Shown here: in pieces, positions 1 to 64,000 of the stretch
How positions within the stretch are numbered: the stretch's first letter is position 1
Layout of the letters: each line of letters starts with the position of its first letter
Source: Methylotenera oryzisoli
GTDB lineage: Bacteria > Pseudomonadota > Gammaproteobacteria > Burkholderiales > Methylophilaceae
Reading direction: 5' to 3'
Assembly: GCA_945907735.1 (NCBI GenBank)
Contig: CAMDTL010000001.1
Location: 62,001 to 126,000, forward strand
DNA length: 64,000 nucleotides
Notes under the pieces: generated by a model
The model's database searches: none
What the model was told of the DNA's origin: nothing
Seen by the model: only the letters and a program-made list of their open reading frames with translations
Made by a program: the position numbers and the translations under genes

Positions 1-4
1 GAGT

Positions 5-934
5 ATGCATAAAGATTTTAATCAATTTGGCAAAGTGGCCGTGCTATTGGGTGGCAAATCGGCTGAGCGCGAAATATCACTAAAAAGTGGTGCTGCGGTG
101 CTGGCGGCTTTATTGCATCAGGGTGTGGATGCCAAAGCATTCGACCCAGCTAGCCAGGAATTAAGCGAACTAAAAGGATTTGATCGTGCATTCAACGCGC
201 TGCACGGTCGCTATGGCGAAGATGGCACGATTCAAGGCGCGCTGGAACTGATGAATATTCCCTACACTGGCAGCGGCGTGATGGCGTCTAGCGTGGGCAT
301 GGATAAATGGCGTACCAAATTATTGTGGCGTGTGTTAGATATCAAAACGCCAGATTTCGAGGTGGTGAACGCACAAAGTGATTTTGCAGCGATAGAGAGG
401 AAACTAGGATTGCCGCTATTTGTGAAGCCCGCCAATGAAGGTTCGAGTATTGGCATTACAAAAGTTAAGCAAAAAGGCGGCTTGGAAGACGCATGGGTAT
501 TGGCCTGCACGGTGGACCCTTTAGTGATTGCAGAGCAATTTATTGGCGGTGGCGAATATACCGTGGGCATTCTAGGTGAAACGCCATTGCCGATTGTAGG
601 AATAGTGCCAAAAAATGAGTTTTACGATTACGAAGCCAAGTATTTGCGCAATGACACTGAGTATTTATGCCCATGCGGTTTGAGTAAAGCGAAAGAAGCG
701 CAAATTCAAGCCGAAGCACTACAAGCATTTCGCGCCGTGGGTTGCAAAGGTTGGGGGCGTGTGGACTTTTTAATGGATGAAGCAGGGGCGCATTACTTTT
801 TAGAAGTGAATACCAGCCCAGGTATGACTGATCACAGCTTGGTACCAATGGCGGCTAAGGCAGCTGGCATTAGTTTTGATGATCTCGTGATTAAGATTTT
901 AGAAATGACGTTGGAGCCAAATGATGTGGGATAA
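5..934 (+). CDS. ddlB: D-alanine--D-alanine ligase
   Basis: Cytoplasmic ATP-grasp ligase that joins two D-Ala to make the dipeptide of the peptidoglycan stem. The 309-residue length is usual for DdlB. The N-terminal [17 protein letters not shown], the [12 protein letters not shown] segment, the ATP-grasp [10 protein letters not shown] loop and the metal-binding [15 protein letters not shown] near the C-terminus are all visible. It overlaps ftsQ by 14 nt, so the two are co-transcribed and probably translationally coupled, as in other division/cell-wall clusters. Its upstream partners (murB/murC expected) lie outside the window. The ATG at position 5 fits the family start. Confidence 0.96.
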
Positions 935-1676
935 GCCACGGCTTTTAAACTGGATTGCGAATTTTCTTTTCGCCCTAGCCGTTGTGTTGTTTTTATATGC
1001 ACTGCTGTTTGTGGTGGTGCATTTGCCGATATTTCCGATGCGCGAAGTGAAAGTGGATGGCCAATTGGCGCATGTGAATCGCGAGCAAATAAAACTAATC
1101 ATCGCTAAACATTTGAAAGGTAATTTTTTCACCTTGGATTTAATTAAAACGCGCGATGCATTCGAAAAGCTACCTTGGGCGCGCAATGTGAGCGTACGCC
1201 GGCGTTGGCCAGACAAATTGGATGTGGCTATTGAGGAGCATCAAACCTTGGCGCGCTGGGGCAATATCGCGTTGGTGAATACACATGGTGAGTTGTTTCA
1301 AGCGGCGACAGATGCAGAATTGCCCGTATTTTATGGCCCAGGTGATGGCGTGCTGGAAGTGACAAAAAGTTACAGCAATTACAGCCAAATTTTGAATAAA
1401 GCCGGCATCAAAATTGCGCAAGTGACATTGTCGCCGCGTCGCGCTTGGGAAATTAAAACCAACAAAGGTTTGTTGATTGCATTAGGTCGCATCGATATGG
1501 GGTTGAGATTGAATAAATTTGCAGGTGCGTATCAATCCACGCTCAGCCAATTGAATGTAAAAGTGGCGTATGCCGATTTGCGTTATCCCAATGGGTTCGC
1601 GGTACGCAAGCCAGTTGGATCAAAGCCAGTAGCGCCAGCGACACCTGTTAAGCCAGTTAAGGCTGCTAATGCTTGA
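921..1676 (+). CDS. ftsQ: Cell division protein FtsQ
   Basis: Bitopic inner-membrane protein of the divisome that links early (FtsA/FtsZ) and late (FtsB/FtsL/FtsW/FtsI) components. There is a short cytoplasmic N-terminus, one membrane segment at about residues 10-33, then a POTRA-type domain beginning near [12 protein letters not shown]. The [22 protein letters not shown] segment is typical of FtsQ. The C-terminus is a short Lys/Pro/Val/Ala tail ([15 protein letters not shown]). The start overlaps the ddlB end. Length of 251 residues is normal. Confidence 0.94.
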
Positions 1677-1711
1677 TTTAAGAATTGAAAGTATGAAAAA
1701 GGGAGTTAACT

Positions 1712-2950
1712 ATGGGTAAAGTCCGTGAAGATAAAAACCTAATTGTTGGGTTAGATATTGGTACCTCTAAAATCGTGACCATTGTGGCGGAGTTGCTGCC
1801 AGAAGGCACTCTGAAGGTAATTGGCCTAGGCCAGCATCCCTCACGTGGTCTTAAAAAAGGCGTGGTGATTAATATCGATTCCACGATGCAGGCGATTCAA
1901 CGCTCGATAGAAGAAGCTGAATTGATGGCCGATTGTAAAATCAATGCCGTGTTTACTGGCATCGCGGGTAACCACATAAAAAGCCTGAATTCGCATGGCA
2001 TGGTCAAAATTAAAGATGTTGAAGTTTCGCAAATGGATGTGGATCGCGTGGTGGAAACGGCACGTGCCGTCGCGCTACCTACTGACCAGCAAATTCTGCA
2101 TATTCTTACACAAGAATTCATTATCGACGGCCAAGATGACGTACGCGAACCGCTAGGCATGAGTGGAATGAAACTCGAAGTGAAAGTGCATATCGTGACG
2201 GGTGCTGTGGCGGCTGCGCAAAATATTGTGAAATGCATCAAGCGTTGCGGTTTGGAAGTTAGCGATTTAATTTTGCAGCCGCTGGCTTCCAGTATCGCTG
2301 TACTGACAGAAGACGAGAAAGAGCTGGGCGTGTGTTTGGTGGATATTGGCGGCGGCACAACAGACATTGCGGTGTTTAAAAACGGATCGATTCGTCATAC
2401 CGCCGTGATTGCGATTGCAGGCGACCAGATTACTTACGACGTTGCGGTAGCCTTTCGCACGCCTACGCAATCTGCCGAAGATATCAAAATCAAACATGGA
2501 TGTGCGCTGCGCCAATTGGCCGATGCGCGCGAAGCGGTCAAGGTGCCAGGCGTAGATGGCCGCGAGGCGCGCCAATTATCCATACAAACGTTGGCCGAAG
2601 TGATTGAGCCGCGCGTGGTTGAACTGTATGAATTGGTGTTGCAAGAGCTACGCCGTAGCGGCATGGAAGAAATGATTGCATCAGGCATTGTGATTACAGG
2701 CGGTTCAGCCATGATGCGCGGCATGATTGAGTTGGGGGAGGAGATATTTCATATGCCAGTGCGTCTGGGCATGCCACGCTATGTAGGCGGGCTTTCTGAG
2801 GTAGTCAGCAGCCCACGTTACGCGACGGCAGTTGGCTTAATTTTAATGGGCAAGCAGCAGTTAGAGCGGCAGATTTCTGGACAGATGGAATCGAGTTCGG
2901 TGGGGCGAATTTTTGAGAAGATGAAATCATGGTTTCAGGGAAATTTTTAG
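1712..2950 (+). CDS. ftsA: Cell division protein FtsA
   Basis: Actin-family ATPase that tethers FtsZ to the membrane and recruits later divisome proteins. Visible features are the N-terminal phosphate-1 loop GLDIGTSKI, the central DIGGGTTDIAVF loop, and a C-terminal amphipathic tail (RIFEKMKSWFQ) that acts as the membrane-targeting helix in this family. Length of 412 residues matches FtsA. A GGGAG ribosome site precedes the ATG. It sits 35 nt after ftsQ and 98 nt before ftsZ. Confidence 0.97.
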   Translation: MGKVREDKNLIVGLDIGTSKIVTIVAELLPEGTLKVIGLGQHPSRGLKKGVVINIDSTMQAIQRSIEEAELMADCKINAVFTGIAGNHIKSLNSHGMVKIKDVEVSQMDVDRVVETARAVALPTDQQILHILTQEFIIDGQDDVREPLGMSGMKLEVKVHIVTGAVAAAQNIVKCIKRCGLEVSDLILQPLASSIAVLTEDEKELGVCLVDIGGGTTDIAVFKNGSIRHTAVIAIAGDQITYDVAVAFRTPTQSAEDIKIKHGCALRQLADAREAVKVPGVDGREARQLSIQTLAEVIEPRVVELYELVLQELRRSGMEEMIASGIVITGGSAMMRGMIELGEEIFHMPVRLGMPRYVGGLSEVVSSPRYATAVGLILMGKQQLERQISGQMESSSVGRIFEKMKSWFQGNF

Positions 2951-3048
2951 AAGTACGTAAGTGGCAGTAAGTAGTTGTTTTGGTGCAGGACTAGTTTTAG
3001 GGCAGAGCTGATGCAAATAAGCTCAAATATTAAGGCAAAAGGAGAAAT

Positions 3049-4218
3049 ATGATGTTTGAAATTATGGAGAAAAATTCACAAGAAGCGGTGATTAAGGTCA
3101 TTGGTGTGGGCGGTTGCGGTGGTAACGCAATTGAGCACATGATGACTAAAAACCTGAGCGGCGTAGAATTTATTTGCGCCAATACTGATATGCAGGCGCT
3201 GAAAAAGAGCCAAGCAAAAACGGTATTGCAAATTGGTGCTGAGATTACTAAGGGTTTAGGCGCGGGCGCGAAACCTGAAGTGGGTCGTGATGCGGCGCTG
3301 GAAGACCGTGACCGCATTGCAGAAATGATTGATGGCGCAGATATGTTATTTATTACGGCAGGCATGGGCGGCGGTACTGGCACTGGTGCAGCACCGATTA
3401 TTGCCGAAGTGGCCAAAGAAATGGGCATTCTCACAGTTGCCGTGGTGACAAAACCATTTGCGTTTGAAGGTAAGCGCACTAAAGTGGCGACTGATGGTTT
3501 GGAAGAGCTTTCACAGCACGTGGATTCTTTGATTGTGATTCCCAATGAAAAACTCATGGCAGTGTTGGGCGAAGATGTATCATTTCTAGAGGCTTTTCGC
3601 GCCGCGAACGACGTGCTGCATAATGCTGTCTCAGGTATCGCAGAGATTATTAATTCCCCAGGGCTGGTGAATGTGGATTTTGCCGATGTGCGCACAGTAA
3701 TGTCTGAAATGGGCATGGCGATGATGGGTAGTGCAGAAGCCATCGGCCCAGACCGCGCTAGAATCGCGGCTGAGCAAGCAGTGGCTAGCCCACTGTTGGA
3801 GGATGTGAATTTAGCTAATGCCCGCGGCGTTTTAATTAATATTACCGCCAGTGCCAGCTTTAAAATGAAAGAGTATTATGATGTGATGAACACTATTAAA
3901 GAGTTCACTGCAGAAGATGCGACCGTGATTGTGGGTAATGTGATGGATGAAAACATGGGCGACAAATTACGCGTGACCATGGTGGCCACTGGCTTAAGTG
4001 GTGCCATTGCACGTCGTCAAGCCAAGCCGGAATTACGGGTGATGACGACATTGATGACAGGTACACATAGTCAACCTTTGTTTGTGGGCACTGAGATAGC
4101 AGACGAAACACCTGCGGTATTTAGTCAAAATAATCGTCGTGCGCAGGTTGAGGCGATGAAAATGTCGGGCGTTGAAGAATATGACATCCCTGCATTTTTA
4201 CGCAAACAGGCGGATTAA
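3049..4218 (+). CDS. ftsZ: Cell division protein FtsZ
   Basis: Tubulin-like GTPase that polymerises into the Z ring. The tubulin signature GGGTGTGAAP is present, as are the N-terminal GVGGCGGNA nucleotide loop and the T7-loop region around residues 205-215. The C-terminus EEYDIPAFLRKQAD is the conserved peptide that binds FtsA and other partners, and also SlmA, whose gene is about 6 kb downstream. A strong AAGGAGA site precedes tandem ATG codons at 3049 and 3052, so the start is uncertain by one codon. Length of 389 residues is usual. Confidence 0.98.
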   Translation: MMFEIMEKNSQEAVIKVIGVGGCGGNAIEHMMTKNLSGVEFICANTDMQALKKSQAKTVLQIGAEITKGLGAGAKPEVGRDAALEDRDRIAEMIDGADMLFITAGMGGGTGTGAAPIIAEVAKEMGILTVAVVTKPFAFEGKRTKVATDGLEELSQHVDSLIVIPNEKLMAVLGEDVSFLEAFRAANDVLHNAVSGIAEIINSPGLVNVDFADVRTVMSEMGMAMMGSAEAIGPDRARIAAEQAVASPLLEDVNLANARGVLINITASASFKMKEYYDVMNTIKEFTAEDATVIVGNVMDENMGDKLRVTMVATGLSGAIARRQAKPELRVMTTLMTGTHSQPLFVGTEIADETPAVFSQNNRRAQVEAMKMSGVEEYDIPAFLRKQAD

Positions 4219-4247
4219 TTGGCTGTCAGAAGCTAAAGGCGTAAAAT
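4219..4247 (+). promoter_or_regulatory. Candidate promoter for lpxC
   Basis: TTGGCT and TAAAAT hexamers are separated by 17 bp, about 50 nt upstream of the lpxC start and abutting the ftsZ stop codon. The same TAAAAT-plus-ATAG context recurs before gap and dapA, so it may be the usual -10 form in this genome. The call is by eye only. Confidence 0.4.
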
Positions 4248-4299
4248 AGATTGCTATAAAATGAGAGAGTAATAAGAAACTAAGTGCTGGGTTTATGAA

Positions 4300-5238
4300 A
4301 TGCTAAAGCAAAGAACCTTAAAGAAACAGGTGAGTGCGACAGGCGTTGGTTTGCATAATGGTGAAAAAGTCACCTTGACTTTAAAACCAGCCGCAATCGA
4401 TGCGGGGGTTATTTTTAGGCGCGCCGATTTGCCCGGCGCGCCAGAAATACAAGCGCAGCCTGAAGCAGTGCGTGACACGCGCATGTGTTCTGCCCTAGAA
4501 CACAATGGTGCGCGTGTTGCCACTGTTGAGCACTTAATGTCTGCGCTGGCTGGTTTAGGCGTCGACAATATTATTGTCGAAGTCACCGCTTCCGAGATTC
4601 CTATCATGGATGGTAGCTCTGGCCCGTTTATATTTTTATTGCAACAGGCGGGTATTGTTGAGCAGGCAGCCGCTAAAAAATTCATCAAAATCAAAAAAAT
4701 AGTCGAAGTAAAGGAGGGCGATAAATGGGTGAAATTCGAGCCTTACCACGGCTTTAAAATGGATTTCACGATTGATTTCGCCCATCCTGTGTTTGAAAAC
4801 TCAGGTAGCAATATCAAGCTGGATTTTAAAGATAATACCTATGTAAAAGACATTAGCCGAGCCAGAACTTTCGGATTCATGCACGAGGTTGAATACCTAC
4901 GCGCTAATGGATTAGCGCGTGGTGGCAGTTTGGACAATGCCATTGTGTTGGATGAATATCGCATTTTAAATAGCGATGGTTTGCGTTATGAAGATGAATT
5001 CGCCAAACACAAAGTGTTAGATGCAATCGGTGATTTGTATATGCTCGGCCACCCATTGTTGGGGGCGTTTACAGCGTATAAATCGGGTCATGCGTTGAAC
5101 AATGCGCTACTTAGAGCTTTGCTGGCCGATGCATCCACTTGGGAATACGCGACTTTCGAAAAAATTGAAGAAGCACCGGCGGGCTTTCAAGAACAAACGG
5201 CGTTTTTCACTCCAAACCTTATGCCACATTTTAATTAA
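4300..5238 (+). CDS. lpxC: UDP-3-O-acyl-N-acetylglucosamine deacetylase
   Basis: Zinc amidase that catalyses the committed step of lipid A synthesis in the cytoplasm. The N-terminal [18 protein letters not shown], the zinc-site stretch [15 protein letters not shown], the MDGSSGPF segment and the second-half [15 protein letters not shown] motif with zinc His/Asp residues are all present. The 312-residue length is slightly longer than the E. coli protein. It lies 81 nt after ftsZ, the usual position at the end of the division/cell-wall cluster, and probably has its own promoter in that gap. Confidence 0.96.
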
Positions 5239-5254
5239 GGCGACAGCAGCTTAA

Positions 5255-5437
5255 ATGCCAATCATCCGCTTAATGATTATATTGGTATTTATCGCAACAT
5301 TTGTGTTGCTGGCGACTTATACTGTGACGCGCAATAAAAAATATTTAACATATTTAAAACAAATACTTAAGTATGCAGCTTGGTGTTTTGTTGCGTTATT
5401 TTTGTTGTATTTAATGTCGCGTGTAATTCGTTTTTAA
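5255..5437 (+). CDS. Small two-helix membrane protein
   Basis: A 60-residue ORF directly between lpxC and the lytic transglycosylase, same strand, with gaps of 16 and 9 nt. Two hydrophobic segments (about residues 3-22 and 39-57) are separated by a basic loop (TRNKKYLTYLKQILK), suggesting a small inner-membrane hairpin protein. I recognise no family. Tight packing and a plausible membrane topology argue for a real gene, but the start has no clear ribosome site. Confidence 0.6.
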   Translation: MPIIRLMIILVFIATFVLLATYTVTRNKKYLTYLKQILKYAAWCFVALFLLYLMSRVIRF

Positions 5438-5446
5438 TGTTGTCTA

Positions 5447-7435
5447 ATGTTTGCCATTTCAATTAAAAATCTAGTTTCCATTACCTTTTTTATTAGCATT
5501 TTTGCGATAAAAACTTGCTTCGCTGCGAGTGGTGACGAGGAGTTTTTACAGGCGCGTGCTGCGTATGACCAAAAAAATGTTATCGCTTTGTCCGATTACG
5601 TGCAGCAATTGCACAGTCAAGATTACCTATTAGCGCCTTACGCCGATTATTGGTTGATGCTGCTTAATTTGGAAGATGCAGAAAATCATACAGTCGTAGA
5701 TTTTTTAAATACTTACAGTGCATATCCGTTTGCGGATAGATTGCGTGGTGCATATTTAAAAAAACTTGCCAAAAAGCAAGATTGGGAAAGTTTTTCGAGT
5801 GAAATTGCCAATTATCAGTTAGAAGATGCAACGGTTGCCTGTTACGCGGCAGAGTCCAGCGCAGTTTTGGGCGACGCTTTTGTGTTGGAAGGTGCGAAAC
5901 CATTGTGGCTCCAAGCCAAAGAGCAGCCGAGTAATTGCAATAACTTATTTGACCGTATGCAAGCGGCGGGGGTGCTTAACGAAGAAAATATTTGGGCACG
6001 CTTTCGCTTGGCTTTGGTAGAAGATCGAATTTCGCTTGCCAAGGGCATTTTAGCGCGTTCAAAATACTACGAACCGAACCAAGCTAAACTCATCGATAAA
6101 GCATATTCTTCACCCAGCGTAGTGTTAGCGAAAAAAACCATTTCGTTTAAAAGTCGCTTTGGGCGCGAGGCCAATTTATTTGCGCTAGGTCGCATCGCAA
6201 AAATTAATTCGCAGCAGGCGTTAAACGCATATAACAAAGTGGCAGATTTATTTATGCCGGAAGATAGAAGCCATTTTTATGGCAACTTAGCGCTGCAAGC
6301 CGCACGGCGACAAGAGCCGCAGGCACTGCAATGGTTTAAACTCGCGGATAAAACTGAGCTCAATAAAGATCAGCTTGCTTGGTTTGCACGCAGTGCCTTG
6401 CGTGAAGAAAATTGGCTGGAGTTGTTAAATGCGATTGCAAAAATGCCAGCAATTCAAGCCGAGGAAGGCGCTTGGCGATACTGGAAAGCGCGTGCGCTTA
6501 ACACTAAAAATCAAACGCTGGAAGCCAATACTTTATTTGCCAATCTTTCTACCGAGCGCCATTTTTATGGCTGGCTGGCACAAGAAGAGCTGGAAGGCTT
6601 TATGTCTTCGCCTCTCAGCACCTATAAAGTGACCGAGTTAGAGGTAGATGAAATCGCCAATATACCCGCATTTGCGCGCGCTGAGGCTTTGCAAAGGTTA
6701 GATTTAAAGTGGGAAGCGAAATCAGAATGGGCACTGGCGACCAGGGATTTTGGCGACAAACAAATGCTGGCCGCCGCCGAGTTTGCCACGCGCAAAAAAT
6801 GGTACGATTTAGCCATTATTACTGCCGATAAAACCACTGAAACGCACGACATTGCATTGCGCTACCCAACGCCATACCGTGATTTAATGAAGCCAGCCGC
6901 GGGTGAGCGAGGTGTGGATGAGGCTTGGGTGTATGGCATTACGCGGCAAGAGAGTCGTTTTATGCATTATGCAAAATCGGGCGTGGGCGCTGCAGGACTT
7001 ATGCAACTTATGCCCGCTACAGCCAAGTGGGTCGCGCCGCGCGCGGGTATCAGCAATTATCACAATGGTATGATTCAGCAGCTGGATACCAACATTGTGC
7101 TTGGCACTTATTATATGAGCCACGCCTTGGAAATATTTAATGGGCAAGCAGTGCTGGCCACCGCCGCGTATAATGCGGGGCCAAGTCGCGCTAAAAAATG
7201 GGTGGCCGCTATACCGTTAGAAGGCGCTATTTATGCGGAGACTATCCCTTTTAGTGAGACACGATTATACGTACAAAAAGTGATGACAAATGCACATTTG
7301 TATGCGCATCGCTTGGGATTAAAACCCATGCCGCTTAAACAAAGATTAGGCATAATCCCTAGTAAGAGCCAGCTTATTACCGGCAGTGCAGATAATGTTG
7401 AACCTGAAATGGTTGAACAAAAAACAGTTGAATAA
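5447..7435 (+). CDS. slt: Soluble lytic murein transglycosylase
   Basis: Periplasmic enzyme that cleaves the glycan strand of peptidoglycan to form 1,6-anhydromuropeptides. The N-terminus has a signal peptide (hydrophobic residues 8-26 ending in CFAA). A long alpha-helical superhelical region (about residues 30-470) precedes the catalytic SLT domain, which shows ITRQESRF with the catalytic Glu, GAAGLMQLMPATA and AAYNAGPSRAKKW. Length of 662 residues is close to E. coli Slt70. The C-terminal 30 residues extend past the domain. It follows the small membrane protein by 9 nt and precedes the epimerase gene by 11 nt, suggesting an operon. Confidence 0.93.
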   Translation: MFAISIKNLVSITFFISIFAIKTCFAASGDEEFLQARAAYDQKNVIALSDYVQQLHSQDYLLAPYADYWLMLLNLEDAENHTVVDFLNTYSAYPFADRLRGAYLKKLAKKQDWESFSSEIANYQLEDATVACYAAESSAVLGDAFVLEGAKPLWLQAKEQPSNCNNLFDRMQAAGVLNEENIWARFRLALVEDRISLAKGILARSKYYEPNQAKLIDKAYSSPSVVLAKKTISFKSRFGREANLFALGRIAKINSQQALNAYNKVADLFMPEDRSHFYGNLALQAARRQEPQALQWFKLADKTELNKDQLAWFARSALREENWLELLNAIAKMPAIQAEEGAWRYWKARALNTKNQTLEANTLFANLSTERHFYGWLAQEELEGFMSSPLSTYKVTELEVDEIANIPAFARAEALQRLDLKWEAKSEWALATRDFGDKQMLAAAEFATRKKWYDLAIITADKTTETHDIALRYPTPYRDLMKPAAGERGVDEAWVYGITRQESRFMHYAKSGVGAAGLMQLMPATAKWVAPRAGISNYHNGMIQQLDTNIVLGTYYMSHALEIFNGQAVLATAAYNAGPSRAKKWVAAIPLEGAIYAETIPFSETRLYVQKVMTNAHLYAHRLGLKPMPLKQRLGIIPSKSQLITGSADNVEPEMVEQKTVE

Positions 7436-7446
7436 GAAAAACGAGT

Positions 7447-8430
7447 ATGAGCATTAATAAAATCACAGCACCATCTACAATTACCATCCTTGGTGGCGCG
7501 GGTTTTGTGGGTAGTTGCTTGGTGGCTAAATTGGACGAAGCGGGCTATCAGGTAAAGGTGCTATCACGCCGCCGAGAGAACTCTAGACATCTGATTTTGC
7601 TGCCAAATGTGCAGGTGGTGGAATGTGATGTTATGGATAACCACGCCTTAAAAGCAGCGCTCACTGGTAGTGATAAAGTCATCAATTTAATCGGTATTTT
7701 GCATGAGGCTGGCAATAACACGTTTGAGGCAATGCATCATCAATTGCCGCGTCGCGTCGCGCAAATATGCGAAGAATTGAATATTCAACGCTTGCTACAT
7801 ATGAGTGCCTTGCAGGCCGATATCCATGCGCCTAGCCAGTACCTTAAAAGTAAAGCGCTGGGCGAAGCGACGATTAATGCATGCAGCAAAAAGCTCGATA
7901 TCACTATTTTTAAACCATCGGTGATATTTGGTCGCGGCGATAGTTTTATCAATCTATTGGCTAATTTAGTGAAGTTTCTACCCGTCATTTTTTTAGCAAA
8001 ACCCAAAGTAAAATTCCAGCCGATTTGGGTAGAAGATGTTGCGCAATGTTTTATGAGTGCGCTAGAAAACACCGCTACTTATGGTAAAACTTACGAGCTG
8101 GGCGGGCCAAGCGTTTACACCTTGCGTGAGCTGGTGCAAAAAGTGATGGCAATTTTAGGCAAACAACGCCCGATTTTCGGCTTAAACGATACTTTATCGA
8201 TGGCGCAAGGTTTTATGTTGGAGCTGATGCCGATTAAGCTGATGACGCGCGACAATATTCGCTCTATGCAGGTAGATAGTATATGTAGTGCACAGATTGC
8301 GCCTGAGCTTGGTGTTGTGCCAACGTCGCTGGACGTCATCGTGCCAGAATATTTGCTCAATGCATCGCCACGTGCCGCTTACGCTGCCTTCCGCCGCGCC
8401 GCTGGGCGCGCCATTAGTGCTAGAAGATAA
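7447..8430 (+). CDS. NAD(P)-dependent epimerase/dehydratase, complex I NDUFA9-like
   Basis: Atypical short-chain dehydrogenase/reductase of the NDUFA9/quinone-oxidoreductase-accessory type. The Rossmann motif ILGGAGFVGS is at the N-terminus, followed by the KSKALGEATI and IFKPSVIFGRGDSF stretches typical of the family. The catalytic Tyr-x3-Lys is not in the classical form (QYLKSK), as in many atypical members. Length of 327 residues is usual. Its substrate cannot be deduced. It is packed between slt and cca, and the cca start codon is one base after its stop. Confidence 0.8.
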   Translation: MSINKITAPSTITILGGAGFVGSCLVAKLDEAGYQVKVLSRRRENSRHLILLPNVQVVECDVMDNHALKAALTGSDKVINLIGILHEAGNNTFEAMHHQLPRRVAQICEELNIQRLLHMSALQADIHAPSQYLKSKALGEATINACSKKLDITIFKPSVIFGRGDSFINLLANLVKFLPVIFLAKPKVKFQPIWVEDVAQCFMSALENTATYGKTYELGGPSVYTLRELVQKVMAILGKQRPIFGLNDTLSMAQGFMLELMPIKLMTRDNIRSMQVDSICSAQIAPELGVVPTSLDVIVPEYLLNASPRAAYAAFRRAAGRAISARR

Positions 8431-8431
8431 C

Positions 8432-9643
8432 ATGCAAGCTTACTGTGTAGGTGGCGCGGTGCGTGATGAGCTGCTTGGTCTAGCAGTAAAAGATAGAGAT
8501 TACGTTGTTGTTGGCGCCACGCCACAGGCCATGCTGGATGCGGGCTACAGGCCAGTCGGAAAAGACTTCCCGGTATTTCTTCACCCAAAAACGCATGATG
8601 AATATGCGCTTGCGCGCACTGAGCGCAAAACTGGCGCTGGCTACAAAGGCTTCGCAGTGCATGCCGCTCCAGATGTGACGCTAGAAGAAGATTTGGCGCG
8701 CCGTGATTTGACCATTAACGCGATTGCCAAAGGTGCTGACGGTAAGTTGATTGACCCGTTCAACGGTGTAGCCGATTTAAAAACAAAAACGCTGCGCCAT
8801 GTGAGCGATGCCTTTGCTGAAGACCCAGTGCGTATTCTGCGTATAGCGCGTTTTGCGGCGCGGTTTATTGACTTTAGCATTGCGCCAGAAACCTTGGCTT
8901 TGATGCGTCAAATGGTGCAAAATGGTGAGGTGGATGCGCTGGTGCCAGAGCGTGTTTGGCAAGAGTTAAGTAAAGGTTTAATGGAAGCTAAACCCAGTCG
9001 CATGTTTGAGGCGCTTCGTAGCTGCGGCGCGCTGCAAAAAATTCTGCTCGAGCTGGATAGATTATGGGGCGTGCCGCAACCACCGCAGCATCACCCAGAA
9101 ATTGACACTGGCGTGCACGTGATGATGGTGATTGACTACGCGGCTAAACAAAACTTTACCCTGCCTATCCGCTTTGCTGCGCTGATGCACGACCTTGGCA
9201 AAGGCACCACGCCAGCCGATATTTTGCCACGCCATATTGGGCACGAGGTGCGCAGCGTGAGTTTGCTAAAAGACGTATGCAAACGTTTAAGAGTGCCGAA
9301 TGATTGCAAAGAACTTGCGCATATTGTGGCTAAATTTCATGGCAAATTGCATCAAGTACTAAAAATGAAATCAAGTACTTTAGTTGAGTTTTTAACCGAG
9401 CTCGACGCTTTTCGGCAACCTGAGAGATTTAAAGCTTTTTTAAAAGCATGTGAGTGTGACAGCCGTGGCAGAACGGGTTTAGAAAATTGTGCATTGCCTG
9501 AAACAGACTTGATTTTAACTGCTCTGCAAGTTGCACAGCATATAGATGCTGGCGCGATTGCAAAACAACATACAGAGCCTGAAAAAATTAAAGCAGCAGT
9601 GTTTGAAACTCGAGTAAAAGCTGTGGCGCAGAATATAAAATAA
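8432..9643 (+). CDS. cca: Multifunctional CCA-adding tRNA nucleotidyltransferase
   Basis: Adds or repairs the 3' CCA of tRNA. I place the start at the internal ATG (MQAYCVGGAVRDELLG), not at the ORF-track start, because CCA enzymes begin with this segment and the extra 48 residues overlap the upstream gene. Visible are the nucleotidyltransferase core (GGAVRD, DRDYVVVG), the RRDLTINAIA motif, and an HD phosphohydrolase domain (HDLGKG). That makes it the long gammaproteobacterial/betaproteobacterial type of about 403 residues with phosphatase and phosphodiesterase activity. The start is one base after the epimerase stop. Confidence 0.93.
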   Translation: MQAYCVGGAVRDELLGLAVKDRDYVVVGATPQAMLDAGYRPVGKDFPVFLHPKTHDEYALARTERKTGAGYKGFAVHAAPDVTLEEDLARRDLTINAIAKGADGKLIDPFNGVADLKTKTLRHVSDAFAEDPVRILRIARFAARFIDFSIAPETLALMRQMVQNGEVDALVPERVWQELSKGLMEAKPSRMFEALRSCGALQKILLELDRLWGVPQPPQHHPEIDTGVHVMMVIDYAAKQNFTLPIRFAALMHDLGKGTTPADILPRHIGHEVRSVSLLKDVCKRLRVPNDCKELAHIVAKFHGKLHQVLKMKSSTLVEFLTELDAFRQPERFKAFLKACECDSRGRTGLENCALPETDLILTALQVAQHIDAGAIAKQHTEPEKIKAAVFETRVKAVAQNIK

Positions 9644-9681
9644 TCGCTAAGCAGTTAAACACCACTGTAAATTTATAGGTG

Positions 9682-9705
9682 AACATAAAAAACCTTTTTT
9701 ATGTT
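9682..9705. terminator. AT-rich hairpin between cca and slmA
   Basis: An 11-bp perfect inverted repeat (AACATAAAAAA / TTTTTTATGTT) with a CC loop lies in the gap between the convergent cca and slmA genes. Position fits a terminator, but the stem is nearly all A-T, so strength is doubtful. Confidence 0.4.
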
Positions 9706-9826
9706 TGTGTCTAAATAACTTTTGCGCAACATATGCGCCACCCCAGCCCCCAAGCACCCCTTTATCGTCATGCTGCCAGTTGATAATCTTTCCTTGGTAG
9801 CGCATAAGAGCATTAAGGTTTGAGAT

Positions 9827-10393
9827 TTAAAGCATTGAAAGTTGTTGGTCAGCCCAATTAGTGGGTTTGCGTTTAAAGCCACTTTTGGCAAACTGGTGCC
9901 AGCGGCCAATTACATAGCAAATGAGTAAATTAGCCTGCGCTTCTGGCATGATTTTTTTGCCAGAGCCTGCCGCGGCGATTTTTAGGCTTTGCTTGAGCGT
10001 AGCCTCTAGCCTATCGTAAAGCTGGTTAATACGCGTTTGCAGGTGTTCTTCTTCGTTTACCAGCGCATCACCAATCAGTACACGCGTCATGCCCGGGTTT
10101 TTCTCGGCAAATTTAAGCAGCATATTCACAATCAGTTGTACTTGCTTTGCGCCGTCGGTTTCATCTTTCGTGATTTTGTTAATCACGCCGAAAATGGAGA
10201 TTTCGATAAATTCGATTAAACCTTCGAACATTTGCGCTTTGCTGGCAAAGTGTCGATATAGCGCAGCCTCGCTTAAATCAAGCTTTGCGGCGAGCGTAGC
10301 GGTGGTGATTTTCTCGCGGCGCGGGCTTTCCAACATGTGTGCGAGCGCTTCTAATATTTGCTGCTTGCGGCTTATTTTGTTGTCGGGGGCCAT
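9827..10393 (-). CDS. slmA: Nucleoid occlusion factor SlmA
   Basis: TetR-family DNA-binding protein that blocks Z-ring assembly over the nucleoid by binding FtsZ when loaded on DNA. The N-terminal helix-turn-helix (TLAAKLDLSEAALYRHFASKAQMFEGLIEF, about residues 30-60) is near-identical in style to SlmA. The 188-residue length and the C-terminal dimer region ending in WADQQLSML also fit. A GGGAGAA site precedes the ATG. It is downstream of a HAD phosphatase and argB on the same strand, an arrangement I recall from other proteobacteria. Confidence 0.88.
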   Translation of the reverse strand: MAPDNKISRKQQILEALAHMLESPRREKITTATLAAKLDLSEAALYRHFASKAQMFEGLIEFIEISIFGVINKITKDETDGAKQVQLIVNMLLKFAEKNPGMTRVLIGDALVNEEEHLQTRINQLYDRLEATLKQSLKIAAAGSGKKIMPEAQANLLICYVIGRWHQFAKSGFKRKPTNWADQQLSML

Positions 10394-10422
10394 ATTATTC
10401 TCCCTAAATTTTGTTAGTTTTA

Positions 10423-11067
10423 TTATAGCTTAAGGTGAGTGAGCGCTAACACCGAACTAATACGATAATCCACAAAATTTTGTTTTTGCAGTTTCTTGGT
10501 CACCCAAATCGTTTGCATGCCGAGGCGTTTTGCGGTCATTAGCGCAGGTAGATTATCTTCTAGCATCACGCAATTGCTGGGCTTGGTTTTTAAGGATTTA
10601 AGCAATATTTGAAAGCCGCGCACGCTGGGTTTGGCGTGAAATTTTGTCGATTCCACACTAAATACTAACTCAAAGCAATCGCCGATACCAAGTAAATCGA
10701 GTACGCGAAATGCGTAACCACGTGGCGCGTTGGTGAATATTACTTTACGGCCGTGAAGGTTTTGCAGCATGTGGCGTAAACGCTTGGTTTGTAGCACCAT
10801 TTCTGGCAGTTTGATGAGCTTGTGTGTTTCGTTTAGAAAGTGATAGGGATCAACACCATGATGGCGCATTAATCCTTTGAGCGTTGCGCCATACACACGC
10901 CAATAGTGTTGGCGTAGCTGGTGTGCGGTGGGCTCATCAAGCGATAAATGATCCATGATGTACTGTGTCATGGTGTGATTCATTACTGGAAAGATGTGAG
11001 CCCCAGCATCGTGTAGCGTGTCGTCTAGGTCGAACACCCAAATTCTAGAATGACCATTTGAGGCCAA
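10423..11067 (-). CDS. HAD-family pyrimidine 5'-nucleotidase-like phosphatase
   Basis: Haloacid dehalogenase-type hydrolase, 214 residues. Motif I FDLDDTL is near the N-terminus, motif II is IFTNAPRGYA, and motif III/IV is the K(x)n-VMLEDNLPAL stretch. This resembles the pyrimidine 5'-nucleotidase (SDT1/PHM8-like) group often found next to argB and slmA. The start in frame is TTG, one base after the argB stop, so translational coupling is likely. The exact nucleotide substrate is not shown by the sequence. Confidence 0.8.
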   Translation of the reverse strand: MASNGHSRIWVFDLDDTLHDAGAHIFPVMNHTMTQYIMDHLSLDEPTAHQLRQHYWRVYGATLKGLMRHHGVDPYHFLNETHKLIKLPEMVLQTKRLRHMLQNLHGRKVIFTNAPRGYAFRVLDLLGIGDCFELVFSVESTKFHAKPSVRGFQILLKSLKTKPSNCVMLEDNLPALMTAKRLGMQTIWVTKKLQKQNFVDYRISSVLALTHLKL

Positions 11068-11068
11068 G

Positions 11069-11983
<915 letters not shown>

Positions 11984-11994
11984 CTAAAAATCCG

Positions 11995-13602
11995 TTACAG
12001 CGTTTTAATAAACACTTTAGAATTACGCTGATAGTTATACATTTTCTGTTTTTCATGCGGCAAATCTGCAATACTTTTTTGCATAAAACCGCGCTCTAAA
12101 AACCAATGTTCAGTGTGGGTTGTCAGGCAAAAAAGCTGCTTAAAACCTAATTCTTTAGCTTGTGCTTGGCAATAGTTAAATAATTTATCACCCCGCCCGC
12201 TGCCGCGATATTGTGCATCAATCGCTAAGCAGGCAAATTCCGCCATGCTATCATTTGGTTTCTTAGCATTTTCAAACGGGTACAGCGCCGCGCAGCCAAT
12301 GGTGCGGTTGTCGTGTTCCATCACATAAAAACGGTCGATTTCAACTTCAATGCGCTCACGTCCGCGCCGCACCAAAACGCCGTCGTGTTCTAGTGGTTCG
12401 ATTAGCCTCAATATACCGCCTACGTCGTCAATATTGGCTTGGCGCATGGCTTCTAGACTTGCTTCAGTGACCATGGTGCCAACGCCGCTATGTGTAAAAA
12501 GCTCTTGAATCATCGCGCCATCAATGTGCCTCGAAATTAAATGCGTGCGCGCCACGCCTTGCTCGCAGGCGCGAATGGCGGCGGGTAGATAGTAATTTAC
12601 ATCTTCCGAGATGTTAATCGGCGCTTCATTATTACTTACATTACGTAGCAAGTTTTTGGCTTTTTCGGCCGTCATTTCGCGTAGCAATTCACCGCGCAAA
12701 TTGTGTACGCCCTGTGAATCCATCAAAAAAATTAGCTTGTCAGCATCCAGCGCAATCGCTGTGCTTACGGCAACGTCCTCTAAGCTCAAGTTGAACGCCT
12801 CGCCCGTGGGTGAATACCCAAGCGGGGACAACAGCACCAGCTCGCCATCATTCAAGCGTTTTTGTATGCTAGCCGCATCCACTTTGCGTACTTCGCCTGT
12901 GTGTTGTAAATCTATACCGTCGCGCACACCGAGCGGTTTTGCGGTGACAAAATTGCCGCTCGCCACGCGAATATCCGCGCCCGCCATGGGCGAATTGGCA
13001 ATGCCCATTGATAGCAGCGCTTCGATTTCTACCCGCGCTACGCCATTGGCTTCTTTTACAATTTCCATCGCCGCGTCATCGGTGACGCGTAAACCATTGT
13101 GAAAAATGGGCGTCAGTTTGGCGCGTTTTAGCCGTTGCTCAATTTGTGGACGTGCGCCATGCACCAGCACCAGCCTTACTTCTAGGCTGGCGAGTAAATT
13201 TAAATCGTGCGAAAGCGCAATAAATTGTTTTTCATCTACAATTTCGCCACCAAAGGCGATGACAAACGTGCGACCGCCAAACGCATGAATGTAAGGCGTG
13301 GCGGAGCGAAACCAGTGCACAAAATCATGCGCAGAAAATGTGTTATAAATAGCTTTATTTTCAGCGACATGTGGCGTGCAGGCCGCATATAAGCTGGCAG
13401 GCGATGTGCCAAGTATCTCAGCAACTTTGCGCAAAAGCGACTCGGAGCAACCCAATTCTCCACGCTCGATGCGCGATAAATTGCCTGCATCTGCCCCCAC
13501 TTTTTCGGCAAGCGCCCTCAACGTCAGCGCTTGTGCGCTACGCGCATTGCGAATCGCAACACCGATGTGTTGTTGTAATGAGGTTTTAGAGTTTTTTGGC
13601 AT
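11995..13602 (-). CDS. argA: N-acetylglutamate synthase with N-terminal XRE helix-turn-helix domain
   Basis: First enzyme of arginine synthesis, acetylating glutamate. It has three domains in one 535-residue frame. Residues about 10-65 form an XRE/Cro-type helix-turn-helix (LRALAEKVGADAGNLSRIERGE). Residues about 88-370 are the arginine-binding amino-acid-kinase-like domain (FVIAFGGEIVD, VLVHGARPQI). Residues about 385-535 are the GNAT acetyltransferase (CLAIDAQYRGSGRGDKL, HWFLERGF). Classical ArgA is about 443 residues, so the helix-turn-helix accounts for the extra 90 or so. No Met occurs between residue 1 and about 178, so an internal ATG start would delete part of the kinase-like domain. 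Palindromes over its promoter suggest DNA binding, perhaps autoregulation by arginine. Confidence 0.9.
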   Translation of the reverse strand: MPKNSKTSLQQHIGVAIRNARSAQALTLRALAEKVGADAGNLSRIERGELGCSESLLRKVAEILGTSPASLYAACTPHVAENKAIYNTFSAHDFVHWFRSATPYIHAFGGRTFVIAFGGEIVDEKQFIALSHDLNLLASLEVRLVLVHGARPQIEQRLKRAKLTPIFHNGLRVTDDAAMEIVKEANGVARVEIEALLSMGIANSPMAGADIRVASGNFVTAKPLGVRDGIDLQHTGEVRKVDAASIQKRLNDGELVLLSPLGYSPTGEAFNLSLEDVAVSTAIALDADKLIFLMDSQGVHNLRGELLREMTAEKAKNLLRNVSNNEAPINISEDVNYYLPAAIRACEQGVARTHLISRHIDGAMIQELFTHSGVGTMVTEASLEAMRQANIDDVGGILRLIEPLEHDGVLVRRGRERIEVEIDRFYVMEHDNRTIGCAALYPFENAKKPNDSMAEFACLAIDAQYRGSGRGDKLFNYCQAQAKELGFKQLFCLTTHTEHWFLERGFMQKSIADLPHEKQKMYNYQRNSKVFIKTL

Positions 13603-13617
13603 TTTTCATATAAATTA

Positions 13618-13661
13618 TTGTAATAATTACAAAAATATAACATAAAAATGTAATATTTACA
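13618..13661 (-). promoter_or_regulatory. Paired palindromic operator candidates upstream of argA
   Basis: Two matching inverted repeats sit 16-60 nt upstream of the argA start. TTGTAATAATTACAA is at 13618-13632 and TGTAATATTTACA at 13649-13661. They share the form TGTAATnnTTACA, and their centres are 30 bp apart, near three helical turns. An extra TTGTAAT half-site is at 13573-13579 inside the gene. This is the layout expected for a dimeric repressor; the XRE domain of the downstream product is the obvious candidate, but that is inference. Confidence 0.5.
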
Positions 13662-13662
13662 A

Positions 13663-13668
13663 ATTATA
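13663..13668 (-). promoter_or_regulatory. Candidate -10 element of the argA promoter
   Basis: On the minus strand this reads TATAAT, a consensus -10 hexamer. A start site about 7 nt downstream would fall at the centre of the palindrome at 13649-13661. No good -35 hexamer is seen 17 bp upstream. Confidence 0.45.
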
Positions 13669-13683
13669 TATTGCTTTTTTAAG

Positions 13684-14430
13684 CTAAAAATCCCCCCATA
13701 AGGTTTGCATCGTTGCAATCGCCGCTAATGGTGCAGTTTCAGTACGCAAAATGCGCGGGCCAAGTATGATAGATTGAAAGCCATGACTAGCCGCTAAGTC
13801 AATTTCCGCTTGGCTGAGGCCACCTTCTGCGCCAATGAGTAACTGAATATTTTGCGTGGTTTTTGGCAGTGCAGATAATTGTTTCGCGCCAATAGGGTTT
13901 AACAAAATTCTCAAATTAGCACCGCCAACACCCGTATGAATATTGGCTCCCAGCCATGCTGTTAAACTCAATGGGATTGCGACTTGTGGGATTTTCGCGC
14001 GCCCACATTGCTCGCAGGCAGCAATCACCACGTTTTGCCAATGTTCCAAGCGTTTTGGTGCGCGCTCGGCAGAAAGTTTCACCACGCTACGCTCGGTGGA
14101 AAGTGGCTGAATGGCTGTCACGCCGAGTTCTACCGCTTTTTGAAGCGTATAATCCATACGCTCGCCGCTGGATATGCCTTGTAGTAAGGTGATGTTAAGC
14201 GGCGATTCGTTATTCACTTCACATTGTGAAAGTACTTTGGCTAGCACCCCACTTTTTTTAACGCTAATTAACTTGCATAAGTAATCAAAGCCGTCGCCAT
14301 TAAATAGCTTAATTTTGTCGTTCACATTTAGCCGCAGCACGCGCGTAGCATGCGTTGCAGCGTTGTCGGATAATTTGACAGTAGTGCCAACTTTTAGATT
14401 CTCAGCGCTATAAAATCGAAGGTTAGACAT
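13684..14430 (-). CDS. rsmE: 16S rRNA (uracil(1498)-N(3))-methyltransferase
   Basis: SPOUT-class methyltransferase that modifies U1498 of 16S rRNA. The knot-region motifs LLIGAEGGLSQAEI and ILGPRILRTETAPLAA are present, with the PUA-like N-terminal part (MSNLRFYS, HATRVLRLNVND). Length of 248 residues is normal. It is upstream of argA on the same strand, but an 81-nt AT-rich gap containing argA's own promoter candidate separates them. Confidence 0.93.
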   Translation of the reverse strand: MSNLRFYSAENLKVGTTVKLSDNAATHATRVLRLNVNDKIKLFNGDGFDYLCKLISVKKSGVLAKVLSQCEVNNESPLNITLLQGISSGERMDYTLQKAVELGVTAIQPLSTERSVVKLSAERAPKRLEHWQNVVIAACEQCGRAKIPQVAIPLSLTAWLGANIHTGVGGANLRILLNPIGAKQLSALPKTTQNIQLLIGAEGGLSQAEIDLAASHGFQSIILGPRILRTETAPLAAIATMQTLWGDF

Positions 14431-14474
14431 GCTTAAAAAGCGTATAGTAAATAAAAAGTGATAATATCCTAATC

Positions 14475-14590
14475 TGTCATTCTGTGCTCGACACGGAATC
14501 TAGCGTCGTTATAAAAGTCGCTGGATACCGACTTTGCGAGCATACGCTACGCGGCTTGCCTGCTTAAACCGTCACGTTGGTATGACGGGG
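14475..14590. repeat. Intergenic palindromic repeat with TGTCAT...ATGAC ends
   Basis: The rsmE-thioredoxin gap contains a segment beginning TGTCATTCTGTGCTCGACAC and ending GGTATGACGGGG. Similar pieces (CATGCTGAACTTGATTCAG, ATTGCGGGTCAAGC, CGCAATGACA) occur at 57825-57895 and 59055-59114. Ends are roughly inverted. It resembles the short REP-like palindromes dispersed in many proteobacterial genomes. Confidence 0.5.
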
Positions 14591-14628
14591 TGGGTTTTTA
14601 GTATGTTGCATGGATTAAGGAATTTAGC

Positions 14629-15186
14629 ATGGCAAGTATCAACCCGCCCGTGTGTGATTTTGGTTGGCAAGCGCCGGATTTTAACTTGGTGAACGTCGAT
14701 GGCAACCTAGTTACACTTGACCTCGCCATGGGGAAAAATGGCTTATTAATCATGTTTATTTGCAACCACTGCCCTTATGTGAAGGCCGTTCTGCCGCGAC
14801 TTATCCATGATGTAAGTGAGCTGAAGATGTTGGGTGTGAATACGGTGGCGATAATGTCAAACGACCCAACCGATTATCCCGAAGATAGCGTTGAGAATAT
14901 GCAAAAAATCGCGTATGAGATGGACTTTCCGTTTCCATACTTATTAGATGCCAGCCAGCAAACCGCCAAAAATTATGGTGCAGTGTGTACGCCAGATTTT
15001 TTTGGTTTTAACAACAAATTCGAGTTGCAATACCGCGGCCGTTTTGATGAAAGCCGCAAAGAAACCGCGCCACAAAGTACACGCGATTTATTCAACGCCA
15101 TGAAACAAATTGTAGGAACAGGCGCAGGACCAAGAGAACAAATTGCCAGTATTGGTTGTAGCATAAAATGGAGTGAGCATGGGTAA
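14629..15186 (+). CDS. Thioredoxin-family protein (AhpC/TSA-like redoxin)
   Basis: 185 residues of thioredoxin fold with a peroxiredoxin-like family signature: QAPDFNLVNVDG near the N-terminus, then MFICNHCPYVKAVLPRL carrying a single Cys-containing NHCPYVK active site, and a second Cys in GAVCTPDFFGF. No signal peptide is seen, so it is probably cytoplasmic. The overlap with the following oxidoreductase ORF is short, suggesting co-expression. A peroxidase role is possible but not shown; the family is poorly characterised. Confidence 0.82.
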   Translation: MASINPPVCDFGWQAPDFNLVNVDGNLVTLDLAMGKNGLLIMFICNHCPYVKAVLPRLIHDVSELKMLGVNTVAIMSNDPTDYPEDSVENMQKIAYEMDFPFPYLLDASQQTAKNYGAVCTPDFFGFNNKFELQYRGRFDESRKETAPQSTRDLFNAMKQIVGTGAGPREQIASIGCSIKWSEHG

Positions 15187-16213
15187 ACTTAAATGGGGCA
15201 TTCTCGGCGCGGCGCGCGTGAACGAGCGTTTACTGCCAGCGATTATCGAAGCGACCAATTCGCAATTGGTCGCAATCGCCAGCCGTCGCACCGGTGCGGC
15301 AAAAGCCACGTTGGAAAAATATGCACCTTGTTACAGTAATAGCGTGCAATGTTACGACGATATGGATGCACTCCTAAATGACAAAAATGTAGAAGCAGTG
15401 TATTGCCCAATGGCGAATGAAGAGCACGCGGAATGGGCACTAAAGGCCATTAACGCGGGCAAGCATGTGCTTATCGAAAAGCCGATGGCAATTACGCTGA
15501 AAGATATTGAGGCGATTGAGGCTGCCGCGAAAAAAGCCAATGTGAAGGTGATGGAAGGTTTTATGTATCGCTTTCATCCGCAGCATAAACGCGTGCAAGC
15601 CATTGTGGAAAGCGGCTTGATTGGCGATGTGCTTTCTGCCCGTGCGAGTTACTCATTTTTAATGAAACCCGCCCGAATGTATCGCATCAACCGTAGCATG
15701 GCGGATGGCGGCGGTGCGATGTGGGATATTGGCCCATACGCGATTCATAGTTTACGCTGGTGCTTTGCTAAGAATGGTATACCAAACGAGCCGAAATCCG
15801 TCATCGCACATGCTAAATTGAATGAGCATGGCGCAGATATTGTCACCAGCGGTGTGCTGGATTTTGGCAACGATGCGCAAGGTCGCGCGCGCTTTGGGCA
15901 TTTCGACATCAGTTTTGAACGTAGTCGTAAATCAGAATATGAAATTATCGGCACCAAGGGTTGGGTGAAATGCCACGCCGCATGGGTGTTTCAAAACGAT
16001 GTACCAGTGATTAGCTGGGCGTTGGAGGACGGCAAATATGCCGAAGAACGCTTTGCGCCTAGCAACCACTTTACGCTGGAGATTGAGCACTTTAGCGATT
16101 GCGTGCTGAACGATAAACCAACATATTTAACTTTTGATGATGCAAAGGCAAATTGTGCCGCCCTGCAGACTAGTGTCCATGCGGCCTACGGGGCATGTTT
16201 GTTAGATATTTAG
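15179..16213 (+). CDS. Gfo/Idh/MocA-family oxidoreductase
   Basis: NAD(P)-dependent dehydrogenase, about 344 residues. The Rossmann motif WGILGAARVNERLLP is at the N-terminus and the catalytic-region VLIEKPMAITL follows, then the GGAMWDIGPYAIHSLRW stretch typical of the C-terminal domain. I take the ATG at 15179, which has GGAG five bases upstream, over the GTG at 15173. It overlaps the redoxin stop. Substrate (a sugar, inositol or similar diol) cannot be told from sequence. Confidence 0.85.
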   Translation: MGKLKWGILGAARVNERLLPAIIEATNSQLVAIASRRTGAAKATLEKYAPCYSNSVQCYDDMDALLNDKNVEAVYCPMANEEHAEWALKAINAGKHVLIEKPMAITLKDIEAIEAAAKKANVKVMEGFMYRFHPQHKRVQAIVESGLIGDVLSARASYSFLMKPARMYRINRSMADGGGAMWDIGPYAIHSLRWCFAKNGIPNEPKSVIAHAKLNEHGADIVTSGVLDFGNDAQGRARFGHFDISFERSRKSEYEIIGTKGWVKCHAAWVFQNDVPVISWALEDGKYAEERFAPSNHFTLEIEHFSDCVLNDKPTYLTFDDAKANCAALQTSVHAAYGACLLDI

Positions 16214-16296
16214 CTGCAATTATTTGTGTTCTATTTTGCGCTGCTACTTCTGCATTAACGACTCACACTTGAATTTTTTAAAATTAAGCTTTCCGT

Positions 16297-16337
16297 TAAG
16301 CCTACAAATGCAGGCTTAGGCTCTTGCCGAAAACGGC
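16297..16337 (+). other. Tandem hairpins in the tkt upstream region
   Basis: The 279-bp gap before tkt holds two adjacent perfect hairpins: TAAGCCT / AGGCTTA with an 8-nt loop (16297-16318), and GCCG / CGGC with an AAAA loop (16326-16337). Neither is followed by a T-run, so a simple terminator is unlikely. They could be a leader structure or the remains of a small RNA. Confidence 0.35.
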
Positions 16338-16403
16338 TATCTAAGTGATAATTTAACCTTTACTGAAAAGCGGTTTAAACATTGGCTTTTTAAGAATTCA
16401 ATC

Positions 16404-16424
16404 ACGGTTCTATACGGTTTTATA
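16404..16424 (+). repeat. Tandem ACGGTTYTATA repeat upstream of tkt
   Basis: ACGGTTCTATA is followed directly by ACGGTTTTATA, overlapping by one base, about 70 nt before the tkt start. It may be a regulator half-site pair or a promoter element; TATATAA sits at its end. Confidence 0.3.
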
Positions 16425-16492
16425 TAAGACTAAAAAATTGTGACAACCACAAAGTTTGTATTATGCAGTTTTTATCATTTGGGAGAACAATC

Positions 16493-18475
16493 ATGGCAAC
16501 GCGTAATGATTTAGCCAACGCCATCCGTGCGCTGGCAATGGATGCAGTACAAAAGGCAAATTCTGGACACCCGGGCGCGCCTATGGGCATGGCAGAGATT
16601 GCCGAAGAGTTATGGAACCATCATTTAAGCCATAACCCGAATAATCCAAAATGGGCGAATCGCGACCGTTTTGTGCTCTCGAATGGTCACGGCTCTATGT
16701 TGATTTATTCCTTGTTGCACCTCACTGGCTATAACTTGCCGATGAGCGAAATTCAATCTTTCCGCCAATTACATTCAAAATGTGCTGGTCACCCAGAATA
16801 CGGCTATGCGCCTGGCGTTGAAACCACCACTGGCCCACTGGGCCAAGGCATTGCTAACGGTGTTGGTTTTGCGATGGCGGAAAAATTACTGGCTGAGCAA
16901 TTTAACAAACCAGGCCACGCGATTGTTGACCACGACACTTATGTGTTTTTAGGCGACGGTTGCATGATGGAAGGCGTTTCGCATGAGGCGTGTGCGCTCG
17001 CTGGCACTTGGGGCTTGGGCAAATTAACTGCATTTTGGGATGACAACGGCATTTCGATTGATGGCCATATTGAAGGCTGGTATACCGATGACACCGCGAA
17101 ACGCTTTGAATCATACGGCTGGCATGTGCAATCGGTAGATGGCCATGACGTAGCTGCGATTGGTAAAGCCATTGCTGCGGCGAAAAAAGTGACGGATAAA
17201 CCATCGCTTATTTGCTGTAAAACTATTATTGGTAAAGGCTCGCCAAACAAATCAGGTAGCCACGATTGCCACGGCTCTGCATTAGGCGAGGCAGAAGTTG
17301 CTGCAACGCGTGCAGCCATAGGTTGGAATCACGCGCCGTTTGAAATTCCTGCTGATGTTTACGCAGGTTGGGATGCAAAAGCCAAAGGCGCAGCCGCAGA
17401 AGCGGCTTGGAATACAAAGTTTGCCGCTTACAAAACAGCATTTCCAGCAGAAGCGGCTGAGTTTACACGTCGTATGGCGGGCGATTTGCCTGCCAATTGG
17501 ACATCTGCAACCGATGCATTTATTGCAGCCACTAACGAAAAAGCAGAAGGCATTTCAACACGTAAAGCGTCACAAAATGCCATTACTGCGCTGGCGCCAA
17601 TCTTGCCAGAATTTTTGGGTGGCTCGGCCGATTTAACAGGATCTAATTTAACTTCATGCAGTAGCTTTGTGCATGTAGATGGCAAAAAACCTGGTAATTA
17701 TATTTCATACGGCGTGCGCGAATTTGGCATGGCGGCGATTATGAACGGCATGGCGCTACATGGTGGTTTATTGCCTTTCGGTGGCACATTCCATCAATTC
17801 ACAGATTACATGCGTAACGGTATGCGCATGTCTGCATTGATGCATCAACGTGTAGTTTACGTGTTAACACATGACTCGATTGGTCAAGGTGAAGATGGTC
17901 CAACCCATCAACCCGTTGAGACGACCTCTGGCTTGCGCTATATTCCTCGTATGGATGTATGGCGTCCAGGCAGCGCGACTGAAACAGCGGTGGCTTGGGT
18001 TGCTGCGGTTGAGAAAAAAGATGGCCCTGCCAGCTTGGTGTTAAGTCGCCAAAACGTATCTGGCTTGAAGCATGATGCGAAAGATTTTGCAGCTATTCGC
18101 CGCGGTGGTTATGTGTTATCTGAGGTTGCGGGTGCGCAGATTACGTTAATCGGCACCGGCTCTGAGCTGGAAATTGCAGTAAAAGCAGCGGCAGAATTAA
18201 ACGCGGCCGGTGTAAAAACTCGCGTAGTTTCTATGCCTTCAACCAACGTGTTCGATCGCCAAGATCAAGCTTACAAAGACAGCGTTTTAACCAAAGGCGG
18301 CAAGCGTGTATCAATTGAAGCGGGCATCACCGATTTTTGGCGAAAATATGTGGGCTTGGATGGCGCATCAGTGGGTATTGATACCTTTGGTGAATCTGCT
18401 CCAGGTGGCGCGCTCTATAAACACTTTGGCTTTACGGTAGAGAATTTAGTCGCTGTTGCTAAATCTGTGCTGTAA
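16493..18475 (+). CDS. tkt: Transketolase
   Basis: Thiamine-diphosphate enzyme that moves two-carbon units between sugar phosphates; in a methylotroph it serves the ribulose monophosphate cycle. The ATG at 16493 ([20 protein letters not shown]) has GGGAGAA just upstream and fits the family start better than the ORF-track ATG ten codons earlier. Visible are [11 protein letters not shown], the ThDP motif GDGCMMEG...DDN, and the C-terminal [10 protein letters not shown]. About 660 residues, standard. It heads a tkt-gap-pgk-pyk block, with a terminator after tkt. Confidence 0.96.
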
Positions 18476-18489
18476 TCATTTAGCGGTGT

Positions 18490-18519
18490 AAAAAAGAGCC
18501 TCTGCATGAGGCTCTTTTT
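18490..18519 (+). terminator. Rho-independent terminator after tkt
   Basis: Perfect 12-bp stem AAAAAGAGCCTC / GAGGCTCTTTTT with a TGCAT loop and a T-run, starting 15 nt after the tkt stop. Confidence 0.85.
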
Positions 18520-18642
18520 ACTTTTACTTATGCATATATAAGTAAAAGTTAAGTTAAGATTAAGAATAATTTAGTGCAGATAACAAACACCTTAGCGCGC
18601 GTTGCGATAAAATAGCGTTAAAAATTGTTTTAGGAAAATATC

Positions 18643-19647
18643 ATGGCAATTCGTGTAGGCATCAATGGTTTTGGCCGTATCGGTCGCATGGTGTTGCGTG
18701 CAGCGGTACGGGAAAAAGAATTCAGCGATATTGAAGTGGTGGCAGTGAATAGTTCATATGACATTGAATATATTATCTATTTACTGAGATATGATTCTGT
18801 CCACGGACGTTTTGATGCCAAGCTGGAAGCCGATAACGGTAGTTTGGTAGTCAATGGCAAGAAAATTCATCTCACGGCAGAACGTGATCCGAACAATATT
18901 GATTGGAAAATGAGCGGCGTAGACATCGTGGTTGAATCTACTGGCGCATTCCTGACACAGGATACCTGCCAGCCACATATCAATAACGGTGCGAAAAAAG
19001 TGGTACAGTCTGCGCCAAGTAAAGACGATACACCAATGTTTGTGTATGGTGTGAACCACCAGGATTACCAAGGACAGGCCATTGTCTCTGCAGCTTCTTG
19101 CACCACCAACAGCTTAGCGCCTATGGTCAAGGTATTGCATGATAGCTTTGGCATCAAGCGCGGTTTGATGACTACAATCCACGCTGCCACAGCGTCGCAA
19201 CTGACTGTAGATGGTCCCTCCAAAAAAGATTGGCGTGGTGGCCGCAGCGTGTTCGAGAACATTATTCCTTCCAGCACTGGTGCGGCTAAGGCGGTAGGTC
19301 AAGTGATTCCATCCCTCAATAATAAATTGACAGGCATGGCGATGCGCGTGCCTTCTGCCGACGTTTCTGTGGTGGACTTGACTGTGGAACTCGACAAAGC
19401 AACGACTTATGAAGCGATTTGCGATGCGATGAAAAAAGCCGCACATGGTGAGCTTAAAAATGTGCTTGGTTATACTGATGAAAAGGTGGTTTCTACAGAT
19501 TTTCGTGGTGAACCAGCCGCTGGTGTATTTGATGCCGATGCAGGCATTATGCTCGACCCTACTTTTGTGAAGGTAGTGGCTTGGTATGACAACGAATATG
19601 GCTATGCCTGCAATTTGTTGCGCCTAGTACAAAGCATCAGCAAGTAA
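18643..19647 (+). CDS. gap: Glyceraldehyde-3-phosphate dehydrogenase, type I
   Basis: Oxidises glyceraldehyde 3-phosphate to 1,3-bisphosphoglycerate. The N-terminal [15 protein letters not shown] dinucleotide site, the catalytic [10 protein letters not shown] with its Cys, and the C-terminal [16 protein letters not shown] are all present. 334 residues, the usual length. It has its own gap after the tkt terminator, with a TAAAAT -10-like hexamer at 18608-18613, and is followed by pgk after only 5 nt. Confidence 0.97.
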
Positions 19648-19652
19648 TCACC

Positions 19653-20855
19653 ATGGCTACTGTCATTAAAATTACCGACCTCGATTTGGCTGGCAAGCGT
19701 GTATTTATTCGTTCTGATCTTAATGTGCCTGTAAACAATGGTGTCGTTACTTCTGATGCGCGCATTACCGCAAGTATGGCAACGATTGAATATGCGTTGC
19801 AGCATGGTGCAAAAGTCATGGTCACTTCACATCTAGGTCGGCCAGAAGAAGGTATTTATAGTGAGGAGAGCTCGCTTAAGCCTGTGGCGGATGTGATGGC
19901 AGCCAAGCTTGGTAAACCGGTACGTTTGGTGAAAAACTGGTTGAGCGCCGAGGCGCTTGCAGGCAGCATGACCATACACAATGGCGAATTGATTTTGCTA
20001 GAAAATTGCCGTTTTAATGTGGGTGAAAAGAAAAATGATGATGAGTTGGCTAAAAAATATGCAAGCCTGTGCGACGTATTTGTGATGGACGCGTTTGGCA
20101 CTGCGCACCGCGCTGAGGCGAGCACGCATGGTATTGCCAAATACGCGCCAATTGCGTGCGCGGGTTTGTTATTGGCCGAAGAGTTGGACGCATTAACAAA
20201 AGCGTTATTGAACCCAAAACGGCCGATGGTGGCGGTGGTGGGCGGTAGTAAAGCTTCAACAAAATTAAGCGTGTTGGAAAGCTTGGCTGATAAAGTGGAT
20301 CAGCTGGTGGTGGGCGGCGGCATTGCGAATACGTTTTTAAAAGCTGCGGGCTATGAAGTTGGGGAATCATTATACGAAGCGGATTTGGTGCCAGTTGCTA
20401 AAAAATTAATGGACAAAATGTCTGCCCGCGGCGCTGCTGTGCCGATTGCGGTGGATGTAGTATGCGCTAAAAAATTCGCAGAAGATACCATGGCGACCAA
20501 TAAGAGCGTGGCCTGTGTGGCATCTGATGATATGATTTTTGATATAGGTCCTGAATCTGCAGCTGAACTAGTAAAAGTACTCAGTAACGCTGGCACCATT
20601 GTGTGGAACGGCCCAGTCGGCGTGTTTGAATTTGACCAGTTTGGCGAAGGCACCAAAACCATTGCCCATGCGATTGCCGACAGTAAAGCCTTTACGTTGG
20701 CGGGCGGTGGCGATACCATCGCGGCAATTCAAAAATATGGTATCGATAATAATATAGATTATATTTCTACCGCAGGCGGCGCATTTTTAGAGTTTTTAGA
20801 AGGTAAAAAATTACCTGCCGTAGAAATTTTAGAAATGCGCGCGAATGACAAATAA
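19653..20855 (+). CDS. pgk: Phosphoglycerate kinase
   Basis: Transfers phosphate from 1,3-bisphosphoglycerate to ADP. The family start ([17 protein letters not shown]), the HLGRP substrate site, [11 protein letters not shown], and the C-terminal nucleotide segment GGGDTIAAI are visible. 400 residues. Five nt separate it from gap and 12 nt from pyk, so the three are an operon. Confidence 0.97.
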
Positions 20856-20867
20856 AGTGGCAACATT

Positions 20868-22304
20868 ATGATGTTGCGCAAGACTAAAATCGTCGCGACG
20901 CTAGGCCCCGCATCATCCAGCGAAAAGATGATCGCGCGTTTAATTATGGCGGGCGTGAATGTGGTACGGCTAAATTTTTCTCATGGAACCGCAGAAGACC
21001 ACATTAAACGTACAGAAATAGTACGTAAAATCGCTGCAAATCTTGGCCGTCCAGTGGGTGTGTTGTGCGATTTGCAAGGACCTAAAATTCGTATTGGAAA
21101 ATTTGAGCAAGGCAAAATTACCTTAAAAACTGGTGATTTATTTAGGCTTGACGCCGATTGTGCGCTTGGCGATCAGACAAAAGTTGGCTTGGATTATAAA
21201 AATTTGCCGCAAGAAGTCGTCGCTGGAAACCTGCTTCTGCTGGATGATGGACGCATTACTATGTCGGTCGAGTGCGTAGTGGGCAACCAAATTTACTGTG
21301 TTGCGCAGACTGGTGGTGTACTCTCGAACAACAAAGGCATCAATCTGCAAGGTGGCGGCTTGGCGGCCGACGCACTCACAAAAAAAGATATCGCAGATTT
21401 AAAAACAGCCGTGGCTTTAGATGCGGATTACATCGCGATTTCTTTCCCCAAAAACGCGGCTGATATGCACCATGCGAAGGGTTTAGTTAAAAAAGCGGGT
21501 GGCAGTGCCAGCATCATCGCTAAAATTGAGCGCGCAGAAGCAATCACCAATCTAGAAGCTATTATTGAGGCTTCTGACGCGATAATGGTGGCGCGTGGAG
21601 ATTTGGGTGTGGAAGTGGGCGATGCGGCCGTGCCAGGTCTACAGAAGCGCATGATACGTATGGCGCGTGAACAAAATAAATTGGTGATTACTGCCACGCA
21701 AATGATGGAATCGATGATTTCAAGCCCGGTTCCGACGCGCGCGGAAGTCTCGGATGTGGCGAACGCGGTGCTGGATGGCACAGATGCGGTGATGCTGTCT
21801 GCCGAAACTGCAGCAGGACAATATCCACTTGAGGCCGTGCAGGCGGTGCATCGTGTGTGTGTGGAAGCGGAAAAAGAATATGAAGGTTTGCGTCGAACCA
21901 AGTCTGAGTTACAGCAATTGCAGCATACCGATGAAGCGGTAGCGGCGGCGGCTATTTTCACTTCGCAACATTTAAACGTAAAGGCGATTGCAGCGCTTAC
22001 ACAATCTGGTAACGCTGCGCAGTGGCTTTCGCGCGCTGATAGTCGCGTGCCGATTTATGCGCTTTCGCCCAACACGGTGGCGCGCCGAAAACTCACGCTA
22101 CATCGTAATGTGTTTCCATTTCCCATCGACCAAAGTGGCAAAAATAAAGATGAAATTTTGCGCGAAATGGAACAGGTGCTACTGACTGCTGAAGCAGTAC
22201 AGACAGATGATTTGGTGCTCTTTACCTTTGGTGAACCCATCGGCAGCCCGGGCGGCACCAACACGCTCAAAATCATAAAAATTGGTGAACATCGCCCGAC
22301 ATAA
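20868..22304 (+). CDS. pyk: Pyruvate kinase
   Basis: Makes pyruvate and ATP from phosphoenolpyruvate. The first residues KTKIVATLGPASS, the VVRLNFSHG segment, the catalytic ISIIAKIERAEA-type stretch (here SIIAKIERAEAITN), the MVARGDLGVE motif and ITATQMMESM are all clear. 478 residues. Tandem ATG codons at 20868 and 20871 leave the start uncertain by one residue. purC follows 20 nt later. Confidence 0.96.
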   Translation: MMLRKTKIVATLGPASSSEKMIARLIMAGVNVVRLNFSHGTAEDHIKRTEIVRKIAANLGRPVGVLCDLQGPKIRIGKFEQGKITLKTGDLFRLDADCALGDQTKVGLDYKNLPQEVVAGNLLLLDDGRITMSVECVVGNQIYCVAQTGGVLSNNKGINLQGGGLAADALTKKDIADLKTAVALDADYIAISFPKNAADMHHAKGLVKKAGGSASIIAKIERAEAITNLEAIIEASDAIMVARGDLGVEVGDAAVPGLQKRMIRMAREQNKLVITATQMMESMISSPVPTRAEVSDVANAVLDGTDAVMLSAETAAGQYPLEAVQAVHRVCVEAEKEYEGLRRTKSELQQLQHTDEAVAAAAIFTSQHLNVKAIAALTQSGNAAQWLSRADSRVPIYALSPNTVARRKLTLHRNVFPFPIDQSGKNKDEILREMEQVLLTAEAVQTDDLVLFTFGEPIGSPGGTNTLKIIKIGEHRPT

Positions 22305-22324
22305 GGCGCTATTATTACTCACTA

Positions 22325-23224
22325 ATGAGCCATCCTTTACTTAAAACCAGTATCAAAAGTCTAAAATTAATTCACCAAGGCAAGGTGCGTGATATTTATG
22401 ATATCGATGCCAATAATATGCTACTGGTGAGCACGGACAGGCTGTCCGCGTTTGACGTGATATTGCCCACAGGCATTGCCAATAAAGGCGCAATGCTTAC
22501 ACAAATGGCGAATTTTTGGTTTGAAAAACTCAAACACATTGTGCCAAATCATTTAACGGGAGTTGCGCCAGAATCTGTGGTAAGTAGCCCTGCAGACCTT
22601 TCCCAGCTTGGCTCTCGGGCCGTCGTAGTGAAAAAACTAAAGCCAGTGCCAATTGAAGCCATCGTGCGTGGCTATTTGGTAGGTAGCGGTTGGAAAGAAT
22701 ACAAAACCAAAGGCACGGTGTGCGGCATTGCATTGCCCGCAGGCTTGCAAGAAGCCTCAAAATTACCAACGCCTATATTCACACCTTCCAGCAAGGCAGC
22801 CGTTGGTGAGCATGATGAAAATATTAGTTTGGCCGACTGTGAAAAACTAATTGGCGTTGATATGGCGCAAAAAGTAGCAGAAGTGGCGATTCAACTTTAC
22901 ACGGAAGCGGCTGAATATGCGTTGACCAAAGGTATTATTATTGCTGATACCAAATTTGAATTTGGCCTAGATAATAACGGCATGTTGCACGTGATGGACG
23001 AAGTGCTGACACCCGATTCATCGCGCTTTTGGCCGCTAGAGAGTTACAAAGTGGGTAGCAATCCGCCGAGTTACGATAAGCAATATGTGCGCGACTGGCT
23101 GGAATCAATTGGCTGGAATAAGGCGCCGCCAGCGCCCATTTTACCAGATGAGGTAGCACAAAAAACAAGCGAAAAATACCTGGAAGCTTTTGAGAAATTA
23201 ACTGGAAAAAAGCTAACCGCTTAG
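22325..23224 (+). CDS. purC: Phosphoribosylaminoimidazole-succinocarboxamide synthase
   Basis: Purine-synthesis ligase that couples aspartate to CAIR. The N-terminal HQGKVRDIYDID, the DRLSAFDVILPT motif, the IVRGYLVGSGWKEY segment and the IIADTKFEFG motif mark SAICAR synthetase. 299 residues, the longer form found in many betaproteobacteria and yeast rather than the short E. coli form. It is at the end of the glycolytic block. Confidence 0.95.
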   Translation: MSHPLLKTSIKSLKLIHQGKVRDIYDIDANNMLLVSTDRLSAFDVILPTGIANKGAMLTQMANFWFEKLKHIVPNHLTGVAPESVVSSPADLSQLGSRAVVVKKLKPVPIEAIVRGYLVGSGWKEYKTKGTVCGIALPAGLQEASKLPTPIFTPSSKAAVGEHDENISLADCEKLIGVDMAQKVAEVAIQLYTEAAEYALTKGIIIADTKFEFGLDNNGMLHVMDEVLTPDSSRFWPLESYKVGSNPPSYDKQYVRDWLESIGWNKAPPAPILPDEVAQKTSEKYLEAFEKLTGKKLTA

Positions 23225-23256
23225 CAACTCATTAGGTTTTAAAGGCTCATAAACGC

Positions 23257-23529
23257 GTGAAAGAAAAATTAAAAAAAATCGCAGCGCAACTTAAGGCAGA
23301 ATTTAGTTTTTACCGCCGCTTGCAACAGCATCCCCAAACACCTGTTTTAGCTAAATGTTTCTTATGGTTGGCAATTGGATACTTGCTGCTGCCATTCGAT
23401 TTAATCCCTGATTTTATGCCCGTCATCGGCCAGTTAGATGAACTGGTGATTATTCCATTGTTGTTATACTGCGCGCTAAAGTTAACACCACAAGCTGTCA
23501 TTGCGGCATGTAAAGGTGAACAGGCGTGA
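23257..23529 (+). CDS. DUF1232 (YkvA-like) small membrane protein
   Basis: 90 residues with a GTG start. The core RRLQQHPQTPVLAKCFLWLAIGYLLLPFDLIPDFMPVIGQLDEL is the DUF1232/YkvA signature (LLPFDLIPDF-P--G-LDD). One or two membrane segments are likely. It follows purC by 32 nt. Function unknown. Confidence 0.8.
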   Translation: MKEKLKKIAAQLKAEFSFYRRLQQHPQTPVLAKCFLWLAIGYLLLPFDLIPDFMPVIGQLDELVIIPLLLYCALKLTPQAVIAACKGEQA

Positions 23530-23662
23530 TGGAAATTTAGCAAATGATTCTAAATTGCGATCAGCAATATTCCTAAGTTATGGGGTTAAGTAAAAAAGTG
23601 TGCGATGCGGTTGTAAAACCTCATTCATACGATTTAGCAATCAATTAGCAACATTCTTCGCT

Positions 23663-23668
23663 TATAAT
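23663..23668 (+). promoter_or_regulatory. Candidate -10 element of the ppa promoter
   Basis: TATAAT sits 32 nt before the ppa ATG in the 170-nt gap after the DUF1232 gene. No convincing -35 hexamer is seen at the right spacing. Confidence 0.4.
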
Positions 23669-23699
23669 TCTGCTTTTCTCATCACAGGCTTTACTCAAC

Positions 23700-24248
23700 A
23701 TGTCGTTAAACCAAGTGCCTTCTGGCAAAGATTTACCCAATGATTTCAACGTGATTATCGAAATCCCCATGCAGGGCGACCCTGTGAAATACGAAGTGGA
23801 TAAAGAAAGCGGTGCGATTTTTGTCGATCGTTTTATGGGTACATCGATGCAATATCCGTGTAATTATGGCTATATTCCACACACACTGGCTGATGATGGC
23901 GACCCAGTCGATGTGTTAGTGATTACGCCAGTGCCGCTGTTACCTGGCGTGGTGGTGCGCTGCCGCCCATTAGGCATGTTGCAAATGACAGATGAAGCTG
24001 GTGGCGACGCAAAGTTGCTGGCGGTGCCAGTGGAAAAAGTGTGTGGTTTATACGCTTACCAAAAAACTTATTTAGATATTTCACCTTGGCGGCTGGAGAT
24101 GATTTCACACTTTTTTGAGCACTACAAAGATTTGGACAAGGGGAAATGGGTGAAAATTGAAGGCTGGGTGGGCATTGAAGACGCGCACAAAGAAATTATG
24201 GATGGCGTAAAAAGATACAATGAAGCAGAAGTAAAGCCAGCGTTTTAA
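23700..24248 (+). CDS. ppa: Inorganic pyrophosphatase, family I
   Basis: Soluble cytoplasmic enzyme that hydrolyses pyrophosphate. The signature [10 protein letters not shown] (three metal-binding Asp) is present, with [22 protein letters not shown] upstream. 182 residues. It lies convergent to the membrane pyrophosphatase gene hppA, so this genome carries both a heat-wasting and an energy-conserving route for pyrophosphate. Confidence 0.96.
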
Positions 24249-24354
24249 TGTTACTTTTAGGCTGGATTGTACTGCCGATAAAATTAATGTCCTGTAAGCC
24301 GTATAGATATTGGATCGCAGAGGCATAAAATAATGTACTTAAATAGGACATAAC

Positions 24355-24382
24355 AAAAAAGCCAGCTCAAGCTGGCTTTTTT
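24355..24382. terminator. Bidirectional terminator between ppa and hppA
   Basis: Perfect 13-bp stem AAAAAAGCCAGCT / AGCTGGCTTTTTT with a 2-nt centre lies between the convergent ppa and hppA genes. T-runs on both strands fit termination from both sides. Confidence 0.88.
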
Positions 24383-24399
24383 GCAGTTCAAATTAAAAC

Positions 24400-26433
24400 T
24401 TAAACATGAAGCAATGGCACAATTAATAGCGCCACAATGTTGATGATTTTAATCAAGGGGTTCACTGCAGGGCCAGCCGTATCTTTGTACGGATCGCCAA
24501 CAGTGTCGCCAGTCACAGCCGCTTTGTGCGCGTCTGAACCTTTGCCGCCGTGGTTGCCGTCTTCAATATATTTCTTGGCATTATCCCAAGCACCACCACC
24601 GGTACACATGGAGATTGCTACGAATAAACCCGTCACAATCGTGCCCATCAGCAGGCCACCAAGTGCTACAGGACCGAGCAGTAAGCCGACGGCAATAGGT
24701 ACCGCCACTGGTAAGAGTGATGGAATCATCATTTCTTTAATGGCTGCTGTGGTCAGCATATCTACCGCTTTGCCGTATTCTGGCTTGGCAGTGCCTTCCA
24801 TAATGCCTTTAATGTCGCGGAACTGGCGGCGCACTTCTTCCACCACAGCGCCCGCTGCACGCCCCACCGCTTCCATCGCCATGGCGGCAAATAAGAATGG
24901 AATTAAGCCGCCAATAAATAAGCCAATAATCACCATTGGGTCGCTTAGGTCGAATTTTAAATCCATCCCTGCGCCTGAGAGTTTATGTGTGTAATCGGCA
25001 AATAATACTAATGCCGCTAAACCCGCAGAACCAATCGCATAGCCCTTAGTCACGGCTTTAGTGGTGTTGCCAACGGCATCTAATGGGTCAGTTACGTCAC
25101 GCACTTCGGCTGGCAAACCAGCCATTTCGGCAATGCCGCCCGCGTTGTCAGTAATTGGGCCGTACGCATCAAGCGCTACCACAATGCCTGCCATGCTCAA
25201 CATTGACGTTGCAGCAATCGCAATGCCATACAAACCACCTAAATGATAAGATGTCCAAATGGCTAAACACACAGACAATACTGGCCAAGCGGTTGATTTC
25301 ATTGAAATACCAATACCTGCGATGATGTTGGTCGCGTGGCCAGTGGTTGAGGCTTGCGCTACGTGCTGTACAGGTGCGTATTGCGTGCCAGTGTAGTATT
25401 CGGTAATCCACACCAAAGCTGCAGTTAATACTAAGCCCACTGCACATGCACCAAATAATTGGTTGGCAGAGATGACTAAATCGCCTGCTGTTAAGCCTTC
25501 TGGGAACATTTTCATGGTCACAAAATAGAACGCGATAAGAGATAATATGCCTGCAACTGCTAAGCCTTTGTACAAGGCTGGCATCACGTTTTTCATACCT
25601 GGTGAAGCTTTAACAAAGAAGCAGCCAATAATAGAAGCCACGATAGATACCGCACCCAGCATCAGTGGGTAAATAATGCCGTTTGCACCAGACTCGGTGA
25701 TAAGCAAATGACCTAGCACCATGGTGGCGATGAGCGTTACCGCATAAGTTTCGAACAAGTCGGCTGCCATACCAGCACAATCGCCCACGTTATCACCCAC
25801 GTTGTCGGCAATTACGGCTGGGTTGCGTGGGTCATCTTCTGGAATGCCTGCTTCAACTTTACCGACCAAATCCGCGCCGACGTCTGCACCTTTAGTAAAA
25901 ATACCGCCGCCCAAACGAGCGAAGATTGAGATGAGTGATGAGCCGAAAGCTAAGCCAATAAGCGGATCTAGGTTAGTTGCAGCTTCACCGCCTAAAAACC
26001 AGTAAAAACCAGCTACACCAAGCAAACCCAAACCTACTACCAACATGCCAGTCACCGCGCCGCCTTTAAAGGCCACGTCAAACGCAGGCGCAATTCCGCC
26101 AGTGGCCGCTTGTGCGGTACGCACATTAGCTTTTACAGAAACATTCATGCCAATAAAGCCACAAGCGCCAGATAATAAAGCACCCAACACAAAGCCAATC
26201 GCAGTTGTCGTACCTAAAAACACTGTCACTAAAATGGCCAGCACAATGCCTACCATAGTGATGGTTTTATATTGACGCGCTAAATAAGCCGCAGCGCCTT
26301 GTTGAATTGCGCCTGCAATTTCTTGCATGCGCGCATTGCCAGCTGGCAAATTGGCAATCCATTTACTCATTACTACGCCATAAAGCACTGCTAATACTGC
26401 GGCAGCAATGGCGATCATTAGTGCTACTGACAT
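24400..26433 (-). CDS. hppA: Membrane-bound proton-pumping pyrophosphatase
   Basis: Integral membrane enzyme that couples pyrophosphate hydrolysis to ion transport. 677 residues with about 16 membrane segments. The substrate site shows [19 protein letters not shown] and [23 protein letters not shown]. The motif GNTTKA has Lys where K+-dependent enzymes have Ala (GNTTAA), so by established family rules it should be a K+-independent proton pump. A GGGAGAAG site precedes the ATG. It is transcribed alone. Confidence 0.95.
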
Positions 26434-26767
26434 GACTTCTCCCTATCTATATTATTTATAAATCTGAAACGTAATTTGTTAGAAAATTGAGTTAAAAAAT
26501 TGTAAATTTTTTGTAACATCAGCCGCATTATGGCATTAACAGTTAGGCGAGACAACCACTTAGCTTGTTTCATGTGGGTTGCATGACAAAAGCAGAAGAA
26601 GCGCTGTAGCCGTGCATGCAATGCGCAAATGATTGAGTATTGCATATGATTTTTTAGCAATGGATGTTGTAGCAAAACCGTACTAAAAAGCACATAAATC
26701 AGCTTACAGCTAATGTAGCAGGAGCAAAAACTAACCAAGTTAGATAGCCATTAGTTTTATGGGCAAA
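26434..26767. other. Intergenic region hppA-dciA, no gene seen
   Basis: About 330 AT-rich bases upstream of hppA and downstream of dciA. The 104-residue minus ORF over it overlaps the hppA start and has no domain-like features. The hppA promoter must lie here, but I see no clear hexamers. Confidence 0.5.
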
Positions 26768-27211
26768 CTATTTAGTTTTGCTGGCAAGTAAGTTGAGCTT
26801 TGAGGCTAGTGGTGACTCGCCTAAATCCCGAGCTAAATTTTTTAGGCTATTTGCTGCGTTGCTAGACAGTGTGCGTGGCGCCTTAATGATGGCTTTTGAG
26901 CGAGATTTTACTTGCACTTTCACCACAATTGCAGTAACTTTACACTCCCTGAAAGATTGATGCACTTTTTGCAAATTTTGTAATTGAGTCAATAAGCTAG
27001 CTTGGGTGAGTTTGATTTTGCTGGCCACGCTTGAGCTGTCAGCATAAACCGTTAGCTGCCCGTTCTTGAGGCTGCTGGCGAAGCTGTGTTGACTCAATAG
27101 TTTGAGCGTTGCTGCGTGCCAAAACTGTTGCAAATGTTGGTGCGCTTGCACGTTTTCAGCAAGCCTATTAAGCTCGCTGTGCTCATTAAACAGAGTGTTA
27201 ATTTTACGCAT
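26768..27211 (-). CDS. dciA: DciA-like DUF721 protein
   Basis: 147 residues with the DUF721/DciA layout: an N-terminal helical part (LNRLAENVQAHQHLQQFWHAAT), then a KH-like segment (GQLTVYADSSSVASKIKLTQASLLTQLQ). DciA proteins load or recruit the replicative helicase in bacteria lacking DnaC. The C-terminal third is basic and probably unstructured. It is divergent from the M23 peptidase gene with only 36 nt between. Family call rests on pattern and on the common DUF721-M23-secA neighbourhood. Confidence 0.7.
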   Translation of the reverse strand: MRKINTLFNEHSELNRLAENVQAHQHLQQFWHAATLKLLSQHSFASSLKNGQLTVYADSSSVASKIKLTQASLLTQLQNLQKVHQSFRECKVTAIVVKVQVKSRSKAIIKAPRTLSSNAANSLKNLARDLGESPLASKLNLLASKTK

Positions 27212-27247
27212 AATGAATTGTACCGAAAACTGACTAAAAAATAGCTT

Positions 27248-28174
27248 ATGAATATTATTGTAGTTTCTAATAAAATGGCAAAAGCCAAAAGCTTATCAGT
27301 GCTGCAAGTAGCAGCCTTACTTGCAGGCTTGGTGTTAGTGCCAGTGTTGTTGACTTTGCTGTTTATTACGCCGCAAAACAATATTAAAGCGCAAGGCATG
27401 AAAGCATTGCTACCGCCACGGCTTAAAAGCAGCCTTATTTCATCGCAAGTGCATTTAGATGCTTATGCTAAAGAGCTGGGCGAGTTGCAAGCGCGCATGA
27501 TGCGTTTGGATGCGCAAAGTCAGCGCTTGGCTAAGATGGCGGGTGATAAGGACGGTGAAGTCAGCAAAAACTCCAATCTAAAACCAATAAAGAATTCACG
27601 GCTAGATAATTTATTGCCAGCCAATCGTGGCGGACCACTGGTGCATGCGCACCCAATGACCGAGCTTGGTTTGCAGGCTGCGATATTGGAGCTTACGCAA
27701 GCGGTAGATGCGCGCGATGAGTCTTTAAGTAGCATCGAGGCGAAAATTTTACAGCAGAGTGTGCTAAAAGATATGCTGCCCAACAGCAGCCCCATTAGCG
27801 TTGCTTTTAACTCATCCAGTTACGGTTGGCGCATCGATCCATTTAACGGCAACAAGGCTTTTCACGAAGGCCTAGATTTTACTGCAAATACGGGCGTGCC
27901 CATACGGGCTGCTGCTGATGGCATTGTGTCTGTCGCTGCACTGACACATGATTATGGTCGTATGGTAAAAATTGGTCATGGCGCCGGCTTAGAAACACGT
28001 TATGCACATGCTTCAAAATTGCTGGTTAAGGCGGGTGAGCGCGTGACAAAAGGTCAAGTGGTGGCGTTGGTGGGTAGCACAGGGCGCTCGACTGGACCGC
28101 ATTTGCATTATGAAATCCGGCTTAATGGCAATGCCTTAGATCCGCGACGATATTTACACAAAAATGCCAGTTAA
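27248..28174 (+). CDS. M23-family murein metallopeptidase
   Basis: 308-residue protein with an N-terminal membrane anchor (about residues 15-37), a coiled-coil-like middle, and a C-terminal LytM/peptidase M23 domain. The zinc-site residues appear in HEGLDFTANTG and GPHLHYEIRLNG, so it is probably catalytically active and not a degenerate activator. It faces the periplasm. The DUF721-M23-secA order is the one commonly seen in betaproteobacteria after lpxC, but here lpxC is 22 kb away. Confidence 0.9.
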   Translation: MNIIVVSNKMAKAKSLSVLQVAALLAGLVLVPVLLTLLFITPQNNIKAQGMKALLPPRLKSSLISSQVHLDAYAKELGELQARMMRLDAQSQRLAKMAGDKDGEVSKNSNLKPIKNSRLDNLLPANRGGPLVHAHPMTELGLQAAILELTQAVDARDESLSSIEAKILQQSVLKDMLPNSSPISVAFNSSSYGWRIDPFNGNKAFHEGLDFTANTGVPIRAAADGIVSVAALTHDYGRMVKIGHGAGLETRYAHASKLLVKAGERVTKGQVVALVGSTGRSTGPHLHYEIRLNGNALDPRRYLHKNAS

Positions 28175-28281
28175 TGGTATTAAGTTAATGAAATATATTT
28201 AAAAACGAATAAACGAGTATTGAAAATAATAATAACTTCCCCCAAATAAGCAGCAGTATTTTCATCCAATCTAAATAGAGG

Positions 28282-28299
28282 TTTCCGAGGTTTCGGAAA
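28282..28299 (+). promoter_or_regulatory. Perfect hairpin just upstream of secA
   Basis: TTTCCGA / TCGGAAA, a 7-bp stem with GGTT loop, ends 14 nt before the secA ATG. No clear Shine-Dalgarno sequence is seen between stem and start, so the hairpin could affect secA translation. It is not followed by a T-run. Confidence 0.45.
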
Positions 28300-28313
28300 G
28301 TCGGTGTCTTTTC

Positions 28314-31052
28314 ATGTTATCCACGTGGTTCAGAAAATTTTACGGTAGTCGCAATGATAGGTTAGTTAAGCAATACGGCCAAAAAGTCAAAGAAATTAAT
28401 GCGCTGGAACCCAGCATCCATAAGCTTAGTGACGATGCGCTGCGTGCAAAAACTGAAGAATTTAAACAACGTTTTATAGCAGGCGAAAGCTTAGAAAAGC
28501 TATTGCCAGAAGCTTTTGCGGTGGTGCGTGAAGGTGGCCTGCGCGCCTTGGGCATGCGTCATTTTGATGTGCAGCTCATTGGCGGCATGGTGATTCACTC
28601 AGGAAAAATTGCTGAAATGGGCACGGGCGAAGGTAAAACTTTGGTGGCTACGCTACCGCTTTATTTAAACGCCATCGCTGGCAAAGGTGCGCATTTAGTG
28701 ACGGTGAACGATTATTTGGCAAAGCGTGATGCCGAATGGATGGGCAAGCTTTACAACTTTTTGGGCCTTACTGTCGGCATCAATTTATCGCAAATGCGGC
28801 ACGATGCCAAACAGCAAGCCTACGCGGCCGATATTACTTACGGCACCAATAACGAGTTTGGCTTTGATTACCTGCGCGATAACATGGTGTTTACCAAAGA
28901 AGAGCGCGTACAACGCGGATTAACGTTTGCGCTGGTGGATGAAGTGGATTCGATTCTAATTGATGAAGCGCGCACACCGCTCATTATTTCTGGCCAAGCC
29001 GAGCACAGCATTGATTTGTACAATCAAATTAATGCTGTGGCGTTACAACTCATCAAGCAAGCGGAAGAAAATGGCGATGGCGATTTTTGGGTCGATGAAA
29101 AAGCGCAAACCGTGACCATGAGTGAAGCCGGGCACGAGCGTGCTGAGGCGATTTTAGCGCAGTCTGGCTTAATGGCAGAAGGCGCTAGTCTGTACGAGTC
29201 TGCCAATATTACCTTGGTGCACCATTTGTATGCATCGCTGCGTGCGCAAAATTTGTTTAAATTAGATCAACATTATGTCGTTGATAATGGCGAGATTGTG
29301 ATTGTAGATGAATTTTCTGGCCGCAAAATGCCGGGTCGTAGATGGTCCGATGGTTTGCACCAGGCGGTAGAAGCCAAAGAAGGTGTGGCGATTCAGAAAG
29401 AGAATCAAACGCTGGCGTCGATTACTTTTCAAAATTATTTCCGCATGTACCAAAAGTTAAGTGGTATGACGGGCACGGCCGATACCGAGGCTTACGAATT
29501 TAACCAAATCTATGGTTTGGAAACGGTCGTGATTCCAACGCATCGCAATAAAATCCGCAAAGATGCAATGGATAAAGTGTATCGTACCTCGGCAGAAAAA
29601 TATAACGCGGTGATTGAAGATATTAAACAATGCCAAGCCATCGGTCAGCCAGTATTGGTAGGCACGACTTCGATTGAAAATTCAGAGCTCATTTCTGGCT
29701 TGCTGAACAAAGCCAAATTAGCGCATGAGGTTTTAAATGCAAAACAGCACGAGCGCGAGGCGCATATTGTGGCCGAAGCTGGCATCCCAAGCGCCATTAC
29801 CATTGCGACTAATATGGCAGGCCGCGGCACTGATATTGTGTTGGGTGGTAACCCGGAAGCCAGTATCCATGCGGTGCGTAGCGATGTAATTTTAAGCGAT
29901 GCAGAGAAAGAAACCAAAGCGTTGCAATTAAAAGCGGATTGGAAAAAACGCCATGATGCCGTTGTGGCTGCTGGCGGCTTGCATATTATTGGTACCGAGC
30001 GCCATGAATCACGCCGTATCGACAACCAATTGCGCGGTCGTTCTGGGCGTCAAGGCGATCCAGGTTCTAGCCGTTTTTACTTGTCTTTAGACGACCAATT
30101 ATTGCGCATATTCTCAGGCGAACGTGTTGCTGCGATTATGGAGCGCCTGAAAATGCCAGAAGGTGAGGCAATTGAGCATAGCATGGTGACGCGCGCGATT
30201 GAAAACGCGCAACGCAAGGTAGAAGGTCGCAACTTTGATATTCGTAAACAATTGCTTGAGTTTGATGACGTTTCTAACGACCAGCGTAAGGTCATTTACG
30301 AGCAACGTAACGAGTTGTTAGAGGCCACCGATATTGGCGAAACCATTAACAGCATGCGTGGCGATGTACTTACCAATATGATAGCAACGCATATTCCGCC
30401 AGGTAGTGTGGAAAATCAATGGGATATTGCGAGTTTGCAGAAAGAGCTTAGCGCCGCGGCCGGACTTGATTTGCCAGTGGCGCAGTGGCTAGAAGAAAAT
30501 CCAGATTTGCACGAAGAAACTTTGCGTGAGCGTATTTTTGCAGCGGCAGATAAATCGTATATCACCAAAGAAATGCTTGCTAGTAGCGATACCATGCGCC
30601 AATTTGAGCGCTCGGTGATGTTGCAAAGTATCGATATGCATTGGCGCGAGCATTTGGCGGCGCTGGATCATTTGCGCCAAGGCATCCATCTGCGTTCTTA
30701 TGCGCAAAAAAATCCTAAGCAGGAATACAAGCGCGAGGCATTTCAATTGTTTGAAGTCTTGTTAGATACTGTTAAAGCCGAAGTGACAAAAATCACCATG
30801 CTGGTGCAGGTGCGCACGCAGGAAGATGTTGAGCCAGTAGAGCCAGCAGCGAATGTTGCCAACGTGCAATATCAACATGCTGACTTTGAAGATGCGCTGG
30901 CGAACCCGCGGGGTAATTTTACAGAGGAAGAACAGGCACAAATGGCAAGTGGCAACCCGATTGTACGCGATGGCGTAAAAGTAGGCCGTAATGATCCGTG
31001 TCCATGTGGCAGCGGCAAAAAATATAAACAATGCCACGGCGCACTTAGTTAA
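28314..31052 (+). CDS. secA: Preprotein translocase ATPase SecA
   Basis: Motor of the Sec export pathway, acting at the SecYEG channel. 912 residues. The Walker A GTGEGKT, the DEVD-type Walker B ([21 protein letters not shown]), the GRAGRQGD-equivalent ([21 protein letters not shown]) and the C-terminal zinc SEC-C motif [14 protein letters not shown] are present. The zinc tail binds SecB and lipids. DUF1289 follows by 7 nt. Confidence 0.98.
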
Positions 31053-31059
31053 TTAAAAA

Positions 31060-31245
31060 ATGGCTACACAAGCAGAGGTACAATCGCATTGCATCGGTGT
31101 GTGTAGCATGGATGCGGCAACAGGATTTTGCCAAGGTTGCTATCGCACGATTGAAGAAATTCAAGCTTGGTGGGATTTAGATAACACGCAAAAACAAGAG
31201 ATTATTGAAAAGTCTAACGCGCGACTCGCACAACAATTCAATTAA
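31060..31245 (+). CDS. DUF1289 small Cys-rich protein
   Basis: 61 residues with four Cys (CIGVCSMDAATGFCQGCYRTIEEIQAW), the DUF1289 signature, probably binding a metal or iron-sulfur cluster. It follows secA by 7 nt and may be co-transcribed. Function unknown. Confidence 0.85.
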   Translation: MATQAEVQSHCIGVCSMDAATGFCQGCYRTIEEIQAWWDLDNTQKQEIIEKSNARLAQQFN

Positions 31246-31279
31246 TGGTTGCGTTATAGATTAATGCATTTTATGCTAT

Positions 31280-31298
31280 GCCCTGCAACTGGCAGGGC
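31280..31298. terminator. Hairpin between convergent DUF1289 and RiPP cluster
   Basis: GCCCTGC / GCAGGGC with an AACTG loop lies in the convergent gap. It lacks a strong T-run, so termination is only possible. Confidence 0.4.
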
Positions 31299-31346
31299 TA
31301 TTTACCCACAGGGCATTTATTTTAAGTTTTTTTGGCAATATTTTAT

Positions 31347-32099
31347 TTAAATACTGCCGATAATTGCTTGTTGTCTGGCTAAATCAGTTAAAATTTGCGC
31401 GCCAAATTGAATTACTGTGTCAACCTCTGGATGTGTTATTTCTTCCGCAAGTTTTTTCAATGCTTGTTTGCCAGTCATTTTATTCTCTTTAATTAAATTC
31501 AATAACTGAAAAGTAATGGAGTTTAGCTCGATAAACTTCACCTCAAACTCCGCGTTTCTAAACACCAATAGATAGGTTTTTTCTGCCATTTTTGGTTTAA
31601 AACTGGCGGAAATTCTATGCACGGGAAAGCCATATTCCAACAGCATGTGCGCGGGCGTTAGCACTGGTTTTTCATGCAGTAAATCCGTTTTCTGACTAAG
31701 TTTTATAGTTTCTGTTTGTTGTGCGGTTTCAAGCGTGCCAACCGCCAACTCCACCCATTCGTAATGCGCGAGCTGCCCAAGGTAAATAGGAAGGTCATAA
31801 GCAGGCGAGTTTTTTACCGTTTCAAGATAACTTAAAAACTGCTGTGGAATTTCTCTAAAAATAGGCGTTTTGGCTGGATGATTTTTTACAAAATCGCGCA
31901 TTAATGCGCGCCATGCACGCTTGCCCATTGCTTTTTGGCAAACAGGAAAGCAAATGGAAACTGATTCAAAAATATTATTAAATACAGCTTCGCGATAGAC
32001 TGCCATGCGTGCTGCCACTACACGCGCAGGTTTTTTGTGCGCTTTGGGGTCGCGAATATGCGCAGTAAATTCCAGTTGATAACGTTGAAAATCTAACAT
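31347..32099 (-). CDS. DUF2063 partner protein of the HvfA/bufferin RiPP pathway
   Basis: 250 residues. The N-terminal DUF2063 signature is visible: AARMAVYREAVFNNIFESV, ICFPVCQKAMGKRAW, and FLSYLE. HvfC/BufC proteins of this family bind the precursor and form the functional partner of the DUF692 oxidase. It starts 11 nt after the DUF692 gene and ends the operon. The C-terminal part (about residues 180-250) has a helical binding domain look (LLNLIKENKMTGKQALKKL). Family function is established; substrate here is inferred from neighbours. Confidence 0.87.
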   Translation of the reverse strand: MLDFQRYQLEFTAHIRDPKAHKKPARVVAARMAVYREAVFNNIFESVSICFPVCQKAMGKRAWRALMRDFVKNHPAKTPIFREIPQQFLSYLETVKNSPAYDLPIYLGQLAHYEWVELAVGTLETAQQTETIKLSQKTDLLHEKPVLTPAHMLLEYGFPVHRISASFKPKMAEKTYLLVFRNAEFEVKFIELNSITFQLLNLIKENKMTGKQALKKLAEEITHPEVDTVIQFGAQILTDLARQQAIIGSI

Positions 32100-32110
32100 A
32101 CGGTGATAGT

Positions 32111-32995
32111 CTATATACCTTTATCTATGCGGATTTCAGGCCGATTATTTTTAATTTGAAGCGCTGCAATTTTATTCACTTCGCGCATAAGTTTTGGCAA
32201 CGGGGGAATATTGCTGTCGCGCTCCAACAGCGTTGGGAAAGCGCCAAACAGTGCGTAAGCTTCGTCTAACAATTGCCACACGGGGTCTATCACATCGGCA
32301 CCGTGCGTATCGATTAATAAGCTTGGTGTTTGTTGATAATGCCCCGCCACGTGACTGTAAATGATTTTTTCTTTTGGAATTTGGCGTAAAAATTCATAAG
32401 GGTCAAAATTAAAATTCACGCTGTTTACATAAATATTGTTGATGTCCAAGTGCAGGTCACAGTCGGCTTCAGCTAAAACGGCATTGAGAAAATCAATCTC
32501 GCGCATGGTGGAAATGGGCGCTGTGGCGTAAAAAGACGCATTTTCCACGGCGATTTTTTGTTCCAGAATATCTTGCGTTTGGCGGATGCGCGCCGCGACA
32601 TAAAGCACCGCTTCTTCGGTAAATGGAATCGGCAGCAAATCGTATAAATAACCACTTTGGCCGTTTTGTATGTCGCTGCAATAACTTAAATGTTCGGTAT
32701 AAAGCGGGATTTTATTGGCGCTTAAGAAAGTTTTAACTTGTTTTAAAAATGCTATATTCAACGGGTCTGGCCCGCCCAAAGATAAACACAAGCCATGACA
32801 GGCAATCGGATAGCGCTCGACAAACCAGGCTAAATCTGCGGCAAATTTTCCACCCGCACCTAGCCAGTTTTCTGGGGCGATTTCGACAAAATTAATATTA
32901 GAGATTGCGGATTGCTGGTAGCTGGATTGGATTTGGGGAATCAGCTCGCGCTTGAGCCCCAAACCTACGCCTTTGATGTCAGCCAGTGTTGACAC
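32111..32995 (-). CDS. DUF692 multinuclear non-heme iron oxidase (MNIO), HvfB/BufB-like
   Basis: 294 residues, TIM-barrel MNIO. Motifs in order: FVEIAPENW, ACHGLCLSLGG, YTEHLSYC, VENASFY, LDINNIYVNS, SHVAGH, DTHGADV, LLERDSNIPPL. The His/Asp/Glu residues in these are the metal ligands in the family. MNIOs convert Cys residues of precursor peptides into copper-binding heterocycles (oxazolone/thioamide or thiooxazole). The start is GTG, 11 nt after the precursor stop. It should act on the (D/E)GKCG precursor just upstream. Confidence 0.92.
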   Translation of the reverse strand: MSTLADIKGVGLGLKRELIPQIQSSYQQSAISNINFVEIAPENWLGAGGKFAADLAWFVERYPIACHGLCLSLGGPDPLNIAFLKQVKTFLSANKIPLYTEHLSYCSDIQNGQSGYLYDLLPIPFTEEAVLYVAARIRQTQDILEQKIAVENASFYATAPISTMREIDFLNAVLAEADCDLHLDINNIYVNSVNFNFDPYEFLRQIPKEKIIYSHVAGHYQQTPSLLIDTHGADVIDPVWQLLDEAYALFGAFPTLLERDSNIPPLPKLMREVNKIAALQIKNNRPEIRIDKGI

Positions 32996-33006
32996 GAAAA
33001 CTCAAC

Positions 33007-33345
33007 TTAGTGACCGCATTTTCCTTCGCCACATTTACCTTCACCACACTTGCCATCTTTGGTTTTTTTCATTGCTTCACCACATTTACCTTCACCACAC
33101 TTGCCATCTTTGGTTTTTTTCATATCCTCGCCGCATTTGCCGTCTTTGGCTTTCCCGGCGCCGCATTTGCCGTCGCCACATTTACCATCTTTGGCTTTGT
33201 CTGCGTGGTTGTCAGCAACTTGGTAGCCGCTTGAAAGTGATTTAATTGCAAATGGATTTTCTGCCGCGTTAACGCTTGCAGCGCCAATAGACAGTGCAAA
33301 TGCACCAGTAACTGCTAATGCCACTACTTTATTTGATGCTTCCAT
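33007..33345 (-). CDS. HvfA/bufferin-type RiPP precursor with eight (D/E)GKCG motifs
   Basis: 112-residue secreted precursor. A Sec signal peptide occupies about residues 1-28 (hydrophobic VVALAVTGAFALSIG, cleavage near VNA-A). The mature region is Lys/Gly/Cys-rich with eight GKCG motifs: five DGKCG and three EGKCG, in clusters joined by MKKTK linkers. EGKCG Cys residues are the sites modified in HvfA of Haemophilus. An AAAAGGAA ribosome site precedes the ATG. It lies upstream of MNIO and DUF2063 genes, so a periplasmic copper-buffering peptide is the likely role. Confidence 0.9.
   Translation of the reverse strand: MEASNKVVALAVTGAFALSIGAASVNAAENPFAIKSLSSGYQVADNHADKAKDGKCGDGKCGAGKAKDGKCGEDMKKTKDGKCGEGKCGEAMKKTKDGKCGEGKCGEGKCGH
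33022..33123. repeat. 51-bp tandem duplication in the RiPP precursor gene
   Basis: Two direct copies of a 51-bp unit (33022-33072 and 33073-33123). The 43-bp cores at 33030-33072 and 33081-33123 are identical. Each unit encodes 17 residues with a KKTKDGKCGEGKCGE-type block, so copy number sets the number of Cys sites without breaking the frame. Confidence 0.85.
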
Positions 33346-33376
33346 AAAAAATTCCTTTTAAATTAACAAGTTAATA

Positions 33377-33646
33377 TTATGAGCGATTTGTTTGAATAGT
33401 CGATTCAATTAAGTCTGCAATGCGTGTTTTTGCTGTATGTGGCATTTCAATGGTATGGTCGCTCTCGATAGAACTTGCCACTCGTTTCACAGCAACGCGC
33501 AAAGTTTGCAGTTGTTGACTAAAGTGTTTGCAATAGGCACAAATAAGCAGATGCAATTTAAGTAATAAACGCTCACGCAACGTTAAAGTTCTATCTAACG
33601 ATTGTGAAATAATTCGACTTGCTTGCTTGCAATCCAATAAATTCAA
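33377..33646 (-). CDS. Putative zinc-finger anti-sigma factor
   Basis: 89 residues, TTG start. The HLLICAYCKHF stretch is an H-x3-C-x2-C zinc-binding anti-sigma (zf-HC2-like) signature, with an upstream MNLLDCKQASRIISQSLDRTLTLRERLLLKLHL helical segment that is typical of small ECF anti-sigma factors. It lies 24 nt after the ECF sigma pseudogene and 31 nt before the RiPP precursor. With the sigma gene broken, its target may be missing. Confidence 0.72.
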   Translation of the reverse strand: MNLLDCKQASRIISQSLDRTLTLRERLLLKLHLLICAYCKHFSQQLQTLRVAVKRVASSIESDHTIEMPHTAKTRIADLIESTIQTNRS

Positions 33647-33670
33647 CCTTTAATTTCCTATCCAATTGAT

Positions 33671-34207
33671 TTATAAGCACTTCCTTAATCCCATGCGGTC
33701 TCTATACAACATCACCCAAGCATTGGTCGTGCTGATTTCAGTTCCTTACAAATTTCGTCATTATCAGTTTCATGCACATCACGCATCAAAAATAACTGTG
33801 CTAACTTGGTGGGTAATTTGTCCATGCACGTTTGCAGATACTCAAAAATTGCTGTTGCTCAAGTGCATTCTCTGGCATATCCCATGTTTGTAGTGTATCA
33901 GCCCAATGACCTGTTGCATCAAAAAATTCGTCCATACTCGCGTCTTCATCAGACATTAAATCACTGGCGGCTACTTCACGCACATTTTTGCGCATGACGT
34001 CGATAATTTTATGCTTAAGTATGCCTACAAGCCAAGTACTCGGCGCAGATTTCTCGGCAAAGTGGGGGGGGGGGATTTTATGGCGGCCAAAAATTTTTCT
34101 TGCACCACATCTTCGGCCAAGTGCGGGTCACGTAAACGCGCCAGCGCGAAGCGATACAGAAAGTCACCATGTTCATTTAGCCAGTCGTGCATGGTTGCTG
34201 TTGCCAT
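33671..34207 (-). pseudogene. ECF sigma factor gene disrupted by three single-base frameshifts
   Basis: Reading the minus strand and allowing three one-base shifts restores a 179-residue ECF sigma factor. Region 2 is MHDWLNEHGDFLYRFALARL...AEDVVQEKFLAAI. Then come TWLVGILKHKIIDVMRKN, and region 4 KLPTKLAQLFLMRDVHETDN and ISTTNAWVMLYRDRM. Shifts are at the C11 tract (34064-34074, C9 or C12 needed), a T5 run (33844-33848, T6 needed) and an A3 run (33736-33738, A4 needed). All are losses within homopolymers, so decay, a phase-variable tract or sequence error are all possible. The start is 2 nt after the DUF1841 stop. Confidence 0.78.
34064..34074. repeat. G11/C11 homopolymer in the sigma factor gene
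   Basis: Eleven consecutive G on the plus strand (C on the coding strand) inside the N-terminal half of the ECF sigma gene. Tracts of this type slip at replication and can act as on/off switches. With 11 C the sigma frame closes soon after; 9 or 12 would continue past this point. Confidence 0.85.
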
Positions 34208-34209
34208 TG

Positions 34210-34662
34210 TTATGCCTTACCCACTTTTTGTTGCAGCAATTTTACGTAATAGTTAGCGTCTAGTGCGCTATTGTTGCGCTGCGCCTGCCAAATACTTTCG
34301 GCTAAACATTCTAAAATATCGTGCTGGGCTTTATGTTCAAAGCTATGCTCATTTTGATGCTTTAACTTTAAAGCTTCGTAAATACCCGCAATGCCCATCG
34401 GCTGGTTAATGCTGATTTGCTCGAGTATGGATAAATGCAAACTTATGTGCAAAAACGGATTGGTTTCGCCAAACTCGGGAAAGTACTCTTGACTTTTAAA
34501 TTGTTCTGGCGCGTCTAAAATAGCATGATATTCGGGGTGCATGTGTATGACGTTTATCGCGATTTTTTCTAAATCGGTGAGCGGTTTCTGTGCTTTAAAC
34601 TTCACCCATGCGACAAAAAAGAATGTACGCACTTCATCGCGCGATGGGTTAAATAAGCTCAT
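34210..34662 (-). CDS. DUF1841 protein
   Basis: 150 residues with the DUF1841 pattern: MSLFNPSRDEVRTFFFVAWVKF, then VIHMHPEYHAIL, and ETNPFLHISLHLSILEQISINQP. The family is common in betaproteobacteria and often near nth; function is not known. It is upstream of the sigma pseudogene on the same strand and ends 2 nt before it, so read-through into the RiPP operon is possible. Confidence 0.82.
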   Translation of the reverse strand: MSLFNPSRDEVRTFFFVAWVKFKAQKPLTDLEKIAINVIHMHPEYHAILDAPEQFKSQEYFPEFGETNPFLHISLHLSILEQISINQPMGIAGIYEALKLKHQNEHSFEHKAQHDILECLAESIWQAQRNNSALDANYYVKLLQQKVGKA

Positions 34663-34675
34663 AAACTAAGCAAAC

Positions 34676-34838
34676 TCATAAATAGGCAATATTGCTTGCA
34701 GTAAAAAGCCCGAGCACAGCGGAATATTGTAACAATTCATTGATGCCATTAATTGGCGCAATTTCGCCGTTGCCATAAAAACCAATAATGGGCATGGGGA
34801 ATAGCAGCGCCAATGGCTAATCCTGTCGCGACTTTCAT
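34676..34838 (-). pseudogene. Remnant of a FIST-like domain protein
   Basis: Between nth and DUF1841 a short minus-strand fragment begins at an ATG overlapping the nth stop (MKVATGLAIGAA). After a one-base shift it continues as PMPIIGFYGNGEIAPING and ends at a stop at 34676. IIGFYGNGEIAP resembles the C-terminal end of FIST signal-transduction proteins. Only about 54 codons remain, so it is a decayed gene or a coincidence. Confidence 0.35.
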
Positions 34839-35512
34839 GCTAGCCCTAAGTTATCTTCACCTGCCATCAGATGAATTTTTGGGATGATTTTGTCTTTAAA
34901 TTCGCATAAATCTACAATACAGCATTCGCCACATTTTGGTGCGCGCGCGGTGCAGGTGTAGCGCCCATGCAAAATCAGTAAATGGTGCGCATCATGCATA
35001 AATTCTTTTGGAATCGTTTTTAAATATTTTTGTTCCACTTGTAGCACGTTTTTGCCCGTAGCCAATTTGGTGCGGTTTCCCAGCCGAAATAAATGCGTAT
35101 CCACTGCAATCGTCGGGTCGCCAAACGCTGTGTTTAATATCACATTGGCCGTTTTCCTGCCTACGCCAGAAAGTGCTTCGAGAGCCGCGCGGGTATTGGG
35201 TACTAGTGCATCGTGTTTTTGTATTAATTGCGTGCAACAAGCGATAATATTTTTCGCTTTGGCGTGATATAAACCAATGGTTTTAATATAACTTTCTAGG
35301 CCCGCAACACCTAAATTAACAATCGCTGGTGGTGTATTGGCTATTTTAAATAGCTTGCGTGTGGCAATATTGACGCCTTTGTCTGTGGCTTGCGCCGATA
35401 AAATCACCGCAATCAGCAATTCGAACGTACTACCGTACTCCAGCTCTGTGGTAGGTTGCGGGATAGCAACAGAAAGCCGCTTAAAAATTTCCAAGCGTTT
35501 TTCGGCATTCAT
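34835..35512 (-). CDS. nth: Endonuclease III
   Basis: DNA glycosylase/AP lyase that removes oxidised pyrimidines. The helix-hairpin-helix LSGVGRKTANVILN with catalytic Lys, the DTHLFRLGNR with catalytic Asp, and the C-terminal C-x6-C-x2-C-x5-C iron-sulfur motif (CTARAPKCGECCIVDLC) are present. 225 residues. It closes the rsxABCDGE-nth cluster, as in E. coli. Confidence 0.95.
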   Translation of the reverse strand: MNAEKRLEIFKRLSVAIPQPTTELEYGSTFELLIAVILSAQATDKGVNIATRKLFKIANTPPAIVNLGVAGLESYIKTIGLYHAKAKNIIACCTQLIQKHDALVPNTRAALEALSGVGRKTANVILNTAFGDPTIAVDTHLFRLGNRTKLATGKNVLQVEQKYLKTIPKEFMHDAHHLLILHGRYTCTARAPKCGECCIVDLCEFKDKIIPKIHLMAGEDNLGLA

Positions 35513-35518
35513 CTCTAG

Positions 35519-36196
35519 CTAGAGCGCAGGTTTTAAAACGCCGCCCGCTTGCGGAGCGGCTTCTGATTTGCGATTGCCCGCCCAGTTGCGTGCTGCAATC
35601 AAGCAAGCTAAGCCCAAGAACGCACCTGGTGGCAACGCGGCTAGCAAGAAGCCATGATAATCAGGGATCACCTGGATGACGAAGACTTTTGCTTCTGGCC
35701 CGAATATTAAATCAATACCAGAGAACAAAGTGCCTTTGCCCACCAACTCGCGTACGCCACCCAATAATGTTAATACACCTGCTAAGCCTAACCCCATCAT
35801 AAAGCCGTCAAGCGTAGAGGGCGGCGTAGGATTTTTAGCTGCAAAGGCTTCAACTCGAGCTAATACAATGCAGTTGGTTACAATCAGCGGAATAAAGATA
35901 CCCAGCACAATATGCAGTGGGTGTAAAAACGCATTCATGCTTAAGTCAATAATCGTGACAATTGCAGCGATGATTAAAATAAAAACAGGGTTGCGAATTT
36001 CTCTGGGAATCCATTTGCGTACTGGAGAGACGGCAGCATTACTGGCTGCCATGACTAAAGCTGTAGCCAGCCCAAGCGAAAAGCCATTTACCATACTAGT
36101 GGTTATCGCTAACGTGGGACATAGCCCTAAAAGCTGAACTACGCCAGGGTTTTGCTTCCATAAACCGTTTTCAACAATTTCGTTATAAGCTGCCAT
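35519..36196 (-). CDS. rsxE: Electron transport complex subunit RsxE/RnfE
   Basis: Inner-membrane subunit of the Rnf/Rsx ion-pumping complex that passes electrons between ferredoxin and NAD. 225 residues with about six membrane segments; NPGVVQLLGLCPTLAITTS carries the conserved Cys of the RnfA/RnfE pair. It is 25 nt after rsxG and 6 nt before nth. Confidence 0.93.
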   Translation of the reverse strand: MAAYNEIVENGLWKQNPGVVQLLGLCPTLAITTSMVNGFSLGLATALVMAASNAAVSPVRKWIPREIRNPVFILIIAAIVTIIDLSMNAFLHPLHIVLGIFIPLIVTNCIVLARVEAFAAKNPTPPSTLDGFMMGLGLAGVLTLLGGVRELVGKGTLFSGIDLIFGPEAKVFVIQVIPDYHGFLLAALPPGAFLGLACLIAARNWAGNRKSEAAPQAGGVLKPAL

Positions 36197-36221
36197 TTTA
36201 GTTCTCCAGATACCTTGCTTG

Positions 36222-36866
36222 CTACTTACTTATATGCGCTGCAAATAATCGCGTTTTGTTTGTGTCAACATAAATCAGCGCCTGATGCGTGGCCTTTACC
36301 ACGGCACGCGGGGTGATGGTGGCACCTGCCATGTAGTCAAATTGACCACCATCTTTTTTTACTTGCCACAGCTTCTGACTGGTTTTTGTGAGTGATTCAC
36401 CATCAAAAAGTTTAATCCAGTTATCTTTCACAATATCAATATAGTCGCCTAAACCAGGTGTTTCTTTATGCGTAATTACGCGCACACCACCTAAGTTGCC
36501 ATTCTTGCGTACCGCTATTAGCAACTTAATATCACCACTGTAGCCATCGCGCGCGGTGGCTTCTAAAATGACTGCAGAGGCTTCGCCCGCAACCCTTGCC
36601 ACATAAACTTTGGTCGCTTTGCGGTTATTAAGTTCGCCGCCAGCAGGCACATTAATAAAATCATTTAATACGTCATTGTCATGTTCATTGGCAGGCAGCA
36701 CTTGCTCGAACAGTTTCATTTTTGCCGCTGCTTCGCTGGCTGCAATAGGTGCTTTAGTTATCAGATAAGTTTTTGCAAGAAAAGCCGTACCAACCAGACT
36801 GAAAGCAACCATGATTGCCATAGTGGTTGTGGTATGTTTAAAGATAGATTCACTCAATTTGCGCAC
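36222..36866 (-). CDS. rsxG: Electron transport complex subunit RsxG/RnfG
   Basis: Periplasm-facing flavoprotein of the Rnf/Rsx complex. 214 residues with one N-terminal membrane helix (MAIMVAFSLVGTAFLA). The MAGATITPRAVV segment carries the Thr that binds FMN covalently in this family. THKETPGLGDYID is also typical. It abuts the rsxD stop. Confidence 0.93.
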   Translation of the reverse strand: MRKLSESIFKHTTTTMAIMVAFSLVGTAFLAKTYLITKAPIAASEAAAKMKLFEQVLPANEHDNDVLNDFINVPAGGELNNRKATKVYVARVAGEASAVILEATARDGYSGDIKLLIAVRKNGNLGGVRVITHKETPGLGDYIDIVKDNWIKLFDGESLTKTSQKLWQVKKDGGQFDYMAGATITPRAVVKATHQALIYVDTNKTRLFAAHISK

Positions 36867-37886
36867 CTACTTTTCATGTCCAAACACGCGCGGTTGTGTA
36901 TGTGCGTCTATCAGTGGCACGCAAATATTCATAAAAATCACTGCAAATGCCACGCCATCAGGATAGCCGCCATATACGCGTATCAGGTATGTAATGATAG
37001 CCACGCCAGCGGCAAACCATAATTTTCCTTTAGGTGTGGTCGGCCCGCTTACGGGGTCGGTGATAATAAAAAACGCACATAAGATACTCGCACCGCCAAA
37101 TAAATGGAATATTGGTGATGCAAAATGTGCAGAATCCGCCAACCAAAACACGCCAGAAATCAATGCCAGTACAGCTAAAAAGGCTGTTGGTAAATGCCAG
37201 CCAATGATTTTTTGCTGCCACAAATATAAGCCGCCAAGCAAATAAGCAATCGTCACGTATTCGCCACCTTTTGCACCCAACGCACCAAAAATTGGCGCTT
37301 GCATAATGCTGGCAGCGTCATGTTTTAATGTGAGCTGTGTTTTTAAATAATCTAACGGTGTGGCGCTGGTGACGGCATCAATTTGCACGCTTTGTGGCAA
37401 AAGCCCACTAAAAATATAGTGTAATTGATCCGCAAAACTTAGCTGAGTTTGCGCTAACTGCAAGGCGGCTGGCCATTTGGTCATAATGGCGGGAAACGAG
37501 ATCAACAGTACCGCATAACCAATCATGGCGGGGTTGAACGGGTTATAGCCTAAACCGCCATAGAGTTGCTTGGCGACGACGATGGCGAATAAAGTACCAA
37601 CCACGATAAGCCACCAAGGCGCCAGTGGCGGTATCGCCAGCGCCAATAACCATGCGGTAATCACTGCACTGTAATCAGTTAAAAATGGCTGAACAGGACG
37701 TTTTCTTAATTTTAACATCACAGCTTCAGCCGCCAATGCAGTCGCGGTCGCTAGTGCAAGCGTTACCAAAATGCCGCCACCAAACACCCATATGTAGGCG
37801 ATGATGCCAGGCACCAGCGCGAGCAAGACTTTCAGCATCATGGTGCTTACAGATGGCGCGTCGGATATGTAAGGACTTCTATTCAT
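36867..37886 (-). CDS. rsxD: Electron transport complex subunit RsxD/RnfD
   Basis: Polytopic membrane subunit (about nine to ten helices) of Rnf/Rsx. 339 residues. VTSATPLDYLK is the covalent FMN site (Thr) in the loop, and GYNPFNPAMIGYAVLLISFP and FIITDPVSGPTTPKG are conserved. The start overlaps the rsxC stop by 4 nt (ATGA). Confidence 0.94.
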   Translation of the reverse strand: MNRSPYISDAPSVSTMMLKVLLALVPGIIAYIWVFGGGILVTLALATATALAAEAVMLKLRKRPVQPFLTDYSAVITAWLLALAIPPLAPWWLIVVGTLFAIVVAKQLYGGLGYNPFNPAMIGYAVLLISFPAIMTKWPAALQLAQTQLSFADQLHYIFSGLLPQSVQIDAVTSATPLDYLKTQLTLKHDAASIMQAPIFGALGAKGGEYVTIAYLLGGLYLWQQKIIGWHLPTAFLAVLALISGVFWLADSAHFASPIFHLFGGASILCAFFIITDPVSGPTTPKGKLWFAAGVAIITYLIRVYGGYPDGVAFAVIFMNICVPLIDAHTQPRVFGHEK

Positions 37887-39739
37887 GAGCCTTCCTTTCC
37901 ATTTTGTTTAGCGGCTTCGGCCATCGCTTTTGCGGCTTTGGCGCGTTCTATTGCCGCGGCGATTTTGGCTTGTTTGCCTGCGTCAATTGCAGGTTTTGCA
38001 ATATTTGTTTCTAGGCCAACCGCTTGTCTGCGGGCGTCAATCTCGGCGATTTCTTTTTTTATATTTTCGTCTGTGTTTACCACATTTTTTTGCGCGCCGC
38101 CAGCTACGGCTTTAGCCGCTTTTGCGCGTTCTATTGCCGCGGCGATTGCGGCTTGTTTAGCTAACTTTTGAGCCTCATCATCGTTATTTTGTGCATTGCC
38201 CCCATCCACATGGATATTGGCTTTTAGGCTTGCACTGGAATGTTCGAGTCCAGTGGCATCTTTTTTTAGGCTTTCAGATGCTGTTTTGGCAGCTTGCGCG
38301 CGTTCTGCGTGTTTTTGTGCGCGTTCTAGTTTTTCGCGCTCAATACGCGCCAATCTAAAATCATTGCGTTCACGTGCTAAGTCCGCCGCTTCATGCGCTT
38401 TGTCGATGGCAATAATTTCACTTTTTGCGTAACGATAATATTGCACCAGCGGGATGTTGCTTGGGCATACGTACGAACAAGCGCCACATTCAATGCAATC
38501 GAACAATTTGTAGTCGTTGGCTTTTTCAAAGTTATCGGCTTTGGCAAACCAATACAGTTCTTGTGGTTGCAAATCCACTGGGCACGCATCGGCGCAGCGC
38601 GCGCAGCGTATGCACGGCATGGCAGCTGGCGGCGGAGCGAACAAATTGATTGAGGCCGCGATGATGCAATTGGTGGCTTTGGTAATCGGCACCTTGTCAC
38701 TTGGTAAATCAAACCCCATCATTGGGCCGCCCATAATAAAGTGCGTGGTTGCCACTTTTGCGCCACCTGCCGCCGCGACCAAATGTGGTAACGGCGTGCC
38801 AAACAGCACTTCAAAATTTTGTGGTTTGTTTACATTGCCCGTCATCGAAACGATGCGGCTTAAACTTGGCTCACCAAACTCAAAGTAGCGGTATAACGCC
38901 AAAACAGTCGCCACGTTAAACACTTGCAAGCCAACTTCGGTGGAGCGTTTATCAAACGGAATTTCTGTACCTAATACTAAGTGAACTAAGCGTCGCGCAT
39001 CACCACTGGGGTAGAGTGTCGGGACAACCACGACTTGCATGCTTGTAATATTGGTGGCGCTGACAGCCACTCGCATGGAGGCGGCAGCCTCAGGTTTGTT
39101 ATCTTCTATGCCAATGAGAACGCGTTCTGCGCCCAGTAAATGTTGAGCGATTGCAATGCCTTTGACGATTTCATCGGCGCGTTCGCGCATCAGCATGTCG
39201 TCGCAGGTAATGTAGGGTTCGCATTCAGCAGCGTTGATAATCAGCGTGTGTACGCCTGATTTTTCATTTGCGAGTAATTTAATGTGCGTGGGGAATGTTG
39301 CGCCGCCTAAACCAACAATACCCGATAAACGTAAACTGGCGACTAGATTTTTTCTATCGGCAGATTTCCAATCTTGCGGTTTTTTTTCTATCCATTTATC
39401 TTTGCCGTCGGGTTTAATCGTGATGCATCTATCTGGTAAGCCAGATGGGTGCGGAATGATGGCATCTTCAATCGCAGAAATCGCGCCCGATGTGGTTGCA
39501 TGTATAGCGGCGGACACTGCGCCTTCTGCCTCTGCCAGCAACTGGCCTTTTAACACTTTATCGCCCACATTGACTTTAATTTTTGGAATATTGCCCACGT
39601 GCTGGCGTAGTGGTAGTACGATTTTTTCGGGCAGGGGTAATTGCGCAATCGGCAATTGTGTCGATTGGGTTTTATTCTCAGGCGGATGTACGCCGCCATT
39701 GAATTTGAATATCTTGCTAAAATTAACCAGTGCGTTCAT
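37883..39739 (-). CDS. rsxC: Electron transport complex subunit RsxC/RnfC
   Basis: NADH- and ferredoxin-side subunit of Rnf/Rsx. I start it at MNALVNFSKIFKFNGGVHPPENK (39739), not at the longer ORF start, because the first 50 track residues overlap rsxB and lack family features. About 618 residues. Two 4Fe-4S motifs CIRCARCADACPVD and CIECGACSYVCPSN are present. The C-terminus is a low-complexity Ala/Lys tail with a duplicated AAAIERAKAAKA block, as in long RsxC proteins. Confidence 0.93.
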   Translation of the reverse strand: MNALVNFSKIFKFNGGVHPPENKTQSTQLPIAQLPLPEKIVLPLRQHVGNIPKIKVNVGDKVLKGQLLAEAEGAVSAAIHATTSGAISAIEDAIIPHPSGLPDRCITIKPDGKDKWIEKKPQDWKSADRKNLVASLRLSGIVGLGGATFPTHIKLLANEKSGVHTLIINAAECEPYITCDDMLMRERADEIVKGIAIAQHLLGAERVLIGIEDNKPEAAASMRVAVSATNITSMQVVVVPTLYPSGDARRLVHLVLGTEIPFDKRSTEVGLQVFNVATVLALYRYFEFGEPSLSRIVSMTGNVNKPQNFEVLFGTPLPHLVAAAGGAKVATTHFIMGGPMMGFDLPSDKVPITKATNCIIAASINLFAPPPAAMPCIRCARCADACPVDLQPQELYWFAKADNFEKANDYKLFDCIECGACSYVCPSNIPLVQYYRYAKSEIIAIDKAHEAADLARERNDFRLARIEREKLERAQKHAERAQAAKTASESLKKDATGLEHSSASLKANIHVDGGNAQNNDDEAQKLAKQAAIAAAIERAKAAKAVAGGAQKNVVNTDENIKKEIAEIDARRQAVGLETNIAKPAIDAGKQAKIAAAIERAKAAKAMAEAAKQNGKEGS

Positions 39740-39746
39740 GTTTTTA

Positions 39747-40304
39747 TTAGAGTGTAAAAGTTGGTTTAATCGGAATAATCGGGTATTTCCACTTCCAATT
39801 ATCTGGTGTTTCGGCAATCGGATCCATAGTGATACAGTCAACTGGGCACGGTGCCACGCATAGCTCACAGCCAGTACACTCGCTTGCAATAATGGTGTGC
39901 ATATGTTTAGCTGCGCCTAAGATGGCATCTACAGGACAAGCTTGAATGCACAGCGTGCAACCAATGCAAATAGCTTCATCAATAAATGCCACCGCTTTGG
40001 GTTTTTCTGCGCCATTTTCAGCGTTGAGCGGCTTGTATTCCATGCCCATCAGCTCGGCCAGTGCACGCACACCCGCATCACCGCCTGGTGGACATTGGTT
40101 AATATCGGCACGACCTTCTGCAATGGCTGTGGCGTAAGGTTTGCAGCCAGGGAAGCCGCATTGACCGCATTGCGTTTGCGGCAAAATAGCGTCAATTCTT
40201 GCAATAAGCGGATCGCCCTCGACTTTAAATTTAAGCGCAGCATAGCCAAGCGCCGCGCCCAAAACTAGTGCAAGGCCAATCATGATGTATAAAGCGGTTA
40301 GCAC
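39747..40304 (-). CDS. rsxB: Electron transport complex iron-sulfur subunit RsxB/RnfB
   Basis: Ferredoxin-like subunit of Rnf/Rsx with an N-terminal membrane anchor (residues 5-25). The [13 protein letters not shown] cluster motif is followed by two CxxCxxCxxxCP motifs ([12 protein letters not shown] and [12 protein letters not shown]). 185 residues, normal. It is 7 nt before rsxC and separated from rsxA by 137 nt containing a palindromic element. Confidence 0.95.
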
Positions 40305-40321
40305 TTCTTATAAAGCTCCGA

Positions 40322-40443
40322 AAAAATGCAAGTTTTTAAGCCAGACGAGGCGCGCATGAGAAAATGATGACGCGGCATATGGGTTGTATGTAAGAAATTA
40401 TTTTTTATAAGCAACAAAGTATGGCGACGAAAATTGTATTTTT
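40322..40443. repeat. Imperfect inverted-repeat element between rsxA and rsxB
   Basis: About 120 bp with near-inverted ends: AAAAATGCAA at 40322-40331 and TTGTATTTTT at 40434-40443 (one mismatch when paired). Partial pairing continues inside (CCAGAC with GCCATAC). It looks like a short dispersed palindromic element and fills the otherwise unexpected gap inside the rsx operon. Confidence 0.45.
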
Positions 40444-41035
40444 AATATTTATCAAGACCAGCAAATCCCATAAAGGCAAGGCTCATCAGCGCGGCAGTTA
40501 TCATGGCGATGGCCGAACCTTGAAATACCTTGGGTACGTCAGCGGCTTCCAAGCGCTCACGCATAGAGGCGAATAAAATCAACACCAGTGAAAAACCTGC
40601 CGCGCCACCAAAGCCGTACAAGGCTGATTCTATTGGCCCTTGGCTGGTTTGCGCATTAAGCAAAGGAATGCCCAGCACAGCGCAATTGGTGGTGATGAGC
40701 GGCAGAAAAATGCCGAGCATTTGATGTAGCAACGGGAAACTTTTTTCCATGATAATCTCGGTAAATTGCACCACCCCCGCGATGACCACAATAAATGACA
40801 GCGTGCGTAGATATTCCACATGATAATACTCAAGCCAATAATGATTAATTGCCCAGCTAGTCATGCTACCAATCGTTAATACAAATGCGGTCGCGGCAGC
40901 CATGCCTATTGAGGCTTCCAGCTTTTTGGAAACCCCCATGAATGGGCATAAGCCCAAAATTTTCACCAGCACAATGTTGTTGACCAACACCGTGCCAAGT
41001 AAAATCATAATGTAATGATGAAAGTCTATATTCAT
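40442..41035 (-). CDS. rsxA: Electron transport complex subunit RsxA/RnfA
   Basis: First gene of the Rnf/Rsx operon. Membrane subunit with six helices, paralogous to Rsx[15 protein letters not shown] holds the conserved Cys and [14 protein letters not shown] is typical. I take the ATG at 41035 ([14 protein letters not shown]) over the TTG four codons upstream. About 197 residues. Confidence 0.93.
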
Positions 41036-41047
41036 AGCGTGTTTCAA

Positions 41048-41304
41048 GTTTTTAATTAGCCTTAATTATAGCGCGATTTGGTTTTAAAATTGCCGAAAAT
41101 TCAACCAAATCAAGGCTGATACGTTAAGAAAATAATTGTAAAAATGCAATTTTAAAGACGTTCCTATATATTTAAAAATAATATTTAATTATATTTTTAT
41201 CATTATTTATTATATAAGATTTATTTGAAGGTTGATTAACAGGCGTTTTCGCAATAAGTGGTGAGTTTCGGTTAAAATAGCGTTTTTGCTTAGCAGGTTT
41301 TGAT
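41048..41304. other. AT-rich divergent intergenic region rsxA/dapA
   Basis: 257 bp between divergent rsxA and dapA, with a stretch near 41155-41230 made almost entirely of A and T. A TAAAAT hexamer at 41273-41278 precedes dapA by 26 nt and is a likely -10. I see no ORF. Confidence 0.5.
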
Positions 41305-42180
41305 ATGTTGCAAGGTAGTCAGGTGGCAATCGTCACGCCAATGCTAGATGATGGCAGTTTAGATTTAGACGCATTGCGTGCGTTGATAGACTGGCATGTC
41401 GAAGCGGGCACTGATGGCATTGTTATCGTCGGCACCACGGGCGAATCGCCGACGGTGGATGTAGATGAGCATTGTTTGCTGATTCAAACCACAGTAGAAC
41501 ACGTGGCTGGTCGCATTGCGGTGATTGCAGGTACAGGGGCGAATTCGACCAATGAGGCGATTGAACTAACGGTTAAAGCTAAAGCCTTAGGTGTGGATGC
41601 TTGTTTGCTGGTAACGCCTTATTACAACAAACCTACGCAAGAGGGCTTGTATCAACACTTTGCAGCCATTGCAGCAGCGGTGGATATCCCGCAAATTTTG
41701 TACAATGTGCCAAGTCGCACCAGTTGTGATATGAGTAACGACACAGTGTTACGGCTTGCGAGCATTAAAAATATTGTCGGCATTAAAGATGCGACTGGTG
41801 GCATAGAACGCGGCACAGATTTGCTATTGCGCGCACCAAGCGATTTTGCAGTTTACAGTGGTGATGATGCCACGGGAATGGCGTTAATGCTGCTTGGTGG
41901 GCATGGTGTGATTTCAGTCACAGCTAACGTAGCGCCAAAATTGATGCGTGAAATGTGCGTGGCAGCAATGGCGGGGAATGCAAAAAAGGCCTGCGAAATT
42001 AACGCAAAATTATTTGCGCTGCATCAAAAATTATTTATTGAGCCCAACCCAATCCCAGTGAAATGGGTGTTGCAACAAATGGGCTTAATTAAAACGGGCA
42101 TACGTTTGCCGATGGTGAATTTATCAACACAGCTACACGATGTGCTGCGTGCAGCGATGAAAAAAGCAGAGATTATTTAA
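41305..42180 (+). CDS. dapA: 4-hydroxy-tetrahydrodipicolinate synthase
   Basis: First enzyme of the lysine/diaminopimelate branch, condensing pyruvate with aspartate semialdehyde. [23 protein letters not shown] (catalytic Tyr region), and GIKDATGG with the Schiff-base Lys are present. 291 residues. bamC follows 17 nt later, the usual dapA-bamC (nlpB/dapX) pairing. Confidence 0.96.
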
Positions 42181-42197
42181 ATGATGGTGGTAGAGCT

Positions 42198-43466
42198 ATG
42201 AATTATGTTGGAACTTTTAAAGTTAAATTAATCGCAACGGCGCTGACTGTTACATTGCTAAGTGCTTGCGATTCTATTCCGTTTATCGATAACACGCCTG
42301 ATTACAAGGGCGCTGGACGCTCAAAACCATTGGAGGTTCCGCCAGACTTAACTGCTGTGCATACTAGCGATGCCTACAGTGTGCCTGGGGGCAGCACGAC
42401 TTACAGCACCTACAATCAAGCGCAAGATGGTCAAGAGGCGGGTATCGAGAAGGTTTTGCCTACGTCCGATGGTGTGCGCATGGAGAAAGCGGGGGCACAA
42501 CGTTGGTTGGTGGTGAATGCGCCAGTGGAAAAAATCTGGCTCGTTGTGCGAGAATTTTGGATAGACCAAGGTTTTGCGGTGCGTGTAGAGAACGCCGATA
42601 CTGGCGTGATGGAAACCGAATGGACTGAAGCGGATGCGATTAAAGCCAAAGATGAAAAGAAAAATATAGGCGAAAAGTTTGATAAATGGTTAGACAAACT
42701 CTCTGGTTTTGCCGATAGACGTAAATTTCGTACGCGTTTAGAGCGTGGCGAAGCAGAAGGCTCAACTGAAATTTACATGACACATCGCACCGTTGCCAGC
42801 GCACTAGATGACGGCAAAAATAGGGTAAGAACCAGCTATGGTGAAGTTGACACGGGCTATCGTTTAGATGGCACGAAATCAGATAAAACTGCCGAAGAAA
42901 ACGCCGCTGAATTAGATGCAGAATTCTTACGTCGCTTGATGGTGAAATTGGGCGTGACAGAAAAACGGGCGCAAGAAATAGCTGCAAATCCGGTCAATGA
43001 AAAGCGCGCAGAAGTATTAAAAGAAGCGGATAGCAGCGTCACTTTGAAATTGAATGATCCTTTCGATCGTGGCTGGCGTCGCGTGGGCTTGGCTTTGGAT
43101 AGAATTGGCTTTGTGACCGAAGATAAAGATCGCTCGGGCGGCTTGTATTTTGTGCGTTATGCCGATGTGGATATTGAAAGTGGGCCGACCAAGAAAAAAG
43201 GCCTGCTCGATACTTTGGCATTTTGGAAAGATGACGATGATGTAGAAAATAAATCTGAACCAAAAGATGAAAAAACCATTGTCGATAAGTTGCAGTTTTG
43301 GAAAGGGGATGACGGAAAAACTGATCCCGCCAAGCAATATCGCATTAAAGTGGCCGAAACTGAGCATGGTGGTACGCGTGTGAATGTGGTGGATAAAGAT
43401 GATAAAAATAATCGTAGCACCACGGCCAACCGCATTATTTCGCTGTTGTACGATCAATTGAAATAA
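42198..43466 (+). CDS. bamC: Outer membrane assembly lipoprotein BamC
   Basis: Lipoprotein of the BAM outer-membrane protein assembly complex. The signal peptide ends in the lipobox LLSAC (residue about 24). The NlpB/DapX domain shows APVEKIWLVVREFW and a second related repeat (DPFDRGWRRVGLALDRIGF). At 422 residues it is longer than the E. coli protein (about 344), the excess being two charged FWK-containing insertions (LAFWKDDDD and LQFWKGDDG). Its place after dapA supports the call. Confidence 0.9.
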   Translation: MNYVGTFKVKLIATALTVTLLSACDSIPFIDNTPDYKGAGRSKPLEVPPDLTAVHTSDAYSVPGGSTTYSTYNQAQDGQEAGIEKVLPTSDGVRMEKAGAQRWLVVNAPVEKIWLVVREFWIDQGFAVRVENADTGVMETEWTEADAIKAKDEKKNIGEKFDKWLDKLSGFADRRKFRTRLERGEAEGSTEIYMTHRTVASALDDGKNRVRTSYGEVDTGYRLDGTKSDKTAEENAAELDAEFLRRLMVKLGVTEKRAQEIAANPVNEKRAEVLKEADSSVTLKLNDPFDRGWRRVGLALDRIGFVTEDKDRSGGLYFVRYADVDIESGPTKKKGLLDTLAFWKDDDDVENKSEPKDEKTIVDKLQFWKGDDGKTDPAKQYRIKVAETEHGGTRVNVVDKDDKNNRSTTANRIISLLYDQLK

Positions 43467-43480
43467 CGGCAATTAAAATA

Positions 43481-44251
43481 ATGCGCTTTGCGTCATTAGG
43501 CAGTGGTAGCGCTGGCAACTGCATGGTGATAGAGAAAGCACACACCCGATTGCTGCTAGATTGTGGTTTTGGCGTAAGCGAGCTTGTGAAGCGCTTACGG
43601 CGGTTAGATTTAGCGCCAGCGCAAATCTCAGGTATTTTGGTGACGCATGAGCATGATGATCATGCCAAAGGTGCCTTTAAATTTGCGGCTAAGTACAATA
43701 TTCCAGTTTGGCTATCGCACGGCAGTTTGAAAATGTGTGCGCGTTATCTGCCAGAAAATGCAAATGTTACGTTTAATATCATTGACAGTCACACCAAGTT
43801 TCATATCGAACAAATCGAAATCATCCCATATCCAGTGCCGCACGATGCGCGCGAACCCACACAATTTACTTTTAGTGATGGTCAATACAAATTAGGCGTG
43901 CTCACCGATGCGGGAGCTTCTACACCGCACATTGAGCAAGTGTTAAGCGGCTGTGATGCGCTAGTGTTGGAGTGTAATCACGATTTGCATATGCTAGAAA
44001 ATGGCGCATACCCGTATTCACTAAAAAAGCGCGTGGGCGGGCGGCTTGGTCACCTAGATAATATTAGTGCTGCTAGTTTGTTAAGCAAATTAAATAACAC
44101 AAAGCTAAAGCACATTATTGCCGCACATTTAAGCGCCAAAAATAATACACCAACGTTAGCTAAAATGGCTTTAAGCCAAGTGCTTAATTGTGAACAAGAC
44201 TGGATAGGCATTGCGACGCAAGATGCCGGTTTTGCTTGGCGTGGCTTTTGA
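43481..44251 (+). CDS. Metallo-beta-lactamase-fold hydrolase (YycJ-like)
   Basis: 256 residues. N-terminal SLGSGSAGNCMVIE, the metal motif THEHDDH, and later GVLTDAGAS, LECNHD and HLSAKNNTP identify the YycJ/ExoIII-like metallo-beta-lactamase group, likely a nuclease or phosphodiesterase. It follows bamC by 14 nt, often seen after bamC in betaproteobacteria. The true substrate is unknown. Confidence 0.88.
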   Translation: MRFASLGSGSAGNCMVIEKAHTRLLLDCGFGVSELVKRLRRLDLAPAQISGILVTHEHDDHAKGAFKFAAKYNIPVWLSHGSLKMCARYLPENANVTFNIIDSHTKFHIEQIEIIPYPVPHDAREPTQFTFSDGQYKLGVLTDAGASTPHIEQVLSGCDALVLECNHDLHMLENGAYPYSLKKRVGGRLGHLDNISAASLLSKLNNTKLKHIIAAHLSAKNNTPTLAKMALSQVLNCEQDWIGIATQDAGFAWRGF

Positions 44252-44270
44252 AAATACAAACTAGGCGCAT

Positions 44271-44299
44271 AAAAAAGCCGACTAGCAGTCGGCTTTTTT
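44271..44299. terminator. Bidirectional terminator
   Basis: Perfect 13-bp stem AAAAAAGCCGACT / AGTCGGCTTTTTT with AGC loop between the convergent metallo-beta-lactamase and lipoprotein genes. Confidence 0.88.
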
Positions 44300-44330
44300 A
44301 TTAAGCAAAAAAACTTATTGTTTTAATAAC

Positions 44331-44501
44331 TTACTGTGCAGCAGGAGCAGCTTCAGCAGGAGCAGCTTCAACAGGAGCAGCTTCAACAGGAGCAGCTTCA
44401 GCAGAAGCAGCTTCAGCAGGCACTGCTTCTTCAGCAGGTTTTTCGCCACAAGCAGTTAAAGCAAGTGCTAGTAATGCGGCTAATAGAGCGGAACGTGTCA
44501 T
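44331..44501 (-). CDS. Small Ala/Glu-repeat lipoprotein
   Basis: A 56-residue ORF missed by the ORF track: MTRSALLAALLALALTACGEKP, then an EAAPVEAAP-type repeat to the C-terminus (...AAPAAQ). The lipobox LTAC at residue about 18 predicts a lipoprotein of about 39 residues after cleavage. An AAGGG site precedes the ATG. The plus-strand Q-rich ORF in the same place is its antisense shadow. No known family; small Ala/Pro-rich lipoproteins are common in these bacteria. Confidence 0.78.
   Translation of the reverse strand: MTRSALLAALLALALTACGEKPAEEAVPAEAASAEAAPVEAAPVEAAPAEAAPAAQ
44341..44415. repeat. Five 15-bp tandem repeats in the small lipoprotein gene
   Basis: Five adjacent 15-bp units of the form RCAGRAGCAGCTTCA, each encoding EAAPV/EAAPA/EAASA. 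Unit number changes would lengthen or shorten the lipoprotein in frame. Confidence 0.85.
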
Positions 44502-45259
44502 TTTTTTATCCCTTACGATATGAACTTAAAGTTAAACTAGTTACGGTGGACCACCTTTAGTCCAACCGAGTGCCTCGAATTTTACCAGCAATTAAAAAAA
44601 ATTCCACACATATTTTTGCCAAATAGGGGAATTAATTTCAAAGAGTCGTTATTTTGCAAAAATTTACAGCCTAAACTTAAAAAAATCTACTCCACTTGGA
44701 TCTTAGGAAACTAAAGTGGTTTATTTATTAATAGTCTGAGTAATTCAAGGCACCTATTAACAGCCCGATGCTTAAGGCGAAACTCAGTCTCTTTTCAGAT
44801 GCAAGTAGAAGGTATGTTGAGGCGCGCATGTCAGCGCGTAGGCATGCCATCTCCATTTGTTCAGGGGTGACAACGCGTTCACCCATGCCCAATGTGGAGT
44901 CACTTGCAGCGCAAGTCTGTGCTGATTTAACCAGTCGAATAGCTGCTTGCTTACAATGCTAGGGTGTAGTGTGCTGTTGATTGTTGCGTCTGCATGGACT
45001 GCTCCTTTAGATGATTTTATCATTAGCGATGGACGCCAGCTTTTGAGGATAAGGTTAATAATCACAAAAACGATAACGTTTTTAAACTGTTTTTGAAACG
45101 CTACTTTAGTTACATTTCGCCCTAATTACCAATAAATTACCAATAATTAAATTGGTTGTATGGTAGTGTGTTAAGTGGTATTTTTTTGTGAAAAAGTTGC
45201 TAAATTAAATTGGATTGTTATACTAAGCGCGTGATAATTATAAGGTTTGAGGAGTTGTA
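44502..45259. other. Weakly coding gap between lipoprotein and ccm region
   Basis: About 760 bp with no recognised gene. A minus ORF (44784-45065, 93 codons) and an overlapping plus ORF (44768-44962) have no clear domain or ribosome site; the minus one reads DWLNQHRLALQVTPHWAWV in its middle, which could be gene debris. Two direct AATTACCAAT copies are at 45124-45133 and 45135-45144. Confidence 0.45.
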
Positions 45260-45495
45260 GTGCGCGCTTTGCGGCTGTTCTTCCCATTTTGCTGTTTGCT
45301 GTCTGTAAATGCCTTTGCCACCATCTCAGAAGCGGTGCAGATACTTGATCAGCCAGAAGGCGCGCTAGCTAATGATTTAATGGCTTCAGGAAAGGCGGCG
45401 ATGTGCGCTTGAATCGTCCCTCAGGCACGCGCGGGACGGGTGTTGATTCCACGCCAGGTATTGTCGCTACGCGAGTCTATGTTTGTTGGATATAG
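45260..45495 (+). pseudogene. Broken small exported protein upstream of ccmA
   Basis: A GTG at 45260 with GGAG five bases before it opens a frame with a clear signal peptide (residues 1-20, LRLFFPFCCLLSVNAFA) followed by TISEAVQILDQPEGALANDL. It stops at 45412 after 50 codons. A one-base shift near 45395 would extend it as GGDVRLNRPSGTRGTGVDS up to the stop at 45495, directly before the ccmA ATG. I do not recognise the family. It may be a short real protein or a frameshifted one. Confidence 0.4.
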
Positions 45496-46137
45496 ATGGG
45501 ACTTTTAGCGAGCAATCGTGAACTCACCGCAGATAATTTGGTTGGCGTTCGTGGCGATAGACTACTGTTTGAAAAGTTAAATTTCAAGTGCTCTAATGGC
45601 ACTGTGCTGTATCTTCAGGGCGCCAATGGCACAGGCAAAACCACACTGTTGCGCACTATTTGTGGGCTTTCCAAGCCCCATGCAGGAGTTATCAAATGGT
45701 GTGGCGAAAATATCAATGCTTTGGCCGAAGATTTCCATCAACATGTTTTGTATATCGGCCATCTGCCCGGCATAAAAGAAGATCTTACCGCCTTAGAAAA
45801 TTTGCAGTTTTCACTTGCTTTGTCTGGCAGCAATGTTATGGAAGACAAGGCCACCGCAGTACTTAAAATGCTGGGTTTAGCGCATGGTTTGAATTTACCA
45901 ACACGTATGTTGTCACAAGGTCAGAAGCGGCGCGTGGCGCTAGCGCGCTTGTGGTTGCAAGATTTGCCACTCTGGATATTAGATGAGCCATTTACCGCAT
46001 TAGATACTAGCGCGACGGATTTACTAAAACAAAAAATCGAGGCGTTTGCGCATGATGGTGGCATTGTCGTGATGACGACGCATCAAGAGGTGACGTTGCA
46101 TGTGCCTAAGTTTGAGCAATTGCGTCTAGACGCATAA
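45496..46137 (+). CDS. ccmA: Heme exporter ATPase CcmA
   Basis: ABC ATPase of the CcmAB(CDE) system for cytochrome c maturation. Walker A GANGTGKTT, signature LSQGQKRRVALARL, and Walker B LWILDEPFTALD are clear. 213 residues. No good ribosome site precedes the ATG; coupling to an upstream frame ending at the base before the ATG is possible. It starts the ccmABCDEFGH operon. Confidence 0.94.
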   Translation: MGLLASNRELTADNLVGVRGDRLLFEKLNFKCSNGTVLYLQGANGTGKTTLLRTICGLSKPHAGVIKWCGENINALAEDFHQHVLYIGHLPGIKEDLTALENLQFSLALSGSNVMEDKATAVLKMLGLAHGLNLPTRMLSQGQKRRVALARLWLQDLPLWILDEPFTALDTSATDLLKQKIEAFAHDGGIVVMTTHQEVTLHVPKFEQLRLDA

Positions 46138-46143
46138 TAAAAG

Positions 46144-46830
46144 ATGCATAAGAAACTTAGCACATTTTCTGTACTTTATAAGATTTTAGAGCGCGATATT
46201 AAAGTGGCATGGCGCCGTCAATCGGATGTGATGGCGGTGTTTTTCTTTTTTATTATTGCAGCGAGTTTGTTTCCGTTGGGCTCAGGCGCAGACCCAAAAT
46301 TGTTGAACGCAATGGCCCCAAGTGTGTTGTGGGTAACCGCGCTGTTGTCTTGCATGTTATCGCTTTCTAGAATGTATGCCAGTGATTATGCCGATGGCAC
46401 TTTAGAGCAGATGATGCTCTCAAATCAACCCACCGTGTTGATTGTGTTGATGAAAATTTTAGCGCACTGGATGCTCTCTGGGTTACCTTTGGTTTTTGTG
46501 GCGCCTTTGATAGGCTTACAGTTTAATTTAAGCGGCGCGCAGCTACAGATACTTGCATTGTCGCTGTTAATGGGCACGCTAGCATTAAGCCTGATAGGCA
46601 GTATTGGTGCGACGCTCACGCTGGGTATTCGTGGAACTGGCGTGTTGATTGCGATTTTAGTGTTGCCGCTATATATACCAGTGCTGGTGTTTGGTGCAGG
46701 CGCGGTAAATGCAGTTTCTATCGGCGTGAGCCCAAATGGCGCACTTTCATTGCTCGGTGCGGTATTGGCCATGGCGCTAGTATTTGCGCCTCTGGCATCA
46801 ACTGCGGCTTTAAAGATCGCACTGGAATAG
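46144..46830 (+). CDS. ccmB: Heme exporter permease CcmB
   Basis: Six-helix membrane partner of CcmA. 228 residues with RDIKVAWRRQSDVM at the N-terminus, LSLSRMYASDYADGTLEQM and the ALSLIGSIGATLTLGIR stretch, all typical of CcmB. It is 6 nt after ccmA. Confidence 0.93.
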   Translation: MHKKLSTFSVLYKILERDIKVAWRRQSDVMAVFFFFIIAASLFPLGSGADPKLLNAMAPSVLWVTALLSCMLSLSRMYASDYADGTLEQMMLSNQPTVLIVLMKILAHWMLSGLPLVFVAPLIGLQFNLSGAQLQILALSLLMGTLALSLIGSIGATLTLGIRGTGVLIAILVLPLYIPVLVFGAGAVNAVSIGVSPNGALSLLGAVLAMALVFAPLASTAALKIALE

Positions 46831-46888
46831 TACCAAAGTATAGACCGAATTGCGTTAAAATAACGGGTAATGTGTGTAGGGTTTGGCA

Positions 46889-47635
46889 ATGAAAAATTTA
46901 GCAACAAAATCAGGGTTCAATTGGCTTAAGTATGCATCGCCAAAAACCTTTTATCCGCTGGCGGGCAAGCTTATTCCTTGGTGTGCAATCAGTGCCGCTA
47001 CGCTGATTGCTTATGGCTTGTACATTGGTTTATTAGTTGCGCCGACAGATTTTCAACAAGGCGAAGGCTATCGCATTATTTTTGTGCATGTGCCTGCGGC
47101 TTGGTTTTCGATGTTTTTATACTTGCTGATGGCGCTCTATGCAGGCATGGGCCTGGTATTTAACGCCAAACTCTCTTACTTGATGGCTACCGCAATCGCG
47201 CCTACTGGCGCCATGTTTACCTTACTTGCTTTAGTCACTGGTTCGCTATGGGGCAAACCCATGTGGGGCGCCTGGTGGGTATGGGATGCGCGCCTAACCT
47301 CCGAATTGATTTTGCTATTTTTGTATATTGGCTATATTTCTTTGCAAGCGGCGATAGACGATAAAACGCGAGCCGATAAAGCCAGTGCGGTGTTAGCTTT
47401 GGTTGGCGCAATTAACGTGCCAATTATTTTTTTCTCAGTGAAGTGGTGGAACACACTGCATCAAGGTTCTTCTATCAGTTTAACCAAAGCACCCGCCATG
47501 GCGGCGATTATGCTGCAAGGCATGCTGATTATGGCGATTGGCTTTTGGTTGTATAGCATCGCGGTAATCTTAATGCGCGTGCGTTGCGAAATTTTAGAGC
47601 GCGATAGCAAAACTGCAATGTTTAGACAAGATTGA
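46889..47635 (+). CDS. ccmC: Heme handling protein CcmC
   Basis: Polytopic membrane protein that delivers heme to CcmE. The WWD heme-binding segment GAWWVWDARLTSE and flanking His residues (VHVPAAW, WNTLHQGSS) are present. I choose the ATG at 46889 over the TTG two codons earlier. About 248 residues. It is 58 nt after ccmB. Confidence 0.94.
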   Translation: MKNLATKSGFNWLKYASPKTFYPLAGKLIPWCAISAATLIAYGLYIGLLVAPTDFQQGEGYRIIFVHVPAAWFSMFLYLLMALYAGMGLVFNAKLSYLMATAIAPTGAMFTLLALVTGSLWGKPMWGAWWVWDARLTSELILLFLYIGYISLQAAIDDKTRADKASAVLALVGAINVPIIFFSVKWWNTLHQGSSISLTKAPAMAAIMLQGMLIMAIGFWLYSIAVILMRVRCEILERDSKTAMFRQD

Positions 47636-47647
47636 TTAGGACAAAGT

Positions 47648-47809
47648 ATGTATTGGAATAGTTTGAGTGAGTTTTTAGCAATGGGTGGTTACGGTTTCTA
47701 TGTTTGGGGCTCGTTCGGGCTTACTTTTGCGGTGATGACAATTGAATTATGGCTACTTAAAAAACGTCAGAAAAGAGTCATGCAACTAGTCAAACAAGAG
47801 GCAATATGA
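47648..47809 (+). CDS. ccmD: Heme exporter protein CcmD
   Basis: A 53-residue gene absent from the ORF track. [22 protein letters not shown] is the CcmD N-terminal pattern, then one membrane helix and a basic tail (KKRQKRVMQ). CcmD stabilises the CcmABC-holoCcmE complex. Its stop overlaps the ccmE start (ATGA) and it lies 12 nt after ccmC. Confidence 0.92.
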
Positions 47810-48255
47810 AAGCACGTCACAAACGATTCGGTTTAATAGCGGTAGGACTGATTTTATTGGTGATTGCAGCAGTACTCATCACCAACTCTTTCCGCAGTAA
47901 TTTGGTATTTTTCTTCACGCCAACGCAAGTGGAGCAAGGTGAAGCGCCAAAATCGGGTAGTTTCAGAATTGGTGGTTTGGTGGAAAGCGGCAGTTTAAAG
48001 CGCTTGTCCGACGGCTTGCACGTGCAATTTAAGGTGACCGATACCGCAAAAACAATGTTAGTGGAGTACAAAGGCATTCTGCCAGATCTTTTTAAAGAGG
48101 GTAAAGGCGTGGTGGCAGAAGGAAAGTTAAGCGCAAGTGGTTTGTTTGAGGCCAGTCAGGTGTTGGCTAAACATGACGAAAACTATATGCCCCCAGAAGC
48201 AGCCGCAGCAATTGAGGCTGCCAAAGCAGCTAAAGCCAAAGAGGGTGTCAAGTGA
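47806..48255 (+). CDS. ccmE: Heme chaperone CcmE
   Basis: Periplasmic heme chaperone with an N-terminal anchor (residues 8-27). [14 protein letters not shown] and [30 protein letters not shown] match CcmE; the His in AKHDENYMP binds heme covalently. 149 residues. It overlaps ccmD and ccmF by 4 nt each. Confidence 0.95.
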
Positions 48256-50240
48256 TTCCAGAAATAGGCCAGTTTTCGCTCATTCTTGCATTTTGCTTTG
48301 CCATTGTTCAGGGGGTTTTCCCCTTAATTGGCGTGTGGAAAAATCATGGGCCATTGATGAATTTGGCCGTGCCAGCCGCGCGCGCGCAGTTCTTATTTAT
48401 TGCAATCGCTTTTGTTTGTTTGGATTATTCTTTTTACGCGAATGACTTTTCAGTGCTGTATGTTGCGTCGAACTCCAATTCACATATGCCACTAGCATAT
48501 CGCTTGGCAGCCTTATGGGGTGGGCATGAGGGCTCGATGCTGCTATGGGTTTCGATGCTCGCGGTATGGACAATTGCAGTGACTTTATTTGTTAAAGATT
48601 TGCCTGAAACCTTTAGAATTAGACTGATTTCCGTTATGGGCTTGGTCAGCATTGGCTTTTTGGCCTTCGTGATTTTTACCTCCAATCCGTTTGAGCGCTT
48701 GATACCTGCAGCATTGGATGGTCGTGATTTGAACCCGTTACTGCAAGATCCTGGTATGGTGTTTCATCCACCAGTGCTTTATATGGGCTACGTGGGTTTT
48801 TCAGTTGCGTTTGCGTTTGCCATTGCGGCATTGCTGGATGGTCGTTTAGATATTACCTGGGCGCGCTGGACACGGCCATGGACCACGGTGGCATGGGTGT
48901 TTCTAACTTTGGGTATCGCTTTCGGCAGTAAATGGGCGTACTACGAGCTGGGCTGGGGAGGCTGGTGGTTTTGGGATGCGGTAGAAAATGCTTCGTTTAT
49001 GCCGTGGTTGGTTGGCACGGCGCTTATTCATTCACTCGCCGTCACTGAAAAGCGCGATGCCTTCAAGGTATGGACAGTATTACTTTCTATCTGTGCGTTC
49101 TCATTAAGTTTACTTGGAACATTCTTGGTACGTTCTGGCGTGTTGACTTCGGTGCACGCGTTTGCCACTGACCCAGGTCGTGGCCTGTTTATTTTAATTT
49201 ACTTAGTGGTGGTGATTGGTGGCGCGCTATTACTGTTTGCGTTTAAAGCACCAAGCGTGGGTTTGGGTGAGAAGTTCGACGTAGTCTCGCGCGAATCTAT
49301 GTTATTGAGCAATAACGTCGTGCTGCTCGCTGCAGCGGGCTCTGTGCTGCTAGGCACCATGTATCCCTTGTTAATGGACGCATTGGGCGCGGGAAAAATT
49401 TCAGTCGGCCCGCCGTATTTTAATGCGGTATTTGTGGCTATCATGGCACCAGGCTTATTTTTAATGGGTTTAGGCCCGTTAGCTAAATGGAAAAAAGCTA
49501 GCTTGCCAGAAATCGGTACGCGCTTACGCGTGGCGGCGATAATTAGCGTGGTCTCTGCGCTGTTAGTGCCGTTTATGATGGGAAAACTTACCTTAATGAC
49601 GGCTATAGGCGTGTTCTTGGGCATTTGGGTGGTGAGCACCTCATTGATTTTATTGATTAATCGAATCAAGTTACGACAGTCCGCCAGTACCAATTTACTA
49701 GAAAATATGCAGGGAATTCCACCGGCATTTTACGGTATGCTATTGGCACATTGTGGTATAGGCGTGTTTATTTTGGGTGTAACTTTGGTCAAAGGTTATG
49801 AATTCGAACAAGACTTGCGCATGGAAGTAAATGATGTGGCAACAGTAGGGGCTTTATCATTTAAGTTTGAGGGTGCGCAAGAAATACAAGGGCCGAATTA
49901 CACATCCTCGCAAGGCACATTTAAGGTTAGCAATGCGGGCAAAGAAATTACGCTGTTGCATCCTGAAAAACGCTTTTACCCTGTGCAAGGCTCGATGATG
50001 ACCGAAGCGGACATTCATGCTGGCGTTTTCAAGGATCTGTATGTTTCACTGGGTGAGCCGCTTGAAAATGGCGCTTGGAGTGTGCGAATTTATGTTAAAC
50101 CATTTGTGCAATGGATATGGGCAGGCGCCATTTTAATGGCTTTGGGTGGCATTTTGGCGTTGACTGATAAACGTTACCGCATTGCCAATAAAAGAGCCGC
50201 GAAGCAGGCGCAAGCCGCACAAGAAGCTTTTGAAGCGTGA
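48252..50240 (+). CDS. ccmF: Cytochrome c heme lyase subunit CcmF
   Basis: Large membrane protein that attaches heme to apocytochrome c with CcmH/CcmI. 662 residues, about 15 helices, GTG start. The [11 protein letters not shown] segment and the WWD domain [21 protein letters not shown] are clear. It overlaps ccmE by 4 nt. Confidence 0.96.
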
Positions 50241-50248
50241 TTTAAAAC

Positions 50249-50782
50249 ATGAATAGAATGGCCAAATTTTTAATACCGCTCGCGCTGTTTCTTGTTGCGG
50301 TAGGGTTTCTTGCCAAAGGTTTGTTTTTAGATCCGCACGAAGTGCCTTCACCCTTGGTGGGCAAGCCTGCGCCAATATTTCAAGCGCCTATTTTGGGCGA
50401 AGCGGGCAAAACTTTTAATAGTGCCGATTTAAAAGGTCAAGTGTGGTTGCTCAATGTGTGGGCATCGTGGTGCGGTGCTTGCCGTGATGAGCATCCAGTG
50501 TTGATGGAAATGGCCAAGACCAAGCAAATATTCACTTACGGGCTAGATTACAAAGATACTGACCAAGCTGCACAGGCGGTGCTGCTTGCGCATGGCAATC
50601 CTTATCAGGCGACCGTGACTGATGCCGATGGCAAAATTGGCATCGATTTTGGTGTGTATGGCGTGCCAGAGACTTATGTTATCGATAAAGCCGGCGTGAT
50701 TCGCTTCAAACAAACTGGTCCGATTACCGATGAGATTTTGTTCACAAAAATTGTACCCTTGCTTAAAGAATTGCAACGATGA
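50249..50782 (+). CDS. ccmG: Thiol-disulfide interchange protein DsbE/CcmG
   Basis: Membrane-anchored thioredoxin that reduces apocytochrome Cys. N-terminal anchor (residues 5-25), active site WASWCGACRDEHP and GVYGVPETYVIDKAG with the cis-Pro. 177 residues. It overlaps ccmH by 4 nt. Confidence 0.94.
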   Translation: MNRMAKFLIPLALFLVAVGFLAKGLFLDPHEVPSPLVGKPAPIFQAPILGEAGKTFNSADLKGQVWLLNVWASWCGACRDEHPVLMEMAKTKQIFTYGLDYKDTDQAAQAVLLAHGNPYQATVTDADGKIGIDFGVYGVPETYVIDKAGVIRFKQTGPITDEILFTKIVPLLKELQR

Positions 50783-51189
50783 AGAAATTGTTGATATTAC
50801 TTTTGCTAATTTCCAGCACGGCATTCGCGGGCGCAGCCCAGCCCTTGGCTGAAGACGTGGCGTTAGAAGCGCGCTTAAAAGCCTTGTCGCAAGAGTTGCG
50901 TTGCTTGGTGTGTCAAAACAGCACGTTAGCAGATTCTAACGCGCCATTGGCCGAAGATTTACGCAAAGAAATTCGCGTGCAACTGCGCGCAGGCAAAAGC
51001 GATAAAGAAGTTGTTGATTACTTGGTAGCGCGTTATGGTGACTTTGTGCGCTATCGTCCGCCAGTTAACAATAGCACGGCTTTACTGTGGTTTGGGCCAT
51101 TTTTATTATTAATTATTGGCAGTTTTGTGCTGTACAGAGTGCTTAAAAAACATGCTGGCAATGATGAAATTAAAGGTGAAGACGGATGA
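50779..51189 (+). CDS. ccmH: Cytochrome c-type biogenesis protein CcmH
   Basis: Periplasm-facing thiol oxidoreductase, 136 residues. Signal peptide, then the RCLVCQN redox motif (LRCLVCQNSTLADSNAPLA) and a C-terminal membrane helix. This is the short CcmH, with CcmI expected as a separate gene, but only a stub follows. Confidence 0.94.
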   Translation: MKKLLILLLLISSTAFAGAAQPLAEDVALEARLKALSQELRCLVCQNSTLADSNAPLAEDLRKEIRVQLRAGKSDKEVVDYLVARYGDFVRYRPPVNNSTALLWFGPFLLLIIGSFVLYRVLKKHAGNDEIKGEDG

Positions 51190-51272
51190 ATATGACTGCG
51201 CTAATCATCAGTTTTATTTTGAGTGCGGTTGTGACCTATATTTTACATTTACGCTCAAAAAACCTGTTGTAA
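51186..51272 (+). pseudogene. ccmI: CcmI N-terminal stub
   Basis: A 28-codon frame overlapping the ccmH stop by 4 nt: MNMTALIISFILSAVVTYIL, one membrane helix, then HLRSKNLL and stop. Position and coupling match the start of CcmI, whose TPR-containing remainder (300 or so residues) is missing. The next 145 bp do not continue it in any frame. It may be a tiny real membrane protein or a truncated CcmI. Confidence 0.55.
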
Positions 51273-51373
51273 AAGACGTCAGCGACTGAAATGCCGCCGA
51301 TGATCTCAGCAAATAAACCGTAAAAAAGTCGGACTTTTGTTTAAGTTTTCACAACCAAAGTCGCGATATTGTG

Positions 51374-51394
51374 GATAATACTGTCAGTATTATC
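51374..51394. promoter_or_regulatory. Operator-like palindrome upstream of mutS
   Basis: Perfect 9-bp arms GATAATACT / AGTATTATC around GTC, 24 nt before the mutS TTG. It could be a regulator site or an mRNA hairpin near the start. Confidence 0.45.
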
Positions 51395-51417
51395 AATCAC
51401 AGATTTTCCCTAAAAAA

Positions 51418-53967
51418 TTGAGCGAAACACAAAATCATACGCCCATGATGCGCCAATATTTGGCGCTCAAAGCACAGCATCCAGATATGTTGCTGTTTTA
51501 TCGCATGGGCGATTTCTATGAGCTATTTTTTGAGGATGCTGAAAAAGCTTCTAAGTTGCTTGGCATTACCTTAACCCGGCGTGGTGCCAGCAATGGCGAG
51601 CCGATTAAGATGGCGGGCGTGCCCTACCATGCTGCGGAGCAGTATTTGGCTAAACTCACCAAGTTGGGTGAAGCAGTGGCGATTTGTGAGCAAATTGGCG
51701 ACCCAGCTACTTCAAAAGGTCCAGTTGAGCGTGCGGTCACACGCATCCTCACGCCTGGCACGCTGACGGATTCTGCGTTGTTAGACGAATCGCGCGATAA
51801 GCAATTGCTGAGCGTATTTGCGGCGGATGGGGTAATAGGTTTAGCACGCATTAATTTGGCGTCTGGCAGCTTTATTTTGAATGAAATCTCGACCGGGCAT
51901 TTGGCGCAAGAGTTGCAGCGTATTTTGCCCGCAGAGATTATCTGCGCAGACGATTTTAAACACAGCGCGCTGGAAGCTTTTGATTGCGCGAAAAAGCGCC
52001 TAAGCATTTGGCAGTTTGATGCGGATAGTGCGCAAAAAAGCTTAACGGCACAATTTAACACGCTGGATTTATCTGGCTTTGGTGCACAAAATCTAACGGC
52101 GGCTGTGCGCGCTGCGGGCGCGTTACTGGATTACGTCAAACACACGCAACGCACTGCCTTACCGCACATCACTGCTTTGCAAGTAGAACAAACTTCGCAA
52201 TATATTCAGCTCGATGCCGCCACGCGACGCAATTTAGAAATTGATGTGACCCTGCGTGGCGAAGCATCGCCGACGCTATATTCGCTACTCAACACGACAC
52301 AAACCGCCATGGGGGCGCGACTGTTAAGGTTTTACTTGCACCACCCATTGCGCGATAGAAGTTTGGTGAGTAAGCGCCATGAAGCGGTTGCAGAGTTGAT
52401 GAGCAGTGCCAACTATCAAAGCTTGCAGATCTCTTTAAAGTTGATAGGTGACATTGAGCGCATTACCACGCGTGTGGCGCTAAAAACTGCACGTCCGCGT
52501 GACTTGTCAGGCTTGTCGACAAGCTTATTGCAATTACCTCTTGTACAAAACCAGCTCGTCAACAGTAAAGCGATTTTGCTCGAAACCTTAGGCGCTAATC
52601 TGCAGGCACCAAGCGAGGCACTGCATATATTAAGCGCTATCAAGCCAGAGCCTTCGTCCGTATTGCGTGAGGGTGGTGTGATAGCCGATGGTTATGATGC
52701 AGAGTTAGACGAGTTGCGCGCTTTACAAACTAATCATGGTGATTTTTTGTTGCAGTTTGAGGCCGCTGAAAAAGCGCGTACGGGTTTGGCCAATCTTAAA
52801 GTAGAGTACAACAGCGTGCATGGTTTTTATATTGAAATTAGCCGTGCACAAGCCGAAAATGCGCCACTGGAATATCGCCGCCGCCAAACATTAAAGAACG
52901 CCGAACGCTTTATTACGCCAGAGCTGAAAGCATTCGAAGACAAAGTGTTGAGCGCGAATGATCGTGCACTTGCGCGTGAGAAAATGTTGTACGAGCAAGT
53001 TTTAGAGCAATTAGCCCCATATATTCCCGCCTTGCAGATCAATAGCGGAGCGGTTGCTAGCCTAGATGTTTTATGCTGCTTTGCCGAGCGTGCCATTACT
53101 TTAAATTACACGCAACCACAGTTTGTGAATGAACTCGGTATTGCAATTGAAAGCGGACGCCACCCTGTGGTCGAAAATATTACGCAGCCGTTTGTGGCAA
53201 ACGATATTGCACTCAACCCCTATCGTCAATTACTGTTAATTACCGGTCCGAATATGGGCGGGAAATCCACCTTTATGCGGCAAGTTGCACTCATCGTGCT
53301 GTTGGCGCATTGTGGTGCCTTTGTGCCAGCAAATGTGGTTAAAATAGGCGAAATTGATCGCATCTTCACCAGAATTGGCGCTTCGGACGACTTGGCTGGC
53401 GGACGTTCTACCTTTATGGTCGAGATGACGGAAACCGCGAATATTTTGCACAATGCCACCGATAAAAGTTTAGTGCTTTTGGATGAAATTGGTCGCGGTA
53501 CCAGTACGTTTGATGGTTTAAGTTTGGCTTGGGCGGTGGCAAAACAACTGCTGGAAAAAAATAAAAGTTTTACCCTATTTGCTACGCACTATTTTGAGCT
53601 TACGCGCATTGTCGATGACTTTAAACAAGCTGCCAATGTGCATCTAGACGCGGTGGAACATGGTCAAGGCATTGTGTTTTTGCACAAGGTAGAGGCCGGC
53701 GCCGCCAATCAAAGTTATGGCATACAAGTGGCGCAATTAGCGGGCATTCCAAAAAGCGTGCTGGCTGCCGCCAAGCGAAAACTCAGGCAACTAGAAAACA
53801 GCCAATTAAGCAAAAACCTTAATCAGCCCGATATGTTTTTTGCCAATGTTGAAGTGGCTGAAGTGCCGCTGCACCCTGTTATTACTGAGTTGGAGGCGAT
53901 TCAGCCCGATGATTTAACACCAAAGCAGGCGCTGGAATTGTTGTATAAATTAAAAAATATAACTTAA
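51418..53967 (+). CDS. mutS: DNA mismatch repair protein MutS
   Basis: Mismatch-recognition ATPase. 849 residues. The N-terminal [11 protein letters not shown] with the mismatch-contacting Phe, Walker [23 protein letters not shown]-type ([11 protein letters not shown]) and the Walker [17 protein letters not shown] are clear. The frame opens at TTG with no ribosome site, and the first in-frame ATG pair is at about codon 10 ([11 protein letters not shown]), which would also give a family-like start. Confidence 0.96.
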
Positions 53968-53990
53968 CAACCTACTGATTTAATTACATT

Positions 53991-54190
53991 TTATAACTCA
54001 ATTTGTGGCTCTTTTGAGTCTTTTATAAAAGCCGCATCACCGCCTTTGCGTTTATGGCTGGCGATATATTCGCCAAACCCGCTTTAAGTGCGCTGCACAT
54101 GCCCTGCGAGTCTTCTTGCACCGCTTCTTTTGGTGTTGTCGGTGGGGCAGGTGTAGCAACTGGCTCTGTTGGTATAAGCTATCACTCCTA
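53991..54190 (-). pseudogene. Degraded ORF remnant between mutS and tRNA-Leu
   Basis: Minus-strand debris. One frame reads IPTEPVATPAPPTTPKEAVQ and then DSQGMCSALKAG; a one-base shift continues as FGEYIASHKRKGGDAAFIKD and ends at a stop at 53991. No start codon is intact, though AGGAG lies at 54185-54189. I do not recognise the protein. It adjoins a tRNA gene, a common insertion site, but no att repeat is seen. Confidence 0.35.
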
Positions 54191-54309
54191 AAACCATAGT
54201 TTAAGTGTAACTTAAAACTGTATATTCGTTGGAATTTTTGTGCAACGACTGTGCAACGTGAAATTTAGGCAAAAAAATAGCTTACATTTACGTAAGCTAT
54301 TGATTTTAT

Positions 54310-54396
54310 TGGTGCCCGGAGCCGGAATCGAACCGGCACGACCGTAAAGTCGAGAGATTTTAAGTCTCTTGTGTCTACCAATTTCACCACCCGGGC
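54310..54396 (-). tRNA. tRNA-Leu (UAA anticodon)
   Basis: Minus strand reads GCCCGGGTGGTGAAATTGG at the 5' end, an anticodon arm with loop CTTAAAA (anticodon TAA), a long variable arm, the T-arm GGTTCGAATCC and a 3' acceptor with encoded CCA. The acceptor stem pairs with one G-U. 87 nt with CCA, class II as expected for Leu. Confidence 0.95.
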
Positions 54397-54512
54397 AGGG
54401 GATTACTGCAGAACTTTATGCGGTGCGTATTCTAACACTCTTGCGCCCATTTTGATTACTTGTACGTAAAATTTGATGTGAAATGTTGCACTTCAGATTT
54501 GAGTGAGTCCTG

Positions 54513-55145
54513 TTATTCTATTGGATTTGGTGTCGGTAATTTTACGCCTTCAATCAGCAGCGTGATTTCAACGTCGTCGCCCACAGGCGCATCTTTTTTA
54601 AGCGGCCAAGCAAAGCCAAAGTCGCTGGCTTTTAAGCTGGTTTTTGCCTCAAACCCAGTACGGTAGCCGCCCCACGGGTCGCTGCCATAGCCTAATACTT
54701 TAAATGAAAAGGTCATTTCTTTGGCTATGCCATGCAGAGTCAAAACCCCAGTCATTACGCCTTCGGTATTGGATTTCGCCTCAATTCTCTTGCTCACAAA
54801 GGTCGCGTCGGCAAATTTTTCGGTGTCTAAATAGTCTTTTTCTTTAATGTGTTTATCTCGCTTGGCATGACTGCTGTTCACGCTTAACATATTAATTTTT
54901 GCTTCCACAGATGAGTTGGCTAGGTTTTCACTGTCGATTGAAATTTTGCCAGTAATATCGCTAAAGGTACCTGAGGTTTTGCTGGCAACGTGACGAATTG
55001 TCCAATTGGCAAAACTATGTGCATCGTCAATTCGATAGGCATCAGGCTCTGCTAGTGCATGGCTGCAAGCCAATAGCAGAGAAGCTGCCAGGCATGCACT
55101 GGAATGCTTTAATCCAGTGGTAGTTATTTTAAGAATTTTATGCAT
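54513..55145 (-). CDS. YceI-family periplasmic protein
   Basis: 210 residues. Signal peptide with LLLACSHALA, then the YceI lipocalin-like beta-barrel: RIDDAHSFANWTIRH, FSDITGKISID, DYLDTEKFADATF, and GVLTLHGIAKEMTFS. Family members bind isoprenoid lipids. A single gene between tRNA-Leu and tadA, transcribed away from tadA. The cell role is unknown. Confidence 0.9.
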   Translation of the reverse strand: MHKILKITTTGLKHSSACLAASLLLACSHALAEPDAYRIDDAHSFANWTIRHVASKTSGTFSDITGKISIDSENLANSSVEAKINMLSVNSSHAKRDKHIKEKDYLDTEKFADATFVSKRIEAKSNTEGVMTGVLTLHGIAKEMTFSFKVLGYGSDPWGGYRTGFEAKTSLKASDFGFAWPLKKDAPVGDDVEITLLIEGVKLPTPNPIE

Positions 55146-55284
55146 GTTTTTCTCCTAATCTTGTTTTGGCAAATCGGCACTGCTGCACGCTCATTTGTAT
55201 CAAGCTCTCTTTTCATACGTCAATTGTAAATAGCCTCAATATGCTAATATTAGGATGTTCTCATCATATATCAAAGTACAACTT

Positions 55285-55871
<587 letters not shown>

Positions 55872-55906
55872 TAAAAACTACCTAATTCGCCAGAATGACG
55901 GACAAT

Positions 55907-55932
55907 AAAAAACCCGCCTAGGCGGGTTTTTT
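55907..55932. terminator. Bidirectional terminator after tadA
   Basis: Perfect 12-bp palindrome AAAAAACCCGCC / GGCGGGTTTTTT with a TA centre between convergent tadA and the Bax-inhibitor gene. Confidence 0.88.
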
Positions 55933-55947
55933 AACAAACTTTAAAGC

Positions 55948-56634
55948 TTAATCGTTGCTGCCCATTAAGCCCATCAAAAGTTGCAGTAAGCTGGTAAACA
56001 AGTTGTAAATACTCATGTACAAGCTTAACGTTGCCATCACGTAATTGGTTTCGCCACCATTCACAATACGACTAACATCGTACAAAATAAAGCCTGAGAA
56101 TAAAATTACACCGATGCCAGAAAGCGCTAATGTCATGGCTGGAATTTGCAAAAAGATATTAGCCAGTGAAGCGACAATCAGCAAAATAATGCCAACCAAC
56201 AAGAATTTACCCATAAAGCTAAAGTCTTTTTTGCTGGTAGTGGCAATGCCTGCCATGGTCATCAAAATTACGCCAGTGCCGCCAGCCGCCAAGCCAACAA
56301 TTTGCGCACCATTACGTAGATTTAACGCATGTTGCAAAATTGGACCTAACATTAAGCCGAGTAAAAATGTGAGGCCCAGCAATAAAACCACACCTATGCT
56401 GCTGTTGCGATTAGCTGAGATGGCTGCAAACATACCAAACAAGACTGCCATAGCGCCAATTGCAAACATAAACGGATGCTCTGCTGCAAACGCAAAATTC
56501 ATTTTCATGCCGACCATTGCGCCAATCACAGTTGGAATCATGGTGAGGCCAAGCATGGCGTAAGTGTTGCGCAACACCTTGTTCTGCGTGGCCAAACTAC
56601 CTTCACGACCTAATACTTGCATATCATCTAACAT
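55948..56634 (-). CDS. Bax inhibitor-1/YccA-family membrane protein
   Basis: 228 residues with seven predicted helices. LRNTYAMLGLTMIPTVIGA near the N-terminus and SGFILYDVSRIVNGGETNYVMATLSLYMSIYNLF near the C-terminus are the UPF0005/YccA signature (YD-x-R/I). YccA interacts with FtsH in E. coli; that role is only suggestive here. Confidence 0.9.
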   Translation of the reverse strand: MLDDMQVLGREGSLATQNKVLRNTYAMLGLTMIPTVIGAMVGMKMNFAFAAEHPFMFAIGAMAVLFGMFAAISANRNSSIGVVLLLGLTFLLGLMLGPILQHALNLRNGAQIVGLAAGGTGVILMTMAGIATTSKKDFSFMGKFLLVGIILLIVASLANIFLQIPAMTLALSGIGVILFSGFILYDVSRIVNGGETNYVMATLSLYMSIYNLFTSLLQLLMGLMGSND

Positions 56635-56732
56635 GTTATTTCCTTATAAAAACTTGCCAAACGGCAACACTACTAAGATAGCGACAATTAACAAAATTTT
56701 CAAGGGCTAAATGATGACAATTTGATGAAATA

Positions 56733-57779
56733 TTAGGCAAACAAATCAGTCTCAGGTTTTCCAACCAAATTCACACGCTTTACCGCCGCCACAAACGCGC
56801 CATTTGCATGCAAATGGCGCAAGCTCATTGGGTAGCGCGCGCCGTGCATGCGTGCCAGCCGTGCGATGCTAAGCGCGGGCATTTTCCACTCGAGTTTCTC
56901 TAACAATTCATCAGCTAAATCTGGGTGATTGCACAGCAGCACCATGTCGCAGCCCGCATTCAAAGCGGCCAAACTGCGCGTGGTCACATCGCCGCCCACA
57001 GATGCGCCTTCCATGCTTAAATCATCGCTAAAAATCACGCCATGAAAGCCTAAACGTTCGCGCAATACTTTTTGTAACCAGGTGGGCGAAAACCCCGCAG
57101 GCTTATCATCCACTTTCGGGTAAATCACGTGCGCGGGCATAATCGCCGCCAAACCTTCATCTATCATTTGCCTAAAGGGCTGCATGTCATTTTGTGCAAT
57201 TTGGTCAAACTCACGCTCGTCAATGGGAATACTCACGTGCGAATCGGCCACCACAAACCCATGCCCAGGAAAATGCTTGCCTACTGCCTGCATGCCACCT
57301 TTTTTCAGGCCTTGTATGATGGAAAACGCCAGCTCGTTAATGGCTTGCGGTTCTTTATGAAACGCGCGATCGCCAATCACCAAGCTATCGCCATAATCCA
57401 TATCCAACACGGGCGTAAAGCTAAAATCCACACCGTGCGCACGTAATTCAGCGGCTAAAATCCAGCCAGCCTCTGTTGCTAACTCTTTGGCTGTTTTTCT
57501 ATCCATATCCCAAATTTTGCCAAACTCGCGCATCGGTGGAATTTTGGTAAACCCTTCGCGAAAACGTTGCACACGGCCACCTTCGTGATCTACCGCGATT
57601 AAAATTGGCGGGCTGCGAACCGTATGGATACTAGCTGTCAGAGCGCTTAATTGCGCGCAATTTTCAAAGTTGCGTGCAAATAAAATCACGCCACCAACCA
57701 GCGGATGTTGCAAGCGTTTAATGTCGTCGGCAGTGAGTGCCTTACCGACAATGTCTAACATGACAGGACCTAGCGACAT
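56733..57779 (-). CDS. nagZ: Beta-N-acetylhexosaminidase
   Basis: Cytoplasmic family-3 glycosidase that removes GlcNAc from anhydromuropeptides in wall recycling. VDHEGGRVQRFREGFT, GKHFPGHGFVVADSH and FSDDLSMEGA are the GH3 NagZ motifs, with the Asp nucleophile in the last. 348 residues. It fits functionally with slt and the L,D-transpeptidase/peptide transporter also in this window. Confidence 0.95.
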   Translation of the reverse strand: MSLGPVMLDIVGKALTADDIKRLQHPLVGGVILFARNFENCAQLSALTASIHTVRSPPILIAVDHEGGRVQRFREGFTKIPPMREFGKIWDMDRKTAKELATEAGWILAAELRAHGVDFSFTPVLDMDYGDSLVIGDRAFHKEPQAINELAFSIIQGLKKGGMQAVGKHFPGHGFVVADSHVSIPIDEREFDQIAQNDMQPFRQMIDEGLAAIMPAHVIYPKVDDKPAGFSPTWLQKVLRERLGFHGVIFSDDLSMEGASVGGDVTTRSLAALNAGCDMVLLCNHPDLADELLEKLEWKMPALSIARLARMHGARYPMSLRHLHANGAFVAAVKRVNLVGKPETDLFA

Positions 57780-57824
57780 TGTTGCTTTCTATCTATTTTA
57801 ATAATATTGAATCATAGCAAAACA

Positions 57825-57895
57825 TCCTGAGATGTTGAACTTGATTCAGCATCTCACGCTATACCAGATTGCGGGTCAAGCCCAAAATGACATCA
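57825..57895. repeat. Intergenic palindromic repeat before nagZ/after methyltransferase
   Basis: CTGAGATG / CATCTCAC-type hairpin (GAGATG... CATCTC, 57830-57855), then GATTGCGGGTCAAGC and an AATGACATC end. Related to the repeats at 14475 and 59055. The methyltransferase stop codon lies inside the last bases of this element. Confidence 0.5.
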
Positions 57896-59029
57896 AGCTT
57901 TTAACCGATATAGCGAGGTAATTTCTTTGCTGCGCGCCGCATAAAGTGGGTCAGATTGGTCGCTAGATTTTGCATGTTTTGGCGCAATATCCAACTTTTC
58001 AATCATACTTAAACCGGCATCTGCTATCCATTTCATTAATTCTTCATTGCTACGCAAACCCAAGTGCTCAGCTATATCTGAGAGTATTAACCAAGCTTCG
58101 CCATTGTCATTCAAGTGCGCTTTTACGCCCGCCAGAAACCCTTTTAACATCGCGCTATTCGGGTCGTAAATGGCGTGCTCAATCGGAGCATTGGCTTTGG
58201 CGGGCAGCCACGGTGGGTTACACACAATTAAATCGGCTTTTTTGAAACCGCTGGGGAATAAATTGGCCTGCTCAACTTCAATATACTCTTTCAAACCTAG
58301 CTGGGCGATATTTTCACTGGCGCAATTCAATGCGCGAATATTGTTGTCGGTGGCGATGACTTTTTTAATGCCGCGCGTCACCAAAATCGCCGCGATGACG
58401 CCTGTGCCTGTGCCGATATCAAACGCGGTTTTAAAGTTATTCAGCGGTGCGTTATTAATTAAGTCTAAGTATTCACCGCGCACTGGACTATATACGCCGT
58501 AGTGCGCATGAATATTGGCTTGCATGGCATCGATATAGACGCCTTTTTTACGCCATTCATGCGCGCCCATCATGCCCAATAGTTCGCGTAACGATAATAG
58601 CAACTTGGCTGGTAATTTATCAATTTTGGGGTCGATAATGAGTGCGCTAGCCACCGCCTCTTTTACCTCAGGCGCACGGCGTAGCTCACATGCACCATAT
58701 TTCAGTTCGATTAAAATTTTATTGGTGATACTCGCGCGCTGAATCTGCCGCGCACGATGCTGGTGAAACGCTTCCAGCATCGTCGTAGCAGGTTTAATCG
58801 GCTTAATATCGAACTTGCGGGTAATCGCCTGCAACAACTGTTTGGCGTTTTGAAAATCACCTGTATAGAGCAAAGCGGTGCCTTCGCATATCTGCTTGTA
58901 AGCCACTTTAGCATTGGTGGTGTCATCGGCCAGCAGTATGTTCTTTGGCGGCGGGCTACCTGCTTCAGATTGCCAATGCGCTTGCTGCGTGGTTTTTTTA
59001 TCTTGCCAAGTTGTTATCGTTTCAGTCAA
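57893..59029 (-). CDS. Class I SAM-dependent methyltransferase (MTS type)
   Basis: 378 residues. C-terminal methyltransferase domain: FDIGTGTGVIAAILV (motif I), VIATDNNIRALNCASENI (motif II) and NPPWLPAK, the NPPW motif used for nitrogen of bases or amides, as in RlmF/HemK/RsmC relatives. The N-terminal 170 residues lack a recognised motif. The substrate is unknown; an rRNA or protein target is likely. Confidence 0.8.
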   Translation of the reverse strand: MTETITTWQDKKTTQQAHWQSEAGSPPPKNILLADDTTNAKVAYKQICEGTALLYTGDFQNAKQLLQAITRKFDIKPIKPATTMLEAFHQHRARQIQRASITNKILIELKYGACELRRAPEVKEAVASALIIDPKIDKLPAKLLLSLRELLGMMGAHEWRKKGVYIDAMQANIHAHYGVYSPVRGEYLDLINNAPLNNFKTAFDIGTGTGVIAAILVTRGIKKVIATDNNIRALNCASENIAQLGLKEYIEVEQANLFPSGFKKADLIVCNPPWLPAKANAPIEHAIYDPNSAMLKGFLAGVKAHLNDNGEAWLILSDIAEHLGLRSNEELMKWIADAGLSMIEKLDIAPKHAKSSDQSDPLYAARSKEITSLYRLKA

Positions 59030-59054
59030 TGTGAGTCCTAAAGGGTAAAATTGC

Positions 59055-59114
59055 TGTCATGCTGAACTTGATTCAGTATCTAAAATTAGATGGCGGATTG
59101 AATCCGCAATGACA
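59055..59114. repeat. Intergenic palindromic repeat with TGTCAT/ATGACA ends
   Basis: Starts TGTCATGCTGAACTTGATTC and ends GAATCCGCAATGACA, with perfectly inverted TGTCAT / ATGACA ends about 60 bp apart, and an internal GCGGATTGAATCCGC hairpin. Same family as the copies at 14475 and 57825. Confidence 0.55.
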
Positions 59115-59121
59115 AAAAACA

Positions 59122-59826
59122 TTAAATTTTAAATGGGTTAAAGTCGGTATTTTTATCGTAATAATCTTCGTTCTCGGCTTTTTTAAGAAAAGCCACTGCT
59201 TTATAAACCGCGGGCGTAAACGCAATTTCGACTGCAATTTTAGCGATAATTTGCGCGCCAATGATCAGTGGAATTTTATCGTTAGGAATAATACCAGTAT
59301 TCCAAAATGCCAGCGGCACGAACATAATGGTGTCCACAGTTTCGCCAAACACGGTGCTGGTAATGGTGCGCTGCCACAAGTACTTGCCAGCACTGAAAAT
59401 TTTCATTTTCGCCATCACAAAACTATTTACAAATTCGCCCACCGCAAACGCAATGAGCCCTGCCAAAGCAATTCGCCAAGTGCTGCCAAACGCCACTTCA
59501 TATTCGTGTTGGTTGTTCCAAAATGGCGCAGGCGGCAGCGCGACGATCATCCATGCCATAAACGAAGCAAACGCCAGCCCAACAAACCCAGCCCAAATCA
59601 CTCTTCTTGAAGCTGCATAACCATAGACTTCTGTCAAAATATCGCCAAAAATAAACGAAATAGGGAAAAATAAAACGCCAGCGCCAAAGGTGAGTGTGCC
59701 CAACAGCGGCGTATCTATTTGCGTAACTTTGGCTGGACCAATCAAATTGGAACACACCAAAACCGTGACAAATGCTGCCATAATTAAGTCGTAATATCGG
59801 TAATTTTTGTGCATCCAAATACTCAA
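59122..59826 (-). CDS. Queuosine precursor transporter (VUT/YhhQ family)
   Basis: 234 residues, six membrane segments. FFPISFIFGDILTEVYGY and FGETVDTIMFVPLAF are the YhhQ signatures. It imports 7-cyano-7-deazaguanine for tRNA queuosine in E. coli. The start may be MHKNYRYYDL, four residues into the ORF. It follows the permease gene by only 5 nt, on the same strand. Confidence 0.88.
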   Translation of the reverse strand: MSIWMHKNYRYYDLIMAAFVTVLVCSNLIGPAKVTQIDTPLLGTLTFGAGVLFFPISFIFGDILTEVYGYAASRRVIWAGFVGLAFASFMAWMIVALPPAPFWNNQHEYEVAFGSTWRIALAGLIAFAVGEFVNSFVMAKMKIFSAGKYLWQRTITSTVFGETVDTIMFVPLAFWNTGIIPNDKIPLIIGAQIIAKIAVEIAFTPAVYKAVAFLKKAENEDYYDKNTDFNPFKI

Positions 59827-59831
59827 GAAAA

Positions 59832-60623
59832 TTAGGTTTCTGCCCTGACATCTAACTTATCTCTAAGTTGATCACCCAGTAAATTAATCGCCAAAATCAA
59901 GCTCATTAAGCTCAAACCCACAATCAACACATAATGCGGCGCCACCAACATATAACGCACACCGTCGCGCAACATGGCACCCCAGCTTGCATTGGGCGCT
60001 TGTATGCCCAAGCCGAGAAACGACAAACTCGCCTCGGCGATCATTATACTCGCCAAGCTGTAAGTGGCCTCCACAATTAAAATAGAGCTTAGCAACGGCA
60101 AGATATGTTTAAACAAAAGTCGCGGCACGCTGGCGCCGAGCGATTCTGCCGCTTGCACGTGCTGGCGATTGCGCAAACTCATGGTTTGTCCGCGCGTCAA
60201 TCGCGCATAACTCACCCAACCCGTCATGCAAAGCGCAATCATCAAATTAGCCATGCCTGGACCCAATACGGCGGCAAACGCAATCGCCAATAATATGCCT
60301 GGGAAAGCCAAAAAAATATCGGTAATTTGCATCAACATGCGATCAATTTTCCCGCCATAAAAACCTGCCAGTAAGCCAATGCATACACCAATAGTCATGC
60401 TAATTAACGTCACAAAAATAGCCACCACAAACGAAATCTGCACACCTCTTAAAATGCGCGCCAAAATGTCGCGCCCTAAATCATCCGCGCCTAACCAATG
60501 TTGAACGTTAGGCGTGGCAAGGATTGCGTTTAAATCGATGCCGTTGCCATGCAAGCCGAATAATAGCCCTAACATGACGGCCACAATCCAAAATAATAAA
60601 ATAAATGATGCGATTTTTTTCAC
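59832..60623 (-). CDS. Peptide ABC transporter permease, DppC-like
   Basis: 263 residues with six helices. The HWLGADDLGRDILARILRG N-terminal pattern and the EAA loop AESLGASVPRLLFKHILPLL mark an OppC/DppC permease. It overlaps the DppB-like gene by 4 nt. ATPase partners are not in the window, so the transporter may share ATPases from elsewhere. Confidence 0.9.
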   Translation of the reverse strand: MKKIASFILLFWIVAVMLGLLFGLHGNGIDLNAILATPNVQHWLGADDLGRDILARILRGVQISFVVAIFVTLISMTIGVCIGLLAGFYGGKIDRMLMQITDIFLAFPGILLAIAFAAVLGPGMANLMIALCMTGWVSYARLTRGQTMSLRNRQHVQAAESLGASVPRLLFKHILPLLSSILIVEATYSLASIMIAEASLSFLGLGIQAPNASWGAMLRDGVRYMLVAPHYVLIVGLSLMSLILAINLLGDQLRDKLDVRAET

Positions 60624-61537
60624 GCACTTACCCTCACGCGTGGATCGGCAAATCTATAAATAATATCTGTAAATAAATTCACCAACACATAACTCAGTGC
60701 CACTACCAGTACGCAGGCCTGTGTCACTGGATAATCACGCTTTTCGATGCTCTCCACCAGCAAACGGCCAATACCATCCCAGCTAAAAATTGTCTCGGTA
60801 ATTACCGTGCCCGCTAGCAAACTGCCCATTTGCAAGCCGACAATGGTGATAATTGGCAGCAAAGCGGCACGCAAAGCGTGACGCACAATGACGGTTTGTT
60901 CACTCAAGCCTTTCGCGCGTGCAGTGCGAATAAAATCATCGTGCAACACATCCAATAAACTGGTGCGCGTCATGCGCGTGAGTATTGCGCTTAAGCCCAA
61001 ACCCAAAGTAATCGCGGGCAAAATAATTGAACTGTTCGATTCCATGCCGCTGACAGGCAACCAGCCCAGCCATACCGCGAAAACCAACATCAATATTGGC
61101 CCTAGCCAAAACGCGGGCATGGCAGAAAATCGCACCGAAACCATAGTCACCACAAAATCCTGCCAGTGATTCGCCTTAAGCGCGGCGTAAATGCCCAGCG
61201 GAATACCAATCACCAAGCCAATGATAAGTGATGAAATCGCCAGTTTTAAAGTGGCGGGATAACGCGTTTTGATGAGATCGATAATCGGCGTTTTTGTGTG
61301 TATCGAGCTGCCTAAATCGCCGTGTGCGAGCTTGGCTATATAACGACCAAATTGACTAATTAACGGTTGCTTTAGCCCAAGGTCTGCACGCAAAGTATCG
61401 CGGTCTGCCATGCTGGCCGACTCGCCTAACATTACTTCTACTGGGTCGCCTGGCACTAAATGTATCAGCAAAAAAGTGAGTAGTAAAACGCCAAAAATGA
61501 CGGTAGCGAAGCTAGATAATTTTTTAATTAAAAACAC
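60620..61537 (-). CDS. Peptide ABC transporter permease, DppB-like
   Basis: 305 residues with six helices. LLIHLVPGDPVEVMLGESA and the EAA loop RTARAKGLSEQTVIVRHALR are diagnostic of OppB/DppB. It overlaps the next permease by 4 nt. A 94-nt gap containing a CCCTCTCCC repeat separates it from the L,D-transpeptidase gene. Confidence 0.91.
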   Translation of the reverse strand: MFLIKKLSSFATVIFGVLLLTFLLIHLVPGDPVEVMLGESASMADRDTLRADLGLKQPLISQFGRYIAKLAHGDLGSSIHTKTPIIDLIKTRYPATLKLAISSLIIGLVIGIPLGIYAALKANHWQDFVVTMVSVRFSAMPAFWLGPILMLVFAVWLGWLPVSGMESNSSIILPAITLGLGLSAILTRMTRTSLLDVLHDDFIRTARAKGLSEQTVIVRHALRAALLPIITIVGLQMGSLLAGTVITETIFSWDGIGRLLVESIEKRDYPVTQACVLVVALSYVLVNLFTDIIYRFADPRVRVSA

Positions 61538-61544
61538 AAACCAC

Positions 61545-61628
61545 CTTAATCCCCTCGCCCATTGTGGGAGAGGGGTAAAGCCGCATAATCACCCTCTCCC
61601 CAACCCTCCCCCGCCTAGGGGGAGGGAG
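61545..61628. repeat. CCCTCTCCC-type intergenic repeat
   Basis: Imperfect inverted repeat rich in CCCTCTCCC, with GTGGGAGAGGG and CCCTCTCCCCAACCCTC arms and GGGGGAGGGAG at the end. This sequence type is dispersed between genes of many proteobacteria. It lies between the L,D-transpeptidase and permease genes. Confidence 0.6.
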
Positions 61629-61631
61629 TAA

Positions 61632-62111
61632 CTATTCTGAAATAAAAACTTGTGTTCCCGCTTCAACCAAATCAAACAAAGCAATCACATCCTCATTACG
61701 CATACGCACGCAGCCGTGCGAGCCAGTTTTTCCCATTTGCGTGGAATCTGGCGTACCGTGAATGTAAATGTAACGCTGCATGGTATCCACATTGCCAAGT
61801 CGATTTTTGCCAATTTCCTTGCCACTTAACCACAAAATCCGCGTTAAAATCCAATCACGCTCCGGAAACTGCATCATTAACTCTGGCGTACAGATTTCAC
61901 CTGTGGCTCTGCGTCCGACAAACACGGTATTCTGCTCGCAACCTGTACCTATCTTGGCGCGGACAATATGCGTGCCCAATGGCGTGCAGCCACTATCTTT
62001 CTCGCAACCTACGCCGTTAGCAGCGGTTGAAATGCGATATGTTGCCTTCACCTTGCCAGGTGCATCGAGCAATTTTAGTGTTTGTTGGGAAATGGAAATT
62101 TTAATTTGCAT
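61632..62111 (-). CDS. L,D-transpeptidase (YkuD domain)
   Basis: 159 residues. The catalytic GSHGCVRMRNEDVI with Cys, and the His in the IYIHGTPDSTQMGKTG stretch, mark YkuD. No clear signal peptide (starts MQIKISISQQTLKLLDA), so export is uncertain or occurs by another route. It overlaps the binding-protein gene by 11 nt and precedes the permeases, so it is embedded in the peptide transporter unit. Confidence 0.9.
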   Translation of the reverse strand: MQIKISISQQTLKLLDAPGKVKATYRISTAANGVGCEKDSGCTPLGTHIVRAKIGTGCEQNTVFVGRRATGEICTPELMMQFPERDWILTRILWLSGKEIGKNRLGNVDTMQRYIYIHGTPDSTQMGKTGSHGCVRMRNEDVIALFDLVEAGTQVFISE

Positions 62112-63570
62112 GATTGCTTATTGTATCCGACCTTATGATTGTCGTTAAATTATCCCAATTGCCATCTGGCTTAGGTGCATAGTCTGTAATATTTTTTTGC
62201 ATGGCGGCAAATTGTCCTTCGTACCACAGCGGAATATAGGGCAATTGCGCATGAATGCGCTGCGTAACGGCAGGCCAATCCTCATTAGCCAATAATTTAT
62301 CTAACTCGGTATCTGCATATCTGCCGCGATTAAAACCATTGGGCGGAAAAAAGTCACTGCCAAAGGCTTTGCTGTAGATTTCTGGCGTTTTAATGCCCAC
62401 CCAAGTCAGGCCAAAAAGTTGAAAATTACCTTGTTTGACATCGGCAAAAAAGGTGCCCCAATCCAAACTTCTAATCTCTAAAGCTATGCCAGCTGGCCGC
62501 ATTTGTGCTTGCAATATGGTGGCAAAGCGTACGCGTTGCGCATCGGTAGAGGTTTTATACACCAACTTTAATGGCAACTTTATGCCTGCATCTTGCAATA
62601 ACTTTTTGGCTAATTTTGGATTGTAATCATAGGCAAACAAACTAACACCTAGATTCGTATAGTGTTCTGGCGGCAAAATCGCAGCTGCGACGCGTGAATT
62701 TTTAACCATCACTTTATCGATAATCGCTTGGCGATTGATGGCGTGCGCAATCGCCAATCTTATTTTTTGTTGTTTTAAAATAGCATCTTGCATATTTAAA
62801 CCAAGATAGGAAAAATTAGCGCCAACGCTGGTTTTAACGCTAATTTCAGGTTTGCTTTGCAAATGCTTGACCAGCTCTGGCGGTAAATCGCCTTGTATTA
62901 AATCTGCCTCGCCACGTAAAAGTTTTAGCACCCGCACGGTCGGGTCTTTCACTTCTTGCAGCGAAATGATTTGATTATCGCCAGTTCTTTTAAGCGTCAG
63001 TTTGTTTTGCCAAGATACAAATTCAAGCGCGCCACTGCCAACTGGCTGATGCGAAAAATCGTGGTTTTTTTCGATTAAAGTTTTGGGCAAAATACCAAGA
63101 ATTAATTTGGCAACAAAATGCTTGTCTGGCTGTTTTAATTGAAATAAAACTGTGTGTTCATCTTCCACTTTAATGCGTTCAATATTGGAAAATTCGGCTG
63201 CATGTGGCGAATCTTTTAAACTCAGTAACGAATCATAAGTCGCTTTCACATCGTGCGCAGTCAGCGTTTTGCCGTTATGAAAAGTGGCAGATTTTTGCAA
63301 TGTGAATCGATAGCTTTTTTCATTTAAAGTATCGCTACTTGATGTGTCGCTAGTAGCCAATACGTATACGGGTTGCATGGCAGCATCAAAATCGACTAAG
63401 GGCTGATAAATTAAGCGATTAACGCGCTCGGAGGCTGCATCGGTGGCGTAGCGCGGATCGAGGTTTAGCGGTGCTTGCGCGATGGCAAAATTGATTTCAC
63501 CGATGTTTTCTGGTTTGCCACAAGCCGCAAGGAGCAAACAAAATATCATCAGCAAAATTATTCTCAACAT
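62101..63570 (-). CDS. Peptide ABC transporter substrate-binding lipoprotein
   Basis: Family-5 solute-binding protein. I place the start at MLRIILLMIFCLLLAACG (63570); the lipobox LLAAC supports this. About 489 residues. RYATDAASERVNRLIYQPLV, ATFHNGKTLTAHDVKATYD and the QMRPAGIALEIRSLDWG stretch are typical of DppA/OppA. With the permeases it should import peptides, possibly murein fragments, as nagZ, slt and an L,D-transpeptidase are nearby. Confidence 0.9.
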   Translation of the reverse strand: MLRIILLMIFCLLLAACGKPENIGEINFAIAQAPLNLDPRYATDAASERVNRLIYQPLVDFDAAMQPVYVLATSDTSSSDTLNEKSYRFTLQKSATFHNGKTLTAHDVKATYDSLLSLKDSPHAAEFSNIERIKVEDEHTVLFQLKQPDKHFVAKLILGILPKTLIEKNHDFSHQPVGSGALEFVSWQNKLTLKRTGDNQIISLQEVKDPTVRVLKLLRGEADLIQGDLPPELVKHLQSKPEISVKTSVGANFSYLGLNMQDAILKQQKIRLAIAHAINRQAIIDKVMVKNSRVAAAILPPEHYTNLGVSLFAYDYNPKLAKKLLQDAGIKLPLKLVYKTSTDAQRVRFATILQAQMRPAGIALEIRSLDWGTFFADVKQGNFQLFGLTWVGIKTPEIYSKAFGSDFFPPNGFNRGRYADTELDKLLANEDWPAVTQRIHAQLPYIPLWYEGQFAAMQKNITDYAPKPDGNWDNLTTIIRSDTISNHAN

Positions 63571-63652
63571 GACGGTAATTTTACACAGGATTGGGTAACT
63601 ATTTCGCAAAGATTAGGCGCAGATTGCGGGTGTGGTTCGATAAGTTTATCGC

Positions 63653-64000
63653 CTAGCGCTTCAGCTGAATTTTTTCGAACAGCGCGATGGATTCTACATG
63701 CGCGGTGTGCGGGAACATATTGATCACACCCGCCGCACTTAGGCGGTAACCTTTTTCGTTAACCAAAATATTCGCATCACGCGCCAGCGTGGCGGGGTTG
63801 CACGAAACGTAAACGATTGTATTTGGCGCAGTGTTTTCAACAATTGACTTCACCAATTCATGTGCGCCATCGCGCGGTGGATCAACCAACCATTTATCGA
63901 ACTTACCATGTTTTAAATTTAGGCCTGCCAAGCTTGCCTCAGTCATTTTAAACAAATCAGCCACGCCAAATGTTACCTTGCTAATATTGTTTAATTTCGC
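63653..64000 (-). CDS. rlmD: 23S rRNA (uracil-C5)-methyltransferase RlmD, 3' part
   Basis: Only the C-terminal part (about 115 codons) is in the window; the frame is open to the edge. [17 protein letters not shown] and the catalytic [18 protein letters not shown] with Cys, then [15 protein letters not shown], identify the RumA/RlmD family that makes m5U1939. The GTG shown in the ORF track is not the start. Confidence 0.88.

Follow-up and report, generated by a model that had tools for sequence, protein, structure and literature searches.

The ECF sigma factor gene that heads a predicted bufferin operon in the 64-kb window (the whole stretch of DNA analysed here) is, judged by its sequence, a young pseudogene whose frameshifts are real features and not a phase-variable switch. 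We are confident of the wider account in which this gene encoded the sigma factor of a bufferin/Msr regulon, its intact relatives start transcription from within the sigma gene itself, and the bufABC genes are now presumably reached by read-through or basal transcription. The promoter-like element within the sigma coding sequence of intact relatives is new here and had been missed by the original prediction for this DNA, while the smaller number of sigma factors in smaller Methylophilaceae genomes has already been published (PMC6794327).

Results

The bufferin locus

The window is part of contig 1 of a 1.42-Mb MAG (18 contigs, 88% complete); among named organisms, this genome is closest to Methylotenera and other Methylophilaceae. 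Read along the minus strand, the genes run in the order nth, DUF1841, ECF sigma, anti-sigma (zf-HC2), BufA-like EGKCG precursor, BufB and BufC (Table 1), and this order is matched in most relatives. The locus combines an EGKCG precursor, a PF05114 enzyme and a DUF2063 partner and is thus a predicted bufferin gene cluster of the EGKCG type, with copper binding by the peptide putative. The DUF1841 gene is a possible source of read-through transcription for the genes downstream.

Table 1. Features of the sigma pseudogene and its neighbours (window positions).
Feature	Position	Strand	Remark
ECF sigma factor pseudogene	33671..34207	-	Sigma70_r2 recognisable within the opening 60 codons; region 4 shifted out of frame
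C11 tract (G11 on plus strand)	34064..34074	-	First frame break; expanded compared with relatives
T5 tract (A5 on plus strand)	33844..33848	-	Second frame break; one base short versus relatives
A3 tract (T3 on plus strand)	33736..33738	-	Third frame break; one base short versus relatives
Nonsense codon TAA	33671..33673	-	GAA/GAG (E181) in relatives compared
-35-like box GTAAGG	33744..33749	-	Internal ECF-type promoter element (putative)
-10-like box CGAC	33726..33729	-	Internal ECF-type promoter element (putative)
Anti-sigma factor	33377..33646	-	zf-HC2, HxxxCxxC present
BufA-like bufferin precursor	33007..33345	-	EGKCG repeats
BufB, MNIO enzyme	32111..32995	-	PF05114
BufC	31347..32099	-	DUF2063 + NGO1945_C
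DUF1841 gene	34210..34662	-	2 nt upstream of sigma pseudogene
FIST-like gene remnant	34679..34847	-	Only ~14 N-terminal codons remain, joined out of frame to ~43 C-terminal ones

Lesions in the sigma gene and its neighbours

The three frame breaks, at C11, T5 and A3, were confirmed, but not all of them as the one-base losses from homopolymers that had been proposed. T5 and A3 are indeed short by one base, whereas the C11 stretch is a net expansion: the conserved AAA and TTT codons that flank it stand 14 nt apart, compared to 9 nt in relatives. Position 33671 had also been taken as the 3′ end of the gene; the TAA found there instead replaces a glutamate codon, and homology to sigma runs about six codons beyond it. 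Near-invariant residues are substituted as well (T41K, R58S, P107L and A172D, against 65 distinct homologues), and such changes affect 4 of 82 conserved columns in sigma versus 1 of 426 in six neighbours (Fisher p = 0.003). The nonsense codon and three of the four substitutions fit G:C to T:A changes, although these are very few events.

A functional ECF sigma factor carries regions 2 and 4 in one open frame, and both domains are present in the intact homologue; the window gene offers region 2 only, in a frame of 60 codons. All its pieces are nevertheless homologous to sigma and lie in the same syntenic order as in intact orthologues, as in a pseudogene. A second copy of this sigma was not found in the 88%-complete genome, which holds only an ECF sigma of 26% identity. 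The dead gene still has a low dN/dS, which suggests that the loss is recent, but this pooled value (median 0.09, versus 0.05 in control pairs) includes some out-of-frame codons, is taken with synonymous sites near saturation and counts as weak evidence. When the genes of the window were aligned to 400 kb of two congeners, sigma was the sole frameshifted gene in the approximately 35 kb of the window that could be aligned. A second broken gene at 15149-16177 was considered and rejected, as the alignment merely ran past the gene start.

The description of the neighbours as intact needs some correction. In the anti-sigma gene, TTA at 33638-33640 has taken the place of the conserved ATG, and only TTG starts are left; in all relatives inspected, the ATG stands at the residue before L-x-C-K. 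Between nth and DUF1841, where relatives have an open FIST-like frame of 388 codons (L081), the window retains a remnant. This FIST-like gene is also absent from the same position in several other lineages.

A promoter-like element within the sigma coding sequence

In nearly all loci, the motif TGTAAGG-N15-CGAC lies in the 3′ part of the sigma coding sequence, about 100-170 nt before the anti-sigma start. The element overlaps sigma codons, and judging from codon choice, protein coding does not explain its conservation. Cys155 is TGT and Lys156 is AAG in 47 of 47 sequences; residue 162 may be Ala, Thr, Pro or Ser, yet it is encoded by an NCG codon in 46 of 47 (the exception being L077), and no other residue of the gene has so large an excess of synonymous conservation. 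The internal element is also carried by two more distant loci (L134 and L152). In the window both boxes survive, and the A3 lesion falls within the spacer, which is 1 nt shorter (15 instead of 16 from GTAAG).

Conserved -35 and -10 boxes at fixed spacing before regulon genes, the pattern of ECF factors of the sigma-E/sigma-F type, are thus found here. The boxes resemble those of Neisseria meningitidis sigma-E (consensus GTMAGBWTT-12/13-CGTCTAAH; PMC2893595) and of Caulobacter sigma-F (GTAACC-N16-CGAA; this factor targets yedY, bufferin-type operons and doxX; PMC3511200), and the internal element is probably read by sigma as a promoter. In a pattern search of the loci, no ECF element recurred before sigma or immediately ahead of bufA; by this search, sigma does not appear to be autoregulated through the element. 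A search for sigma-70-type promoters near bufA gave three weak matches, fewer than in shuffles, and is thus uninformative. One intact sigma, that of L077 (around 3200), is alone in having an altered internal -10 box (AGAC); this locus is the sister of the sigma-less L078.

The predicted regulon and its probable dismantling

The strict form of the element, ending in CGACTAA, has 55 matches in 50 genomes versus 7 for the reversed control. Twenty-eight of the 30 strict sites inspected lie upstream of a start codon, and the same genes recur behind them: msrP (nine sites), DUF1223 (five), DoxX (five) and a DUF2282-like second bufferin precursor (three), with the remaining sites divided between a glyoxalase-family gene, msrP remnants, the internal site and others (two each). 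The element-preceded set of msrP, DoxX, DUF1223 and second bufferin operon is that of Caulobacter sigma-F.

On contig 3 of the window genome, near 58137 (G000:C3; L160/L188), an intact TGTAAGG-N15-CGACTAA is followed by an msrP (yedY) stump of 43 codons that lacks the twin-arginine. The same element precedes an msrP fragment with an in-frame stop in a Lake Baikal genome (L179) that has lost sigma independently. A DUF1223 gene that follows the element in the window genome retains an open frame. Across the 50 genomes, no clear loss of the strict element elsewhere was seen in those that have lost sigma.

Parallel loss of sigma in Methylophilaceae

Intact homologues in relatives had been proposed as a check, and they are plentiful: about 56 Methylophilaceae loci could be scored, and nearly all of them have an open sigma frame. 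Sigma is broken or deleted in six other loci among these 56, which are related, so that the counts are not independent: sigma has stops and a frameshift in L078, a deletion and a stop in L116 (Lake Baikal), frameshifts in L117 and one nonsense codon in L124, is reduced to a fragment in L093 and is cleanly gone from L114. Together with the nonsense codon and the conserved-site substitutions, this parallel loss in six other lineages bears out the suggestion that the regulator has decayed. In a tree built on BufB, BufC, DUF1841 and Nth, the seven losses fall as seven separate events, even when well-supported branches alone are trusted. The sequences thus point to at least seven independent losses of sigma, that in the window lineage included, while bufABC was conserved.

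BufABC is broken in about 1 of 178 loci versus 6 of 56 for sigma, and BufABC, DUF1841 and nth together in about 2 of 278 (p = 0.0004 versus sigma); the loci were fetched by BufB, which biases BufB towards intact copies but leaves BufC and DUF1841 unbiased. Seven sigma-lost lineages were scored at about 149 conserved columns of BufB, and six of them show 0-2 unusual changes; among these six are two from which sigma and anti-sigma are both entirely deleted. BufC, too, stays conserved in sigma-less lineages. Sigma loss goes with smaller genome size (Mann-Whitney p = 0.006; p = 0.02 when one 0.7-Mb bin is left out), in a comparison that uses rounded sizes of unknown completeness and ignores kinship between genomes.

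Discussion

A proposed sigma-dependent start within the sigma gene

We propose that the lost regulator was an ECF factor of the sigma-E/sigma-F type governing a bufferin/Msr stress regulon. In intact relatives it would start transcription of anti-sigma-bufA-bufB-bufC from the element in its own 3′ coding sequence, and would thus make its own inhibitor together with the bufferin machinery; elsewhere, it would also start msrP, doxX, the DUF1223 gene and the second bufferin operon. In the genome-reduced window lineage sigma is dead, the anti-sigma gene is without its ATG and msrP is a stump. As bufABC nevertheless seems to be under constraint, these genes would now depend on either a basal promoter or read-through that begins at the DUF1841 gene.

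The more general form of this proposal we regard as reasonably likely: that throughout the Methylophilaceae, and in two or more Burkholderiales-type loci further away, a sigma-dependent promoter of the anti-sigma gene and bufferin operon is encoded in frozen synonymous codons of sigma, giving built-in negative feedback, and that reduced genomes repeatedly drop sigma and msrP while keeping their bufferin genes under a new mode of expression that needs no sigma. The best reading of the comparisons is that the sigma regulon is dismantled in reduced genomes and that the bufferin genes survive, with basal or read-through transcription presumed.

The seven lineages would form a natural knock-out series in which the bufferin regulator was lost independently and the metallophore genes were kept, which makes it testable whether planktonic methylotrophs need bufferins constitutively. 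The analysis also predicts which promoter and which genes belong to an uncharacterised sigma of a widespread family, and the promoter overlaps conserved protein-coding sequence.

Relation to known systems

The N. meningitidis system of the sigma-E (NMB2144)/MseR operon and msrAB (PMC2893595) has the same pairing of an ECF sigma with a small HxxxCxxC anti-sigma, places DUF692, DUF2063 and bufferin-type genes in one operon, as here, and has boxes of the form GTMAG... and CGTC. In the meningococcus, however, the operon promoter stands ahead of the entire cluster and acts in sigma autoregulation, whereas here the element lies inside sigma, none recurs before it and the window sigma is dead. The Caulobacter crescentus sigma-F regulon (PMC3511200) shares the targets yedY (msrP), two DUF2282/DUF692/DUF2063 operons and DoxX, but differs in its type of anti-sigma (DUF1109/NrsF) and in its separate operon promoters. 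The bufferin/fontiphorin/oxazolin EGKCG clusters (PMC12452194, PMC13097082) likewise combine an EGKCG-repeat precursor with an MNIO enzyme and a DUF2063-containing partner, and the window cluster differs from them in that its regulator is dead. As part of genome streamlining in planktonic Methylophilaceae, smaller genomes encode fewer sigma factors (PMC6794327), a trend that our data share; that study counts sigma factors, whereas here one named regulator decays repeatedly and its target operon is kept.

Alternative explanations

The frameshifts probably do not stem from assembly error. That the true gene is intact and the consensus locally wrong at homopolymers is a suspicion invited by the origin of the record in a MAG and by the fact that all three indels touch homopolymers, but errors at homopolymers do not produce a nonsense codon and four conserved-site substitutions, the DUF1841 and anti-sigma frames on either side are clean, no further frameshift occurs in the 35 kb compared, and similar sigma losses are present in independent genomes; we consider such an error quite improbable. 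Still less credible is a contingency gene switched by the C11 tract; the original prediction had said that this tract alone would look phase-variable. No other G or C run in the window exceeds 6 nt, and 11 G/C tracts of at least 9 nt occur genome-wide, compared with 0 to 3 nonamer matches in congeners. However, a change in C11 alone cannot restore the frame, as two indels and a stop follow downstream. A comparison of tract lengths found no relative with a G/C run of at least 7 at this site (the outgroup L134 has C7), and the other long tracts of the genome are in frame within intact genes, such as that for uracil-DNA glycosylase, or lie between genes.

It is also conceivable, if unlikely, that the whole operon is dying and that bufABC has merely not yet been hit. 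The recent loss of sigma, the missing anti-sigma start and the remnants of msrP and FIST genes are all compatible with this, and in the window lineage the recency of the loss means that constraint on bufABC after the loss is not separable from constraint before it. The other sigma-lost lineages argue against a dying operon, given the conservation of BufB in six of seven, even where sigma and anti-sigma are deleted, and the rarity of broken BufABC compared to broken sigma.

Long G/C tracts

The window genome contains 16 G/C runs of at least 8 nt in 1.42 Mb, far above its congeners (e.g. 34064-34074, G000:C1:209716 and G000:C6:40669), and the C11 tract may reflect a mutational habit of the lineage. 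Loss of mismatch repair or oxidative repair was considered as the cause of the tracts and indels and was rejected, as MutS, MutL, MutY and MutM are present and open. A G9 tract at G000:C1:210408 (L046) lies near the end of a retropepsin-like frame of 110 aa, which is possibly truncated there.
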